A DNA stretch of 35,997 bases from Ruminococcus sp. (GTDB lineage: Bacteria; Bacillota; Clostridia; Oscillospirales; Ruminococcaceae), in NCBI GenBank assembly GCA_017634275.1, contig JAGBNQ010000056.1, positions 1-35,997 on the forward strand, in the 5' to 3' direction. The notes below the pieces were generated by a model, which was not told where the DNA came from, searched no databases, and saw only the letters and a list, made by a program, of their open reading frames with translations. Made by a program: the position numbers and the translations under genes. Shown here piece by piece: positions 1 through 35,997 of this stretch (the stretch's first letter is position 1; the number at the start of each line of letters is the position of its first letter).

Positions 1-170
1 CACAATGCACAATGCACAATGCACAATTATTGTATCGCCTTCGGCGATGATATGGCCATTCGGCCGTTCGCCCCACGATATCGCCTATAATTAGCATTTT
101 AGCTACCCATATAAGCCCGAATGGGCATCCGTCGGCGCGAGCCGACACCTCAATTGTGCATTGTGCATTG
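1..170. repeat. Hairpin-rich intergenic repeat element with inverted heptamer termini (MITE/REP-like)
   Basis: The left end is a tandem of CACAATG (1-7, 8-14, 15-21) closing with CACAATT (22-28). The right end carries the reverse complement, so 10-28 and 152-170 are a perfect 19-bp inverted repeat. Between them lie several short hairpins: ATCGCC/GGCGAT (34-39/43-48), GGCC/GGCC (54-57/62-65), TAGC/GCTA (92-95/102-105), GCCC/GGGC (115-118/123-126), and GTCGGC/GCCGAC (131-136/141-146), whose loop GCGA is a GNRA tetraloop. No coding frame is convincing. The heptamers run to the window edge, so the left boundary is unknown. Inference: a non-autonomous mobile or dispersed repeat, or a structured RNA. 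A genome-wide copy count would decide. Confidence 0.6.
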
Positions 171-272
171 AAACAAACTCCGGTTTATCACAGGAAACCT
201 ATTGAAATAACTTGTTAATGCTAAAAGGAAATTATAGCTTACTTGCAACTTGACGGATATGTATTTGTGCAG

Positions 273-301
273 TTGATTTTTTGAGGTAAATGTGCTATAA
301 T
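273..301 (+). promoter_or_regulatory. Sigma-A promoter for recG
   Basis: TTGATT (273-278) and TATAAT (296-301) are separated by 17 bp, and a TG one base upstream of the -10 makes it an extended -10. It lies 31 bp before the recG start and downstream of the repeat element. Bases 171-272 show nothing else that I can support. Confidence 0.75.
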
Positions 302-332
302 AAAAATAAGTATAAAATAGTGTGGTGAGAGT

Positions 333-2372
333 ATGAATGCTGAGCTTGATAAGCCGATAACCTATCTTAAAGGGGTAGGCCCAAAGAAAAGTGAATACTA
401 TAAAAAGCTCGGCATTGAAACTGTCTATGACCTGCTTTATCATTTTCCGCGCAGGTATATCGACTTTTCATCGCCTGTTGCTATTGCCGACGCGCCGAGA
501 GATGAGTCCTGTGTTATAAAGGCGGAGCTTGTGAAAAAGCTTTCAGCGGCGGTGGTGAGGAGTGGGCTTTCTATCTTCAAGGCTGTGCTTACTGACGGGC
601 AGAGCGATATTACGCTTGTGATGTATAATAACCGCTTTGGCTTTGAAAAGCTTGTGGTAGGGCGTGAATACTGCCTTTACGGCAAGGTGACGGGCGACCT
701 TGTGAGAAAGGAGATATCCTCACCGCTTATTTTAGATATGACCTCGGGCGAGGCGGTAGAGCCCGTTTACCAGCTAACCGAGGGGATAAATCAGTTTGCG
801 CTGCGGCAGTCGGTAAGAAATGCTTTAAGCTCTCTTGGTGATTTTATCTATGAGCCGCTGCCTAAGTGGGTGATGAGAGAATATAACCTTTGCGCGCTCG
901 GTTACGCGCTTGAAAATATACATTTCCCGACAGATATGAACACCTGCGCGCTTGCAAAGAGAAGGCTCGTGTTTGATGAGCTGCTCACCTTAAGCCTCGG
1001 AATGCGGCTGTTAAAGGATAAAAGCCGCGAGCAGTCGGGCTGCGTTATGGATAAAAGGGATATCTCTGCCTATTACAGCTCGCTGCCGTTTGAGCTTACG
1101 GGGGCGCAGAAACGCGCTGTTTCGGAGGTCACGGAGGATATGTGCAGGCAAAGCCCTATGAACAGGCTCGTTCAGGGCGATGTCGGCTCGGGAAAAACGG
1201 CGGTAGCGGCTGGGGCGGCATATTTTGCTTACCTTAACGGCTTTCAGACGGCGATGATGGCGCCTACCGAGATTCTTGCATCGCAGCATTATGAAACGCT
1301 TTCAAGGTTCCTGGAGCCGCTCGGGGTGAAATGTGCGCTGCTCACGGGCAGCCTTACCCCTAAGAAAAAGCAGGCTCTTAAGGACGAGATAGAGGCAGGG
1401 GAGTATAGCGTGGTAGTAGGCACACACGCGCTTGTGCAGGAGTCAACACGTTTTAAAAGGCTCGGCCTTGTGATAACCGACGAGCAGCACCGCTTTGGTG
1501 TCAGGCAGCGCGCGGCACTTTCCGACAAGGGCGAGAACCCTCACAAGCTGGTAATGAGTGCAACGCCAATTCCGCGAACACTTGCGCTGATGATATACGG
1601 CGACCTTGATCTGTCGATCCTTGACGAGCTGCCGGCAGGGCGAAAGAAGATAGAAACCTACGCTGTTACGGGCAAGCTGCGCGAGAGGGCTTTCGGCTTT
1701 GTAAAGGGCGAGCTTGACAAGGGCAGGCAGGCTTACATCGTCTGCCCGATGATAGATGAAAACGAGGCTGTGGAGCTTGCAAATGTAAAGTCCTACGCTA
1801 AGGAATTATCCGAGGGTTTTTTCAGCGGATATCAGATAGGGCTTTTGCACGGCAAGCTAAAGCCCGACAAAAAAGAAAAGGTAATGCGCAATTTTAAGGA
1901 CAAAAAAACGGACATTTTAGTCACAACTACCGTTGTTGAGGTCGGGGTTGACGTGCCGAATGCTACCTGCATGGTGATAGAGAATGCCGACCGTTTCGGG
2001 CTTTCACAGCTGCATCAGCTAAGGGGCAGAGTCGGCAGGGGGGAGTATAGCTCCTACTGCATTCTGATAACCGATAATGTGAATGAGGACAGCAGAAAAA
2101 GGCTTAAAATACTGTCCAAAACTTCGGACGGCTTTGCGATATCCGAGGAGGATCTAAAGCTGCGCGGCCCGGGTGATTTCTTCGGGGCAAGGCAGCACGG
2201 CCTGCCTAAGATGAAAATTGCCGATATGAGCGAAGATATAGATGTATTAAAGCAGGCACAGCACTGCGCTGCCGAGATACTAAGGCGTGATGAAAAGCTT
2301 AAATCTCCCGAAAACAAGGGGCTTAAGGAGCTTATTGACCGACTTTTTGCGCAGAGCATAAGTGAGAGCTGA
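333..2372 (+). CDS. recG: ATP-dependent DNA helicase RecG
   Basis: RecG is a superfamily 2 helicase that remodels stalled forks and branch-migrates Holliday junctions. The 679-residue length is typical. The N-terminus (LKGVGPKKSEYYKKLGI, about 13-30) opens the wedge/OB region that grips branched DNA. Walker A is GDVGSGKT at 282-289 and the DEQH box is at 383-386. The motif region QLRGRVGRG lies in the C-terminal helicase lobe. The ATG at 333 is preceded by a weak GGTGAG ribosome binding site and by a good promoter at 273-301. It is probably the first gene of a short unit with the LUD-domain gene 42 bp downstream. The call is secure; nothing is missing. Confidence 0.97.
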   Translation: MNAELDKPITYLKGVGPKKSEYYKKLGIETVYDLLYHFPRRYIDFSSPVAIADAPRDESCVIKAELVKKLSAAVVRSGLSIFKAVLTDGQSDITLVMYNNRFGFEKLVVGREYCLYGKVTGDLVRKEISSPLILDMTSGEAVEPVYQLTEGINQFALRQSVRNALSSLGDFIYEPLPKWVMREYNLCALGYALENIHFPTDMNTCALAKRRLVFDELLTLSLGMRLLKDKSREQSGCVMDKRDISAYYSSLPFELTGAQKRAVSEVTEDMCRQSPMNRLVQGDVGSGKTAVAAGAAYFAYLNGFQTAMMAPTEILASQHYETLSRFLEPLGVKCALLTGSLTPKKKQALKDEIEAGEYSVVVGTHALVQESTRFKRLGLVITDEQHRFGVRQRAALSDKGENPHKLVMSATPIPRTLALMIYGDLDLSILDELPAGRKKIETYAVTGKLRERAFGFVKGELDKGRQAYIVCPMIDENEAVELANVKSYAKELSEGFFSGYQIGLLHGKLKPDKKEKVMRNFKDKKTDILVTTTVVEVGVDVPNATCMVIENADRFGLSQLHQLRGRVGRGEYSSYCILITDNVNEDSRKRLKILSKTSDGFAISEEDLKLRGPGDFFGARQHGLPKMKIADMSEDIDVLKQAQHCAAEILRRDEKLKSPENKGLKELIDRLFAQSISES

Positions 2373-2414
2373 AAGCGGCTTGAAATAAAAATGATTTGAG
2401 AAGGAGAATGAGAA

Positions 2415-3080
2415 ATGGACGAGAATTTAAGGGCGACCTGCAAGCTGAGGCTTGAAAAGACCGCAAAAGCACTTGAAAAGAACAATATGAAGGCATTTGT
2501 TGCGGATAACTGCGAGGAGGCCTGCGAGATAGTGCGCGGTCTGCTCAAGGAGGGCGAGCAGATAACCTGCGGCGGCTCGATGACGCTTAAGGAATGCGGC
2601 ATCACCGATATCATGAGCAGTGGAAAGTACAATTTTCTGGACAGAGCAAAGGCGGGCAGCCCCGAGGAGGTGGCAAAGATATACAGGGATGCGTTTTTCT
2701 GCGATACCTTCCTTTCCTCGTCAAACGCTATAACCGAGAGGGGAGAGCTTTACAATGTTGACGGGAACTGCAACCGCGTTGCCGCTATAACCTTCGGGCC
2801 TAAGCAGGTAATAATAGTTGCAGGAAGAAACAAGATAGTTCCCGACCTTGACGGTGCGATAGATTATGTCAAGCGCGTGAGTGCGCCTGCGAATGCAAAA
2901 AGGCTGTCGCTCGATACGCCGTGCGCAAAGCTCGGTGAGTGTGCAGGGGTTAATATTGACAATATGTGCAGCGGCTGTAACAGCGATAAGCGCATCTGCT
3001 GCGGATATGTGGTCACGGGCTATCAGCGTGACCCCGAGAGGATAAAGGTAATACTTGTAAATGAGGAACTCGGATACTGA
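2415..3080 (+). CDS. LUD-domain protein (LutC/YkgG-like, DUF162)
   Basis: A 221-residue protein of the LUD family, whose members include LutB/LutC subunits of lactate utilisation. The core is visible as GGSMTLKECGI (about 55-65), followed by LSSSNAITERGELYNVDG and by FGPKQVIIVAGRNKIV. The C-terminus is cysteine rich (CAKLGEC...CSGC...CC, about 174-198), as in stand-alone clostridial members of this family rather than in the LutABC complex. No lutA or lutB neighbour is present, so a lactate role cannot be assumed. AAGGAG sits just before the ATG. It follows recG by 42 bp and precedes the membrane protein gene by 34 bp, so cotranscription is likely. Function is unknown beyond the fold. Confidence 0.85.
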   Translation: MDENLRATCKLRLEKTAKALEKNNMKAFVADNCEEACEIVRGLLKEGEQITCGGSMTLKECGITDIMSSGKYNFLDRAKAGSPEEVAKIYRDAFFCDTFLSSSNAITERGELYNVDGNCNRVAAITFGPKQVIIVAGRNKIVPDLDGAIDYVKRVSAPANAKRLSLDTPCAKLGECAGVNIDNMCSGCNSDKRICCGYVVTGYQRDPERIKVILVNEELGY

Positions 3081-3114
3081 GCATTTATAATAGTATAGAA
3101 CAAGGAGATTTGCT

Positions 3115-3765
3115 ATGGATTCATTTAAGGCGATGCTTTATACATTTGCGCGTATAGGGCTGATGCTGCTTTTAGATATTTTCGGAATGTTCACAGGGGC
3201 TGTGCTGTTCCCGGGGCTTGCGTCTTTGGTGCCCTCAAACGGCAGCCGCGTCGGCGAGGGCGGCAAGATGACTGTTTCGGGTGTAAAGGCTTTCTTTACT
3301 AACCCTATAGTCGGCTCGGTGATAGGATTTATAATAATGACGGCTATTTTGGTATGGATATTCTACGATGACGGCAAAAAGCACGCCGCTTATGAGGAGT
3401 GGAGCTGGGAGAATATCCTTATTATATTGGTACTTATGCTTATGGCGGCTTTCGTTCCTACGATATTCAGGGAATCATTCAAGGAAAGCGCGACTATGAC
3501 GGTTTTCTATAACGGGCTTTATTATCCGCTGAGCTGGCTTTGTGACGGCGTTGGCACGGGGCTTACACGCTCCTATAGGGATAATGACCCCACGGGGCTC
3601 GGTCTGCCGTATACGATAGGCGTGCTTGTGGGCAACGGCATTCAGCTCTCTTTATGCTTTGCGGCATATGTTACCTCATTCAAGCTCTATGTAAAGAAAC
3701 ACCCCGTTATCTTAAAGGCGATGAGCGATGACGAGGAGCTTGTAGAAGAGGCGGAAGAAGAATAG
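3115..3765 (+). CDS. Small multi-pass membrane protein, unknown function
   Basis: I do not recognise a named family. The 216 residues contain about four hydrophobic segments: near 12-38, 65-85 (IVGSVIGFIIMTAILVWIF), 101-117 (ILIILVLMLMAAFVPTI) and 173-193. The tail is acidic (SDDEELVEEAEEE). The ATG is preceded by AAGGAG at a normal distance. It follows the LUD gene by 34 bp and is probably its operon partner. The 315 bp after it carry no clear strong terminator. It could be an envelope-associated integral protein; no catalytic motif is visible. Confidence 0.75.
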   Translation: MDSFKAMLYTFARIGLMLLLDIFGMFTGAVLFPGLASLVPSNGSRVGEGGKMTVSGVKAFFTNPIVGSVIGFIIMTAILVWIFYDDGKKHAAYEEWSWENILIILVLMLMAAFVPTIFRESFKESATMTVFYNGLYYPLSWLCDGVGTGLTRSYRDNDPTGLGLPYTIGVLVGNGIQLSLCFAAYVTSFKLYVKKHPVILKAMSDDEELVEEAEEE

Positions 3766-3946
3766 ATGATCTGTTCGGCTTTTGATGCTGTATTTTGGGT
3801 GAAATAATTAACATATATGAAATAATATTCGCATTTTGTATAATATTTTGCATTGTTTTGTTAATTTGAAAGCATCAATTGGTAAAAGTACCAAAAATGG
3901 CGGTTACTTTTCGTCATATTTCCCTCAAAAAAATTTTGATAAAAAC

Positions 3947-3975
3947 TTGATTAAATTGTGAAAAAATGTTATAAT
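3947..3975 (+). promoter_or_regulatory. Sigma-A promoter of the pilC operon
   Basis: TTGATT (3947-3952) and a consensus TATAAT (3970-3975) are 17 bp apart. The predicted transcript begins near 3982. This promoter would drive pilC, pilMN and pilO, and probably the pilin genes as well. Confidence 0.8.
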
Positions 3976-4024
3976 GATAAAAAGTGTGTTTGTAAATAGG
4001 CGAGTTGCATTTGCGGTTTCCCCG

Positions 4025-4056
4025 TGACGTGCAGGTGGCTTTTGACAGGCACGTCA
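4025..4056 (+). promoter_or_regulatory. Perfect hairpin in the pilC mRNA leader, next to the ribosome binding site
   Basis: TGACGTGC (4025-4032) and GCACGTCA (4049-4056) are perfect complements with a 16-nt loop. The 3' arm ends three bases before AGGTGGAGG (4059-4067), the pilC ribosome binding site. Folding could modulate access of ribosomes or bind a regulator. I looked for the conserved bases of the GEMM-I c-di-GMP riboswitch and did not find them. Confidence 0.55.
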
Positions 4057-4080
4057 TTAGGTGGAGGTGTAACTTTAAAA

Positions 4081-5277
4081 ATGAAAAAATTTGCCTATGT
4101 TGCAAAGGATACTGCCGGTAAAACGATAAAAGGCGTTTTGGAGGCTGAGACTGCAAACGATGTGCTTGACAGGATCCATGAGCAGGGCTGGTATTGCGTA
4201 AGCTATACCGAGGCGCTGGGCGGAGGTTTCGGAAAGAAAGGCATTCACAGGTTCAATGCCAAGGAAATGTCCTTCTGCTGCCGTCAGCTCGCTGCTATGA
4301 TGACCTCGGGTCTTACTATCGTTAAGGCTCTGGATATCCTTTACAAACAGGAAGAAAAGAAAGGCCCGCAGGAGGCGTGGCAGGGCGTTTACGAGGACGT
4401 AAACAAGGGCTCGACCTTTACGGAGGCTTTGAGAGCCAGAGAGGGCAGTTTCCCTGATTTCTTTATTTCAATGGTCGATGCAGGTGAATCGGCAGGTACG
4501 CTTGATACTACCATGCAGAGGCTGAGCGACTACTACGACAATACGAATAAGCTCAACAACAAAGTTAAGGGTGCTATGATCTATCCTTGCGTTCTGGGTG
4601 TAATGGTAGTTGCTATCGTTTTGATCATGTTTACATTCGTAATGCCTACGTTTGCAGGTATGATGGAGGAAGAGGATATGCCTGCGATCTCCAAGGCGCT
4701 GTTCGCTATATCCGACTTTATCAAGGGCAAATGGTATATACTTATAGGCGCGATAGTTGTTATCGTTATCGCGATAATCTATGCACTTAAGGTTCCTTCG
4801 GTAAGGATAAAATGGGATAGGTTCAAGATCAAGATGCCTGTTGTAGGGCCGCTGATCGTAACTATCTACACAGGAAAGTTTGCTGAGACACTTTCATCTC
4901 TTTACTCAAGCGGTATCCCGATGGTCGAGTGTCTTGAAAGATCGTCAAAGATCCTCGGAAATACATATGTTGACCAGATGTTTATCCAGGTCGTTGACGA
5001 GGTAAAGCAAGGTCAGTCACTCTCGTCTGCTATCACTAAGACGGAGATATTCAGCGGAATGTTCTGCTCGATCATCTACGTTGGTGAAGAGTCGGGCGCT
5101 CTTGATGAGATCCTTGAAAAGACTGCTGCCTTCTATAATGAAGAGGCAGATGCCGCTGTCGGCAAGCTTGTAGGTCTTATGGAGCCTGCGATGATCATCA
5201 TCATGGGTCTTGCAATAGGACTTGTACTTGCAGGTATCTTCCCGATGCTCTACGGCGGACTTAAGGACGTATCGTAA
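4081..5277 (+). CDS. pilC: Type IV pilus inner-membrane platform protein PilC
   Basis: PilC (GspF family) is the polytopic membrane protein on which the PilB and PilT motors act. The ATG at 4081 gives 398 residues, the usual length. The N-terminus (FAYVAKDTAGKTIKGVLEA) is the family signature. Two GspF repeats follow: the first with CCRQLAAMMTSGLTIVKALDIL (about 64-85, shown in part), the second with GKFAETLSSLYSSGIPMVECL around 262-283. Hydrophobic segments lie near 175-198, 216-240 and 368-390. The tail IFPMLYGGLKDVS is typical. It is first in an operon with pilMN 27 bp downstream. The leader hairpin suggests control at translation. The call is secure. Confidence 0.95.
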   Translation: MKKFAYVAKDTAGKTIKGVLEAETANDVLDRIHEQGWYCVSYTEALGGGFGKKGIHRFNAKEMSFCCRQLAAMMTSGLTIVKALDILYKQEEKKGPQEAWQGVYEDVNKGSTFTEALRAREGSFPDFFISMVDAGESAGTLDTTMQRLSDYYDNTNKLNNKVKGAMIYPCVLGVMVVAIVLIMFTFVMPTFAGMMEEEDMPAISKALFAISDFIKGKWYILIGAIVVIVIAIIYALKVPSVRIKWDRFKIKMPVVGPLIVTIYTGKFAETLSSLYSSGIPMVECLERSSKILGNTYVDQMFIQVVDEVKQGQSLSSAITKTEIFSGMFCSIIYVGEESGALDEILEKTAAFYNEEADAAVGKLVGLMEPAMIIIMGLAIGLVLAGIFPMLYGGLKDVS

Positions 5278-5304
5278 ATTTTTATTAATGAGGTGAATAT
5301 ATAA

Positions 5305-6873
5305 ATGCTTTCGTTTGATATTTCTGACAAGCAGATAAACATTGTCAAGGGCGAAAACTCGGCTAATAAGATAAAGATCGAAAAGTCACTTACCCTTGAT
5401 ATCCCTGAGACTGAGGATTATATCCTCAACGGTGAGGTAATAAACCTCTCCGGCCTTGCTGAGTTTGTTCTTGCAAATCTGAGGCAGGAAAACATGATGG
5501 ATAAAGACGCTGTTGTTACATTCTCTTCAAGCAACATCGTTTTCAAGGAGCTTATCGTTCCTAACGCAAAGGGCGAGGCTTTCCTTACAATGGTTCAGAA
5601 TACGATGAGCCATGAGATGGGTATCACGGATGATTACTCTATCTCATACACTAAGGTAGGTGCAGCAGGTGAGGATAACCCCGGCGCTGTAAAGGTTCTT
5701 GCAACCGCCTGCCCGAGCTCGGTGGTTGAGAGCTACAGAAAGTTCTTCACTATCCTGGGCATCACTCTTAAGTCGGTAAACATAGGCTGTAACTCAATCG
5801 CACGTATAGTTCTGGCCGATAAGTCGAACCTTGATAAGATGCCGCTGCTCGTTTGCCAGCTTGATAAGAATTTCCTGGGTCTGACACTTTTTGAGAACGG
5901 CCAGATGGCATTCGCAAGATATGTACCTATCTCCGAGGAGGATTACGGCACACCTGATTATATTCTTGAGGCACTCAATGAGAATATATTTAAAATGGAG
6001 CAGTTCAATAAGGCAAGAGGCGGCACGGGTCTTTCAAATGTTATCCTCTACGGCGTTATTGATGACTATATCAAGGTAGTTGACGCTCTTGACGGCCTTG
6101 TGGCTCAGGTTTCCGTTTTAAGCGTTCCTACGCAGATCTCGGGCTTTGAGAACTTTGAGTTTACTGTATTTGCTAACGCTATCGGCGCTCTTTATAAGAG
6201 AAATAAAGAGTCTGAGCGCATCAACCTCCTTGAAGTTGACCAGATGCAGGGCAAGGGCTCAAGCGGCGGCGTAAGCTCGCTTATGGTAACAGCAGGTATC
6301 ATAGCTTTGGCATCTGTTGTGGCTATTGCGGCTATTACCGCGGTCATCAAGATACGCACATCTTCACTTGAAGATGATATAAAGGAAGACGAGGCTCAGA
6401 TAGCCGAGCTTAACGAAAAGCTTGCAAATAACGATATACTTAAGGTTCAGCTGCAAGCTATCAAGGCTTACGATCAGGCTGTTATAGATGAAAGAGCAGC
6501 TCTTACATCATGGCCTAAGTTCGATAATAACCTTAAGGATATGATAGATGACGCTTTCAAGGAGGTCAAGGGTGCTGAGTATAAGGGCCTTGAATATGAC
6601 CTTGAAAACGGAACGGTTACACTTGGCGATGTAGTAGTTGATACTCAGGAGGATGCTACTGACCTTATCAGAGCTATCAAGGCTGTTAAGGATGAAAGCA
6701 AGGAAGGCGGCTTGTTCTTCGCAGACGTTACCTTCGATGGCTTTGAGCTTATAGAGGGCGATAAGTATTCGCTCGGCTCGTTAGAGCTTGAGATCAATCA
6801 TGACGCTGCTAAGGAAGACGAAGGCGCAGACGGCAAGAAGGCAGAAAATGATGAAAAGGAGGCGGCTGAATAA
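5305..6873 (+). CDS. PilM-PilN fusion, type IV pilus assembly
   Basis: The first about 300 of 522 residues resemble PilM, the actin-like cytoplasmic ring protein. They open with MLSFDISDKQINIVKG in the place of the family's DIGS phosphate motif and continue through LGLTLFENGQMAFARYVP. Residues 306-309 read INLL, the short docking motif normally found at the start of PilN. A membrane segment follows at about 325-350, then a coiled coil (about 352-395) and a small periplasmic-type domain, which is the PilN arrangement. No separate pilN exists, and pilO starts in the overlapping TAATG, so the fusion is not a sequencing slip within this window. The ATP-site glycines look degenerate (FDIS, LDKN), so nucleotide binding is doubtful. 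Function by family and position: couples the motor-platform to PilO. Confidence 0.85.
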   Translation: MLSFDISDKQINIVKGENSANKIKIEKSLTLDIPETEDYILNGEVINLSGLAEFVLANLRQENMMDKDAVVTFSSSNIVFKELIVPNAKGEAFLTMVQNTMSHEMGITDDYSISYTKVGAAGEDNPGAVKVLATACPSSVVESYRKFFTILGITLKSVNIGCNSIARIVLADKSNLDKMPLLVCQLDKNFLGLTLFENGQMAFARYVPISEEDYGTPDYILEALNENIFKMEQFNKARGGTGLSNVILYGVIDDYIKVVDALDGLVAQVSVLSVPTQISGFENFEFTVFANAIGALYKRNKESERINLLEVDQMQGKGSSGGVSSLMVTAGIIALASVVAIAAITAVIKIRTSSLEDDIKEDEAQIAELNEKLANNDILKVQLQAIKAYDQAVIDERAALTSWPKFDNNLKDMIDDAFKEVKGAEYKGLEYDLENGTVTLGDVVVDTQEDATDLIRAIKAVKDESKEGGLFFADVTFDGFELIEGDKYSLGSLELEINHDAAKEDEGADGKKAENDEKEAAE

Positions 6874-7625
6874 TGAAACTTACATACCGTGATAAGATCC
6901 TTTTGATTGGTGCTGTAGTTGTTATTTTGTGGGCTATCGGTATTTTCCTTATCATCAAGCCTGCGTTCACAACAATGAACGATACATCGAAAACTAAGGA
7001 CAGCAAGGATAATGAGGTAGTAACTCTTCAGAACAGAGTTGATGATGAGAAGAACCTTAAGGAAGACCTTCAGAAGGCATATGACGATGCTGTTGAGCAT
7101 TCAAATGAGTATTTCTACAAGCTTGATACCAAAGAGGCTGTAACTGATACTATCAGAGAACTCCTCTACACAAATACGAGAAAGGTCGTTAACACAAAGT
7201 ATTCGATCGACGATCTTTCAAACAATGTTGTTACACCTTACGCAAGTTCTAATGAAAATCTTGTTGTAAGCTCGCTCGGTGAGCAGGTAAAGCTTATCAA
7301 CAACAGCACAGGTACGCAGACCGAAGAGCAGACACTTACTGCAAATGCGGGAACAGCTATCACTATCAGCACTTATGCAGTAACATCTGACTATGAGTGT
7401 ACACTTGAAGAACTTCTTGACTTTGCAGATTCTCTTGAGTCTACAGACCAGCAGTCCTTTATAATCCAGACAGTCAAGATCGAGGACGTTAATGAGACAG
7501 GCAAGATCACAGGTGAAATGACATTCAACTACTACATGGCACCTGAGATCCCCAAGCCTGCGGCTCTCGGCGGCGACAAGAAGGACGAAAAGAAGGACGA
7601 GGCTAAGGACGATAAGAAGGATTAA
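6873..7625 (+). CDS. pilO: Type IV pilus assembly protein PilO-like
   Basis: The protein has 250 residues. A short cytoplasmic stretch (KLTYRDKILL) precedes one membrane helix (about 10-29), then a coiled coil (about 40-75), then an extracytoplasmic ferredoxin-like region, which is the PilO plan. The tail is a lysine/aspartate-rich run (DKKDEKKDEAKDDKKD) that is probably disordered. The start codon overlaps the stop of the PilM-PilN gene by one base (TAATG), implying translational coupling. PilO normally pairs with PilN, here the C-terminal half of the preceding fusion. Sequence identity to well-studied PilO proteins looks low, so the call rests on architecture and position. Confidence 0.8.
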   Translation: MKLTYRDKILLIGAVVVILWAIGIFLIIKPAFTTMNDTSKTKDSKDNEVVTLQNRVDDEKNLKEDLQKAYDDAVEHSNEYFYKLDTKEAVTDTIRELLYTNTRKVVNTKYSIDDLSNNVVTPYASSNENLVVSSLGEQVKLINNSTGTQTEEQTLTANAGTAITISTYAVTSDYECTLEELLDFADSLESTDQQSFIIQTVKIEDVNETGKITGEMTFNYYMAPEIPKPAALGGDKKDEKKDEAKDDKKD

Positions 7626-7641
7626 TAATTTGTTAATATTT

Positions 7642-7681
7642 CACTTGTAGGTGGTGGGTTTTTACCTATCACCGAAAAGTG
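7642..7681 (+). other. Symmetric interrupted hairpin between pilO and the pilin genes
   Basis: CACTT/AAGTG (7642-7646/7677-7681), GGTG/CACC (7650-7653/7670-7673) and GGT/ACC (7657-7659/7664-7666) stack around symmetric 3-nt internal loops with a TTTT apical loop. It is not followed by a U-tract, so it is not a standard terminator. It could be a processing or attenuation site separating scaffold genes from pilin genes. Confidence 0.45.
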
Positions 7682-7688
7682 CTATATA

Positions 7689-7716
7689 TTGATTAAAAAT
7701 TTTATTCGTGTAATTT
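7689..7716 (+). promoter_or_regulatory. Possible internal promoter for the pilin genes
   Basis: TTGATT (7689-7694) and TAATTT (7711-7716) are 16 bp apart, in the 163-bp gap before the PilX-like gene. The -10 is poor. It is offered because pilins are usually needed in larger amounts than the assembly proteins. Confidence 0.3.
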
Positions 7717-7788
7717 ATAGTAAATAATGCACACGATAAAAGGAAATGACCCTATAGAATTGTGAAATCTTACAGAAAGGTGGTTTTT

Positions 7789-10059
7789 ATGGAGAAACGT
7801 AAGTTCAGGCGCAACGAAAGCGGCGCGGTTCTGCTGACAGTCTTATGCGTTATGACGATAATGATAATCCTTGTAGGTGCATCAATATCGTTTGTTAACC
7901 TTACAACTGATAAGACCTATAAGACCTTCCAGTCAGAGCAGGCGTATATGACGGCTCAGAGCTGTCTTGAAAGCTTCGTTTACGAGATCGATGAAAGAAC
8001 CAACGCGACAGATGACAAGACTAAGCAGAAAGAGGCTATTGATCAGCTTGAGGCACTTGCAGACGATAACGGCGGCAAGGGCTATGAGTATGATGTTCAG
8101 ATCAATGGCGGAACAGACATTGAAAGAATGGGCAGCTGCACGATAAAGATCGCAAGATATGAGGCTAACAGCTCAATTATCGTAATCACTGCAACTGCAA
8201 AATTCGGCTCCGAAACAGAGCAGGTGGCGGCTTATGTTCAGACGGATACTCTTCCGAGAACAGCAAGCTTTTCAAACGCTATCGAGATCTGTAAGGATAA
8301 CGGCGGTACGCTCAATAACACACACGTTCTGGGCGATATGTCAACTATCACGGGCAAAGAAGTAAATAAGACATATACCCTTGATAACAAGTTCAGCACC
8401 AATGGTAACCTGAACATTTACGGAAACTTAAGCACGGTTTCGCAGGCTAAGATAACTCTTCACGAGGCTTATAACGGCGATGCCCCCGGCTGCCATATAA
8501 TGGTATTCGGTGATAACGGCGACCTCTATCTTGCAAATGATGTGTCGGTAACAACACTTCTTAACAAGACTGAGGACAATACATTCAACTATGTAAACCT
8601 CAGCGGTACTCTTAAAACTGCAAATACCAACACAAGCATCGGCAACCTTGATAAGACGGGCTTTGATGTTGACGTATACTGCACGGGTACTGACCTCTAC
8701 AACTACAAGCAGAGGGGCAATATGTATGTTTATGCAGACTGCGGCCACGGCTCGGCTGAGTTTAAGGTAAACAGCTCGGGTAAGGTTCATATCTACGGCG
8801 ACCTTTATGTTGAGGGTACATTCAATGTTGCAACAAGCGCTGAAACTGAGGTAACAGTACACGGCGATGTTTACTCGACAGGCTCTATCCCTGCTAAGGT
8901 TCAGTGCGAGGACGGCGATACTCACAAGCACCCCAACTCAACATTTGCTAAGACGGGCAGAGCTAAGAGACCTGAGATGTATTCAACTCTTAATGAGTAT
9001 GAGAACTATCCTGAGGACTTTATAGCTAACCCTGACAGCACTAAGGGCATTCTTAAGACTCAGTATAACGCTCTTGCTAATGCTTATGCAAGCGGCGATA
9101 CATCAAAGTATTTCAAGAAATTGTTCGATGATCAGCAGGCAGTTGCAGCAGGCGATTATTACAATGGTCATAAGATGGTAAATGCACCTGATAATAATGG
9201 GAATAATAAAAAAGTAGTTGAAATAACTGACAGTGACGGGAAGGTTTCGCGCTATGCGGCTGTAATAGATCAGTCATGCATAATGACTAACGAGTTTAAG
9301 GACGGCGGCAACGCTGTATATAATAAAACAGGCAACAGCAGCAAGGTTCTTATCCACGTTACAAATAAGGACGTAGTAATTCTTCTTACAAATGAATCGC
9401 AGCTCCAGGACGCAAGCAATATGACATTCGTAGTAAAGAATGATTCGTCTTCAACAGCTCCTCATTTCTGCTACTTTATAACCTATGCAGGCACAAGCGT
9501 TGACTGCAACGGCGAAACAGGAAGATCTAAGTCGCTCCCCGTATCGTTCAACCTCCAGCAGGCATCTATCATAAGCTATGATATCTATGGCAAGCTTGTC
9601 AAGGAAGGCAACGGTGGCTTGCTTTCATATGATAAATCCTTAAAGGACAGCACTAAGGATCCTAACTTTACACTTAACCTTACGGGTAAATCAGCTCTTG
9701 GCGATTATATCCCCGAGCAGGAAAAGATAATCTACCTCTTTACACACGGCTCTAAGTTCTATGCAAGACAGGAATGTATGCATGAAGGTATCATCTACGG
9801 CCCTGAGGCTGAATATGAGTCGGGTACTCAGGCAGGTATCGCAATACCTAAGGTTTGGGTAGACTCTACAGCTGATGCTCCTCAGACAAATGTTAAGATC
9901 ATCAGCCTCGGAATGGTTATATGCTCATCGTTTAATAACCAGAACGAATCCTACTATGCATTCAACGAGCCTGACCCGAATAGCTGTATGGGTAATGCTA
10001 AGAAGGGCAGATCGGATCAGCTCAGCGGCTACAAGCTTAAGAGATTTGAGCATCATTAA
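7789..10059 (+). CDS. Giant PilX-like pilus protein with beta-solenoid-type ectodomain
   Basis: The start is the ATG at 7789, with AGAAAGGTGG before it, rather than the GTG at 7762; this gives 756 residues. The N-terminus reads RRNESG then AVLLTVLCVMTIMIILVGAS. That is a PilX-type class III signal followed by the hydrophobic spine, with cleavage expected after Gly and no glutamate at position 5. PilX-like minor pilins are usually under 250 residues, so this is several times longer. The ectodomain has many short strands of the kind VHIYGDLYVEGTF and VTVHGDVYSTGS (around 335-370), resembling bactofilin-like or beta-helical folds. Inference: surface-exposed, processed by the peptidase at 13083, acting as a pilus tip or adhesin. 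The fold needs a structure prediction. Confidence 0.75.
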   Translation: MEKRKFRRNESGAVLLTVLCVMTIMIILVGASISFVNLTTDKTYKTFQSEQAYMTAQSCLESFVYEIDERTNATDDKTKQKEAIDQLEALADDNGGKGYEYDVQINGGTDIERMGSCTIKIARYEANSSIIVITATAKFGSETEQVAAYVQTDTLPRTASFSNAIEICKDNGGTLNNTHVLGDMSTITGKEVNKTYTLDNKFSTNGNLNIYGNLSTVSQAKITLHEAYNGDAPGCHIMVFGDNGDLYLANDVSVTTLLNKTEDNTFNYVNLSGTLKTANTNTSIGNLDKTGFDVDVYCTGTDLYNYKQRGNMYVYADCGHGSAEFKVNSSGKVHIYGDLYVEGTFNVATSAETEVTVHGDVYSTGSIPAKVQCEDGDTHKHPNSTFAKTGRAKRPEMYSTLNEYENYPEDFIANPDSTKGILKTQYNALANAYASGDTSKYFKKLFDDQQAVAAGDYYNGHKMVNAPDNNGNNKKVVEITDSDGKVSRYAAVIDQSCIMTNEFKDGGNAVYNKTGNSSKVLIHVTNKDVVILLTNESQLQDASNMTFVVKNDSSSTAPHFCYFITYAGTSVDCNGETGRSKSLPVSFNLQQASIISYDIYGKLVKEGNGGLLSYDKSLKDSTKDPNFTLNLTGKSALGDYIPEQEKIIYLFTHGSKFYARQECMHEGIIYGPEAEYESGTQAGIAIPKVWVDSTADAPQTNVKIISLGMVICSSFNNQNESYYAFNEPDPNSCMGNAKKGRSDQLSGYKLKRFEHH

Positions 10060-10080
10060 TCAACGAAAGGAGCGTTCTAA

Positions 10081-10953
10081 ATGACAGGTATAAATAAGAA
10101 CGAAAAAGGAATGACTCTTGTTGAGATAATCGTTGCTACGGCTGTATTTTCCATTATGACCGCGATTCTTTTCACCTCTATCCTCTATGCGATAAAGGCA
10201 AATAAGGAAAGCTTTTATTCGGGCAAGGAAATACAGATGCAGATGAACTCTGCTGAAAGATATGATAAGAATAAGACCCTTTTCGATAATAAGGTAGTAA
10301 AGTACAGATTCGGTCCTGCACATGATAATCACCCCGATTATTATATAGACTTTACTCAGACTACGGACGGCGTGTCAACAGGTCATCCGAGCAGCTATGA
10401 ATTTGAAAACAACAATGTTTACTCCTATATGGCGGTTGCAGGTGTCGAGGACAGAACGGCAACATATCAGATGAGATTTTTCAAGGCTGAAAACTCTGCA
10501 ACGTTCGATCCTTCAAAGGGTGAATATTGGATGCAGTTCTATAATTATTCCAGCACGGATCTACAGCATGAGGCAACACCTAACACTTCCGAAGGAGTTA
10601 AGCTGTTTGATTTCTACGGCAATGCATTCCCTAAGGGCTATGCAGGAATTAGCAAAGCTGACGTAACGGGTGTATGCACATACACCGTAGGTCTTGATAT
10701 CAGCAACTATGATCCGTCAAGCGGTGAGCCGCTGTTCCTTTACGGTGATTGGAATAACGATTATTTCTCGGGGCTTACCTCTTATACACCTACAGCAGGC
10801 AGAGATCTTTTGTTCACATACAATGATCTTAATGAATTCTGCGCTGTAGATACAAACGGTAACCGCACGGGTTATATCAACATTTATTACTGCGACGGTC
10901 AGTTTATGAGTGAGAACCAAATGAGGGCTGCTCACCCCGAGCTGCTGGGCTAA
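10081..10953 (+). CDS. Prepilin-like protein with type IV pilin signal
   Basis: A 290-residue protein starting with KNEKG, cleaved before MTLVEIIVATAVFSI. This is a canonical class III signal with Glu at mature position 5 and a hydrophobic helix of about 25 residues. The ectodomain (about 45-290) is rich in Tyr, Asn and Asp, and I recognise no named domain; the length is greater than the usual 130-200 for pilins. GAAAGGAG precedes the ATG. It lies 21 bp after the PilX-like gene and 12 bp before the next prepilin, so the three are cotranscribed. It is probably a minor pilin or pseudopilin; a major pilin role is not excluded. Confidence 0.85.
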   Translation: MTGINKNEKGMTLVEIIVATAVFSIMTAILFTSILYAIKANKESFYSGKEIQMQMNSAERYDKNKTLFDNKVVKYRFGPAHDNHPDYYIDFTQTTDGVSTGHPSSYEFENNNVYSYMAVAGVEDRTATYQMRFFKAENSATFDPSKGEYWMQFYNYSSTDLQHEATPNTSEGVKLFDFYGNAFPKGYAGISKADVTGVCTYTVGLDISNYDPSSGEPLFLYGDWNNDYFSGLTSYTPTAGRDLLFTYNDLNEFCAVDTNGNRTGYINIYYCDGQFMSENQMRAAHPELLG

Positions 10954-10965
10954 GGAGGGTAAAGT

Positions 10966-12945
10966 ATGAAAAAGAAGAATAATTCAGGTTTTACCCTTGT
11001 AGAGCTTATCGTTGTTATCGCACTTTTAACATTTATGATGGGCGCGATATTAAGGCTTATGGACCCTATAAGAAACGTTTATCACGATACTCTTGATACG
11101 GTAAACACTAAAACTACGGGCGAGACTATGATAAGCTATGTTGAGGATAAGGTGAGATATTCCACCAACGTTCTTGTTCTTAAAAACTACGTTGGCGTTC
11201 CTCAGATATCGCAGGTCCCCGGAACTTCAAATGTAAAGGTCGGCTCAAGTAAGTTTACTTACTCTAATGTAATGATAGTCGATAACACAAATATCAGAGG
11301 CTATGCGCTTTCTGATTATGCAGGCGATTCGGCAAGCAAATATGCAAGAAAAGGCTGCAAGGGCGCTATCTACGAGATAAAGAATCTCGGCGATTCCTCC
11401 TATATCGACATATCAAAGGCAACAACGGGTACTCTTGGTGAGGATATCTACGGCGATTATACTCATGATATCGACCTTGATGTTATCCCTGATGCAGATG
11501 ACCCGACAATGCAGTATTTAAAGCTTGATGTTCTCTCATCTCCTATGGAGTATGACGGCTCAACATATGTAAAGAGCGATGAGAACACCTTCAAGGCTGA
11601 CAGATCTTTTGACCTTGTAAATATCAACCTCAGCGAAAAAATGAATCGTACTGATGCATTTGCTGTTGATGATATAGCAAGCAAGGGCGGCTGCCTTGAT
11701 TTTGAGGCTGACAGCAGCCTTTATTCCGAGATACCTCAGGTAACAGCTACCCCTTCGGGACTTACTTCTTATCAGGAGAAGTTCTATGACACGAGCAACC
11801 CGAACAATAAGTATACTTATCTGTTCTTTGTTGTAAACAGAGCTGACGCTGAGGAATGTGTCGTTTCACTTATCTATGACCCGAACGACCCCGATTCAAG
11901 CTATGCAGGAACGAGCTATCCTCGTACATTCAAGGTAAGCCCCGGTGATACACTTGATTCAGCTGCTATTACAACACTTAAATCTCTTCCTTCAAGAGCG
12001 CACATGGACGGTCCGTTCTTCTATGACGGAAACGGTCAGATAGATCTTGACACCTATACGTTTATGACGAGTACGCTGCTGAGGATAGTTTACCTTGATA
12101 ACGGCTCATCTACGATGCATGATGTTAATTTCTATATGCCTGACGGAACAACGCTTATAACCACAAAGCAGGTTTATAACGACAGCGTTGTAGGTAATAT
12201 CCTTCCCGATCTGCCGGCAGGAACATACGATGAAAACAAGCAGTATGTTGAGTGGGTAGAGATGTCTACGGGTCAGTCGGCATCGACATATATGATCCAT
12301 GCTGATGCACCTTCACCGACAGACCCCGTTCCGAAACTGACGGTTAACTATAAGCCTATCATTCATGATAAGTGCCTTGTTAGATTTAAGGAAAATGGCT
12401 GGATAGACCCTGCTAATGACCAGTATGTTAAGCCCGGTGAGATTGCAGGCGAGCCTTCAATAACAGTTACTCCGCCTGCTGACAAGGTGTTTGATAACTG
12501 GTACTATAACGGCGAAAAACGCGAAAACTGTGCAATCAGCGATAACCCTACAGTTTTTGAGGCTAAGTTTAAGGATAAGCCTGCGGCGATCAACGGTTGG
12601 ACAATGACTGCTGCGGTTACTAACAACGGAACACAAGATAATATCTGGACAGGTTCGGCAAATGTTACTTGCCTTAGATATTCCTTCCTGCTTACCTTCA
12701 ACAATTCGACTCCCGACGCAAAAATTAGCCATTTCTCTGTTAAGCTTAAGCTTAGCGAGGCATCTAATTTAGTAAGTGTATATAACGTTTCTATATCAGG
12801 AAATGGCACAAGAGAAATAACTCTTTCACCGTCTGTTTGGAACCAGATTCAGGACGGCGGTACACATAACCTCAATAATGCCGATTTCTATTTCACCAAT
12901 ACAAATACGGTGATTGAGAGCGTTGAGCTTGTATCAGTAAGTTGA
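10966..12945 (+). CDS. Giant prepilin with InlB-type repeats and a C-terminal beta-sandwich-like domain
   Basis: The protein has 659 residues. The N-terminus KKKNNSG then FTLVELIVVIALLTFM is a textbook prepilin signal (Glu at mature +5). The middle (about 40-380) is an unassigned ectodomain. Two stretches at about 384-455 and 468-545 look like Listeria-Bacteroides (InlB B / Flg_new) repeats: VNFYMPDGTTLITTKQV... and LVRFKENGW...VFDNWYYNGEKR. The last about 115 residues, starting INGWTMTAAVTNNGT and ending IESVELVSVS, have the look of a carbohydrate-binding-module beta-sandwich, which I cannot assign to a family. AAGGAGG precedes the ATG. It is last in the pilus operon, followed by a terminator at 12990. 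Inference: an adhesive pilin; type IV pilin-like proteins have been linked to cellulose adhesion in Ruminococcus albus. Confidence 0.82.
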   Translation: MKKKNNSGFTLVELIVVIALLTFMMGAILRLMDPIRNVYHDTLDTVNTKTTGETMISYVEDKVRYSTNVLVLKNYVGVPQISQVPGTSNVKVGSSKFTYSNVMIVDNTNIRGYALSDYAGDSASKYARKGCKGAIYEIKNLGDSSYIDISKATTGTLGEDIYGDYTHDIDLDVIPDADDPTMQYLKLDVLSSPMEYDGSTYVKSDENTFKADRSFDLVNINLSEKMNRTDAFAVDDIASKGGCLDFEADSSLYSEIPQVTATPSGLTSYQEKFYDTSNPNNKYTYLFFVVNRADAEECVVSLIYDPNDPDSSYAGTSYPRTFKVSPGDTLDSAAITTLKSLPSRAHMDGPFFYDGNGQIDLDTYTFMTSTLLRIVYLDNGSSTMHDVNFYMPDGTTLITTKQVYNDSVVGNILPDLPAGTYDENKQYVEWVEMSTGQSASTYMIHADAPSPTDPVPKLTVNYKPIIHDKCLVRFKENGWIDPANDQYVKPGEIAGEPSITVTPPADKVFDNWYYNGEKRENCAISDNPTVFEAKFKDKPAAINGWTMTAAVTNNGTQDNIWTGSANVTCLRYSFLLTFNNSTPDAKISHFSVKLKLSEASNLVSVYNVSISGNGTREITLSPSVWNQIQDGGTHNLNNADFYFTNTNTVIESVELVSVS

Positions 12946-12955
12946 TAACATTTCA

Positions 12956-12979
12956 CAGACAGGCAGCAATGTCTGTCTG
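12956..12979 (+). other. Small hairpin after the pilin operon
   Basis: CAGACAG (12956-12962) pairs with CTGTCTG (12973-12979). It stacks directly against the longer terminator hairpin that begins at 12980 and may protect the 3' end of the pilin mRNA. Confidence 0.45.
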
Positions 12980-13031
12980 CTGAAAAGAGCCCCTTAACCG
13001 AATAGAAAAGCGGCTAAGAGGTTCTTTTCAG
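12980..13031 (+). terminator. Terminator of the pilC-to-prepilin operon
   Basis: A long imperfect stem of about 21 positions pairs 12980-13000 with 13011-13031, with two mismatches and one G-U pair. The inner GC-rich part (12990-13000 with 13011-13021) followed by TTCTTTT behaves as an intrinsic terminator for the plus strand. Confidence 0.65.
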
Positions 13032-13035
13032 TAAT

Positions 13036-13066
13036 AAAAAAATTCCCGAACATTTCTGTTCGGGAA
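13036..13066 (-). terminator. Rho-independent terminator of pilD (minus strand)
   Basis: Perfect 10-bp stem TTCCCGAACA/TGTTCGGGAA (13043-13052/13057-13066) with a 4-nt loop. On the minus strand it is followed by seven Ts (13042-13036). It lies 17 bp beyond the pilD stop. Confidence 0.85.
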
Positions 13067-13082
13067 AATTTAGGCTTTATTT

Positions 13083-13904
13083 TCAGTTGTTTGGGAAAGT
13101 GAAATTGAGGTAAAGGTTGCTAAGCTGCTGACCCCATATAGCGGCTATCGCAACACCTACCGAAAGCCAAGGGCCAAAGGCAAATACCGAATCACCGCTT
13201 TTGTGCTTTTGGATAATTCCTGCAACAGAGCCCGTGATGAGTGCGATGAAAAGCGCTATAAGCGCACCGCCCACACCTAAGAAAGCACCGCAGGCAGCCA
13301 TGAGGTAAACATCACCTCTGCCCATTGCTTTGCCTTTTGATAAAAGCTCAATGAGCAGCAGCGGAACGCTTACGGCAAACAGGCCTATAAGCTGAGATAC
13401 CCACGGCTTGTCGCTTACATTGCCGCTCATAGTGGTTATGTAAGGGTAGTCGGAGAAGAAAAACTCCAAAACCGCAAGAATGGCTATGAAAATAACAACG
13501 TAGTTTGAGATGAGCTGAGTGTCCCAGTCCATAAAGAAAACAACTATGAGGGCTGAGAATAAAAGACAAACGAGGATCGCGTGCAGGGGGTACTGCATTA
13601 CGTCATAGTAGAAGAACACCGCTAAATAAAGCAAGGCGTTGAGTGTTTCAACTACCGTATAGCGCGGGGAAATAGGTGCGCCGCAGCTGCGGCATTTGCC
13701 TTTTAAAATACACCAGCTGACTATCGGGATAAGATCGCGCCTTTTGATCTCTTCACCGCAGGTCATGCAGTGTGAATTCCGTTTTGTAAGTGATTCTTCC
13801 TTTGGCAGACGGTAGATGCAGACATTTAAAAAGCTGCCGATGCTTGCGCCAAACAAAAATACAAAGGTATAGATCACTATATAATATGGTAAAAGTTCAG
13901 CCAT
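13083..13904 (-). CDS. pilD: Type IV prepilin peptidase / N-methyltransferase
   Basis: This GxGD-family membrane aspartyl peptidase cleaves class III signals and N-methylates mature pilins. It has 273 residues. The N-terminal domain carries the zinc-type tetracysteine motif C46-x2-C49 and C71-x2-C74, marking the bifunctional form. The catalytic aspartates are in DWD (126-128) and in the GRGD motif (D198). About six to eight hydrophobic segments fill the rest. AAGGAGG stands before the ATG. It is transcribed against the surrounding pilus genes, and its promoter region is shared with pilB. Its substrates are probably the three prepilins encoded just upstream of it in the window. The call is secure. 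Confidence 0.95.
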   Translation of the reverse strand: MAELLPYYIVIYTFVFLFGASIGSFLNVCIYRLPKEESLTKRNSHCMTCGEEIKRRDLIPIVSWCILKGKCRSCGAPISPRYTVVETLNALLYLAVFFYYDVMQYPLHAILVCLLFSALIVVFFMDWDTQLISNYVVIFIAILAVLEFFFSDYPYITTMSGNVSDKPWVSQLIGLFAVSVPLLLIELLSKGKAMGRGDVYLMAACGAFLGVGGALIALFIALITGSVAGIIQKHKSGDSVFAFGPWLSVGVAIAAIWGQQLSNLYLNFTFPNN

Positions 13905-13927
13905 ATCAAGTCCTCCTTAAATAACAT

Positions 13928-13955
13928 TACATATATTTTAACATATTTTTGTAAA
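13928..13955 (-). promoter_or_regulatory. Possible pilD promoter, overlapping the pilB promoter
   Basis: On the minus strand, TTTACA (13955-13950) and TATGTA (13933-13928) are 16 bp apart. The -35 overlaps the -35 of the pilB promoter on the other strand, so a single bound regulator could affect both genes. The -10 is imperfect. Confidence 0.35.
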
Positions 13956-13976
13956 CTTATCAAGTGGTTTTATAAA
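13949..13976 (+). promoter_or_regulatory. Probable pilB-pilT promoter
   Basis: TTGTAA (13949-13954) and TATAAA (13971-13976) are 16 bp apart. The expected start of transcription near 13983 coincides with the first base of the leader pseudoknot. Confidence 0.5.
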
Positions 13977-13982
13977 TTTATA

Positions 13983-14040
13983 GAGGGTGTGCGCAGCAAC
14001 ACTCTCGGGGTCATGACCCTTTGCAAAATCCAATGCTGCG
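13983..14040 (+). promoter_or_regulatory. Candidate H-type pseudoknot in the pilB leader (possible riboswitch or protein-binding RNA)
   Basis: Stem 1 pairs 13983-13990 with 13999-14006 (8 bp, one G-U). Seven of its eight loop bases, CGCAGCA (13992-13998), are perfectly complementary to TGCTGCG (14034-14040), giving stem 2. Loop 1 is one base, there is no base between the stems, and loop 3 is 27 nt with its own small hairpin GGGT/ACCC (14008-14011/14016-14019) and an A-rich tail. This is textbook H-type geometry. The stem 2 strand ends right before AGAAGGAG (14041-14048), the ribosome binding site. It does not match any riboswitch consensus I can recall; a nested alternative fold using only stem 2 is possible. 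Confidence 0.5.
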
Positions 14041-14058
14041 AGAAGGAGTAATCTACCC

Positions 14059-15741
14059 ATGAGAAATGGACCTATCGGACAGTATCTTGTTGAGAAAAAG
14101 CTCATTACTGAGGAACAGCTCCAGCAGGTTCTTGCCAAGCAGAAGGAATCAAAGGGTAAGCTTTTCGGTGACGTAATCACCGAGATGCGCTTTATTTCGG
14201 AGGAGGACTTTGCAAAGGTTCTCGCTGAAAGACTTAACGTTCCTTACTGCGATCTTGAAAACACCACGCTTTTGCCTGATGTTGTCAAGAAGATCCCTGA
14301 GGCTACAGCAAGAAAATATACGGTAATCGCCGTAAGCAAGATGGGCAAGCGAATGACCGTCGCTACCAATGACCCTATCAACTTCTATGTGTTTGAGGAC
14401 TTAAGAGTTTTAACGGGCTGTAATATCAACCCCGTTTTGGCAACTAAATCCTCAATATCCAAGGCAATTGGTAAGATGTATTCTGAGGGTCAGGCAAGCG
14501 CCGTTGTTCAGGAGGCTGAGCAGGAGTTTGTTGATGAAGAGGAAGAGCTTGACCTTAACAATATCGACCTCTCCGCTGAGAGGATCGATTCCGCGCCTAT
14601 CGTTAAGCTTGCAACGGCTATCGTTGAAAACGCTTACCGTCAGGACTGCTCCGATATTCATATCGAGCCGTTTAAGAACCAGACTAAGATCAGAATAAGA
14701 ATTAACTCTGACCTTGTTGAGATGATGACTCTTTCACCTCAGCTCCATAACGCGCTCGTTACTCGTTATAAGATCTTAAGCGGAATGAACATCGCTGAAA
14801 AGCGTATACCGCAGGACGGCCGTATGTCGCAGGTAATAGACGGCACTACCGTTGACCTTCGTGTATCCAACCTTCCGATGGTTTACGGTGAAAAGGTCGT
14901 TCTCCGTATTCTTGCAGGCGACAGCGCTGTCAGAAAAATTCAGGATCTTGGTATGACTGACTATAACTACCAGAGATTCCTTGACTGCCTTAAGGTTCCG
15001 CAGGGCGTTGTACTTGTTACCGGACCTACAGGTTCAGGTAAATCTACTACCCTTTACGCGGCTCTCGGTGAAAAGGCTAAGCCTAACCTTAACGTTATCA
15101 CCGTTGAGGACCCTGTAGAAAAGAAGATAGATAATATCAACCAGTGTCAGATAAACGAAAAAGCAGGCATGACCTTTGATGCGGCTCTTCGTTCTATCCT
15201 TCGTCAGGACCCTGACATCATAATGGTCGGTGAGATGCGTGACTCGGAGACTGCATCTATCGCTATCCGTGCGGCTATCACGGGTCACTTGGTTCTTTCG
15301 ACACTTCATACAAATGACGCATCGTCAACCGTAACAAGACTTGTTGATATGGGCGTTGAGCCTTACATGGTCGCAACATCTCTTATCGGTATCGTTGCTC
15401 AGCGTCTTACTAAGGTGCTTTGCCCCGATTGTAAGAAGAGCAGAATGTCAACAGATCAGGATAATGAGCTTATGGGTATTGACCACTCGATAGAGGTATT
15501 TGACCCTGTCGGCTGCCCTAAGTGCAATAATATGGGCTATAGGGGCAGAACGGCTATCCATGAGATACTTCTGAATACCCCCGAGATGATGGAGCTTATC
15601 ACCGCAGGCGCAAGAGCATCTGAGATTTCTGTTCTTGCTAAAAAGCAGGGAATGCTGCTGCTTCGTGATAACGTTTCTACGCTCGTTCAGCAGGGCAAGA
15701 CATCGATAGCTGAGCTTGTGCGTGTTACCTACGCGGTGTAA
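14059..15741 (+). CDS. pilB: Type IV pilus extension ATPase PilB
   Basis: Hexameric GspE-family ATPase that powers pilus extension from the cytoplasmic side of PilC; 560 residues. It has an N-terminal MshEN/T2SSE-N domain (about 1-150) and an acidic linker near 160-180. Walker A GPTGSGKST lies at 322-330, followed by an Asp box, a Walker B region (DPDIIMVGEMRD) and a His box (TGHLVLSTLHTND). The zinc-binding cysteines are C455, C458, C486 and C489. The MshEN arginine usually needed for c-di-GMP appears as Pro5 (PIGQYLV), so ligand binding is doubtful. AGAAGGAG lies 10 bases before the ATG and follows the leader pseudoknot. pilT follows after 84 bp. The call is secure. Confidence 0.96.
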   Translation: MRNGPIGQYLVEKKLITEEQLQQVLAKQKESKGKLFGDVITEMRFISEEDFAKVLAERLNVPYCDLENTTLLPDVVKKIPEATARKYTVIAVSKMGKRMTVATNDPINFYVFEDLRVLTGCNINPVLATKSSISKAIGKMYSEGQASAVVQEAEQEFVDEEEELDLNNIDLSAERIDSAPIVKLATAIVENAYRQDCSDIHIEPFKNQTKIRIRINSDLVEMMTLSPQLHNALVTRYKILSGMNIAEKRIPQDGRMSQVIDGTTVDLRVSNLPMVYGEKVVLRILAGDSAVRKIQDLGMTDYNYQRFLDCLKVPQGVVLVTGPTGSGKSTTLYAALGEKAKPNLNVITVEDPVEKKIDNINQCQINEKAGMTFDAALRSILRQDPDIIMVGEMRDSETASIAIRAAITGHLVLSTLHTNDASSTVTRLVDMGVEPYMVATSLIGIVAQRLTKVLCPDCKKSRMSTDQDNELMGIDHSIEVFDPVGCPKCNNMGYRGRTAIHEILLNTPEMMELITAGARASEISVLAKKQGMLLLRDNVSTLVQQGKTSIAELVRVTYAV

Positions 15742-15825
15742 TAGTCCGCTATTTTGGATATTTGGAATTTATAGGGGAGTAAAGTATTTACCCCGCAAAA
15801 ATAAATGCAATGGAGGAAAACAATT

Positions 15826-16896
15826 ATGGCAGCAGTTGATATCAACAAAATTCTTGACGAGTCCAGAGCGCTCGGTTGTTCGGACTTGCACTTTACAGTA
15901 GGTATTCCGCCTATCGTAAGACAGGGCGGCGCTCTGAGAAAGCTCTCAAGCTACCCTGATATGACCGAGATCGAAATTCAGCAGATATGCGACGATATGT
16001 GTAACGACAAGCAGCGTCAGCAGATCAAGGATCATATTGATACTGACTTTACCTTCGTATCTACAAGAGGTTTCCGTCACAGAGTTAACGTATATCGCCA
16101 GAGAGGAAATACAGCTATCGCTATCCGTCTTCTCCGTAACGATATACCTACACTTGCAGACCTTGACCTTCCCCCCGTTCTCGGTGAGTTCGCTATGCGT
16201 CCCCGTGGCCTTGTGCTTGTAACTGGCCCTACAGGTTCAGGTAAATCTACTACCCTTGCAGCTATGATAGACCACGTTAATATACATAAGTCGGCTCATA
16301 TCATCACGGTTGAGGACCCTATCGAGTATATGCACGCTCAGAAGAGATGTATGGTAAACCAGAGAGAGATCGGCCCCGATGTACCGAGCTTTTCAATGGC
16401 ACTTCGTGCAGCACTTCGTGAGGACCCCGATATCATACTCGTCGGAGAAATGCGTGACTTCGAGACTATCGAGGCTGCTGTAACCGCCGCTGAAACAGGA
16501 CACCTTGTTATGTCCACACTTCATACAACTGACGCGGCATCTACTATCGACCGTATCATCGACGTTTTCCCTGCTCACCAGCAGCACCAGATCAGAACTC
16601 AGCTTGCATCAGTTCTCGTTGGTATCTGCACACAGACGCTTTGCCGTACAATGGACGGAACAAGCCGTGTAGCTTGCTGCGAGATACTTAACGCTACAGA
16701 TAACATCAAGGCTATGATCCGTGATGACAAGGTTCACCTTATCGGCTCGGCTATGCAGACAGGTAAGCAGTTCGGAATGCAGACGCTTGACCAGGAGCTT
16801 GCTAAGCTCGTTAAGGAGAGAAAGATCTCTATGGACGTTGCGGTTGAAAAGTGCCTCGCTATCGGAGAGCTCAAGAGATTTATCGCATCGAAGTAA
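15826..16896 (+). CDS. pilT: Type IV pilus retraction ATPase PilT
   Basis: This ATPase depolymerises the pilus and powers twitching or retraction. The ATG at 15826, with GGAGG nine bases upstream, gives 356 residues; an earlier in-frame ATG at 15805 has no ribosome binding site. The N-terminus SRALGCSDLHFTVG is the PilT signature. Walker A GPTGSGKST is at 134-142, and DPDIILVGEMRDFETI and TGHLVMSTLHTTDAAST follow. The C-terminal region carries IGSAMQTGKQFGMQTLDQ in the usual place. It lacks the zinc cysteines of PilB, as expected for PilT. Presence of both motors predicts a dynamic, retractable pilus. It is followed by a strong terminator. Confidence 0.96.
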   Translation: MAAVDINKILDESRALGCSDLHFTVGIPPIVRQGGALRKLSSYPDMTEIEIQQICDDMCNDKQRQQIKDHIDTDFTFVSTRGFRHRVNVYRQRGNTAIAIRLLRNDIPTLADLDLPPVLGEFAMRPRGLVLVTGPTGSGKSTTLAAMIDHVNIHKSAHIITVEDPIEYMHAQKRCMVNQREIGPDVPSFSMALRAALREDPDIILVGEMRDFETIEAAVTAAETGHLVMSTLHTTDAASTIDRIIDVFPAHQQHQIRTQLASVLVGICTQTLCRTMDGTSRVACCEILNATDNIKAMIRDDKVHLIGSAMQTGKQFGMQTLDQELAKLVKERKISMDVAVEKCLAIGELKRFIASK

Positions 16897-16916
16897 ATTT
16901 CATATGATAATAAATA

Positions 16917-16950
16917 AACCGCTTAGTTTAAAAGCTAAGCGGTTGTTTTT
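16917..16950. terminator. Bidirectional terminator between pilT and the DMT transporter gene
   Basis: AACCGCTTAG (16917-16926) and CTAAGCGGTT (16935-16944) form a perfect 10-bp stem, followed by GTTTTT on the plus strand. On the minus strand it is followed by TTATTTATTAT, so it may serve both convergent units. Confidence 0.85.
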
Positions 16951-17839
16951 ATGTTTGCTTTTTTGTGTCCTCCTCGGTGTGCCATACATTATTATAAAGG
17001 AACACCAGCACCGCCATTGTGACGATGATGAAATACCCGAGAAAGCTCCACCTGTCGGGGATATCGCCAAAGAGGAAAAAGCCGAGGATAGTTGTGAAGA
17101 TAAGCTGCGAATAATCGTAGACGGATATTTCGCGCGCAGGGGCGTGGGTGTAGGCAGCTGTTATGCCGAACTGACCGCCTGCCGCCGCAACACCTGCACC
17201 TATAAGGCAAAGAATCTGCGATATACTCATAGGCTTGCCTGCAATGAGCAGGTAGGGGAGCGTTACAAGGCAGGAAAAGCCCGAGAAGTATGCGACTATC
17301 ACCTTTCCTTGAACGCCGTGCTGTCCTAAATAACGTACACAAGCATAAGCAAGGCCTGCGCCCATTCCGCCTAAGAAACCTACAAGTGCAGGGAAAAACG
17401 CGACATTTTCAAAGCTCGGCTTGATAATGAAAATCGAGCCGATAAATGCGCCGACGACCGTAAGGAACTGAAAGGGGGTAAGCTTTTCCTTAAGGAAAAT
17501 GAATGAAAAGACTATCGTGAAAAATGGCGACATTTTGTTGAGCATTGATGCATCGCTCAGAACAAGCTGGTCTATCGCGTAGAAATTTCCTATCATTCCG
17601 GCCGTGCCTGCCGCCGCGCGAACAAACAGCACGAGGTTGTTTTTCTTGCCCTCGACCTTAAAGGGGGTCTTGGTTTTGATTAGCGTGAAAACTGCGATTA
17701 TGAGCGCCACAAAGTTTCGGAAGAAAACCTTCTGAAATGTCGGCAGATCACCCGACATTCGCACAAAGGCAAACATAAACGCAAAGGAAAATGCCGAAAG
17801 AACTATGTAGATTATCGCCTTATATTTGCTTTTTTTCAT
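16949..17839 (-). CDS. DMT-superfamily transporter (EamA domains)
   Basis: A 296-residue integral membrane protein with about ten hydrophobic helices in two EamA repeats. The second repeat begins near residue 145, and the first contains FVRAAAGTAGMIGNFYAID and IVFSFIFLKEKLT, typical of drug/metabolite exporters. The substrate cannot be told from sequence. Its ATG overlaps the stop of the DUF3783 gene (ATGA), so it is translationally coupled and last in the minus-strand operon. C-terminal residues are polar (HTEEDTKKQT). Confidence 0.9.
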   Translation of the reverse strand: MKKSKYKAIIYIVLSAFSFAFMFAFVRMSGDLPTFQKVFFRNFVALIIAVFTLIKTKTPFKVEGKKNNLVLFVRAAAGTAGMIGNFYAIDQLVLSDASMLNKMSPFFTIVFSFIFLKEKLTPFQFLTVVGAFIGSIFIIKPSFENVAFFPALVGFLGGMGAGLAYACVRYLGQHGVQGKVIVAYFSGFSCLVTLPYLLIAGKPMSISQILCLIGAGVAAAGGQFGITAAYTHAPAREISVYDYSQLIFTTILGFFLFGDIPDRWSFLGYFIIVTMAVLVFLYNNVWHTEEDTKKQT

Positions 17840-18210
17840 TGGCCGCTCATCTCCTTATGCTCGCTTATTAGCTCGTCGATAAGCCGGCAAAGCGTCCATT
17901 CCTGTGAATGGAGTGTCACCATAGCGCGAAGGCTGATTTCAATTCCCTCGCTTTTTATAAGATCCATAAGCCTTGCGGCATTTGCGCCGCCGCCGTTTAT
18001 TATCAAAAACCTTTCATCGGGAACAGCCGCAGTCATATCATCGGGCTTGCCTGCGAGAATGCTTTTTATAGTAGCGCCGCCGATGCTGCCCTCAGCTTTA
18101 ATGCTTTTGTAACCGCAGCGCTCACTCAGCTGCCTTATGCTTTTAGTTTCCCCGTCATCAAAGCCGCCGAAAATAACGGCGCTTTGCAGGGGCAAGTGTC
18201 TTGCTTTCAT
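17836..18210 (-). CDS. DUF3783-type small protein
   Basis: A 124-residue soluble protein. The middle holds PDERFLIINGGGANAARLMDLIKSEG and the end VTLHSQEWTLCRLIDELISEH, which I associate with the DUF3783 family of Firmicutes; its function is unknown. No signal peptide or membrane segment is seen. AGGAAG precedes the ATG. The stop overlaps the start of the DMT transporter by four bases, and the glycosidase gene ends 14 bp upstream. The family call is moderate. Confidence 0.65.
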   Translation of the reverse strand: MKARHLPLQSAVIFGGFDDGETKSIRQLSERCGYKSIKAEGSIGGATIKSILAGKPDDMTAAVPDERFLIINGGGANAARLMDLIKSEGIEISLRAMVTLHSQEWTLCRLIDELISEHKEMSGQ

Positions 18211-18224
18211 TTGATTCTTCCTAA

Positions 18225-19184
18225 CTATTTGTTTGTATACCAGTCTTTTAGTACCTGCTCGGCTTTTTTGCAGTATATCGTAAAGTCCTTATTCTGCTTT
18301 GCCTTTTCCTCGGGAGGGAGGATAGCCTTCCAATCCCACCAGAAAAAGCCGCGGAAATAGTCCTCATTCCACATTGTTTCCATAGCTGTTTCGTAGAAAT
18401 CAGCCTGCTCCTGCTCATCAAAGGGCTTGTCATCGCGGTAGTGGAAATCCCACGGGTACATAGTGCAGCCGCGCTCGTTTCTAACACCAATCTCGGCAAA
18501 CATAATGGGCTTGCCGAAATGTTCGTGGCATTTGCGGATCCTCTCTCTATGCTCTGCCCATTTAGTAAGCATCATCTGCTTTGAGTTATCATCGGGGGTC
18601 GATACGGGGTAGTAAGCGGAAATTCCGATGATATCGACCTTTGTGAGCCACGGGAAACGAAACTCATCGCCGTGGTTGATGTTGTGCATTATAATTCCGC
18701 TGTAAACCTCGCGCACCTTTCCTATAAGTGTTTCACAGTGCTTTGTCTGCGAGTCCATTCCTGCCATTTCACAGCCCGTGCAGAGCATTTCTACCCCCTC
18801 CTTCTGCGCAAGGGCAGCGTAGTAGAGCATAAAGCGCGTGTATGACTCAAACCATTTGCTCCAGTAAAAGTCAGTTTCCGTCGGGAAATTTATCCTTGCG
18901 CGCCATGAGCGGTCAAGGCAGTCTACCATAGGCTTTAGGCAGACCTTTAGCCCTAAGCTCTTAGCCTTTCTAATTGCAAAGATGACCTCTTCATCAGTCT
19001 GAGTTCTGCCAAAGAGCGAGAATATGTTAAGCGAATAAAATGTTTCCTGAAAGCAGTTTACGGGAATGCAAATCCAGTTCAGTCCGTTTGATGCAAGCCG
19101 CTCCATTGACTGCTCTGCCTCTTTTGTCATAAATTTTCCCGTTCCCGAGTAAAAGCCCCAGGTGTAGCCCTTTATCAGTTCCAT
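18225..19184 (-). CDS. Cytoplasmic glycoside hydrolase, GH113-like
   Basis: A 319-residue TIM-barrel protein resembling GH113 (beta-mannanase group). Candidate catalytic residues are Glu139 in CTGCEMAG (acid/base) and Glu231 in IMFAEIGVRN (nucleophile). Other barrel signatures are GLNWICIPV and VCLKPMVD, and the aromatic C-terminal strand FRGFFWWDW. There is no signal peptide, so it would act on imported oligosaccharides, perhaps beta-mannosides. TAAAGGAG precedes the ATG. It follows rlmA by 28 bp and precedes the DUF3783 gene by 14 bp. No sugar transporter is adjacent, so substrate remains an inference. Confidence 0.75.
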   Translation of the reverse strand: MELIKGYTWGFYSGTGKFMTKEAEQSMERLASNGLNWICIPVNCFQETFYSLNIFSLFGRTQTDEEVIFAIRKAKSLGLKVCLKPMVDCLDRSWRARINFPTETDFYWSKWFESYTRFMLYYAALAQKEGVEMLCTGCEMAGMDSQTKHCETLIGKVREVYSGIIMHNINHGDEFRFPWLTKVDIIGISAYYPVSTPDDNSKQMMLTKWAEHRERIRKCHEHFGKPIMFAEIGVRNERGCTMYPWDFHYRDDKPFDEQEQADFYETAMETMWNEDYFRGFFWWDWKAILPPEEKAKQNKDFTIYCKKAEQVLKDWYTNK

Positions 19185-19212
19185 AGCAATGCTCCTTTAT
19201 AATTGTGAATAT

Positions 19213-20052
19213 TTACAGCTTTTTGTAAATGCGTATCTCAAAGCCTATCTCGGTCTTAAGACTATCATAAGTCTTTAGCCTGTCTACCGCCTCGGCAGGT
19301 GTCTTGTAGTAATACGGCGTCATGGTAAAAAGCGCCATTATCTCGACATTTGAATTAAGCTCGCCCTCATATTCAAGCGTCAAGGTATCTTCAAGCGAGA
19401 ATTTGTTAAGTGAATATACGTTAGGCTCATTCTCATACGGCTTATCATAAAGCACGCTTTTTAGCCCGAAAAGATGCCGCGCCGTAGGTGATGCTATTAT
19501 CAGATAGCCGCCCTTTTTCAGCACGCGCGCGTATTCATCATTGCTCACGGGCGCAAAGCAGCTTATAACGATATCCGCGCACCCCTCACGAAACGGCAGC
19601 GAAAAAGCAGACGCTGCCGCAAAGCGGATATTTTGCAGCGGCGGAGTGTGTGACCTTGCACGCGACGCTGCGTGGTCGATGCCGTGCTTTGAAATGTCGA
19701 TGCCAAAAATAAGCGCGCGCTCGTTAAGCTCTGAATAAATGCAGCTGTAATACCCCTCGCCGCAGCCCGAATCTATTATCACGGGCTCTTTTATTTCACG
19801 GGTAAGGCTATTTGATAGCTGTCCGATTTTTTGTGCTAAAGGCTTGTAGAGGCCTAAATCCAAAAAAGCGCTCCTCGCCCTTATCATTTCCTTGTTGTCG
19901 CCCGATTTTACAGGGTTTCTGCCCTTAGTTGTCAGGAGGTTCACATAGCCCTTTTTTGATATGTCAAAGCTGTGGCCGTCCCTGCACTTGTAGCTGTGTT
20001 CTGATATCTTTAGCTTTTGCCCACAAACGGGGCAGAGGTAGTTTACATTCAT
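19213..20052 (-). CDS. Putative 23S rRNA (guanine-N1)-methyltransferase RlmA-type
   Basis: A SAM-dependent methyltransferase of the RlmA/RrmA family (G745/G748 of 23S rRNA). The ATG at 20052, eight bases after AAGG, gives 279 residues. The zinc-finger is C7-x2-C10, C23 and H27 (CPVCGQ, KCRDGHSFD), followed by KKGYVNLLTT, a family hallmark. The SAM-binding loop is VIIDSGCGEGYY, with FGIDISKHGI after it. RlmA(I) targets G745 and RlmA(II) G748; sequence alone does not tell which. It is the first gene of the minus-strand operon, with its own promoter at 20070-20098. Confidence 0.85.
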   Translation of the reverse strand: MNVNYLCPVCGQKLKISEHSYKCRDGHSFDISKKGYVNLLTTKGRNPVKSGDNKEMIRARSAFLDLGLYKPLAQKIGQLSNSLTREIKEPVIIDSGCGEGYYSCIYSELNERALIFGIDISKHGIDHAASRARSHTPPLQNIRFAAASAFSLPFREGCADIVISCFAPVSNDEYARVLKKGGYLIIASPTARHLFGLKSVLYDKPYENEPNVYSLNKFSLEDTLTLEYEGELNSNVEIMALFTMTPYYYKTPAEAVDRLKTYDSLKTEIGFEIRIYKKL

Positions 20053-20069
20053 ATTTTTCACCTTAAATG

Positions 20070-20098
20070 ATTATAGCATATGTTTTATTCTAAGTCAA
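20070..20098 (-). promoter_or_regulatory. Promoter of the rlmA operon
   Basis: On the minus strand TTGACT (20098-20093) and TATAAT (20075-20070) are 17 bp apart, with an extended TGC before the -10. It diverges from the alaS promoter 65 bp away. Confidence 0.75.
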
Positions 20099-20162
20099 TT
20101 ACAAAAAGCAAAATAAAACTGAATAATCACAGGGTCAAATTATTAAATTATATTGAAAACCC

Positions 20163-20191
20163 TTGACAAATGGGGGGATAAGTGCTATAAT
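20163..20191 (+). promoter_or_regulatory. Promoter of the alaS T-box unit
   Basis: Consensus TTGACA (20163-20168) and TATAAT (20186-20191) with a 17-bp spacer and an extended TGC. It is the strongest promoter in the window by match. Transcription should begin near 20198. Confidence 0.9.
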
Positions 20192-20197
20192 AACTAC

Positions 20198-20437
20198 ATA
20201 TTGTTAAAAGCTGTGACGGAGAATGCTTTAAGATAAGCGGTAAAGAGAAAAGGCGGCAGGTGAAAGCCTTTGCGTGAGTCTTTAAGCTGCTGCTCCCGAG
20301 TATTTGTATGAAAATGCAAGCGTAACCCCTGCGTTAAAGGGCAACGAGTGACGGTGGGGTTTCCTGCCGTAATTTGGGTGGTAACACGGAAATTTTAGGC
20401 TTTCGTCCCATTTTGTGGGGCGGAGCTTTTTTGTTTT
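20198..20437 (+). promoter_or_regulatory. T-box leader, alanine specific, with terminator
   Basis: A tRNA-sensing leader. Stem I base GGAG/CTCC (20218-20221/20293-20296) encloses an internal loop whose 3' side is TGCTG (20288-20292). The specifier there reads GCT (20289-20291), an alanine codon. Above it GCTTTAAGA pairs with TCTTTAAGC. The T-box core GGGTGGTAACACGG (about 20374-20388) contains TGGT, which pairs with the tRNA-Ala end ACCA. The terminator (about 20397-20437) pairs GTCCCA with TGGGGC and ends in TTTTTT. Uncharged tRNA-Ala should favour the antiterminator and turn alaS on. Confidence 0.92.
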
Positions 20438-20454
20438 TTGAAAGGAGATTTCTT

Positions 20455-23112
20455 ATGGAATGGACAAGCCTTAATGACTTAAGAGAGTCATATCTTAATT
20501 TCTTTGCAAGCAAGGGGTGCTTAAGGCATAAGAGCTACCCTCTTATACCTCAGGGCGATAACAGCCTGCTTTTGATAGTTGCAGGCATGGCACCGCTTAA
20601 GCCCTACTTTACCGGTCAGGAGGTCCCTCCGAGGAGGAGAATGACGACCTGCCAGAAATGTATCAGAACGGGCGATATCGAGAATGTCGGAAAGACAGCG
20701 CGTCATGGTACATTCTTTGAGATGCTCGGAAACTTCTCATTCGGTGATTATTTCAAGGAGGAGGCTATCCAGTGGGCTTGGGAGTATGTAACAGAGGTGT
20801 TAAAGCTCCCTAAGGACAGGCTGTATGTTACCGTTTATCAGGACGATGACGAGGCTGAGCAGATATGGCATGAAAAAGCAGGCGTTCCGCTTGACAGGAT
20901 CACACGCATGGGCAAGGAGGACAATTTCTGGGAGGCAGGCGTTGACGGTCCCTGCGGCCCCTGCTCGGAGATCTATTTTGACCGCGGCGAAAAATACGGC
21001 TGCGGCAAGCCTACCTGCGGTGTGGGCTGTGACTGTGACAGATATATGGAATTCTGGAACCTTGTGTTTACCCAGTTTGAGCGCCACGAGGACGGAACAT
21101 ATACCCCACTTGCACAGAAGAATATCGACACGGGCATGGGTCTTGAAAGACTTGCAGCACTTATGCAGGGCGTTGATTCTATATTTGATGTTGATACCGT
21201 TAAGGCGATAAGAGATAAGGTCTGCGAGCTTGCAGGGTGTGAGTACGGTGTCGAGTATAAAAAGGACGTTTCTATCCGCGTTATCACCGATCATATCAGG
21301 TCTGTAACATTTATGGCAGGCGACGGCGTTCTCCCCTCAAACGAGGGCAGGGGCTATGTTATGAGAAGGCTCTTAAGGCGCGCTGTAAGACACGGCAAGC
21401 TCCTTGGCATCAACGGGCTTTTCCTTAAAGATATAGTAAAGACTGTTGTTGACAACTCAAAGGCTGAGTATAACGAGCTTGAAGAAAAATATGATTACAT
21501 AGTAAAGCTCCTTACTAAGGAGGAGGCTAATTTCAACCTCACTATCGACAGAGGTATGAAGATACTTGAAGGCTATATCGACGAGCTTACCGCAAAGGGT
21601 GAAAAGAAACTTGACGGCGAGGCTTGCTTTAAGCTTTCTGATACATACGGTTTCCCGCTTGACCTTACACGCGAGATACTTGAAGAAAAGGGCTTGGGCG
21701 TTGATGAGGAAGGCTTTGAGAAGGCTATGCAGGTGCAGCGCGAAACTGCGCGTGCTGCAAGGGGCGACTCTAAGTATATGGGCGCTGATGAAACAGTATT
21801 CCACAAGATAGATAAGGAAATAACAACAGAGTTCACGGGGTATGACCGCTTTGAGGACGACGGCGTTATCGATTTCCTTGCAAATGATGATGAGCTTATC
21901 GAGAACGCAGGCTGCGGCGATATAGTTTATATAGTTGCAAAGAAAACACCTTTCTATGCAGAGAGCGGCGGTCAGGCGGCTGATACGGGTATCATCACCA
22001 CCGCAAGCGGCAGGGCAGAGGTGCTTGATGTTCAGAAGGCTGTAGGCGGAAAGTTCGCTCATAAGGTGAAGATAACAGAGGGCGCTATTGCTCAGGGGCA
22101 GGAGGCGCACTTTGCAGTTGATAAGACCTTAAGGCTCTCCACTATGAGAAACCACTCCTGCGCTCACCTTTTGCAGGCGGCTTTGAGAGAGGTTCTGGGC
22201 GACCACGTTCATCAGGCAGGCCAGCTCGTTGATTCAAACAGATTAAGGTTTGACTTCTCACATTTCTCTGCCATGACAGAGGAGGAGATACAGAAGGTAG
22301 AATATCTTGTAAACAAGTGGATATTTGCTGCCCTTGATATAAAAATGGAGGAAATGCCTATCGCTGAGGCACAAAAGCTCGGTGCTATGGCGCTGTTCGG
22401 TGAAAAGTACGGCGAGGTAGTAAGAGTTGTAACAATGGGCGAGGGCGAGAATGTCGCATCTATCGAATTCTGCGGCGGTACTCACCTTGATAATACCGCA
22501 AAGATAGGGCTGTTCAAGATAGTATCCGAAAGCTCTGTTGCAAGCGGCGTAAGAAGGATAGAGGCTGTTACGGGCTCTGCGATATTCAAGTTCTTAGAGG
22601 AGAATATCGGCAGGATCAAAGAGGCGGCCAAGGTGCTTAAGGTAAATAATCCTTTAGAGATAGTTACCCGTGCCGAGGGCGTTATGGCGCAGATAAAGTC
22701 GCTTGAAAAGGAGCGTGACGAGCTTCAGGCACAGATAGCACAGATCCGTGCGGATACCCTTGAAAAGAGCGCAGTAAACGTTAACGGCGCTAAGCTCGTA
22801 ACGGGAATGCTCCAGAACACCAAGGCTGACGCTTTAAGAAAAATGGCTGACGAGATGAAGGGCAATGATGATGACCTTATCGTTATCATAGCAGGAGTTG
22901 ACGGTGAAAAGGCAAACATCGTATGTGCCTGCGGCAAGAATGCCGTTGCTAAGGGCGCACACGCAGGTAAAATGGTAGGCAAGGTAGCGGCACTTACAGG
23001 CGGTAAGGGCGGTGGAAGACCCGACAGCGCTATGGCAGGTGTAGGTGACAGATTCAAGATCGACGAGGCACTTGACAAGGCAGCCGAGATAGCTGCGGAA
23101 TTTGTAAAGTAA
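20455..23112 (+). CDS. alaS: Alanyl-tRNA synthetase
   Basis: Charges tRNA-Ala. The ATG at 20455, with AAAGGAG just before it, gives 885 residues, a normal length; an in-frame GTG at 20374 lies inside the T-box and is rejected. The catalytic core opens with LRESYLNFFASKG and RHGTFFEMLGNFSFGDYF. The zinc/editing domain shows HSCAHLLQAAL, DHVHQAGQ and FCGGTHLDNT. The C-terminal part has a coiled coil (about 725-760) and a glycine-rich C-Ala region with GGKGGGRPDSAMAG. A normal, full-length enzyme, regulated by the T-box. Confidence 0.98.
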   Translation: MEWTSLNDLRESYLNFFASKGCLRHKSYPLIPQGDNSLLLIVAGMAPLKPYFTGQEVPPRRRMTTCQKCIRTGDIENVGKTARHGTFFEMLGNFSFGDYFKEEAIQWAWEYVTEVLKLPKDRLYVTVYQDDDEAEQIWHEKAGVPLDRITRMGKEDNFWEAGVDGPCGPCSEIYFDRGEKYGCGKPTCGVGCDCDRYMEFWNLVFTQFERHEDGTYTPLAQKNIDTGMGLERLAALMQGVDSIFDVDTVKAIRDKVCELAGCEYGVEYKKDVSIRVITDHIRSVTFMAGDGVLPSNEGRGYVMRRLLRRAVRHGKLLGINGLFLKDIVKTVVDNSKAEYNELEEKYDYIVKLLTKEEANFNLTIDRGMKILEGYIDELTAKGEKKLDGEACFKLSDTYGFPLDLTREILEEKGLGVDEEGFEKAMQVQRETARAARGDSKYMGADETVFHKIDKEITTEFTGYDRFEDDGVIDFLANDDELIENAGCGDIVYIVAKKTPFYAESGGQAADTGIITTASGRAEVLDVQKAVGGKFAHKVKITEGAIAQGQEAHFAVDKTLRLSTMRNHSCAHLLQAALREVLGDHVHQAGQLVDSNRLRFDFSHFSAMTEEEIQKVEYLVNKWIFAALDIKMEEMPIAEAQKLGAMALFGEKYGEVVRVVTMGEGENVASIEFCGGTHLDNTAKIGLFKIVSESSVASGVRRIEAVTGSAIFKFLEENIGRIKEAAKVLKVNNPLEIVTRAEGVMAQIKSLEKERDELQAQIAQIRADTLEKSAVNVNGAKLVTGMLQNTKADALRKMADEMKGNDDDLIVIIAGVDGEKANIVCACGKNAVAKGAHAGKMVGKVAALTGGKGGGRPDSAMAGVGDRFKIDEALDKAAEIAAEFVK

Positions 23113-23124
23113 ATATTTGCACTG

Positions 23125-23156
23125 ATACCCTCTGTGTTATGCAGAGGGTATTTTTT
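23125..23156 (+). terminator. Terminator of alaS
   Basis: ATACCCTCTG/CAGAGGGTAT (23125-23134/23142-23151), a perfect 10-bp stem with a 7-nt loop, followed by a run of Ts. Confidence 0.88.
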
Positions 23157-23208
23157 AATTTTCTATGTAGATGTAGAAAAATAGCGCCTAAAATCGTTAA
23201 TATCACGA

Positions 23209-23237
23209 TTGACTTGTGTATGTAATAATGTTATAAT
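23209..23237 (+). promoter_or_regulatory. Promoter of glgA
   Basis: TTGACT (23209-23214) and TATAAT (23232-23237), 17-bp spacer, 41 bp before the glgA ATG. Confidence 0.75.
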
Positions 23238-23277
23238 ATATATGTAAAACTATGACCTGAAACGGAGGACATAATAA

Positions 23278-24723
23278 ATGAAAAATATACTTTTTGTATC
23301 AAGTGAGTGTGTGCCTTTTATAAAGACGGGCGGCCTTGCAGATGTTGTGGGCTCGCTGCCTAAGTGCTTTGATAAAAAGGAATATGACGTAAGGGTCTTT
23401 CTGCCGAAGTATTCCTGCATGAAAGAGAAGTTTAAAAACGAGCTTAAGTATGTGTGCCATTTTTATATGGATTTTGCAGGCAAGAGCCAGTATGTCGGCG
23501 TGCTTGAAACAGAGTATGACGGCGTTAAATTCTACTTCCTTGACAATGAGTATTATTTCACGGGTGACCGCCCCTATACCGAGCATCACTGGGATATCGA
23601 AAAGTTTATGTACTTTGACAGGGCTGTGCTTTCGGCTCTTCCCGTTATAGGCTTCCGCCCCGATGTTATACATTGCCATGACTGGCAGACGGGTCTGATA
23701 CCCGTATATCTGCATGACAGCTTTGCAGGAGGTGAGTTCTTCCGCGGTATAAAGAGCGTTATGACGATACACAACCTCAAGTTCCAGGGCAATGACGGCG
23801 TGCCGAGGTTCAAGTGGCTCTCGGGTCTGTCTGATTACTATTTCACGATAGATAAGCTCAGGACTGAGCAGGACGGAAATATGCTAAAGGGCGGCCTTGT
23901 TTATGCTGACGCTATCACAACAGTTTCCTCGACATATGCTAACGAGATACAGACACCCTTCTACGGCGAGCGCCTTGACGGGCTTATGAGAGCAAGACAG
24001 CACGATTTAAGAGGTATCGTAAACGGAATAGACTACAATGAGTTTGACCCTGCAAAGGATCAGCTGATAAATCAGAAATACGACAAGAAAACTGTTTTCA
24101 AAAAGAAGATAAACAACAAGCGCGCTTTGCAGACAGAGCTTGGTCTGGAGCTTGATGATAACAGATTCCTTGTGGGCATAGTTTCGCGCCTTACCGACCA
24201 GAAGGGCTTTGACCTTATCGCTTATATGATGGAGAATATCTGTCAGCAGAATGTTCAGGTGGTCGTTCTCGGAACAGGCGATTACAAGTATGAGGATATG
24301 TTCAGATATTTCGCAGGCAAGTATCCGAACAAGGTTTCCGCTAACATCTACTACAGCGAGGAAATGGCTCATAAGATATATGCAAGCTGCGATGCATTCC
24401 TCATGCCGTCGCTCTTTGAGCCGTGCGGCCTTTCGCAGCTTATGTCATTAAGATACGGGACCGTGCCGATAGTAAGAGAAACGGGCGGCCTTAAGGACAC
24501 CGTTTACCCCTACAATATTTTTGACAACACCGGCACGGGCTTTAGCTTTGCTAACTACAACGCTCACGAGATGTATAACACATTAATGTATGCAAAATAC
24601 ATCTATGAGGACAAGCGCGAGGACTGGAACGGAATAGTTTACCGCGCAATGGAGCAGGATTTCTCCTGGCAGACAAGTGCGGAAAAGTACAAAGAAATGT
24701 ACGATTGGCTCATAGGCGGCTGA
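23278..24723 (+). CDS. glgA: Glycogen synthase (ADP-glucose type, GT5)
   Basis: Transfers glucose from ADP-glucose to the growing alpha-1,4-glucan. It has 481 residues, a normal length. The GT5 signature FIKTGGLADVVGSLPK is at about 14-29 and holds the KxGGL nucleotide-sugar site. The N-terminal lobe also shows VIHCHDWQTGLIPVYL. The C-terminal lobe has the phosphate/nucleotide region FLVGIVSRLTDQKGFDL and the E-x7-E type segment MPSLFEPCGLSQLMSLRYG. It stands alone with its own promoter and terminator; no glgB, glgC or glgP is adjacent. This implies glycogen-type reserve synthesis. Confidence 0.95.
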   Translation: MKNILFVSSECVPFIKTGGLADVVGSLPKCFDKKEYDVRVFLPKYSCMKEKFKNELKYVCHFYMDFAGKSQYVGVLETEYDGVKFYFLDNEYYFTGDRPYTEHHWDIEKFMYFDRAVLSALPVIGFRPDVIHCHDWQTGLIPVYLHDSFAGGEFFRGIKSVMTIHNLKFQGNDGVPRFKWLSGLSDYYFTIDKLRTEQDGNMLKGGLVYADAITTVSSTYANEIQTPFYGERLDGLMRARQHDLRGIVNGIDYNEFDPAKDQLINQKYDKKTVFKKKINNKRALQTELGLELDDNRFLVGIVSRLTDQKGFDLIAYMMENICQQNVQVVVLGTGDYKYEDMFRYFAGKYPNKVSANIYYSEEMAHKIYASCDAFLMPSLFEPCGLSQLMSLRYGTVPIVRETGGLKDTVYPYNIFDNTGTGFSFANYNAHEMYNTLMYAKYIYEDKREDWNGIVYRAMEQDFSWQTSAEKYKEMYDWLIGG

Positions 24724-24734
24724 TAAGAAAATCA

Positions 24735-24771
24735 CCCCCGATACAGCTTTACTTGCTGTGTCGGGGGTTTT
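24735..24771. terminator. Terminator of glgA
   Basis: CCCCCGATACAGC (24735-24747) pairs with GCTGTGTCGGGGG (24755-24767) with one G-U, followed by TTTTG. The opposite strand has a weaker U-run, so it may also stop the converging minus-strand operon. Confidence 0.85.
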
Positions 24772-24772
24772 G

Positions 24773-26353
24773 TCATTGCAGATAATAATAGCTGTGAACC
24801 TCGTCCTTTGCTATGCAGATGAGATTGTCCGAGATCATATCAACATATGCGCCGTTTTTCGCATCAATTGTTAAGTCCTTATCGGGGTGGGTAATGCTGC
24901 TGAGGGTAAAGCTTTGCTTTTCAGCGCTGTTGTCGCTGTAAAACAGATCATCTGTAAGGCCGTGAAGAGTGTCGGCATTAAAAACAGTTCTTACCTTTTC
25001 GCCCGAGGTGTTTAATATATCAAAGCCGTTTTGGTTCTTGAAAAAAATATACTCATTAAACATAAAAGAAATATCATTGCTTAACCGGCTGCCGACAAAT
25101 ATGCCGTCTTTAAGGTCTGAGGTGTAAAGCGCCTTGCCGTCAAGGTCAAAAAGCCCGAGGGTGTAGGTGTCATTATCCTTATCGTATTTTACCGCAGAAA
25201 CATAGCCCTTGTCGATATCATAAGCGTAGATTTTTTTGTAGATATCGCCGCTGTAGGTCTGCCCCTGCAGTGAGAAATTCGTATCATAATCTTCATCGAA
25301 GGTTTCAAATTTCACGTTTTTCGGGAAAACTATCTCGCCGCCCTGCTTTTTTATCACCTTGCCGCTTGATCTGTTAAGCTCGTCCCTTCTGTCGGTAAGC
25401 GCCTTTGGATAATCCGTTTCGCCCTTGCCGAATTTGTCTAAAATATAGATCTCCCCGACAGTTTCAACGTAGTAGTAGTCATCTTCTTCATTTGCGGTGT
25501 CGGCCGTGTTGCGGCTGGGGTTTGTTTTAGTTTCATCAGAAAAGCTGTTTTTATTATATTCAAGCTTATCAGGCTCTATCTCTTTGCCCTGCGCCGTGAA
25601 GAAATCCTGGCTTTTTTCAAATTCATCCGAAAGCGGCGTGTAGCAGCCGTTTGATAAGTTTTTAGTGCAGATTATTACCCCCTCGCCCTTGTAGGTTATG
25701 TCCTCTTCAAAGGTGATATTTGTGTAATACTCGTCCTTAGGGCTCATAAGCTTGCCCTTTTTGTCGGTAAGCACAAGGTAGCCTTTTGTGCCGCCGTAGT
25801 AAGCGTTCTGTGCAGGGCGGTTTGCCATTGCAAAGCAATCGCCTACCTCTTTATCAATATCATATTCGCTTGCAAAGAGGAAAGTGAGCTTGCTGCTGCC
25901 CATATCAATAGTTTCGGGCAGGTAGCTTTCCCGATAAAGGGCGGTGTTGTCGATAGCATCATCATATTGCTGCTGTCTGTTTCGGTTGCAGCTTGATACG
26001 CCGCCCATAATAAGCCCGACTATAATTAAAAACCCAACTATCGGGAACACCACAAAATAAAGTATCAGCCCTATTATTACAGCCTTGACAGCCGTGCTGC
26101 TTTTTTGAGGCTGCGGCTGATTGGGGTAGGGTGGATATCCGCCGTAGGGCTGCCCGTATAGCGGAGCGCCTGTCTGTGGGTCATAATATTGCTGCTGAGC
26201 ATGGTACTGCTGCTGCATCTGATTTATCTTAGGCCTTTTGGCTTTTAGGATTATCATAATTATCCCGAATATAAGCAGGCCTATCGGTATCAGCGGTGCT
26301 ACAGCTATCAGAAAGCTCTCGAATGAATCGAATATATGTTCAAATCTGTCCAA
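24773..26353 (-). CDS. Membrane protein with Gln/Tyr/Pro-rich linker and large extracytoplasmic domain
   Basis: No named family is recognised. The TTG start at 26353 has GGAGGG eight bases upstream, and no better start exists. The 526 residues contain a membrane segment at about 12-36, a low-complexity stretch rich in Q, Y, P and G (about 45-85), a second membrane segment (about 88-120), then a roughly 400-residue domain. That domain contains YLVLTDKKGKLMSPKDEYY and similar short beta-type units, loosely like WG-repeat proteins. Part of it resembles the neighbouring product at 26357-27103. Three bases separate the two genes. Probably a cell-surface sensor or structural protein; function unknown. 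Confidence 0.7.
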   Translation of the reverse strand: MDRFEHIFDSFESFLIAVAPLIPIGLLIFGIIMIILKAKRPKINQMQQQYHAQQQYYDPQTGAPLYGQPYGGYPPYPNQPQPQKSSTAVKAVIIGLILYFVVFPIVGFLIIVGLIMGGVSSCNRNRQQQYDDAIDNTALYRESYLPETIDMGSSKLTFLFASEYDIDKEVGDCFAMANRPAQNAYYGGTKGYLVLTDKKGKLMSPKDEYYTNITFEEDITYKGEGVIICTKNLSNGCYTPLSDEFEKSQDFFTAQGKEIEPDKLEYNKNSFSDETKTNPSRNTADTANEEDDYYYVETVGEIYILDKFGKGETDYPKALTDRRDELNRSSGKVIKKQGGEIVFPKNVKFETFDEDYDTNFSLQGQTYSGDIYKKIYAYDIDKGYVSAVKYDKDNDTYTLGLFDLDGKALYTSDLKDGIFVGSRLSNDISFMFNEYIFFKNQNGFDILNTSGEKVRTVFNADTLHGLTDDLFYSDNSAEKQSFTLSSITHPDKDLTIDAKNGAYVDMISDNLICIAKDEVHSYYYLQ

Positions 26354-26356
26354 AAA

Positions 26357-27103
26357 TTATCCCTCCTCTATATAGTAGTCGTATTCATCGGCGTTTTTTA
26401 TGCAAATCATATCGCCCGTAGGCCGCATTATTATCCCGTGAATGCCGGGGCGCTGCTCGTTCCATACATCATTTTTATCAGATGTGGGTGTTATTGTCAC
26501 GCGGTCAAGCTCGCTATCCTTAAGCTCCTTTCCGTGAATGGAGTAATATGCCCTCTCACCCTCGCCGATAACCGAGCCGCCTTTGATACTTGTCAGCCTA
26601 TGCTCGCAGGCGATAACGGGCTCACCCTCAAAGCTGTAGGCTGTTGATACGCCAATAAAAGCGTAGTATTCGTTTCCCCTTGTGAGCAGTCTGCCGCTTT
26701 TATCAACAAGGCAGCAGGCCTGCGTGTTCTCATAGTCTTTTGTAATGCTTTTGACATTTGTTTTAAGCACTATCACATCACCATATTGCCCGTAGTATTC
26801 ATAGTCTGATGAAAACTGCTTTTTATAAGCTTTGCTATCAATAGTAAGCGTTTCGGGGGCAGAGGTGGTAATGTACTCGGGCGGCGATATCTTCTCAAAG
26901 GAGCGCAGCAGCTCATCACTTTTATAGCTTACCGTAAATGCATAAAAGCAAAGCACCAAAGCCAAGGGAATACAGCTAATCAGTGTTTTTTTAGGATAGT
27001 CGGCTTTGTTTGATATTATGTATTTTATAAATGCTGTTATTACCTTAACTGTGATAAAAATAGCCCCAACTGCTAAAATAAGCAGAAATACAAATAATGA
27101 CAT
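26357..27103 (-). CDS. Membrane protein related to its downstream neighbour
   Basis: The 248 residues start with two hydrophobic segments (about 2-24 and 42-60), then an extracytoplasmic domain. The segment ACCLVDKSGRLLTRGNEYYA lines up with YLVLTDKKGKLMSPKDEYYT in the next gene, and GERAYYSIHGKELKDSELD with DFFTAQGKEIEPDKLEY, so the two genes are probably ancient duplicates. The ends also match in style (DEYDYYIEEG versus DEVHSYYYLQ). AGAGGGTGATA precedes the ATG. It is the middle gene of a minus-strand operon with the DUF2207 protein 21 bp upstream. No function can be given. Confidence 0.7.
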   Translation of the reverse strand: MSLFVFLLILAVGAIFITVKVITAFIKYIISNKADYPKKTLISCIPLALVLCFYAFTVSYKSDELLRSFEKISPPEYITTSAPETLTIDSKAYKKQFSSDYEYYGQYGDVIVLKTNVKSITKDYENTQACCLVDKSGRLLTRGNEYYAFIGVSTAYSFEGEPVIACEHRLTSIKGGSVIGEGERAYYSIHGKELKDSELDRVTITPTSDKNDVWNEQRPGIHGIIMRPTGDMICIKNADEYDYYIEEG

Positions 27104-27124
27104 ATTATCACCCTCTTAGCAATA

Positions 27125-29137
27125 TCATCTGTCAAAAAGCCAGTTTATCCTCGGGAAAAGGCCGCTGTTTTTAGTTCCTGCGGGGCGGTAGGTGAGGTCA
27201 TCGGTTATAGCCGTGAGCGCGTAGTCAAGGTCTGAGAATTTCATGCTTTCAAGGTAGCTTGAATCATCTGTAGAACTGAACCATTCGGGGTATTCCTTAA
27301 AGCTTGAAAGGCGCAGCGCATCGTCCCAATCCTTATATACTCCGAGGGCAAGGCTGTAGGAGAGGGCATCATAAAAATACTCGGGGTATTCATCAGCGAG
27401 GTATTTAAGCCTTGTTTCGTCCGACTCCTTTAAAAACCGCTCAAAGCCCACAAGCTTTGCATAAAGCGTTTTGCCGTAGGGGGTGCGTATTTTTTTAACA
27501 TCTCCAAAAACTATGTTCATAACTACCAAAGCAATCAGCGCCGTGACAGATGCGATCGATGCCGCGTAAACCGTTACCGAATAAAATGACAGCGTGTATA
27601 TCGCAAACCCTATATTTATAGCGGATACAGCAAGCTTTACTATCTTACCGAAGAAATTTGTGATAAACAGACCGCCTGCAATGAGCGCGGCGATAATTAT
27701 AAATCTGAAAAGGTCAAAGCCTGCAAGTGTATGCTCGCCGTTAAAGCATACCGGAAGTGCCACCCCCACAAGCGAGAGGATATACATTATTACAAGGTAT
27801 ATCTCCCTGATCCTATTTCCGCCCTTTGAGAAGAATGTGCTGCAGCTTGATGTCTTATCCGAGGGGTATTCTTTTATTCTGTCAACCGTATGATAAAAGC
27901 TGTCTCTTAAGCCCTCATCATATACAGTCCTTTCAGGCTCGTCCTCTGCGTTCTTTCCTTTGCGCGCCTTGCCGAACATTCCCTCTATAAACATCTTTTC
28001 ATTCGGCTTTAGACCGACGGGGGCTTTTTTCTGAGTGAATGCATATCCCGTGCTTGCCCGGCTTTTCATTCCCAATCCCTTTGAAAGTTCGGTAATGCTA
28101 AAATACCCCTTTGCCGCAAGGCTCGGAAGAACAGATACAGCCTGTCTGTCATTAATTTTACCGAATTTGAGGTAGGCGGCCTCTATGCTGTTAAGCTCCT
28201 TTGGGGGAAAGTATTCAAGCGTTTTGTTAAAGCTGTTGCGCCTGCGCGATAAAAGATATATCGCCCCGAGGATAATTACCATAAGCGTTGTAGCCCCAAG
28301 GCTTATAAGCGAGGAATAATCGTATATATTCTTAGCGTTTCCAAAATACCCCTCGGGAAGAATTATGCGGCAGGTGAGTGCATCGCCCGTTTCGAGGTGA
28401 TAAAGAGTTTCACCCTTTATCAATTGCCCGTCTGACGAGTAGGTGATGATGCTGTCTTTAACCTTCCCGAAGTCGCCGTAGTAAAAGCCTGCCTTATCGG
28501 TGTCAAAAGGCTTTGGCATATTTATCTCAAACTGGCACCTGAGAACAGGCCTGCCAAGGTCACGGCTCAGGATACTGAAATAAAACTCATCGCAGTTAGT
28601 CAAAGGGTCGCGCCCAAGCTCGTAGGTATAGTGCAGCCTGAACTGCTTGAAACCTTTATATATAGTTCCCTCATTGCCAAGCGTTATGGTGAGGTCATTC
28701 TCACTCTCCTTCGTTGACAAAGGGGAATCGCTGTAGATACCCGTGATTTTTACGTTATTCATATTGTGCGTTCCGTTTGAGCGAGCGACCTCGTTGTAAA
28801 GGGGAAGGGTTCTTGTAATGCCGTTTTTTGCATCTCTGAAATAAACATCAATAAATTCCGTGACATCTATTGTATTATCGTCGCTTACATCTATTTTTGA
28901 AGAATAGTTATAGTAGAAATAATCATACTCCTTCGGGTCAAAGCTGCCCTCGGCAGTAAGGCCGAATTTCTCGGCAAACTTTTCGGGGTCGGTAAACGGG
29001 TCAAGCTCGGCGTGTGAGTCATATATCTCCTCTTTGGTTTCGGCACTTGCGTTTATGCCCATAAAGGAAACAGACATAACACATACGGTCAGGCAGAGAA
29101 ATATTCTGTTGAGCAGTTTTTTATATTTGTTATTCAT
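27125..29137 (-). CDS. DUF2207-family membrane protein with signal peptide
   Basis: A 670-residue envelope protein. An N-terminal signal peptide (LFLCLTVCVMSVSF-type core, cleavage near ASA-ET at about 31) is followed by an extracellular domain at about 55-250 with the DUF2207 pattern IDVTEFIDVYFRDAKNGITRTLPLY. One membrane segment lies at about 277-297 (LGATTLMVIILGAIYLLSRR). A cytoplasmic region contains GYFSITEL, then a cluster of hydrophobic segments at about 440-545, and the family-typical C-terminus with GFERFLKESDETRLKYLADEYPEYF and SYSLALGVYKDW. AAAGGA precedes the ATG. It is the first gene of a three-gene unit with a promoter at 29169-29197. Function unknown in the family. Confidence 0.82.
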   Translation of the reverse strand: MNNKYKKLLNRIFLCLTVCVMSVSFMGINASAETKEEIYDSHAELDPFTDPEKFAEKFGLTAEGSFDPKEYDYFYYNYSSKIDVSDDNTIDVTEFIDVYFRDAKNGITRTLPLYNEVARSNGTHNMNNVKITGIYSDSPLSTKESENDLTITLGNEGTIYKGFKQFRLHYTYELGRDPLTNCDEFYFSILSRDLGRPVLRCQFEINMPKPFDTDKAGFYYGDFGKVKDSIITYSSDGQLIKGETLYHLETGDALTCRIILPEGYFGNAKNIYDYSSLISLGATTLMVIILGAIYLLSRRRNSFNKTLEYFPPKELNSIEAAYLKFGKINDRQAVSVLPSLAAKGYFSITELSKGLGMKSRASTGYAFTQKKAPVGLKPNEKMFIEGMFGKARKGKNAEDEPERTVYDEGLRDSFYHTVDRIKEYPSDKTSSCSTFFSKGGNRIREIYLVIMYILSLVGVALPVCFNGEHTLAGFDLFRFIIIAALIAGGLFITNFFGKIVKLAVSAINIGFAIYTLSFYSVTVYAASIASVTALIALVVMNIVFGDVKKIRTPYGKTLYAKLVGFERFLKESDETRLKYLADEYPEYFYDALSYSLALGVYKDWDDALRLSSFKEYPEWFSSTDDSSYLESMKFSDLDYALTAITDDLTYRPAGTKNSGLFPRINWLFDR

Positions 29138-29168
29138 AGCAGTAGTCCTTTATTATCAAGATATATAA

Positions 29169-29197
29169 ATTATACCATATTATTAATAATATGTAAA
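29169..29197 (-). promoter_or_regulatory. Promoter of the DUF2207 operon with an embedded palindrome
   Basis: On the minus strand TTTACA (29197-29192) and TATAAT (29174-29169) are 17 bp apart. An 18-bp perfect palindrome, CATATTATT/AATAATATG (29176-29193), fills the spacer and touches the -35, a position suited to a repressor. The motif is AT-rich, so chance is not excluded. Confidence 0.55.
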
Positions 29198-29260
29198 TAA
29201 CAAATGAGTGACATTTCAATAACAATTGCGGATTATTATGAAAAAAAGTGCTTTTCCCCC

Positions 29261-29289
29261 TTGCTATTGTTAAATATTTTTGGTATAAT
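29261..29289 (+). promoter_or_regulatory. Promoter of the Gly/Tyr-rich membrane protein gene
   Basis: TTGCTA (29261-29266) and TATAAT (29284-29289) are 17 bp apart, with the start codon 38 bp downstream. The -35 is imperfect, the -10 is consensus. Confidence 0.55.
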
Positions 29290-29327
29290 ATAAGTGAATA
29301 AATCTATTAAGGAGAAAGTGCTTTAAT

Positions 29328-30356
29328 ATGGATAACTTACATTCTCCCGGCGGCTACGATAACGGCTACCTCGGCTCGGGAAATCAGGGCTATTACAGCG
29401 GCGGACAAAACGGCTATAACCAAAGCTATGGTCAGGGCGGCTATAATCAAGGCGGTTATAATCAGGGCGGTTATAATGGTTACAATGGCTACAACGGCTA
29501 CAATGGCGGCTATCAGCAGGGAACGCCCTATACCTCGCCTTATATGCAGCAGGGCTACAACAGTCCGCGCTACGGCAATGGCGGCGGCAGCTTTGTAAGA
29601 AGAAACCTGCTTGCTATACCCAATAACGCGATAAACTATATCATCTTTTTGCCGTTTTTGGCGCTTTTTTTGGAGAACTTCGCGGTCTCGCTGCCGCTCG
29701 GGGTGCTTTTGTGGGGGCTTGTCATCATCTTTATGAGAATTGCCGCCTACAATGATGCCAAAGAGGCAATTGATAAAAATATCCTTACCGACAGCGTGAA
29801 AACCGTAGCGCTGATCTCGCCCGTGGTGTATATTTTTATGCGGTGCAGGGCTTTGTCAAGAGGAATGGGCAGGTTTATCTTTGTTTGCGTTGCAGTAGCG
29901 GCGGCTGTCTTTACAAACGGCTTTGTGCGCTCGATGACCATGAATCCGCAGAGCTTTGTGGAAATTGCTCAGACAAGGTATCTTACAGAGGTGGGCATTT
30001 TTGAAAAGATAGATGACCCCGACGAAAACTACGTTTTATCCGAAAGAGCAGATATCTTTATTGACGATCAGGACTGGAGCTACAGCGAGTTTGACGGCAA
30101 AAAGTGCGTTATCCTCACGGGGAAAATAAATTCATCAGCCCCCGAGGAATACAGAAATAAGGAGATAGAGCTTAAGATAGAAACTAACTTTGACGGATAT
30201 AATATCAAGACCTTAAGGCTTGATATGAGCGATTGCCTGCTTAATGATGAGGAGCTTGAGGGCGATGAGAAGGATAAGCTTTTAAAAGGCATTTTCCATG
30301 ACTGGAGCGCACCTGAGGGCAGCTCTGACAGCAGCAGTGATGATAATAAAGAATAA
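29328..30356 (+). CDS. Membrane protein with Gly/Tyr/Asn/Gln-rich repetitive N-terminus
   Basis: The 342 residues begin with an 87-residue low-complexity region built on GYNQGG and GYNGYN units, with aromatic Tyr spaced every few residues, as in phase-separating or prion-like segments. Hydrophobic helices follow at about 99-120, 121-140, 157-172 and 181-196. The C-terminal domain (about 200-325) is beta-rich and ends in a serine/aspartate tail. The sequence does not point to a known family. AAGGAG precedes the ATG. It runs opposite to the DUF2207 operon, which also encodes a protein with a Gln/Tyr-rich stretch. Probably envelope-associated; function unknown. Confidence 0.75.
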   Translation: MDNLHSPGGYDNGYLGSGNQGYYSGGQNGYNQSYGQGGYNQGGYNQGGYNGYNGYNGYNGGYQQGTPYTSPYMQQGYNSPRYGNGGGSFVRRNLLAIPNNAINYIIFLPFLALFLENFAVSLPLGVLLWGLVIIFMRIAAYNDAKEAIDKNILTDSVKTVALISPVVYIFMRCRALSRGMGRFIFVCVAVAAAVFTNGFVRSMTMNPQSFVEIAQTRYLTEVGIFEKIDDPDENYVLSERADIFIDDQDWSYSEFDGKKCVILTGKINSSAPEEYRNKEIELKIETNFDGYNIKTLRLDMSDCLLNDEELEGDEKDKLLKGIFHDWSAPEGSSDSSSDDNKE

Positions 30357-30359
30357 AAC

Positions 30360-30394
30360 ACCCCACGAAGGCATTTGATTTTCCTTCGTGGGGT
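30360..30394. terminator. Bidirectional terminator between convergent genes
   Basis: ACCCCACGAAGG (30360-30371) and CCTTCGTGGGGT (30383-30394) form a perfect 12-bp stem with an 11-nt loop. On the minus strand it is followed by GTTTTATTC; on the plus strand by CATTGTTTT. Confidence 0.8.
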
Positions 30395-30401
30395 CATTGT
30401 T

Positions 30402-32558
30402 TTACCCTTGTGCTGTGCCGTCATCGCCAAGCCTGATGCCGTCAACCTTTTTGTTTCGCTGCATAGCGCCGTTTTCGCTGAAATAGTATTTATTTGAATC
30501 AATAGTCTGCCAGCCCGTGACTACAGCGCCCGTGTCCTTGCAGTAGTATTTCTTGCCGTTGTAGCTTACCCAGCCTGCCTGCACAGCGCCCGTGTCGCCA
30601 AAGCAGTAAACAACGCCGTTTATTTTCTTAAGCCCCTTAACGACTGCGCCGCCGTCAAGGAAATACCTTTTGCCGCCAATGTCCGTAAAGCCGTTTTGCA
30701 GCTTTCCGTCATCACCAAAGCCGAATATCGAGCCGCCTATCTCCTTAAGACCCTTGCAAGCCTTGCGGTCATCACCGAAATAATAGGTGTCGTTACCGAT
30801 ATTTACCCAGCTGCTTTTTACAGCGCCGTTTACATTGGTGAAATAGTAATCATTCCCGTCCTTTTGCGGGCCGAGGAGCATTTTGTGGTCATTTGAGAAG
30901 AAATACAAGGTATCGTTGATAGTCTGCTTGCCCTTTACGGCATTTCCGTCCTTGCCGAAGTAGTAATAGTAGCCGTTTTGGCTCTTAAATTTCTCGGTAA
31001 CGGGCATTCCGTTCTCGTAGAATTTGAGTGAATCTCCCGATTTGGTAAAGCCGTCGGGCAATACGCCGTCACTTTCAAAGCTGTATTCCTTGTCGCCTAT
31101 CTTAAGCTTGCCCTTTGCCATAACGCCGAAATCGCCGAAATAGTATTTTTTGCCCTCAATAGTCTGCCAGCCCAAAAGCTTTTCGCCCGTTGTTTCATCA
31201 AAACAGAAGGTAAAGCCGTCAATAGTCTTAAAGCCCTGCGTTACCTTGCCCGTCTTTTCATCTGTATAGCCGAATTTGAAAAGCTTTTTCTCAAACTTTT
31301 TGAATGCCTCATATTGCAGCTCATCATATGTTCCCTTTTCGGGCTTAAGCTCGTAGGAAACCGGTTCCTTCTTTGTTTTGGCTTTATAGTTTATTTTGGT
31401 AAGGTAGGCTTGCTCCTTTTCCTTTTGCTCGGCGCTGTGCTTGTTGTAGTCATGCCAGCCCTTGACTATAACGTGTTCGGAATTTGCGTAGTAATACTCA
31501 TCATCAATAGTAAAGAACCCGAGTGCCAAAACGCCCGATTTGCCGCAGTAATACTCCTTGCCGTCGATTTTCTGCCGGCCCGTGAGCAGCTGATATTTCT
31601 TGTTGAAATAGTATGTGTGCGCGTTTATTTCGGTAAAGCCTATAGCCGCACTTCCGTCAGACTTAAAGTAGTATTTCTCACCCTTTTGCTGTATCCAGCC
31701 CTTAGCCATCTGACCGTTTTCTTCAAAAAAGTAGCGCTTGCCGTCAATGGTTTCCCAGCCCGTGGTAAGAATGCCGTTTTCATCAAAATGGTATTTTTCT
31801 TTGTTTATCGTGTGCCAGCCTGTAAACAGAGCCCCCGTTTCATCATCGCCGTAGTAGAGGTTTTCACCTATCATTATCCAGCTTTTGCAGACTACGCCGT
31901 TAGCGTCACAGTAATATTTCTTTCCGTCAAGCTCAAGCCAGCCGTAATGCATGATGCCGTTATCCTCAAAGTAGTAGGGAATGCCATCTATATCAACAAA
32001 GCCTTTGACCATAGTTCCGTCATCAAGGAAATAATACTGGTTGTCATTTATCTTAGCCCAGCCCTTAAGCTTTTGCCCCGATGCATCGTAGTAAAACGAA
32101 TTGTCACCGTTTTGCGAAAAGCCGTCAAAGGTATAGCCGTGGTCATCAAAGAAGTATTCCGAGCCGTTTAAGTCAACGAGCCCCGTCCTGAAAATTCCCG
32201 TTTCGGGGGAGAGGTAGTACATTTCCCCGTCAATTTCCGTTTCGCCGCGCTGTATAACGCCCGTTTCGTCAAGGTAGTAGGTGTAGCCCTCATATTCCTG
32301 CCAGCCGCTTTGCGTCAGCCCGTCAGCTGAAAAGATGTAGTCGGAATTATCTATGGTAGTATACCCTATAGCCCTTACGCCCTTGCCGACTATGTAAAAA
32401 CGGTTGCCGTCCTTATCGGTATGCCAGCCGTCGGCATAATTTGCTTTGTAGTAAAAATACCCTGCAAAGCCGCCGCCTACAGCCGCAGAACAAGCCACAG
32501 CCGTAATGACCGCCCCGACAGAGCCTGCTTTTCTTTTTTTTCTGCCCTTTGAACTCAT
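30402..32558 (-). CDS. Cell-wall-binding repeat protein, about 30 choline-binding-type repeats
   Basis: The ATG at 32558, seven bases after AAAGGAATT, gives 718 residues; a TTG three codons upstream lacks spacing. A basic N-terminus (KGRKKRK) precedes one membrane anchor (about 12-35). The rest is about 30 tandem units of roughly 20 residues (pattern GWxxIDGKxYYFxxxGxMxxG), the glucan/choline-binding (CW_binding) type. A charged insert without repeats at about 373-430 splits the array into 16 and 14 units. No catalytic domain is present, so it is a pure binding or spacer protein at the cell surface. Probable ligand is wall polymer or a glucan; this is inferred. Its promoter is at 32598-32626. 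Confidence 0.85.
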   Translation of the reverse strand: MSSKGRKKRKAGSVGAVITAVACSAAVGGGFAGYFYYKANYADGWHTDKDGNRFYIVGKGVRAIGYTTIDNSDYIFSADGLTQSGWQEYEGYTYYLDETGVIQRGETEIDGEMYYLSPETGIFRTGLVDLNGSEYFFDDHGYTFDGFSQNGDNSFYYDASGQKLKGWAKINDNQYYFLDDGTMVKGFVDIDGIPYYFEDNGIMHYGWLELDGKKYYCDANGVVCKSWIMIGENLYYGDDETGALFTGWHTINKEKYHFDENGILTTGWETIDGKRYFFEENGQMAKGWIQQKGEKYYFKSDGSAAIGFTEINAHTYYFNKKYQLLTGRQKIDGKEYYCGKSGVLALGFFTIDDEYYYANSEHVIVKGWHDYNKHSAEQKEKEQAYLTKINYKAKTKKEPVSYELKPEKGTYDELQYEAFKKFEKKLFKFGYTDEKTGKVTQGFKTIDGFTFCFDETTGEKLLGWQTIEGKKYYFGDFGVMAKGKLKIGDKEYSFESDGVLPDGFTKSGDSLKFYENGMPVTEKFKSQNGYYYYFGKDGNAVKGKQTINDTLYFFSNDHKMLLGPQKDGNDYYFTNVNGAVKSSWVNIGNDTYYFGDDRKACKGLKEIGGSIFGFGDDGKLQNGFTDIGGKRYFLDGGAVVKGLKKINGVVYCFGDTGAVQAGWVSYNGKKYYCKDTGAVVTGWQTIDSNKYYFSENGAMQRNKKVDGIRLGDDGTAQG

Positions 32559-32597
32559 AAAGGCCAATTCCTTTCATTAAATATCGCTTTCCCTAAT

Positions 32598-32626
32598 ATT
32601 ATAACACAATATACTGACATTTTCAA
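32598..32626 (-). promoter_or_regulatory. Promoter of the repeat-protein gene
   Basis: On the minus strand TTGAAA (32626-32621) and TATAAT (32603-32598) are separated by 17 bp, 40 bp upstream of the ATG. Confidence 0.7.
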
Positions 32627-32674
32627 GTGAAAGCTTTGTGAAATTTAAAAAGAGGGGAGAATAGTAAATTTTAC

Positions 32675-32703
32675 TTGACTTTTTTGGCTTTATATGCTAA
32701 TAT
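32675..32703 (+). promoter_or_regulatory. Promoter of the PH-like gene and FkbM unit
   Basis: TTGACT (32675-32680) and TAATAT (32698-32703), 17-bp spacer, extended TGC before the -10. Confidence 0.6.
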
Positions 32704-32734
32704 ATTCTTAGAAATATAAAGGAGGGCAAAGGCT

Positions 32735-33130
32735 ATGAAAAATGATTTTGACTATTTGTGGACTGATAAGAAAAGGACACTTTTCGGGCTGCCTATCTCA
32801 TTTACAAGATATTTCCTCACTGAGGATAAGTTTATAACAAGGAGCGGCTTTTTAAGTATTACCGAGGACGAGTTTGACCTCTACAGGGTAACTGACAAAA
32901 AGCTTAAGCTCTCTATCTGGGAGAGAATGTTCAAGTGCGGAACTATTTTAGTTCACGTTAAGGACGTTGACACACCTATCAAAGAGATAGATTCCATAAA
33001 AGAGCCGAGAAAGGTCATGAACCTGCTTGAAACCCATATCAACTTAAACCGCGATAAGTATAAGATCAGAGGGCGCGATATGGTGGGCTCAAGTGAGTTT
33101 ATGCACGATGACGGGGGCTTTATGGAATAA
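32735..33130 (+). CDS. Small PH-like domain protein
   Basis: A 131-residue soluble protein. The pattern SFTRYFLTEDKFITRSGFLSITEDEFDLYRVTDKKLK is that of bacterial PH-like (bPH_2, YdbS-like) domains, here stripped of their usual membrane helices. The segment is a run of short beta strands, followed by a C-terminal helix with EPRKVMNLLETHINLNRDKY. GGAGG stands before the ATG. The stop overlaps the start of the FkbM methyltransferase gene (TAATG), so the two are coupled. Function unknown. Confidence 0.7.
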   Translation: MKNDFDYLWTDKKRTLFGLPISFTRYFLTEDKFITRSGFLSITEDEFDLYRVTDKKLKLSIWERMFKCGTILVHVKDVDTPIKEIDSIKEPRKVMNLLETHINLNRDKYKIRGRDMVGSSEFMHDDGGFME

Positions 33131-34206
33131 TGCTTGTATCTAAAGAGCTTGAATGCCTTGAAGATGTTTATACAAAGCTTTGTGCGGCCGACAAGCCCGT
33201 TCTGGTTTATGGAACGGGCAGCGGCTGTGAAAAGCTTTTTTGTGTTTTTGAGTGCTATGGCATCAGCGTGCAGGGGATATTTGCAAGCGATGATTTTAAG
33301 CGTGACAGATTTTTTAACGGCTTTAAGGTGCTAAGCCTTAATGAGGCGGAGGAGCGCTTTGGTGATTTTTTTGCTGTGCTTGCTTTCGGGACAAGCCTGC
33401 CCGAGGTAATGGAAAATATCGACAGAATATCACAGCGCCACACGCTGCTTGCCCCCGAGCTTTCGGTGGCGGACAGCAGCTATTTTGATAAGTCCGAATT
33501 TCTGGACGATTTTGAAAATGTGCAGAGGGCTTATTCTCTACTTGCAGATGATAAGTCAAGGGAGGTTTTCGAGGGGCTTTGCAAATTCAAGATAACGGGC
33601 GAGCTTAAATTCCTTCGCGAGATATTCTCATCACCTTCAGAGGTCTTTGAAAATATCATTAAGCCGACAGAGCAGGAGATATACTGCGACCTTGGCGCGT
33701 ATAACGGCGACACGGTGAGAGAGCTTTTGTCATACACGGGCGGAAAATACAGAAAAATATACTGCTTTGAGCCCGATATGCGCAATTTCCGCAAGCTTGT
33801 AAAAAGCCTTGACAGCCTTGATAATATCGAATTTGAAAATTCCGCCTCGTGGGGGAGTGACACGCAGCTTTACTTTTCTAACAGCTCGGGCAGGCAGTCG
33901 GCCGTAAGCGATAAGGGCAGACTTACCTCAGCAAGAAGTCTTGACAGCTATCTCTCGGGCAGAGAGGTAACATATATAAAATACGATGTCGAGGGTGCAG
34001 ACAGACAAGCCATTCTCGGCAGCAGAAACACGATGAATAAATACAGGCCAAAAATATGTACAGCAGTTTATCACAGACCCTATGATTTTTATAAGCTGCC
34101 GCTGCTATTAGACGATATCTGCAAGGGGTATAGCTATTATCTCAGGCAGTATCGCTACTACCCTGCGTGGGAGAGCAATCTGTTTTTGGTAAATAATGAA
34201 AAATAA
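33130..34206 (+). CDS. FkbM-family SAM-dependent methyltransferase
   Basis: The 358 residues fall in two parts. Residues about 1-110 look like a Rossmann-type domain (PVLVYGTGSGCEKLF near the start). Residues about 175-350 match FkbM methyltransferases: CDLGAYNGDTVREL is the SAM loop, IYCFEPDMRNFRKL follows, and VTYIKYDVEGADRQAILG is the characteristic acidic motif. Family members methylate sugars and polyketides, often in glycan or antibiotic pathways. The start overlaps the PH-like gene by one base (TAATG). No glycan cluster is adjacent, so the substrate is unknown. Confidence 0.85.
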   Translation: MLVSKELECLEDVYTKLCAADKPVLVYGTGSGCEKLFCVFECYGISVQGIFASDDFKRDRFFNGFKVLSLNEAEERFGDFFAVLAFGTSLPEVMENIDRISQRHTLLAPELSVADSSYFDKSEFLDDFENVQRAYSLLADDKSREVFEGLCKFKITGELKFLREIFSSPSEVFENIIKPTEQEIYCDLGAYNGDTVRELLSYTGGKYRKIYCFEPDMRNFRKLVKSLDSLDNIEFENSASWGSDTQLYFSNSSGRQSAVSDKGRLTSARSLDSYLSGREVTYIKYDVEGADRQAILGSRNTMNKYRPKICTAVYHRPYDFYKLPLLLDDICKGYSYYLRQYRYYPAWESNLFLVNNEK

Positions 34207-34211
34207 AAAAG

Positions 34212-34260
34212 AGGTATCATTCACGGCTTTTACGCCGCGTAATGATACCTTTGTTTTTTT
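34212..34260. terminator. Bidirectional terminator between the FkbM gene and trpA
   Basis: AGGTATCATT (34212-34221) pairs with AATGATACCT (34241-34250), with an inner partly paired CACGGC/GCCGCG arm, followed by TTTGTTTTTTT on the plus strand and TTTTTTATTT on the minus strand. Confidence 0.85.
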
Positions 34261-35050
34261 ATATCCTCATCGCCTTTTTTAGCCCGCCAACAAATTCGCC
34301 GACTGCCGCAGGGCTTTCTTTTCCCTGCTCGGCTATTATGTTTACTACAGCGCTGCCGACAATAACACCGTCAGCGTGCTTTGAAATGTTGCTTGCCTGC
34401 CCTGCATTTGAAATGCCAAAGCCTATGCAGTAGGGGCAGTAATCCCCCTCCTTGAAGGGCGCGAGCAGCGAATCAAAGTCGGTGTTGATCTCTTTTCTTG
34501 TGCCCGTAACGCCTAAGGAGGATACTACATAAACAAAGCCCTTTGAGTTTTCGGCTATCATTTTAACGCGCTCCTTTGAGGTAGGGGCTACGAGGTTTAT
34601 GTTGTAGATGCCGTATTTGTCGGCTGTGCCTTGAATCTCGTCGCGCTCCTCAAACGGCATATCGGGAACGATAACGCCGTCTATCGAAACAGCCTTGCAG
34701 TTTTCAAAAAATCTCTCGGTGCCGTATTTGAAGATAGTGTTTATATACATCATCAAAAGCAGCGGCTTGTCGGTCTTTTGCCTTATGCTTTTAACAAGGT
34801 CAAATATCTTGTCAAGCGTTGTGCCGCCCTTAAGCGAGCGAAGTGATGCACGCTGAATGGTAGGCCCCTCCGCTATCGGGTCGGAAAAGGGAACACCAAG
34901 CTCAATAATGTCAGCGCCCTGCTCAAACATTTCCAAAACGCATTTTTCGGTGGTTTCCATATCGGGGTCGCCTGCCGTTACAAAGGTTATCAGCGCCTTT
35001 TCATTTTTCTCCTTAAGTGCCGCAAAGCAAGTATCTATCCTATTGCTCAA
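34259..35050 (-). CDS. trpA: Tryptophan synthase alpha chain
   Basis: Cleaves indole-3-glycerol phosphate to indole. The TTG start at 35050 lies inside the end of trpB and gives 263 residues, the right length and N-terminus ([11 protein letters not shown]). The catalytic Glu is E50 in [11 protein letters not shown]. The other catalytic acid, Asp60 in Salmonella, appears here as Glu61 (PIAEGPTIQ). The phosphate loop region contains FGISNAGQA and [15 protein letters not shown]. It overlaps trpB by 11 bases, implying coupled translation, which fits the alpha-beta complex. The rest of the trp operon lies beyond the window. Confidence 0.95.
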
Positions 35051-35997
35051 CTAAATCTACCCCCTTGTACTTTGCTATCGAGTAAACGTCCTTGTCGCCC
35101 CTGCCCGAGAGGTTTATAACAAGTATCTGCTCCTTGCTCATTTTAGGTGCTATTTCAAGAGCTGCCGCAACTGCGTGTGCAGACTCTATCGCAGGAATTA
35201 TCCCCTCTGTTCTTGAAAGGTATTCAAAAGCATTTACCGCCTGCGCATCGGTTATCGCAACGTAATCAGCACGGCCTATTGATTTTAGGTATGCGTGCTC
35301 GGGGCCTATACCTGGGTAGTCAAGCCCTGCCGAGATTGAGTAAACGGGGGCTATCTGCCCGTAATCATCCTGAAGGAAGAGAGATTTCATTCCGTGGAAG
35401 ATGCCGAGGCTGCCGTTTGCCATCGTAGCGGCATTGTCGGGTGAATCAACACCTCTGCCTGCGGCCTCAGCACCTACTAAGCGCACACCCTCATCACCTA
35501 TAAAGTCATAGAAAGCGCCCATAGCATTCGAGCCACCGCCGCAGCAGGCAACTACGCAGTCGGGAAGTCTGCCCTCTTTTTCAAGCATCTGCGCCTTTAT
35601 TTCCTCGGAAATGACCTTCTGAAAATCCCTTACCATTTCGGGGTAGGGGTGCGGCCCCATTACCGAGCCTATGCAGTAAAACGTCGTGTCGATATTTGAA
35701 CACCAGTCGCGCATTGCCTCGTTTATAGCGTCCTTAAGGGTAGCCGTGCCCGAGTTTGTGCCTGTTACCTTAGCGCCCAAAAGGTTCATTCTGTAAACGT
35801 TGAGCGACTGCCTTCTCATATCCTCTGCGCCCATATATACCTCGCATTCAAGCCCCATAAGTGCCGCAACTGTTGCCGTGGCAACACCGTGCTGGCCTGC
35901 GCCCGTTTCTGCGATAACGCGCGTTTTGCCCATTTTCTTAGCAAGCAGCACCTGCCCTAAGACATTGTTTATCTTGTGAGCGCCCGTGTGGTTGAGG
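35040..35997 (-). CDS. trpB: Tryptophan synthase beta chain, 5' part outside the window
   Basis: Only the C-terminal about 319 residues are present; the reading frame is open to the edge (first full codon at 35996). The visible start [15 protein letters not shown] contains the lysine that binds PLP. Further motifs are [31 protein letters not shown] (the PLP phosphate loop) and the C-terminal [10 protein letters not shown]. TrpB condenses indole with serine. Its stop overlaps trpA. An in-frame ATG at 35951 is internal, not the start. Confidence 0.96.

What the first reader, a model, noticed from the sequence alone, without database searches (positions are those of the whole stretch)
13983..14048. 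A classical H-type pseudoknot abuts the pilB ribosome binding site: candidate unassigned riboswitch
Seen: an 8-bp stem (13983-13990/13999-14006) whose 8-nt loop contains seven bases perfectly complementary to 14034-14040. Loop 1 is one nucleotide, the stems are contiguous, and loop 3 is 27 nt with an A-rich end: exactly the geometry of known pseudoknot riboswitches (preQ1-I, SAM-II). Stem 2 ends at the first base of AGAAGGAG. The predicted transcription start falls on the first base of stem 1, so the RNA would be the very 5' end of the mRNA. Its gene is the pilus extension motor, a natural target for second-messenger or nucleotide control. I found no match to GEMM-I, c-di-GMP-II, preQ1 or THF consensus from memory. 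Inference: a cis-acting switch or a binding site for a regulatory protein.
Basis: partly seen in the sequence, partly recalled or inferred. Interest (0 to 1): 0.7.

Follow-up and report, generated by a model that had tools for sequence, protein, structure and literature searches.

The report
Recurrent pseudoknot beside ribosome-binding sites
The RNA knot just before the pilus-motor gene is real, is kept in related gut bacteria by matched base changes, and also sits before several unrelated genes, so it looks like an undescribed, reused control on the start of translation rather than a pilus-specific riboswitch.

Summary
Window 13983-14040 can form an H-type pseudoknot: P1 8 bp (one G-U), one-nt loop, P2 7 bp, P2 ending just before AGAAGGAG. 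Over 87 distinct pilB leaders, 22 pass a strict knot score against 0.1 in shuffles. Both stems covary; knots occur in pilB leaders of eight genera, but 57 of 88 leaders lack one. No Rfam family matches.

The unexpected result: the same design, usually CCGCNN/NNGCGG, then AGA, then a Shine-Dalgarno, precedes unrelated genes in related genomes: purL-like, glnA, sepF, hisS, the main sigma factor, a cysteine desulfurase and small membrane proteins, with weaker cases at lon, divIVA, ybaB and an S1-domain gene. That argues against a pilus or c-di-GMP riboswitch. I favour a translational-control module read by the 30S ribosome or an RNA-binding protein, working like the E. coli rpsO pseudoknot but not a member of that family. 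Sign of control, reader and transcription start are unknown; whether the window's own genus has further copies could not be tested.

The parts
13983..13990 (+). P1, 5' strand
   Evidence: pairing kept while sequence varies
13991..13991 (+). loop 1, one nucleotide
13992..13998 (+). P2, 5' strand, in the P1 loop
13999..14006 (+). P1, 3' strand
14007..14020 (+). hairpin inside loop 3 (5 pairs, loop CATG); different hairpins stand at this place in the genus relatives L007-L010 and L034
   Evidence: fold; sequences, read by eye
14023..14033 (+). rest of loop 3, GCAAAATCCAA; GCNAA recurs in loop 3 of other leaders
   Evidence: 16 of 41 loops, shuffle mean 2.6, relatives not down-weighted
14034..14040 (+). 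P2, 3' strand
14041..14048 (+). AGAAGGAG: Shine-Dalgarno directly after P2
14059..15741 (+). pilB, extension ATPase with MshEN and T2SSE domains

Best explanation
A cis-acting translational-control module in the pilB leader: an H-type pseudoknot packed directly against the Shine-Dalgarno. Shown: the two possible stems, their covariation in relatives, the fixed place against the ribosome-binding site, and reuse of the same design before unrelated genes. Inferred: the folded knot lies inside the stretch a 30S subunit covers, so it must be docked and melted, or held folded, before the start codon is placed; its stability therefore sets pilB translation, and a shared reader (the ribosome itself, an S1-type protein or another RNA-binding protein that recognises the P2 end, the AGA after it and loop 3) tunes several genes. 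The sign of the effect is unknown; I lean to attenuation that can be relieved.
For: Knot far above chance in pilB leaders (22 of 87, shuffles 0.1). P1 arms pair 95% with their own partner and 43% with those of other species (27 clear cases). In 30 aligned leaders (19 pilB, 11 other; window genus not included) P2 is 99.4% paired with two-sided changes at 3 of 6 pairs, all 8 P1 pairs change on both sides, and sliding the partners cuts pairing from 87.1% to 40-51%. P2 types at pilB: CGCAGC(A), CCGCAG, CCGTGA, CCGCAA, and flipped GCGGC/GCCGC. Same design at purL-like, glnA, hisS, sepF, sigma factor, cysteine desulfurase and small membrane protein genes. Among 39 gene-start sites of GCGGAGAANGGAG, 11 have an upstream complement of 6 or more bases, against 5.5% with arms exchanged and 2 of 30 at other sites.
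Against: 57 of 88 pilB leaders have no knot, as have two of the purL-like leaders seen (L263, L297), so it is dispensable. Only 6 of the 39 motif-bearing gene starts also show a strong P1. P2 pairing is partly circular (the finder requires it) and the P1 alignment was fitted to P1. No probing or expression data. P2 is G+C-rich and of limited variety, so part of its constancy could be sequence recognition without a knot.
Confidence: 0.6

Rival explanations
1. A riboswitch: the pseudoknot is an aptamer for a small molecule (c-di-GMP, another nucleotide, glutamine, a purine) and hinders ribosome binding when bound.
For: Small pseudoknot riboswitches abut or include the Shine-Dalgarno (preQ1 classes, PMC11625349, passages). 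Loop 3 shows a recurring GCNAA, and AGA follows P2 in most leaders (tails). glnA and purL-like leaders carry it. PilB has an MshEN domain, a fold that binds c-di-GMP in some proteins (recalled).
Against: The gene list spans pili, division, proteolysis, transcription, tRNA charging and metabolism, with no shared pathway. Loop 1 is one nucleotide and not constant, P1 is unconstrained, loop 3 runs from 8 to 52 nt. No Rfam match.
Confidence: 0.17
2. A 5'-end mRNA stabiliser: the knot near the transcript start protects the mRNA from 5'-end-dependent decay and does not itself control translation.
For: Would suit unrelated genes; structured 5' ends stabilise mRNAs in Firmicutes (recalled). A weak -10-like TATAAA at 13971-13976 would start the RNA near P1 (by eye).
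Against: The fixed place is against the Shine-Dalgarno, not the transcript start, which is unknown; in L012 the upstream A+T-rich stretch lies much farther from P1 than in the window (by eye). A plain hairpin would serve as well, yet P2 is kept.
Confidence: 0.12
3. Inverted repeats acting in DNA (a regulator-binding site) or chance complementarity, with no RNA role.
For: Both stems are inverted repeats in DNA, and the divergent promoter-like site of the prepilin peptidase gene lies next to them.
Against: P1 sequence is unconserved while pairing is kept, the distance between P2 arms varies widely, and the position follows the ribosome-binding site. Chance: 0.1 of 87 expected.
Confidence: 0.04

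Closest known systems
E. coli rpsO leader pseudoknot (S15 autoregulation, docking on the 30S platform)
   Same: A pseudoknot at the ribosome-binding site, SD GGAG, that must be melted on the 30S before start-codon placement (PMC3858243, passages).
   Different: [quoted passage not shown] here it lies upstream of the Shine-Dalgarno. One gene there, several unrelated genes here; no rpsO gene was among those found.
preQ1 riboswitches (class I H-type; class II with occluded Shine-Dalgarno; class III, partly from Ruminococcaceae)
   Same: Compact pseudoknots next to or including the Shine-Dalgarno (PMC11625349, passages).
   Different: No Rfam match; no queuosine gene among those seen downstream; one-nt loop 1 and unconstrained P1 here.
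tisB standby pseudoknot (E. coli)
   Same: A leader pseudoknot required for translation (PMC7708055, abstract opening in the listing).
   Different: [quoted passage not shown] one toxin gene.

Membership tests
Rfam 15 families (preQ1, SAM-II, GEMM-I, c-di-GMP-II, S15 leaders and the rest) | covariance-model match at the gathering score | tested here: not met
   Window: only a T-box at 20204-20413. Leader region down to E 10: HSUR 19.9 bits, gathering 50. 12 relatives: best sRNA41 in L063, 31.2 bits, gathering 45.
rpsO/S15 leader | located before rpsO | tested here: not met
   Window gene is pilB; rpsO not among the downstream genes identified
rpsO-like mechanism | knot docks on the 30S and must be melted | not testable with these tools
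   needs toeprinting
pilus- or c-di-GMP-specific riboswitch | downstream genes share a pathway | tested here: not met
   purL-like, glnA, hisS, sigma factor, sepF and others
CsrA-controlled leader | CsrA encoded where the element occurs | tested here: not met
   CsrA in 7 of 18 genomes searched; absent from G071, G233, G285, G148, G270, which carry the pilB knot
H-type pseudoknot | two stems that both covary | tested here: met
   stated circularities apply

The most novel reading that the evidence does not exclude
A lineage-typical translation-initiation module: a convergently reused pseudoknot that the 30S subunit itself reads (docked at the mRNA exit with P2 stacked against the Shine-Dalgarno helix), or that one global RNA-binding protein reads, giving unrelated growth, division and metabolic genes a common translational control. 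The S1-domain protein whose gene may itself carry the knot (L324) would be a candidate reader under its own control.
Probability: 0.3. Interest if true: 0.9.

Novelty: new variant of a known kind. Interest (0 to 1): 0.7.

Why it matters
Regulatory pseudoknots at ribosome-binding sites are known as single-gene cases or as ligand classes. A class with covarying stems, no Rfam entry and recurrence before unrelated genes in rumen and gut bacteria points to a shared translational reader. It also bears on a question left open in PMC3858243 (passage): how ribosomes of low-GC Gram-positive bacteria translate structured mRNAs.

Tried and rejected
Rfam at gathering and relaxed cut-offs: nothing credible. 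Nested folding energy: uninformative. MAFFT alignments A1 and A2 misplaced arms in some rows; replaced by A3 and the model-fitted A5. CsrA as the common reader: rejected. Finder hits in pilB leaders judged spurious by eye and not counted: L092, L117, L013, L018, L079, L098, L043. Model hits inspected and not counted because no gene start follows or no knot forms: L125, L127, L132, L135, L136, L137 and L331, L332, L334, L337; borderline and not relied on: L128, L130, L131. (genus pattern, 0 of 7 genomes) demanded bases that the genus variant lacks, and model R2 gave no match in G005 and G006, not even their pilB knot, so other copies in the window's own genus are untested; the R1 match elsewhere in G000 (L127) is not a knot. 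Phage contigs: two exact patterns, 0 matches. Literature searches listed no paper on this element, judged from titles and abstract openings; passages of PMC11109978 and PMC8632094 do not mention it. Supplements, preprints outside the library and most subscription journals were not searched.

Weak points: the loop-3 motif count treats relatives as independent. The other-gene leaders come from loci largely fetched with the motif, so 16 of 408 above 27 (shuffle mean 4.4) is not a genome-wide rate.

Full report
What is in the window. One search gives the letters: P1 13983-13990/13999-14006, one-nt loop 13991, P2 13992-13998/14034-14040, AGAAGGAG 14041-14048, ATG 14059. The gene is PilB (T2SSE and MshEN domains), divergent to a prepilin peptidase. 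As free duplexes P1 is -10.0 and P2 -10.9 kcal/mol. Loop 3 is 27 nt but holds a hairpin at 14007-14020, so here the shape is a three-stem pseudoknot.

Is it more than chance. A sequence-blind finder gives this leader 36.8; its 20 shuffles reach at most 23.1, and none of the other 25 window leaders scored passes 27, though single shuffles of two of those leaders reached 35.9 and 28.8. I collected pilB upstream regions from 25 of 26 loci, from 90 of 103 places (101 of 297 family genomes had a match; the 13 lowest-scoring places were not fetched) and the window: 116 regions. Twenty were dropped because the start codon was not where the match placed it and 8 as duplicates, leaving 88. Two of the dropped do carry a knot (L063; L052). 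By finder and eye 31 of 88 carry the knot (29 by the finder; L039 and L070, which the finder registered wrongly, by the covariance model). By the stricter automatic score it is 22 of 87 against a shuffle mean of 0.1. By genus label the knots fall in eight genera: g1, g3, g36, g66, g72, g91, g93, g118; some loci have no label. The other 57 of 88 lack it, including two g66 genomes, G230 and G163 (L037, identical to L014, and L043).

Conservation of structure. In 27 clear pilB cases P1 arms pair 95% with their own partner and 43% with arms of other species, with 25 different inner P1 arms; P2 arms 100% and 54% (P2 circular, since the finder requires it). In a model-fitted alignment of 30 leaders, 19 pilB and 11 others, P2, which was not modelled as paired, is 99.4% paired with two-sided changes at 3 of 6 pairs; all 8 P1 pairs change on both sides; sliding the partners drops pairing from 87.1% to 40-51% (P1 was fitted, which favours it; the window's genus is not in this alignment). 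P2 types at pilB are CGCAGC(A) in g1 and g36, CCGCAG in g66, g72 and g118, CCGTGA in g3, CCGCAA in L024, and flipped GCGGC/GCCGC in L028 and L052. Fairly constant are the place of P2 just before AGA, a short spacer and a Shine-Dalgarno, and in many a GCNAA in loop 3 (16 of 41, shuffle mean 2.6, relatives not down-weighted).

The element is not specific to pilB. A covariance model from pilB leaders, run over 61 relatives, returned matches before other genes. A pattern scan (71 places in 297 family genomes, reversed control 18) and a second model over 16 genomes extended the list. With knot and start codon seen and Pfam support: purL-like (L124, L219, L220, L333; Pfam on L124 and L333), glnA (L335, with another P2, CAGCCG/CGGCTG), hisS (L330), primary sigma factor (L323), cysteine desulfurase (L126), sepF (L227; L228, L229, L222 and L134 by likeness of their N-termini), small membrane proteins without Pfam match (L123, L160, L325, also L327, L328), and short Asn/Gln-rich proteins (L279, L221, L224). 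Weaker, with short or imperfect P1: S1-domain protein (L324), divIVA (L326), lon (L329), ybaB (L336), and also L327, L328 and L134. Two purL-like leaders with the motif, L263 and L297, showed no knot.

A test not conditioned on the upstream strand used all 69 sites of GCGGAGAANGGAG in 118 family genomes. 39 precede a gene start; 11 of these have a perfect upstream complement of 6 or more bases, against 5.5% with arms exchanged between leaders and 2 of 30 at other sites. So the motif alone does not imply the knot, but complements are in excess at gene starts. Only 6 of the 39 also show a strong P1, against 0 of 30.

Range. A strict pattern in 394 genomes of the order gave 3 hits, 2 of them outside the family, no more than the reversed control (3). 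Looser model matches outside the family include two good knots: L133, before an epimerase gene, P2 CCGCCGC/GCGGCGG, and L129, before a SipL/LysM gene, with CCGCAC/GTGCGG. The class thus seems concentrated in, not confined to, this family, and is missing from many of its genera. Two exact patterns found nothing in phage contigs. Whether the window's own genome has further copies is open: neither model R2 nor the genus pattern recognises the genus variant.

How it probably works. P2 ends a few bases from the Shine-Dalgarno, within what a 30S subunit covers (established knowledge). The string GCTGGATCACCTCCTTTCT, the 16S 3' end, was found in 3 of 12 genomes: G001 of the same genus, G233 and G281; the others may lack rRNA in the assembly or differ. 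AGAAAGGAGG would be its complement, so P2 ends where the longest Shine-Dalgarno helix could begin; but many leaders have AGAATGGAG, with a mismatch, or a longer spacer, so this is suggestive only. The nearest printed mechanism is rpsO, where the folded knot docks on the 30S platform and is then melted (PMC3858243, passages). CsrA is not a common reader (7 of 18 genomes). One small-molecule ligand is hard to square with the gene list.

Verdict. Observation confirmed; interpretation partly supported: cis-acting and unassigned, yes; pilus- or second-messenger-specific, no evidence. Most likely a translational-control pseudoknot class, undescribed as far as the named searches show.

Noticed in passing
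window 20204-20413 (+): T-box leader above its gathering score (95.3 bits, cut-off 93), overlapping the mechanical start of the ORF at 20374, so that gene probably starts later.
   Followed up: no
window 13935-13963 (-): Promoter-like site (10 of 12, TG before the second hexamer) for the divergent prepilin peptidase gene; a similar A+T-rich TTACAAG stretch recurs upstream of pilB in relatives (by eye).
   Followed up: no
L055-L058, upstream of pilB: In genus g78 the pilB leader has no such knot but shows another alike structure by eye: two nested repeats (AATACC/GGTATCC and AAAAGTC/GACTTTT) enclosing a GGAGG.
   Followed up: no
L123, L160, L325, L327, L328: Small proteins with one N-terminal membrane stretch and an acidic tail, no Pfam match in the four scanned (L123, L325, L327, L328), carry the knot; possibly an unnamed family.
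   Followed up: partly
L290, before a Lon-like gene: The motif GCGGAGAATGGAG stands here with a plain hairpin CTCCGC/GCGGAG covering it instead of a knot (by eye).
   Followed up: no
L013, L014, L017, L018, upstream of pilB: Leaders without the knot keep CCGCAC or CCACAC and GTGAGGAG close together, perhaps a reduced hairpin form (by eye).
   Followed up: no
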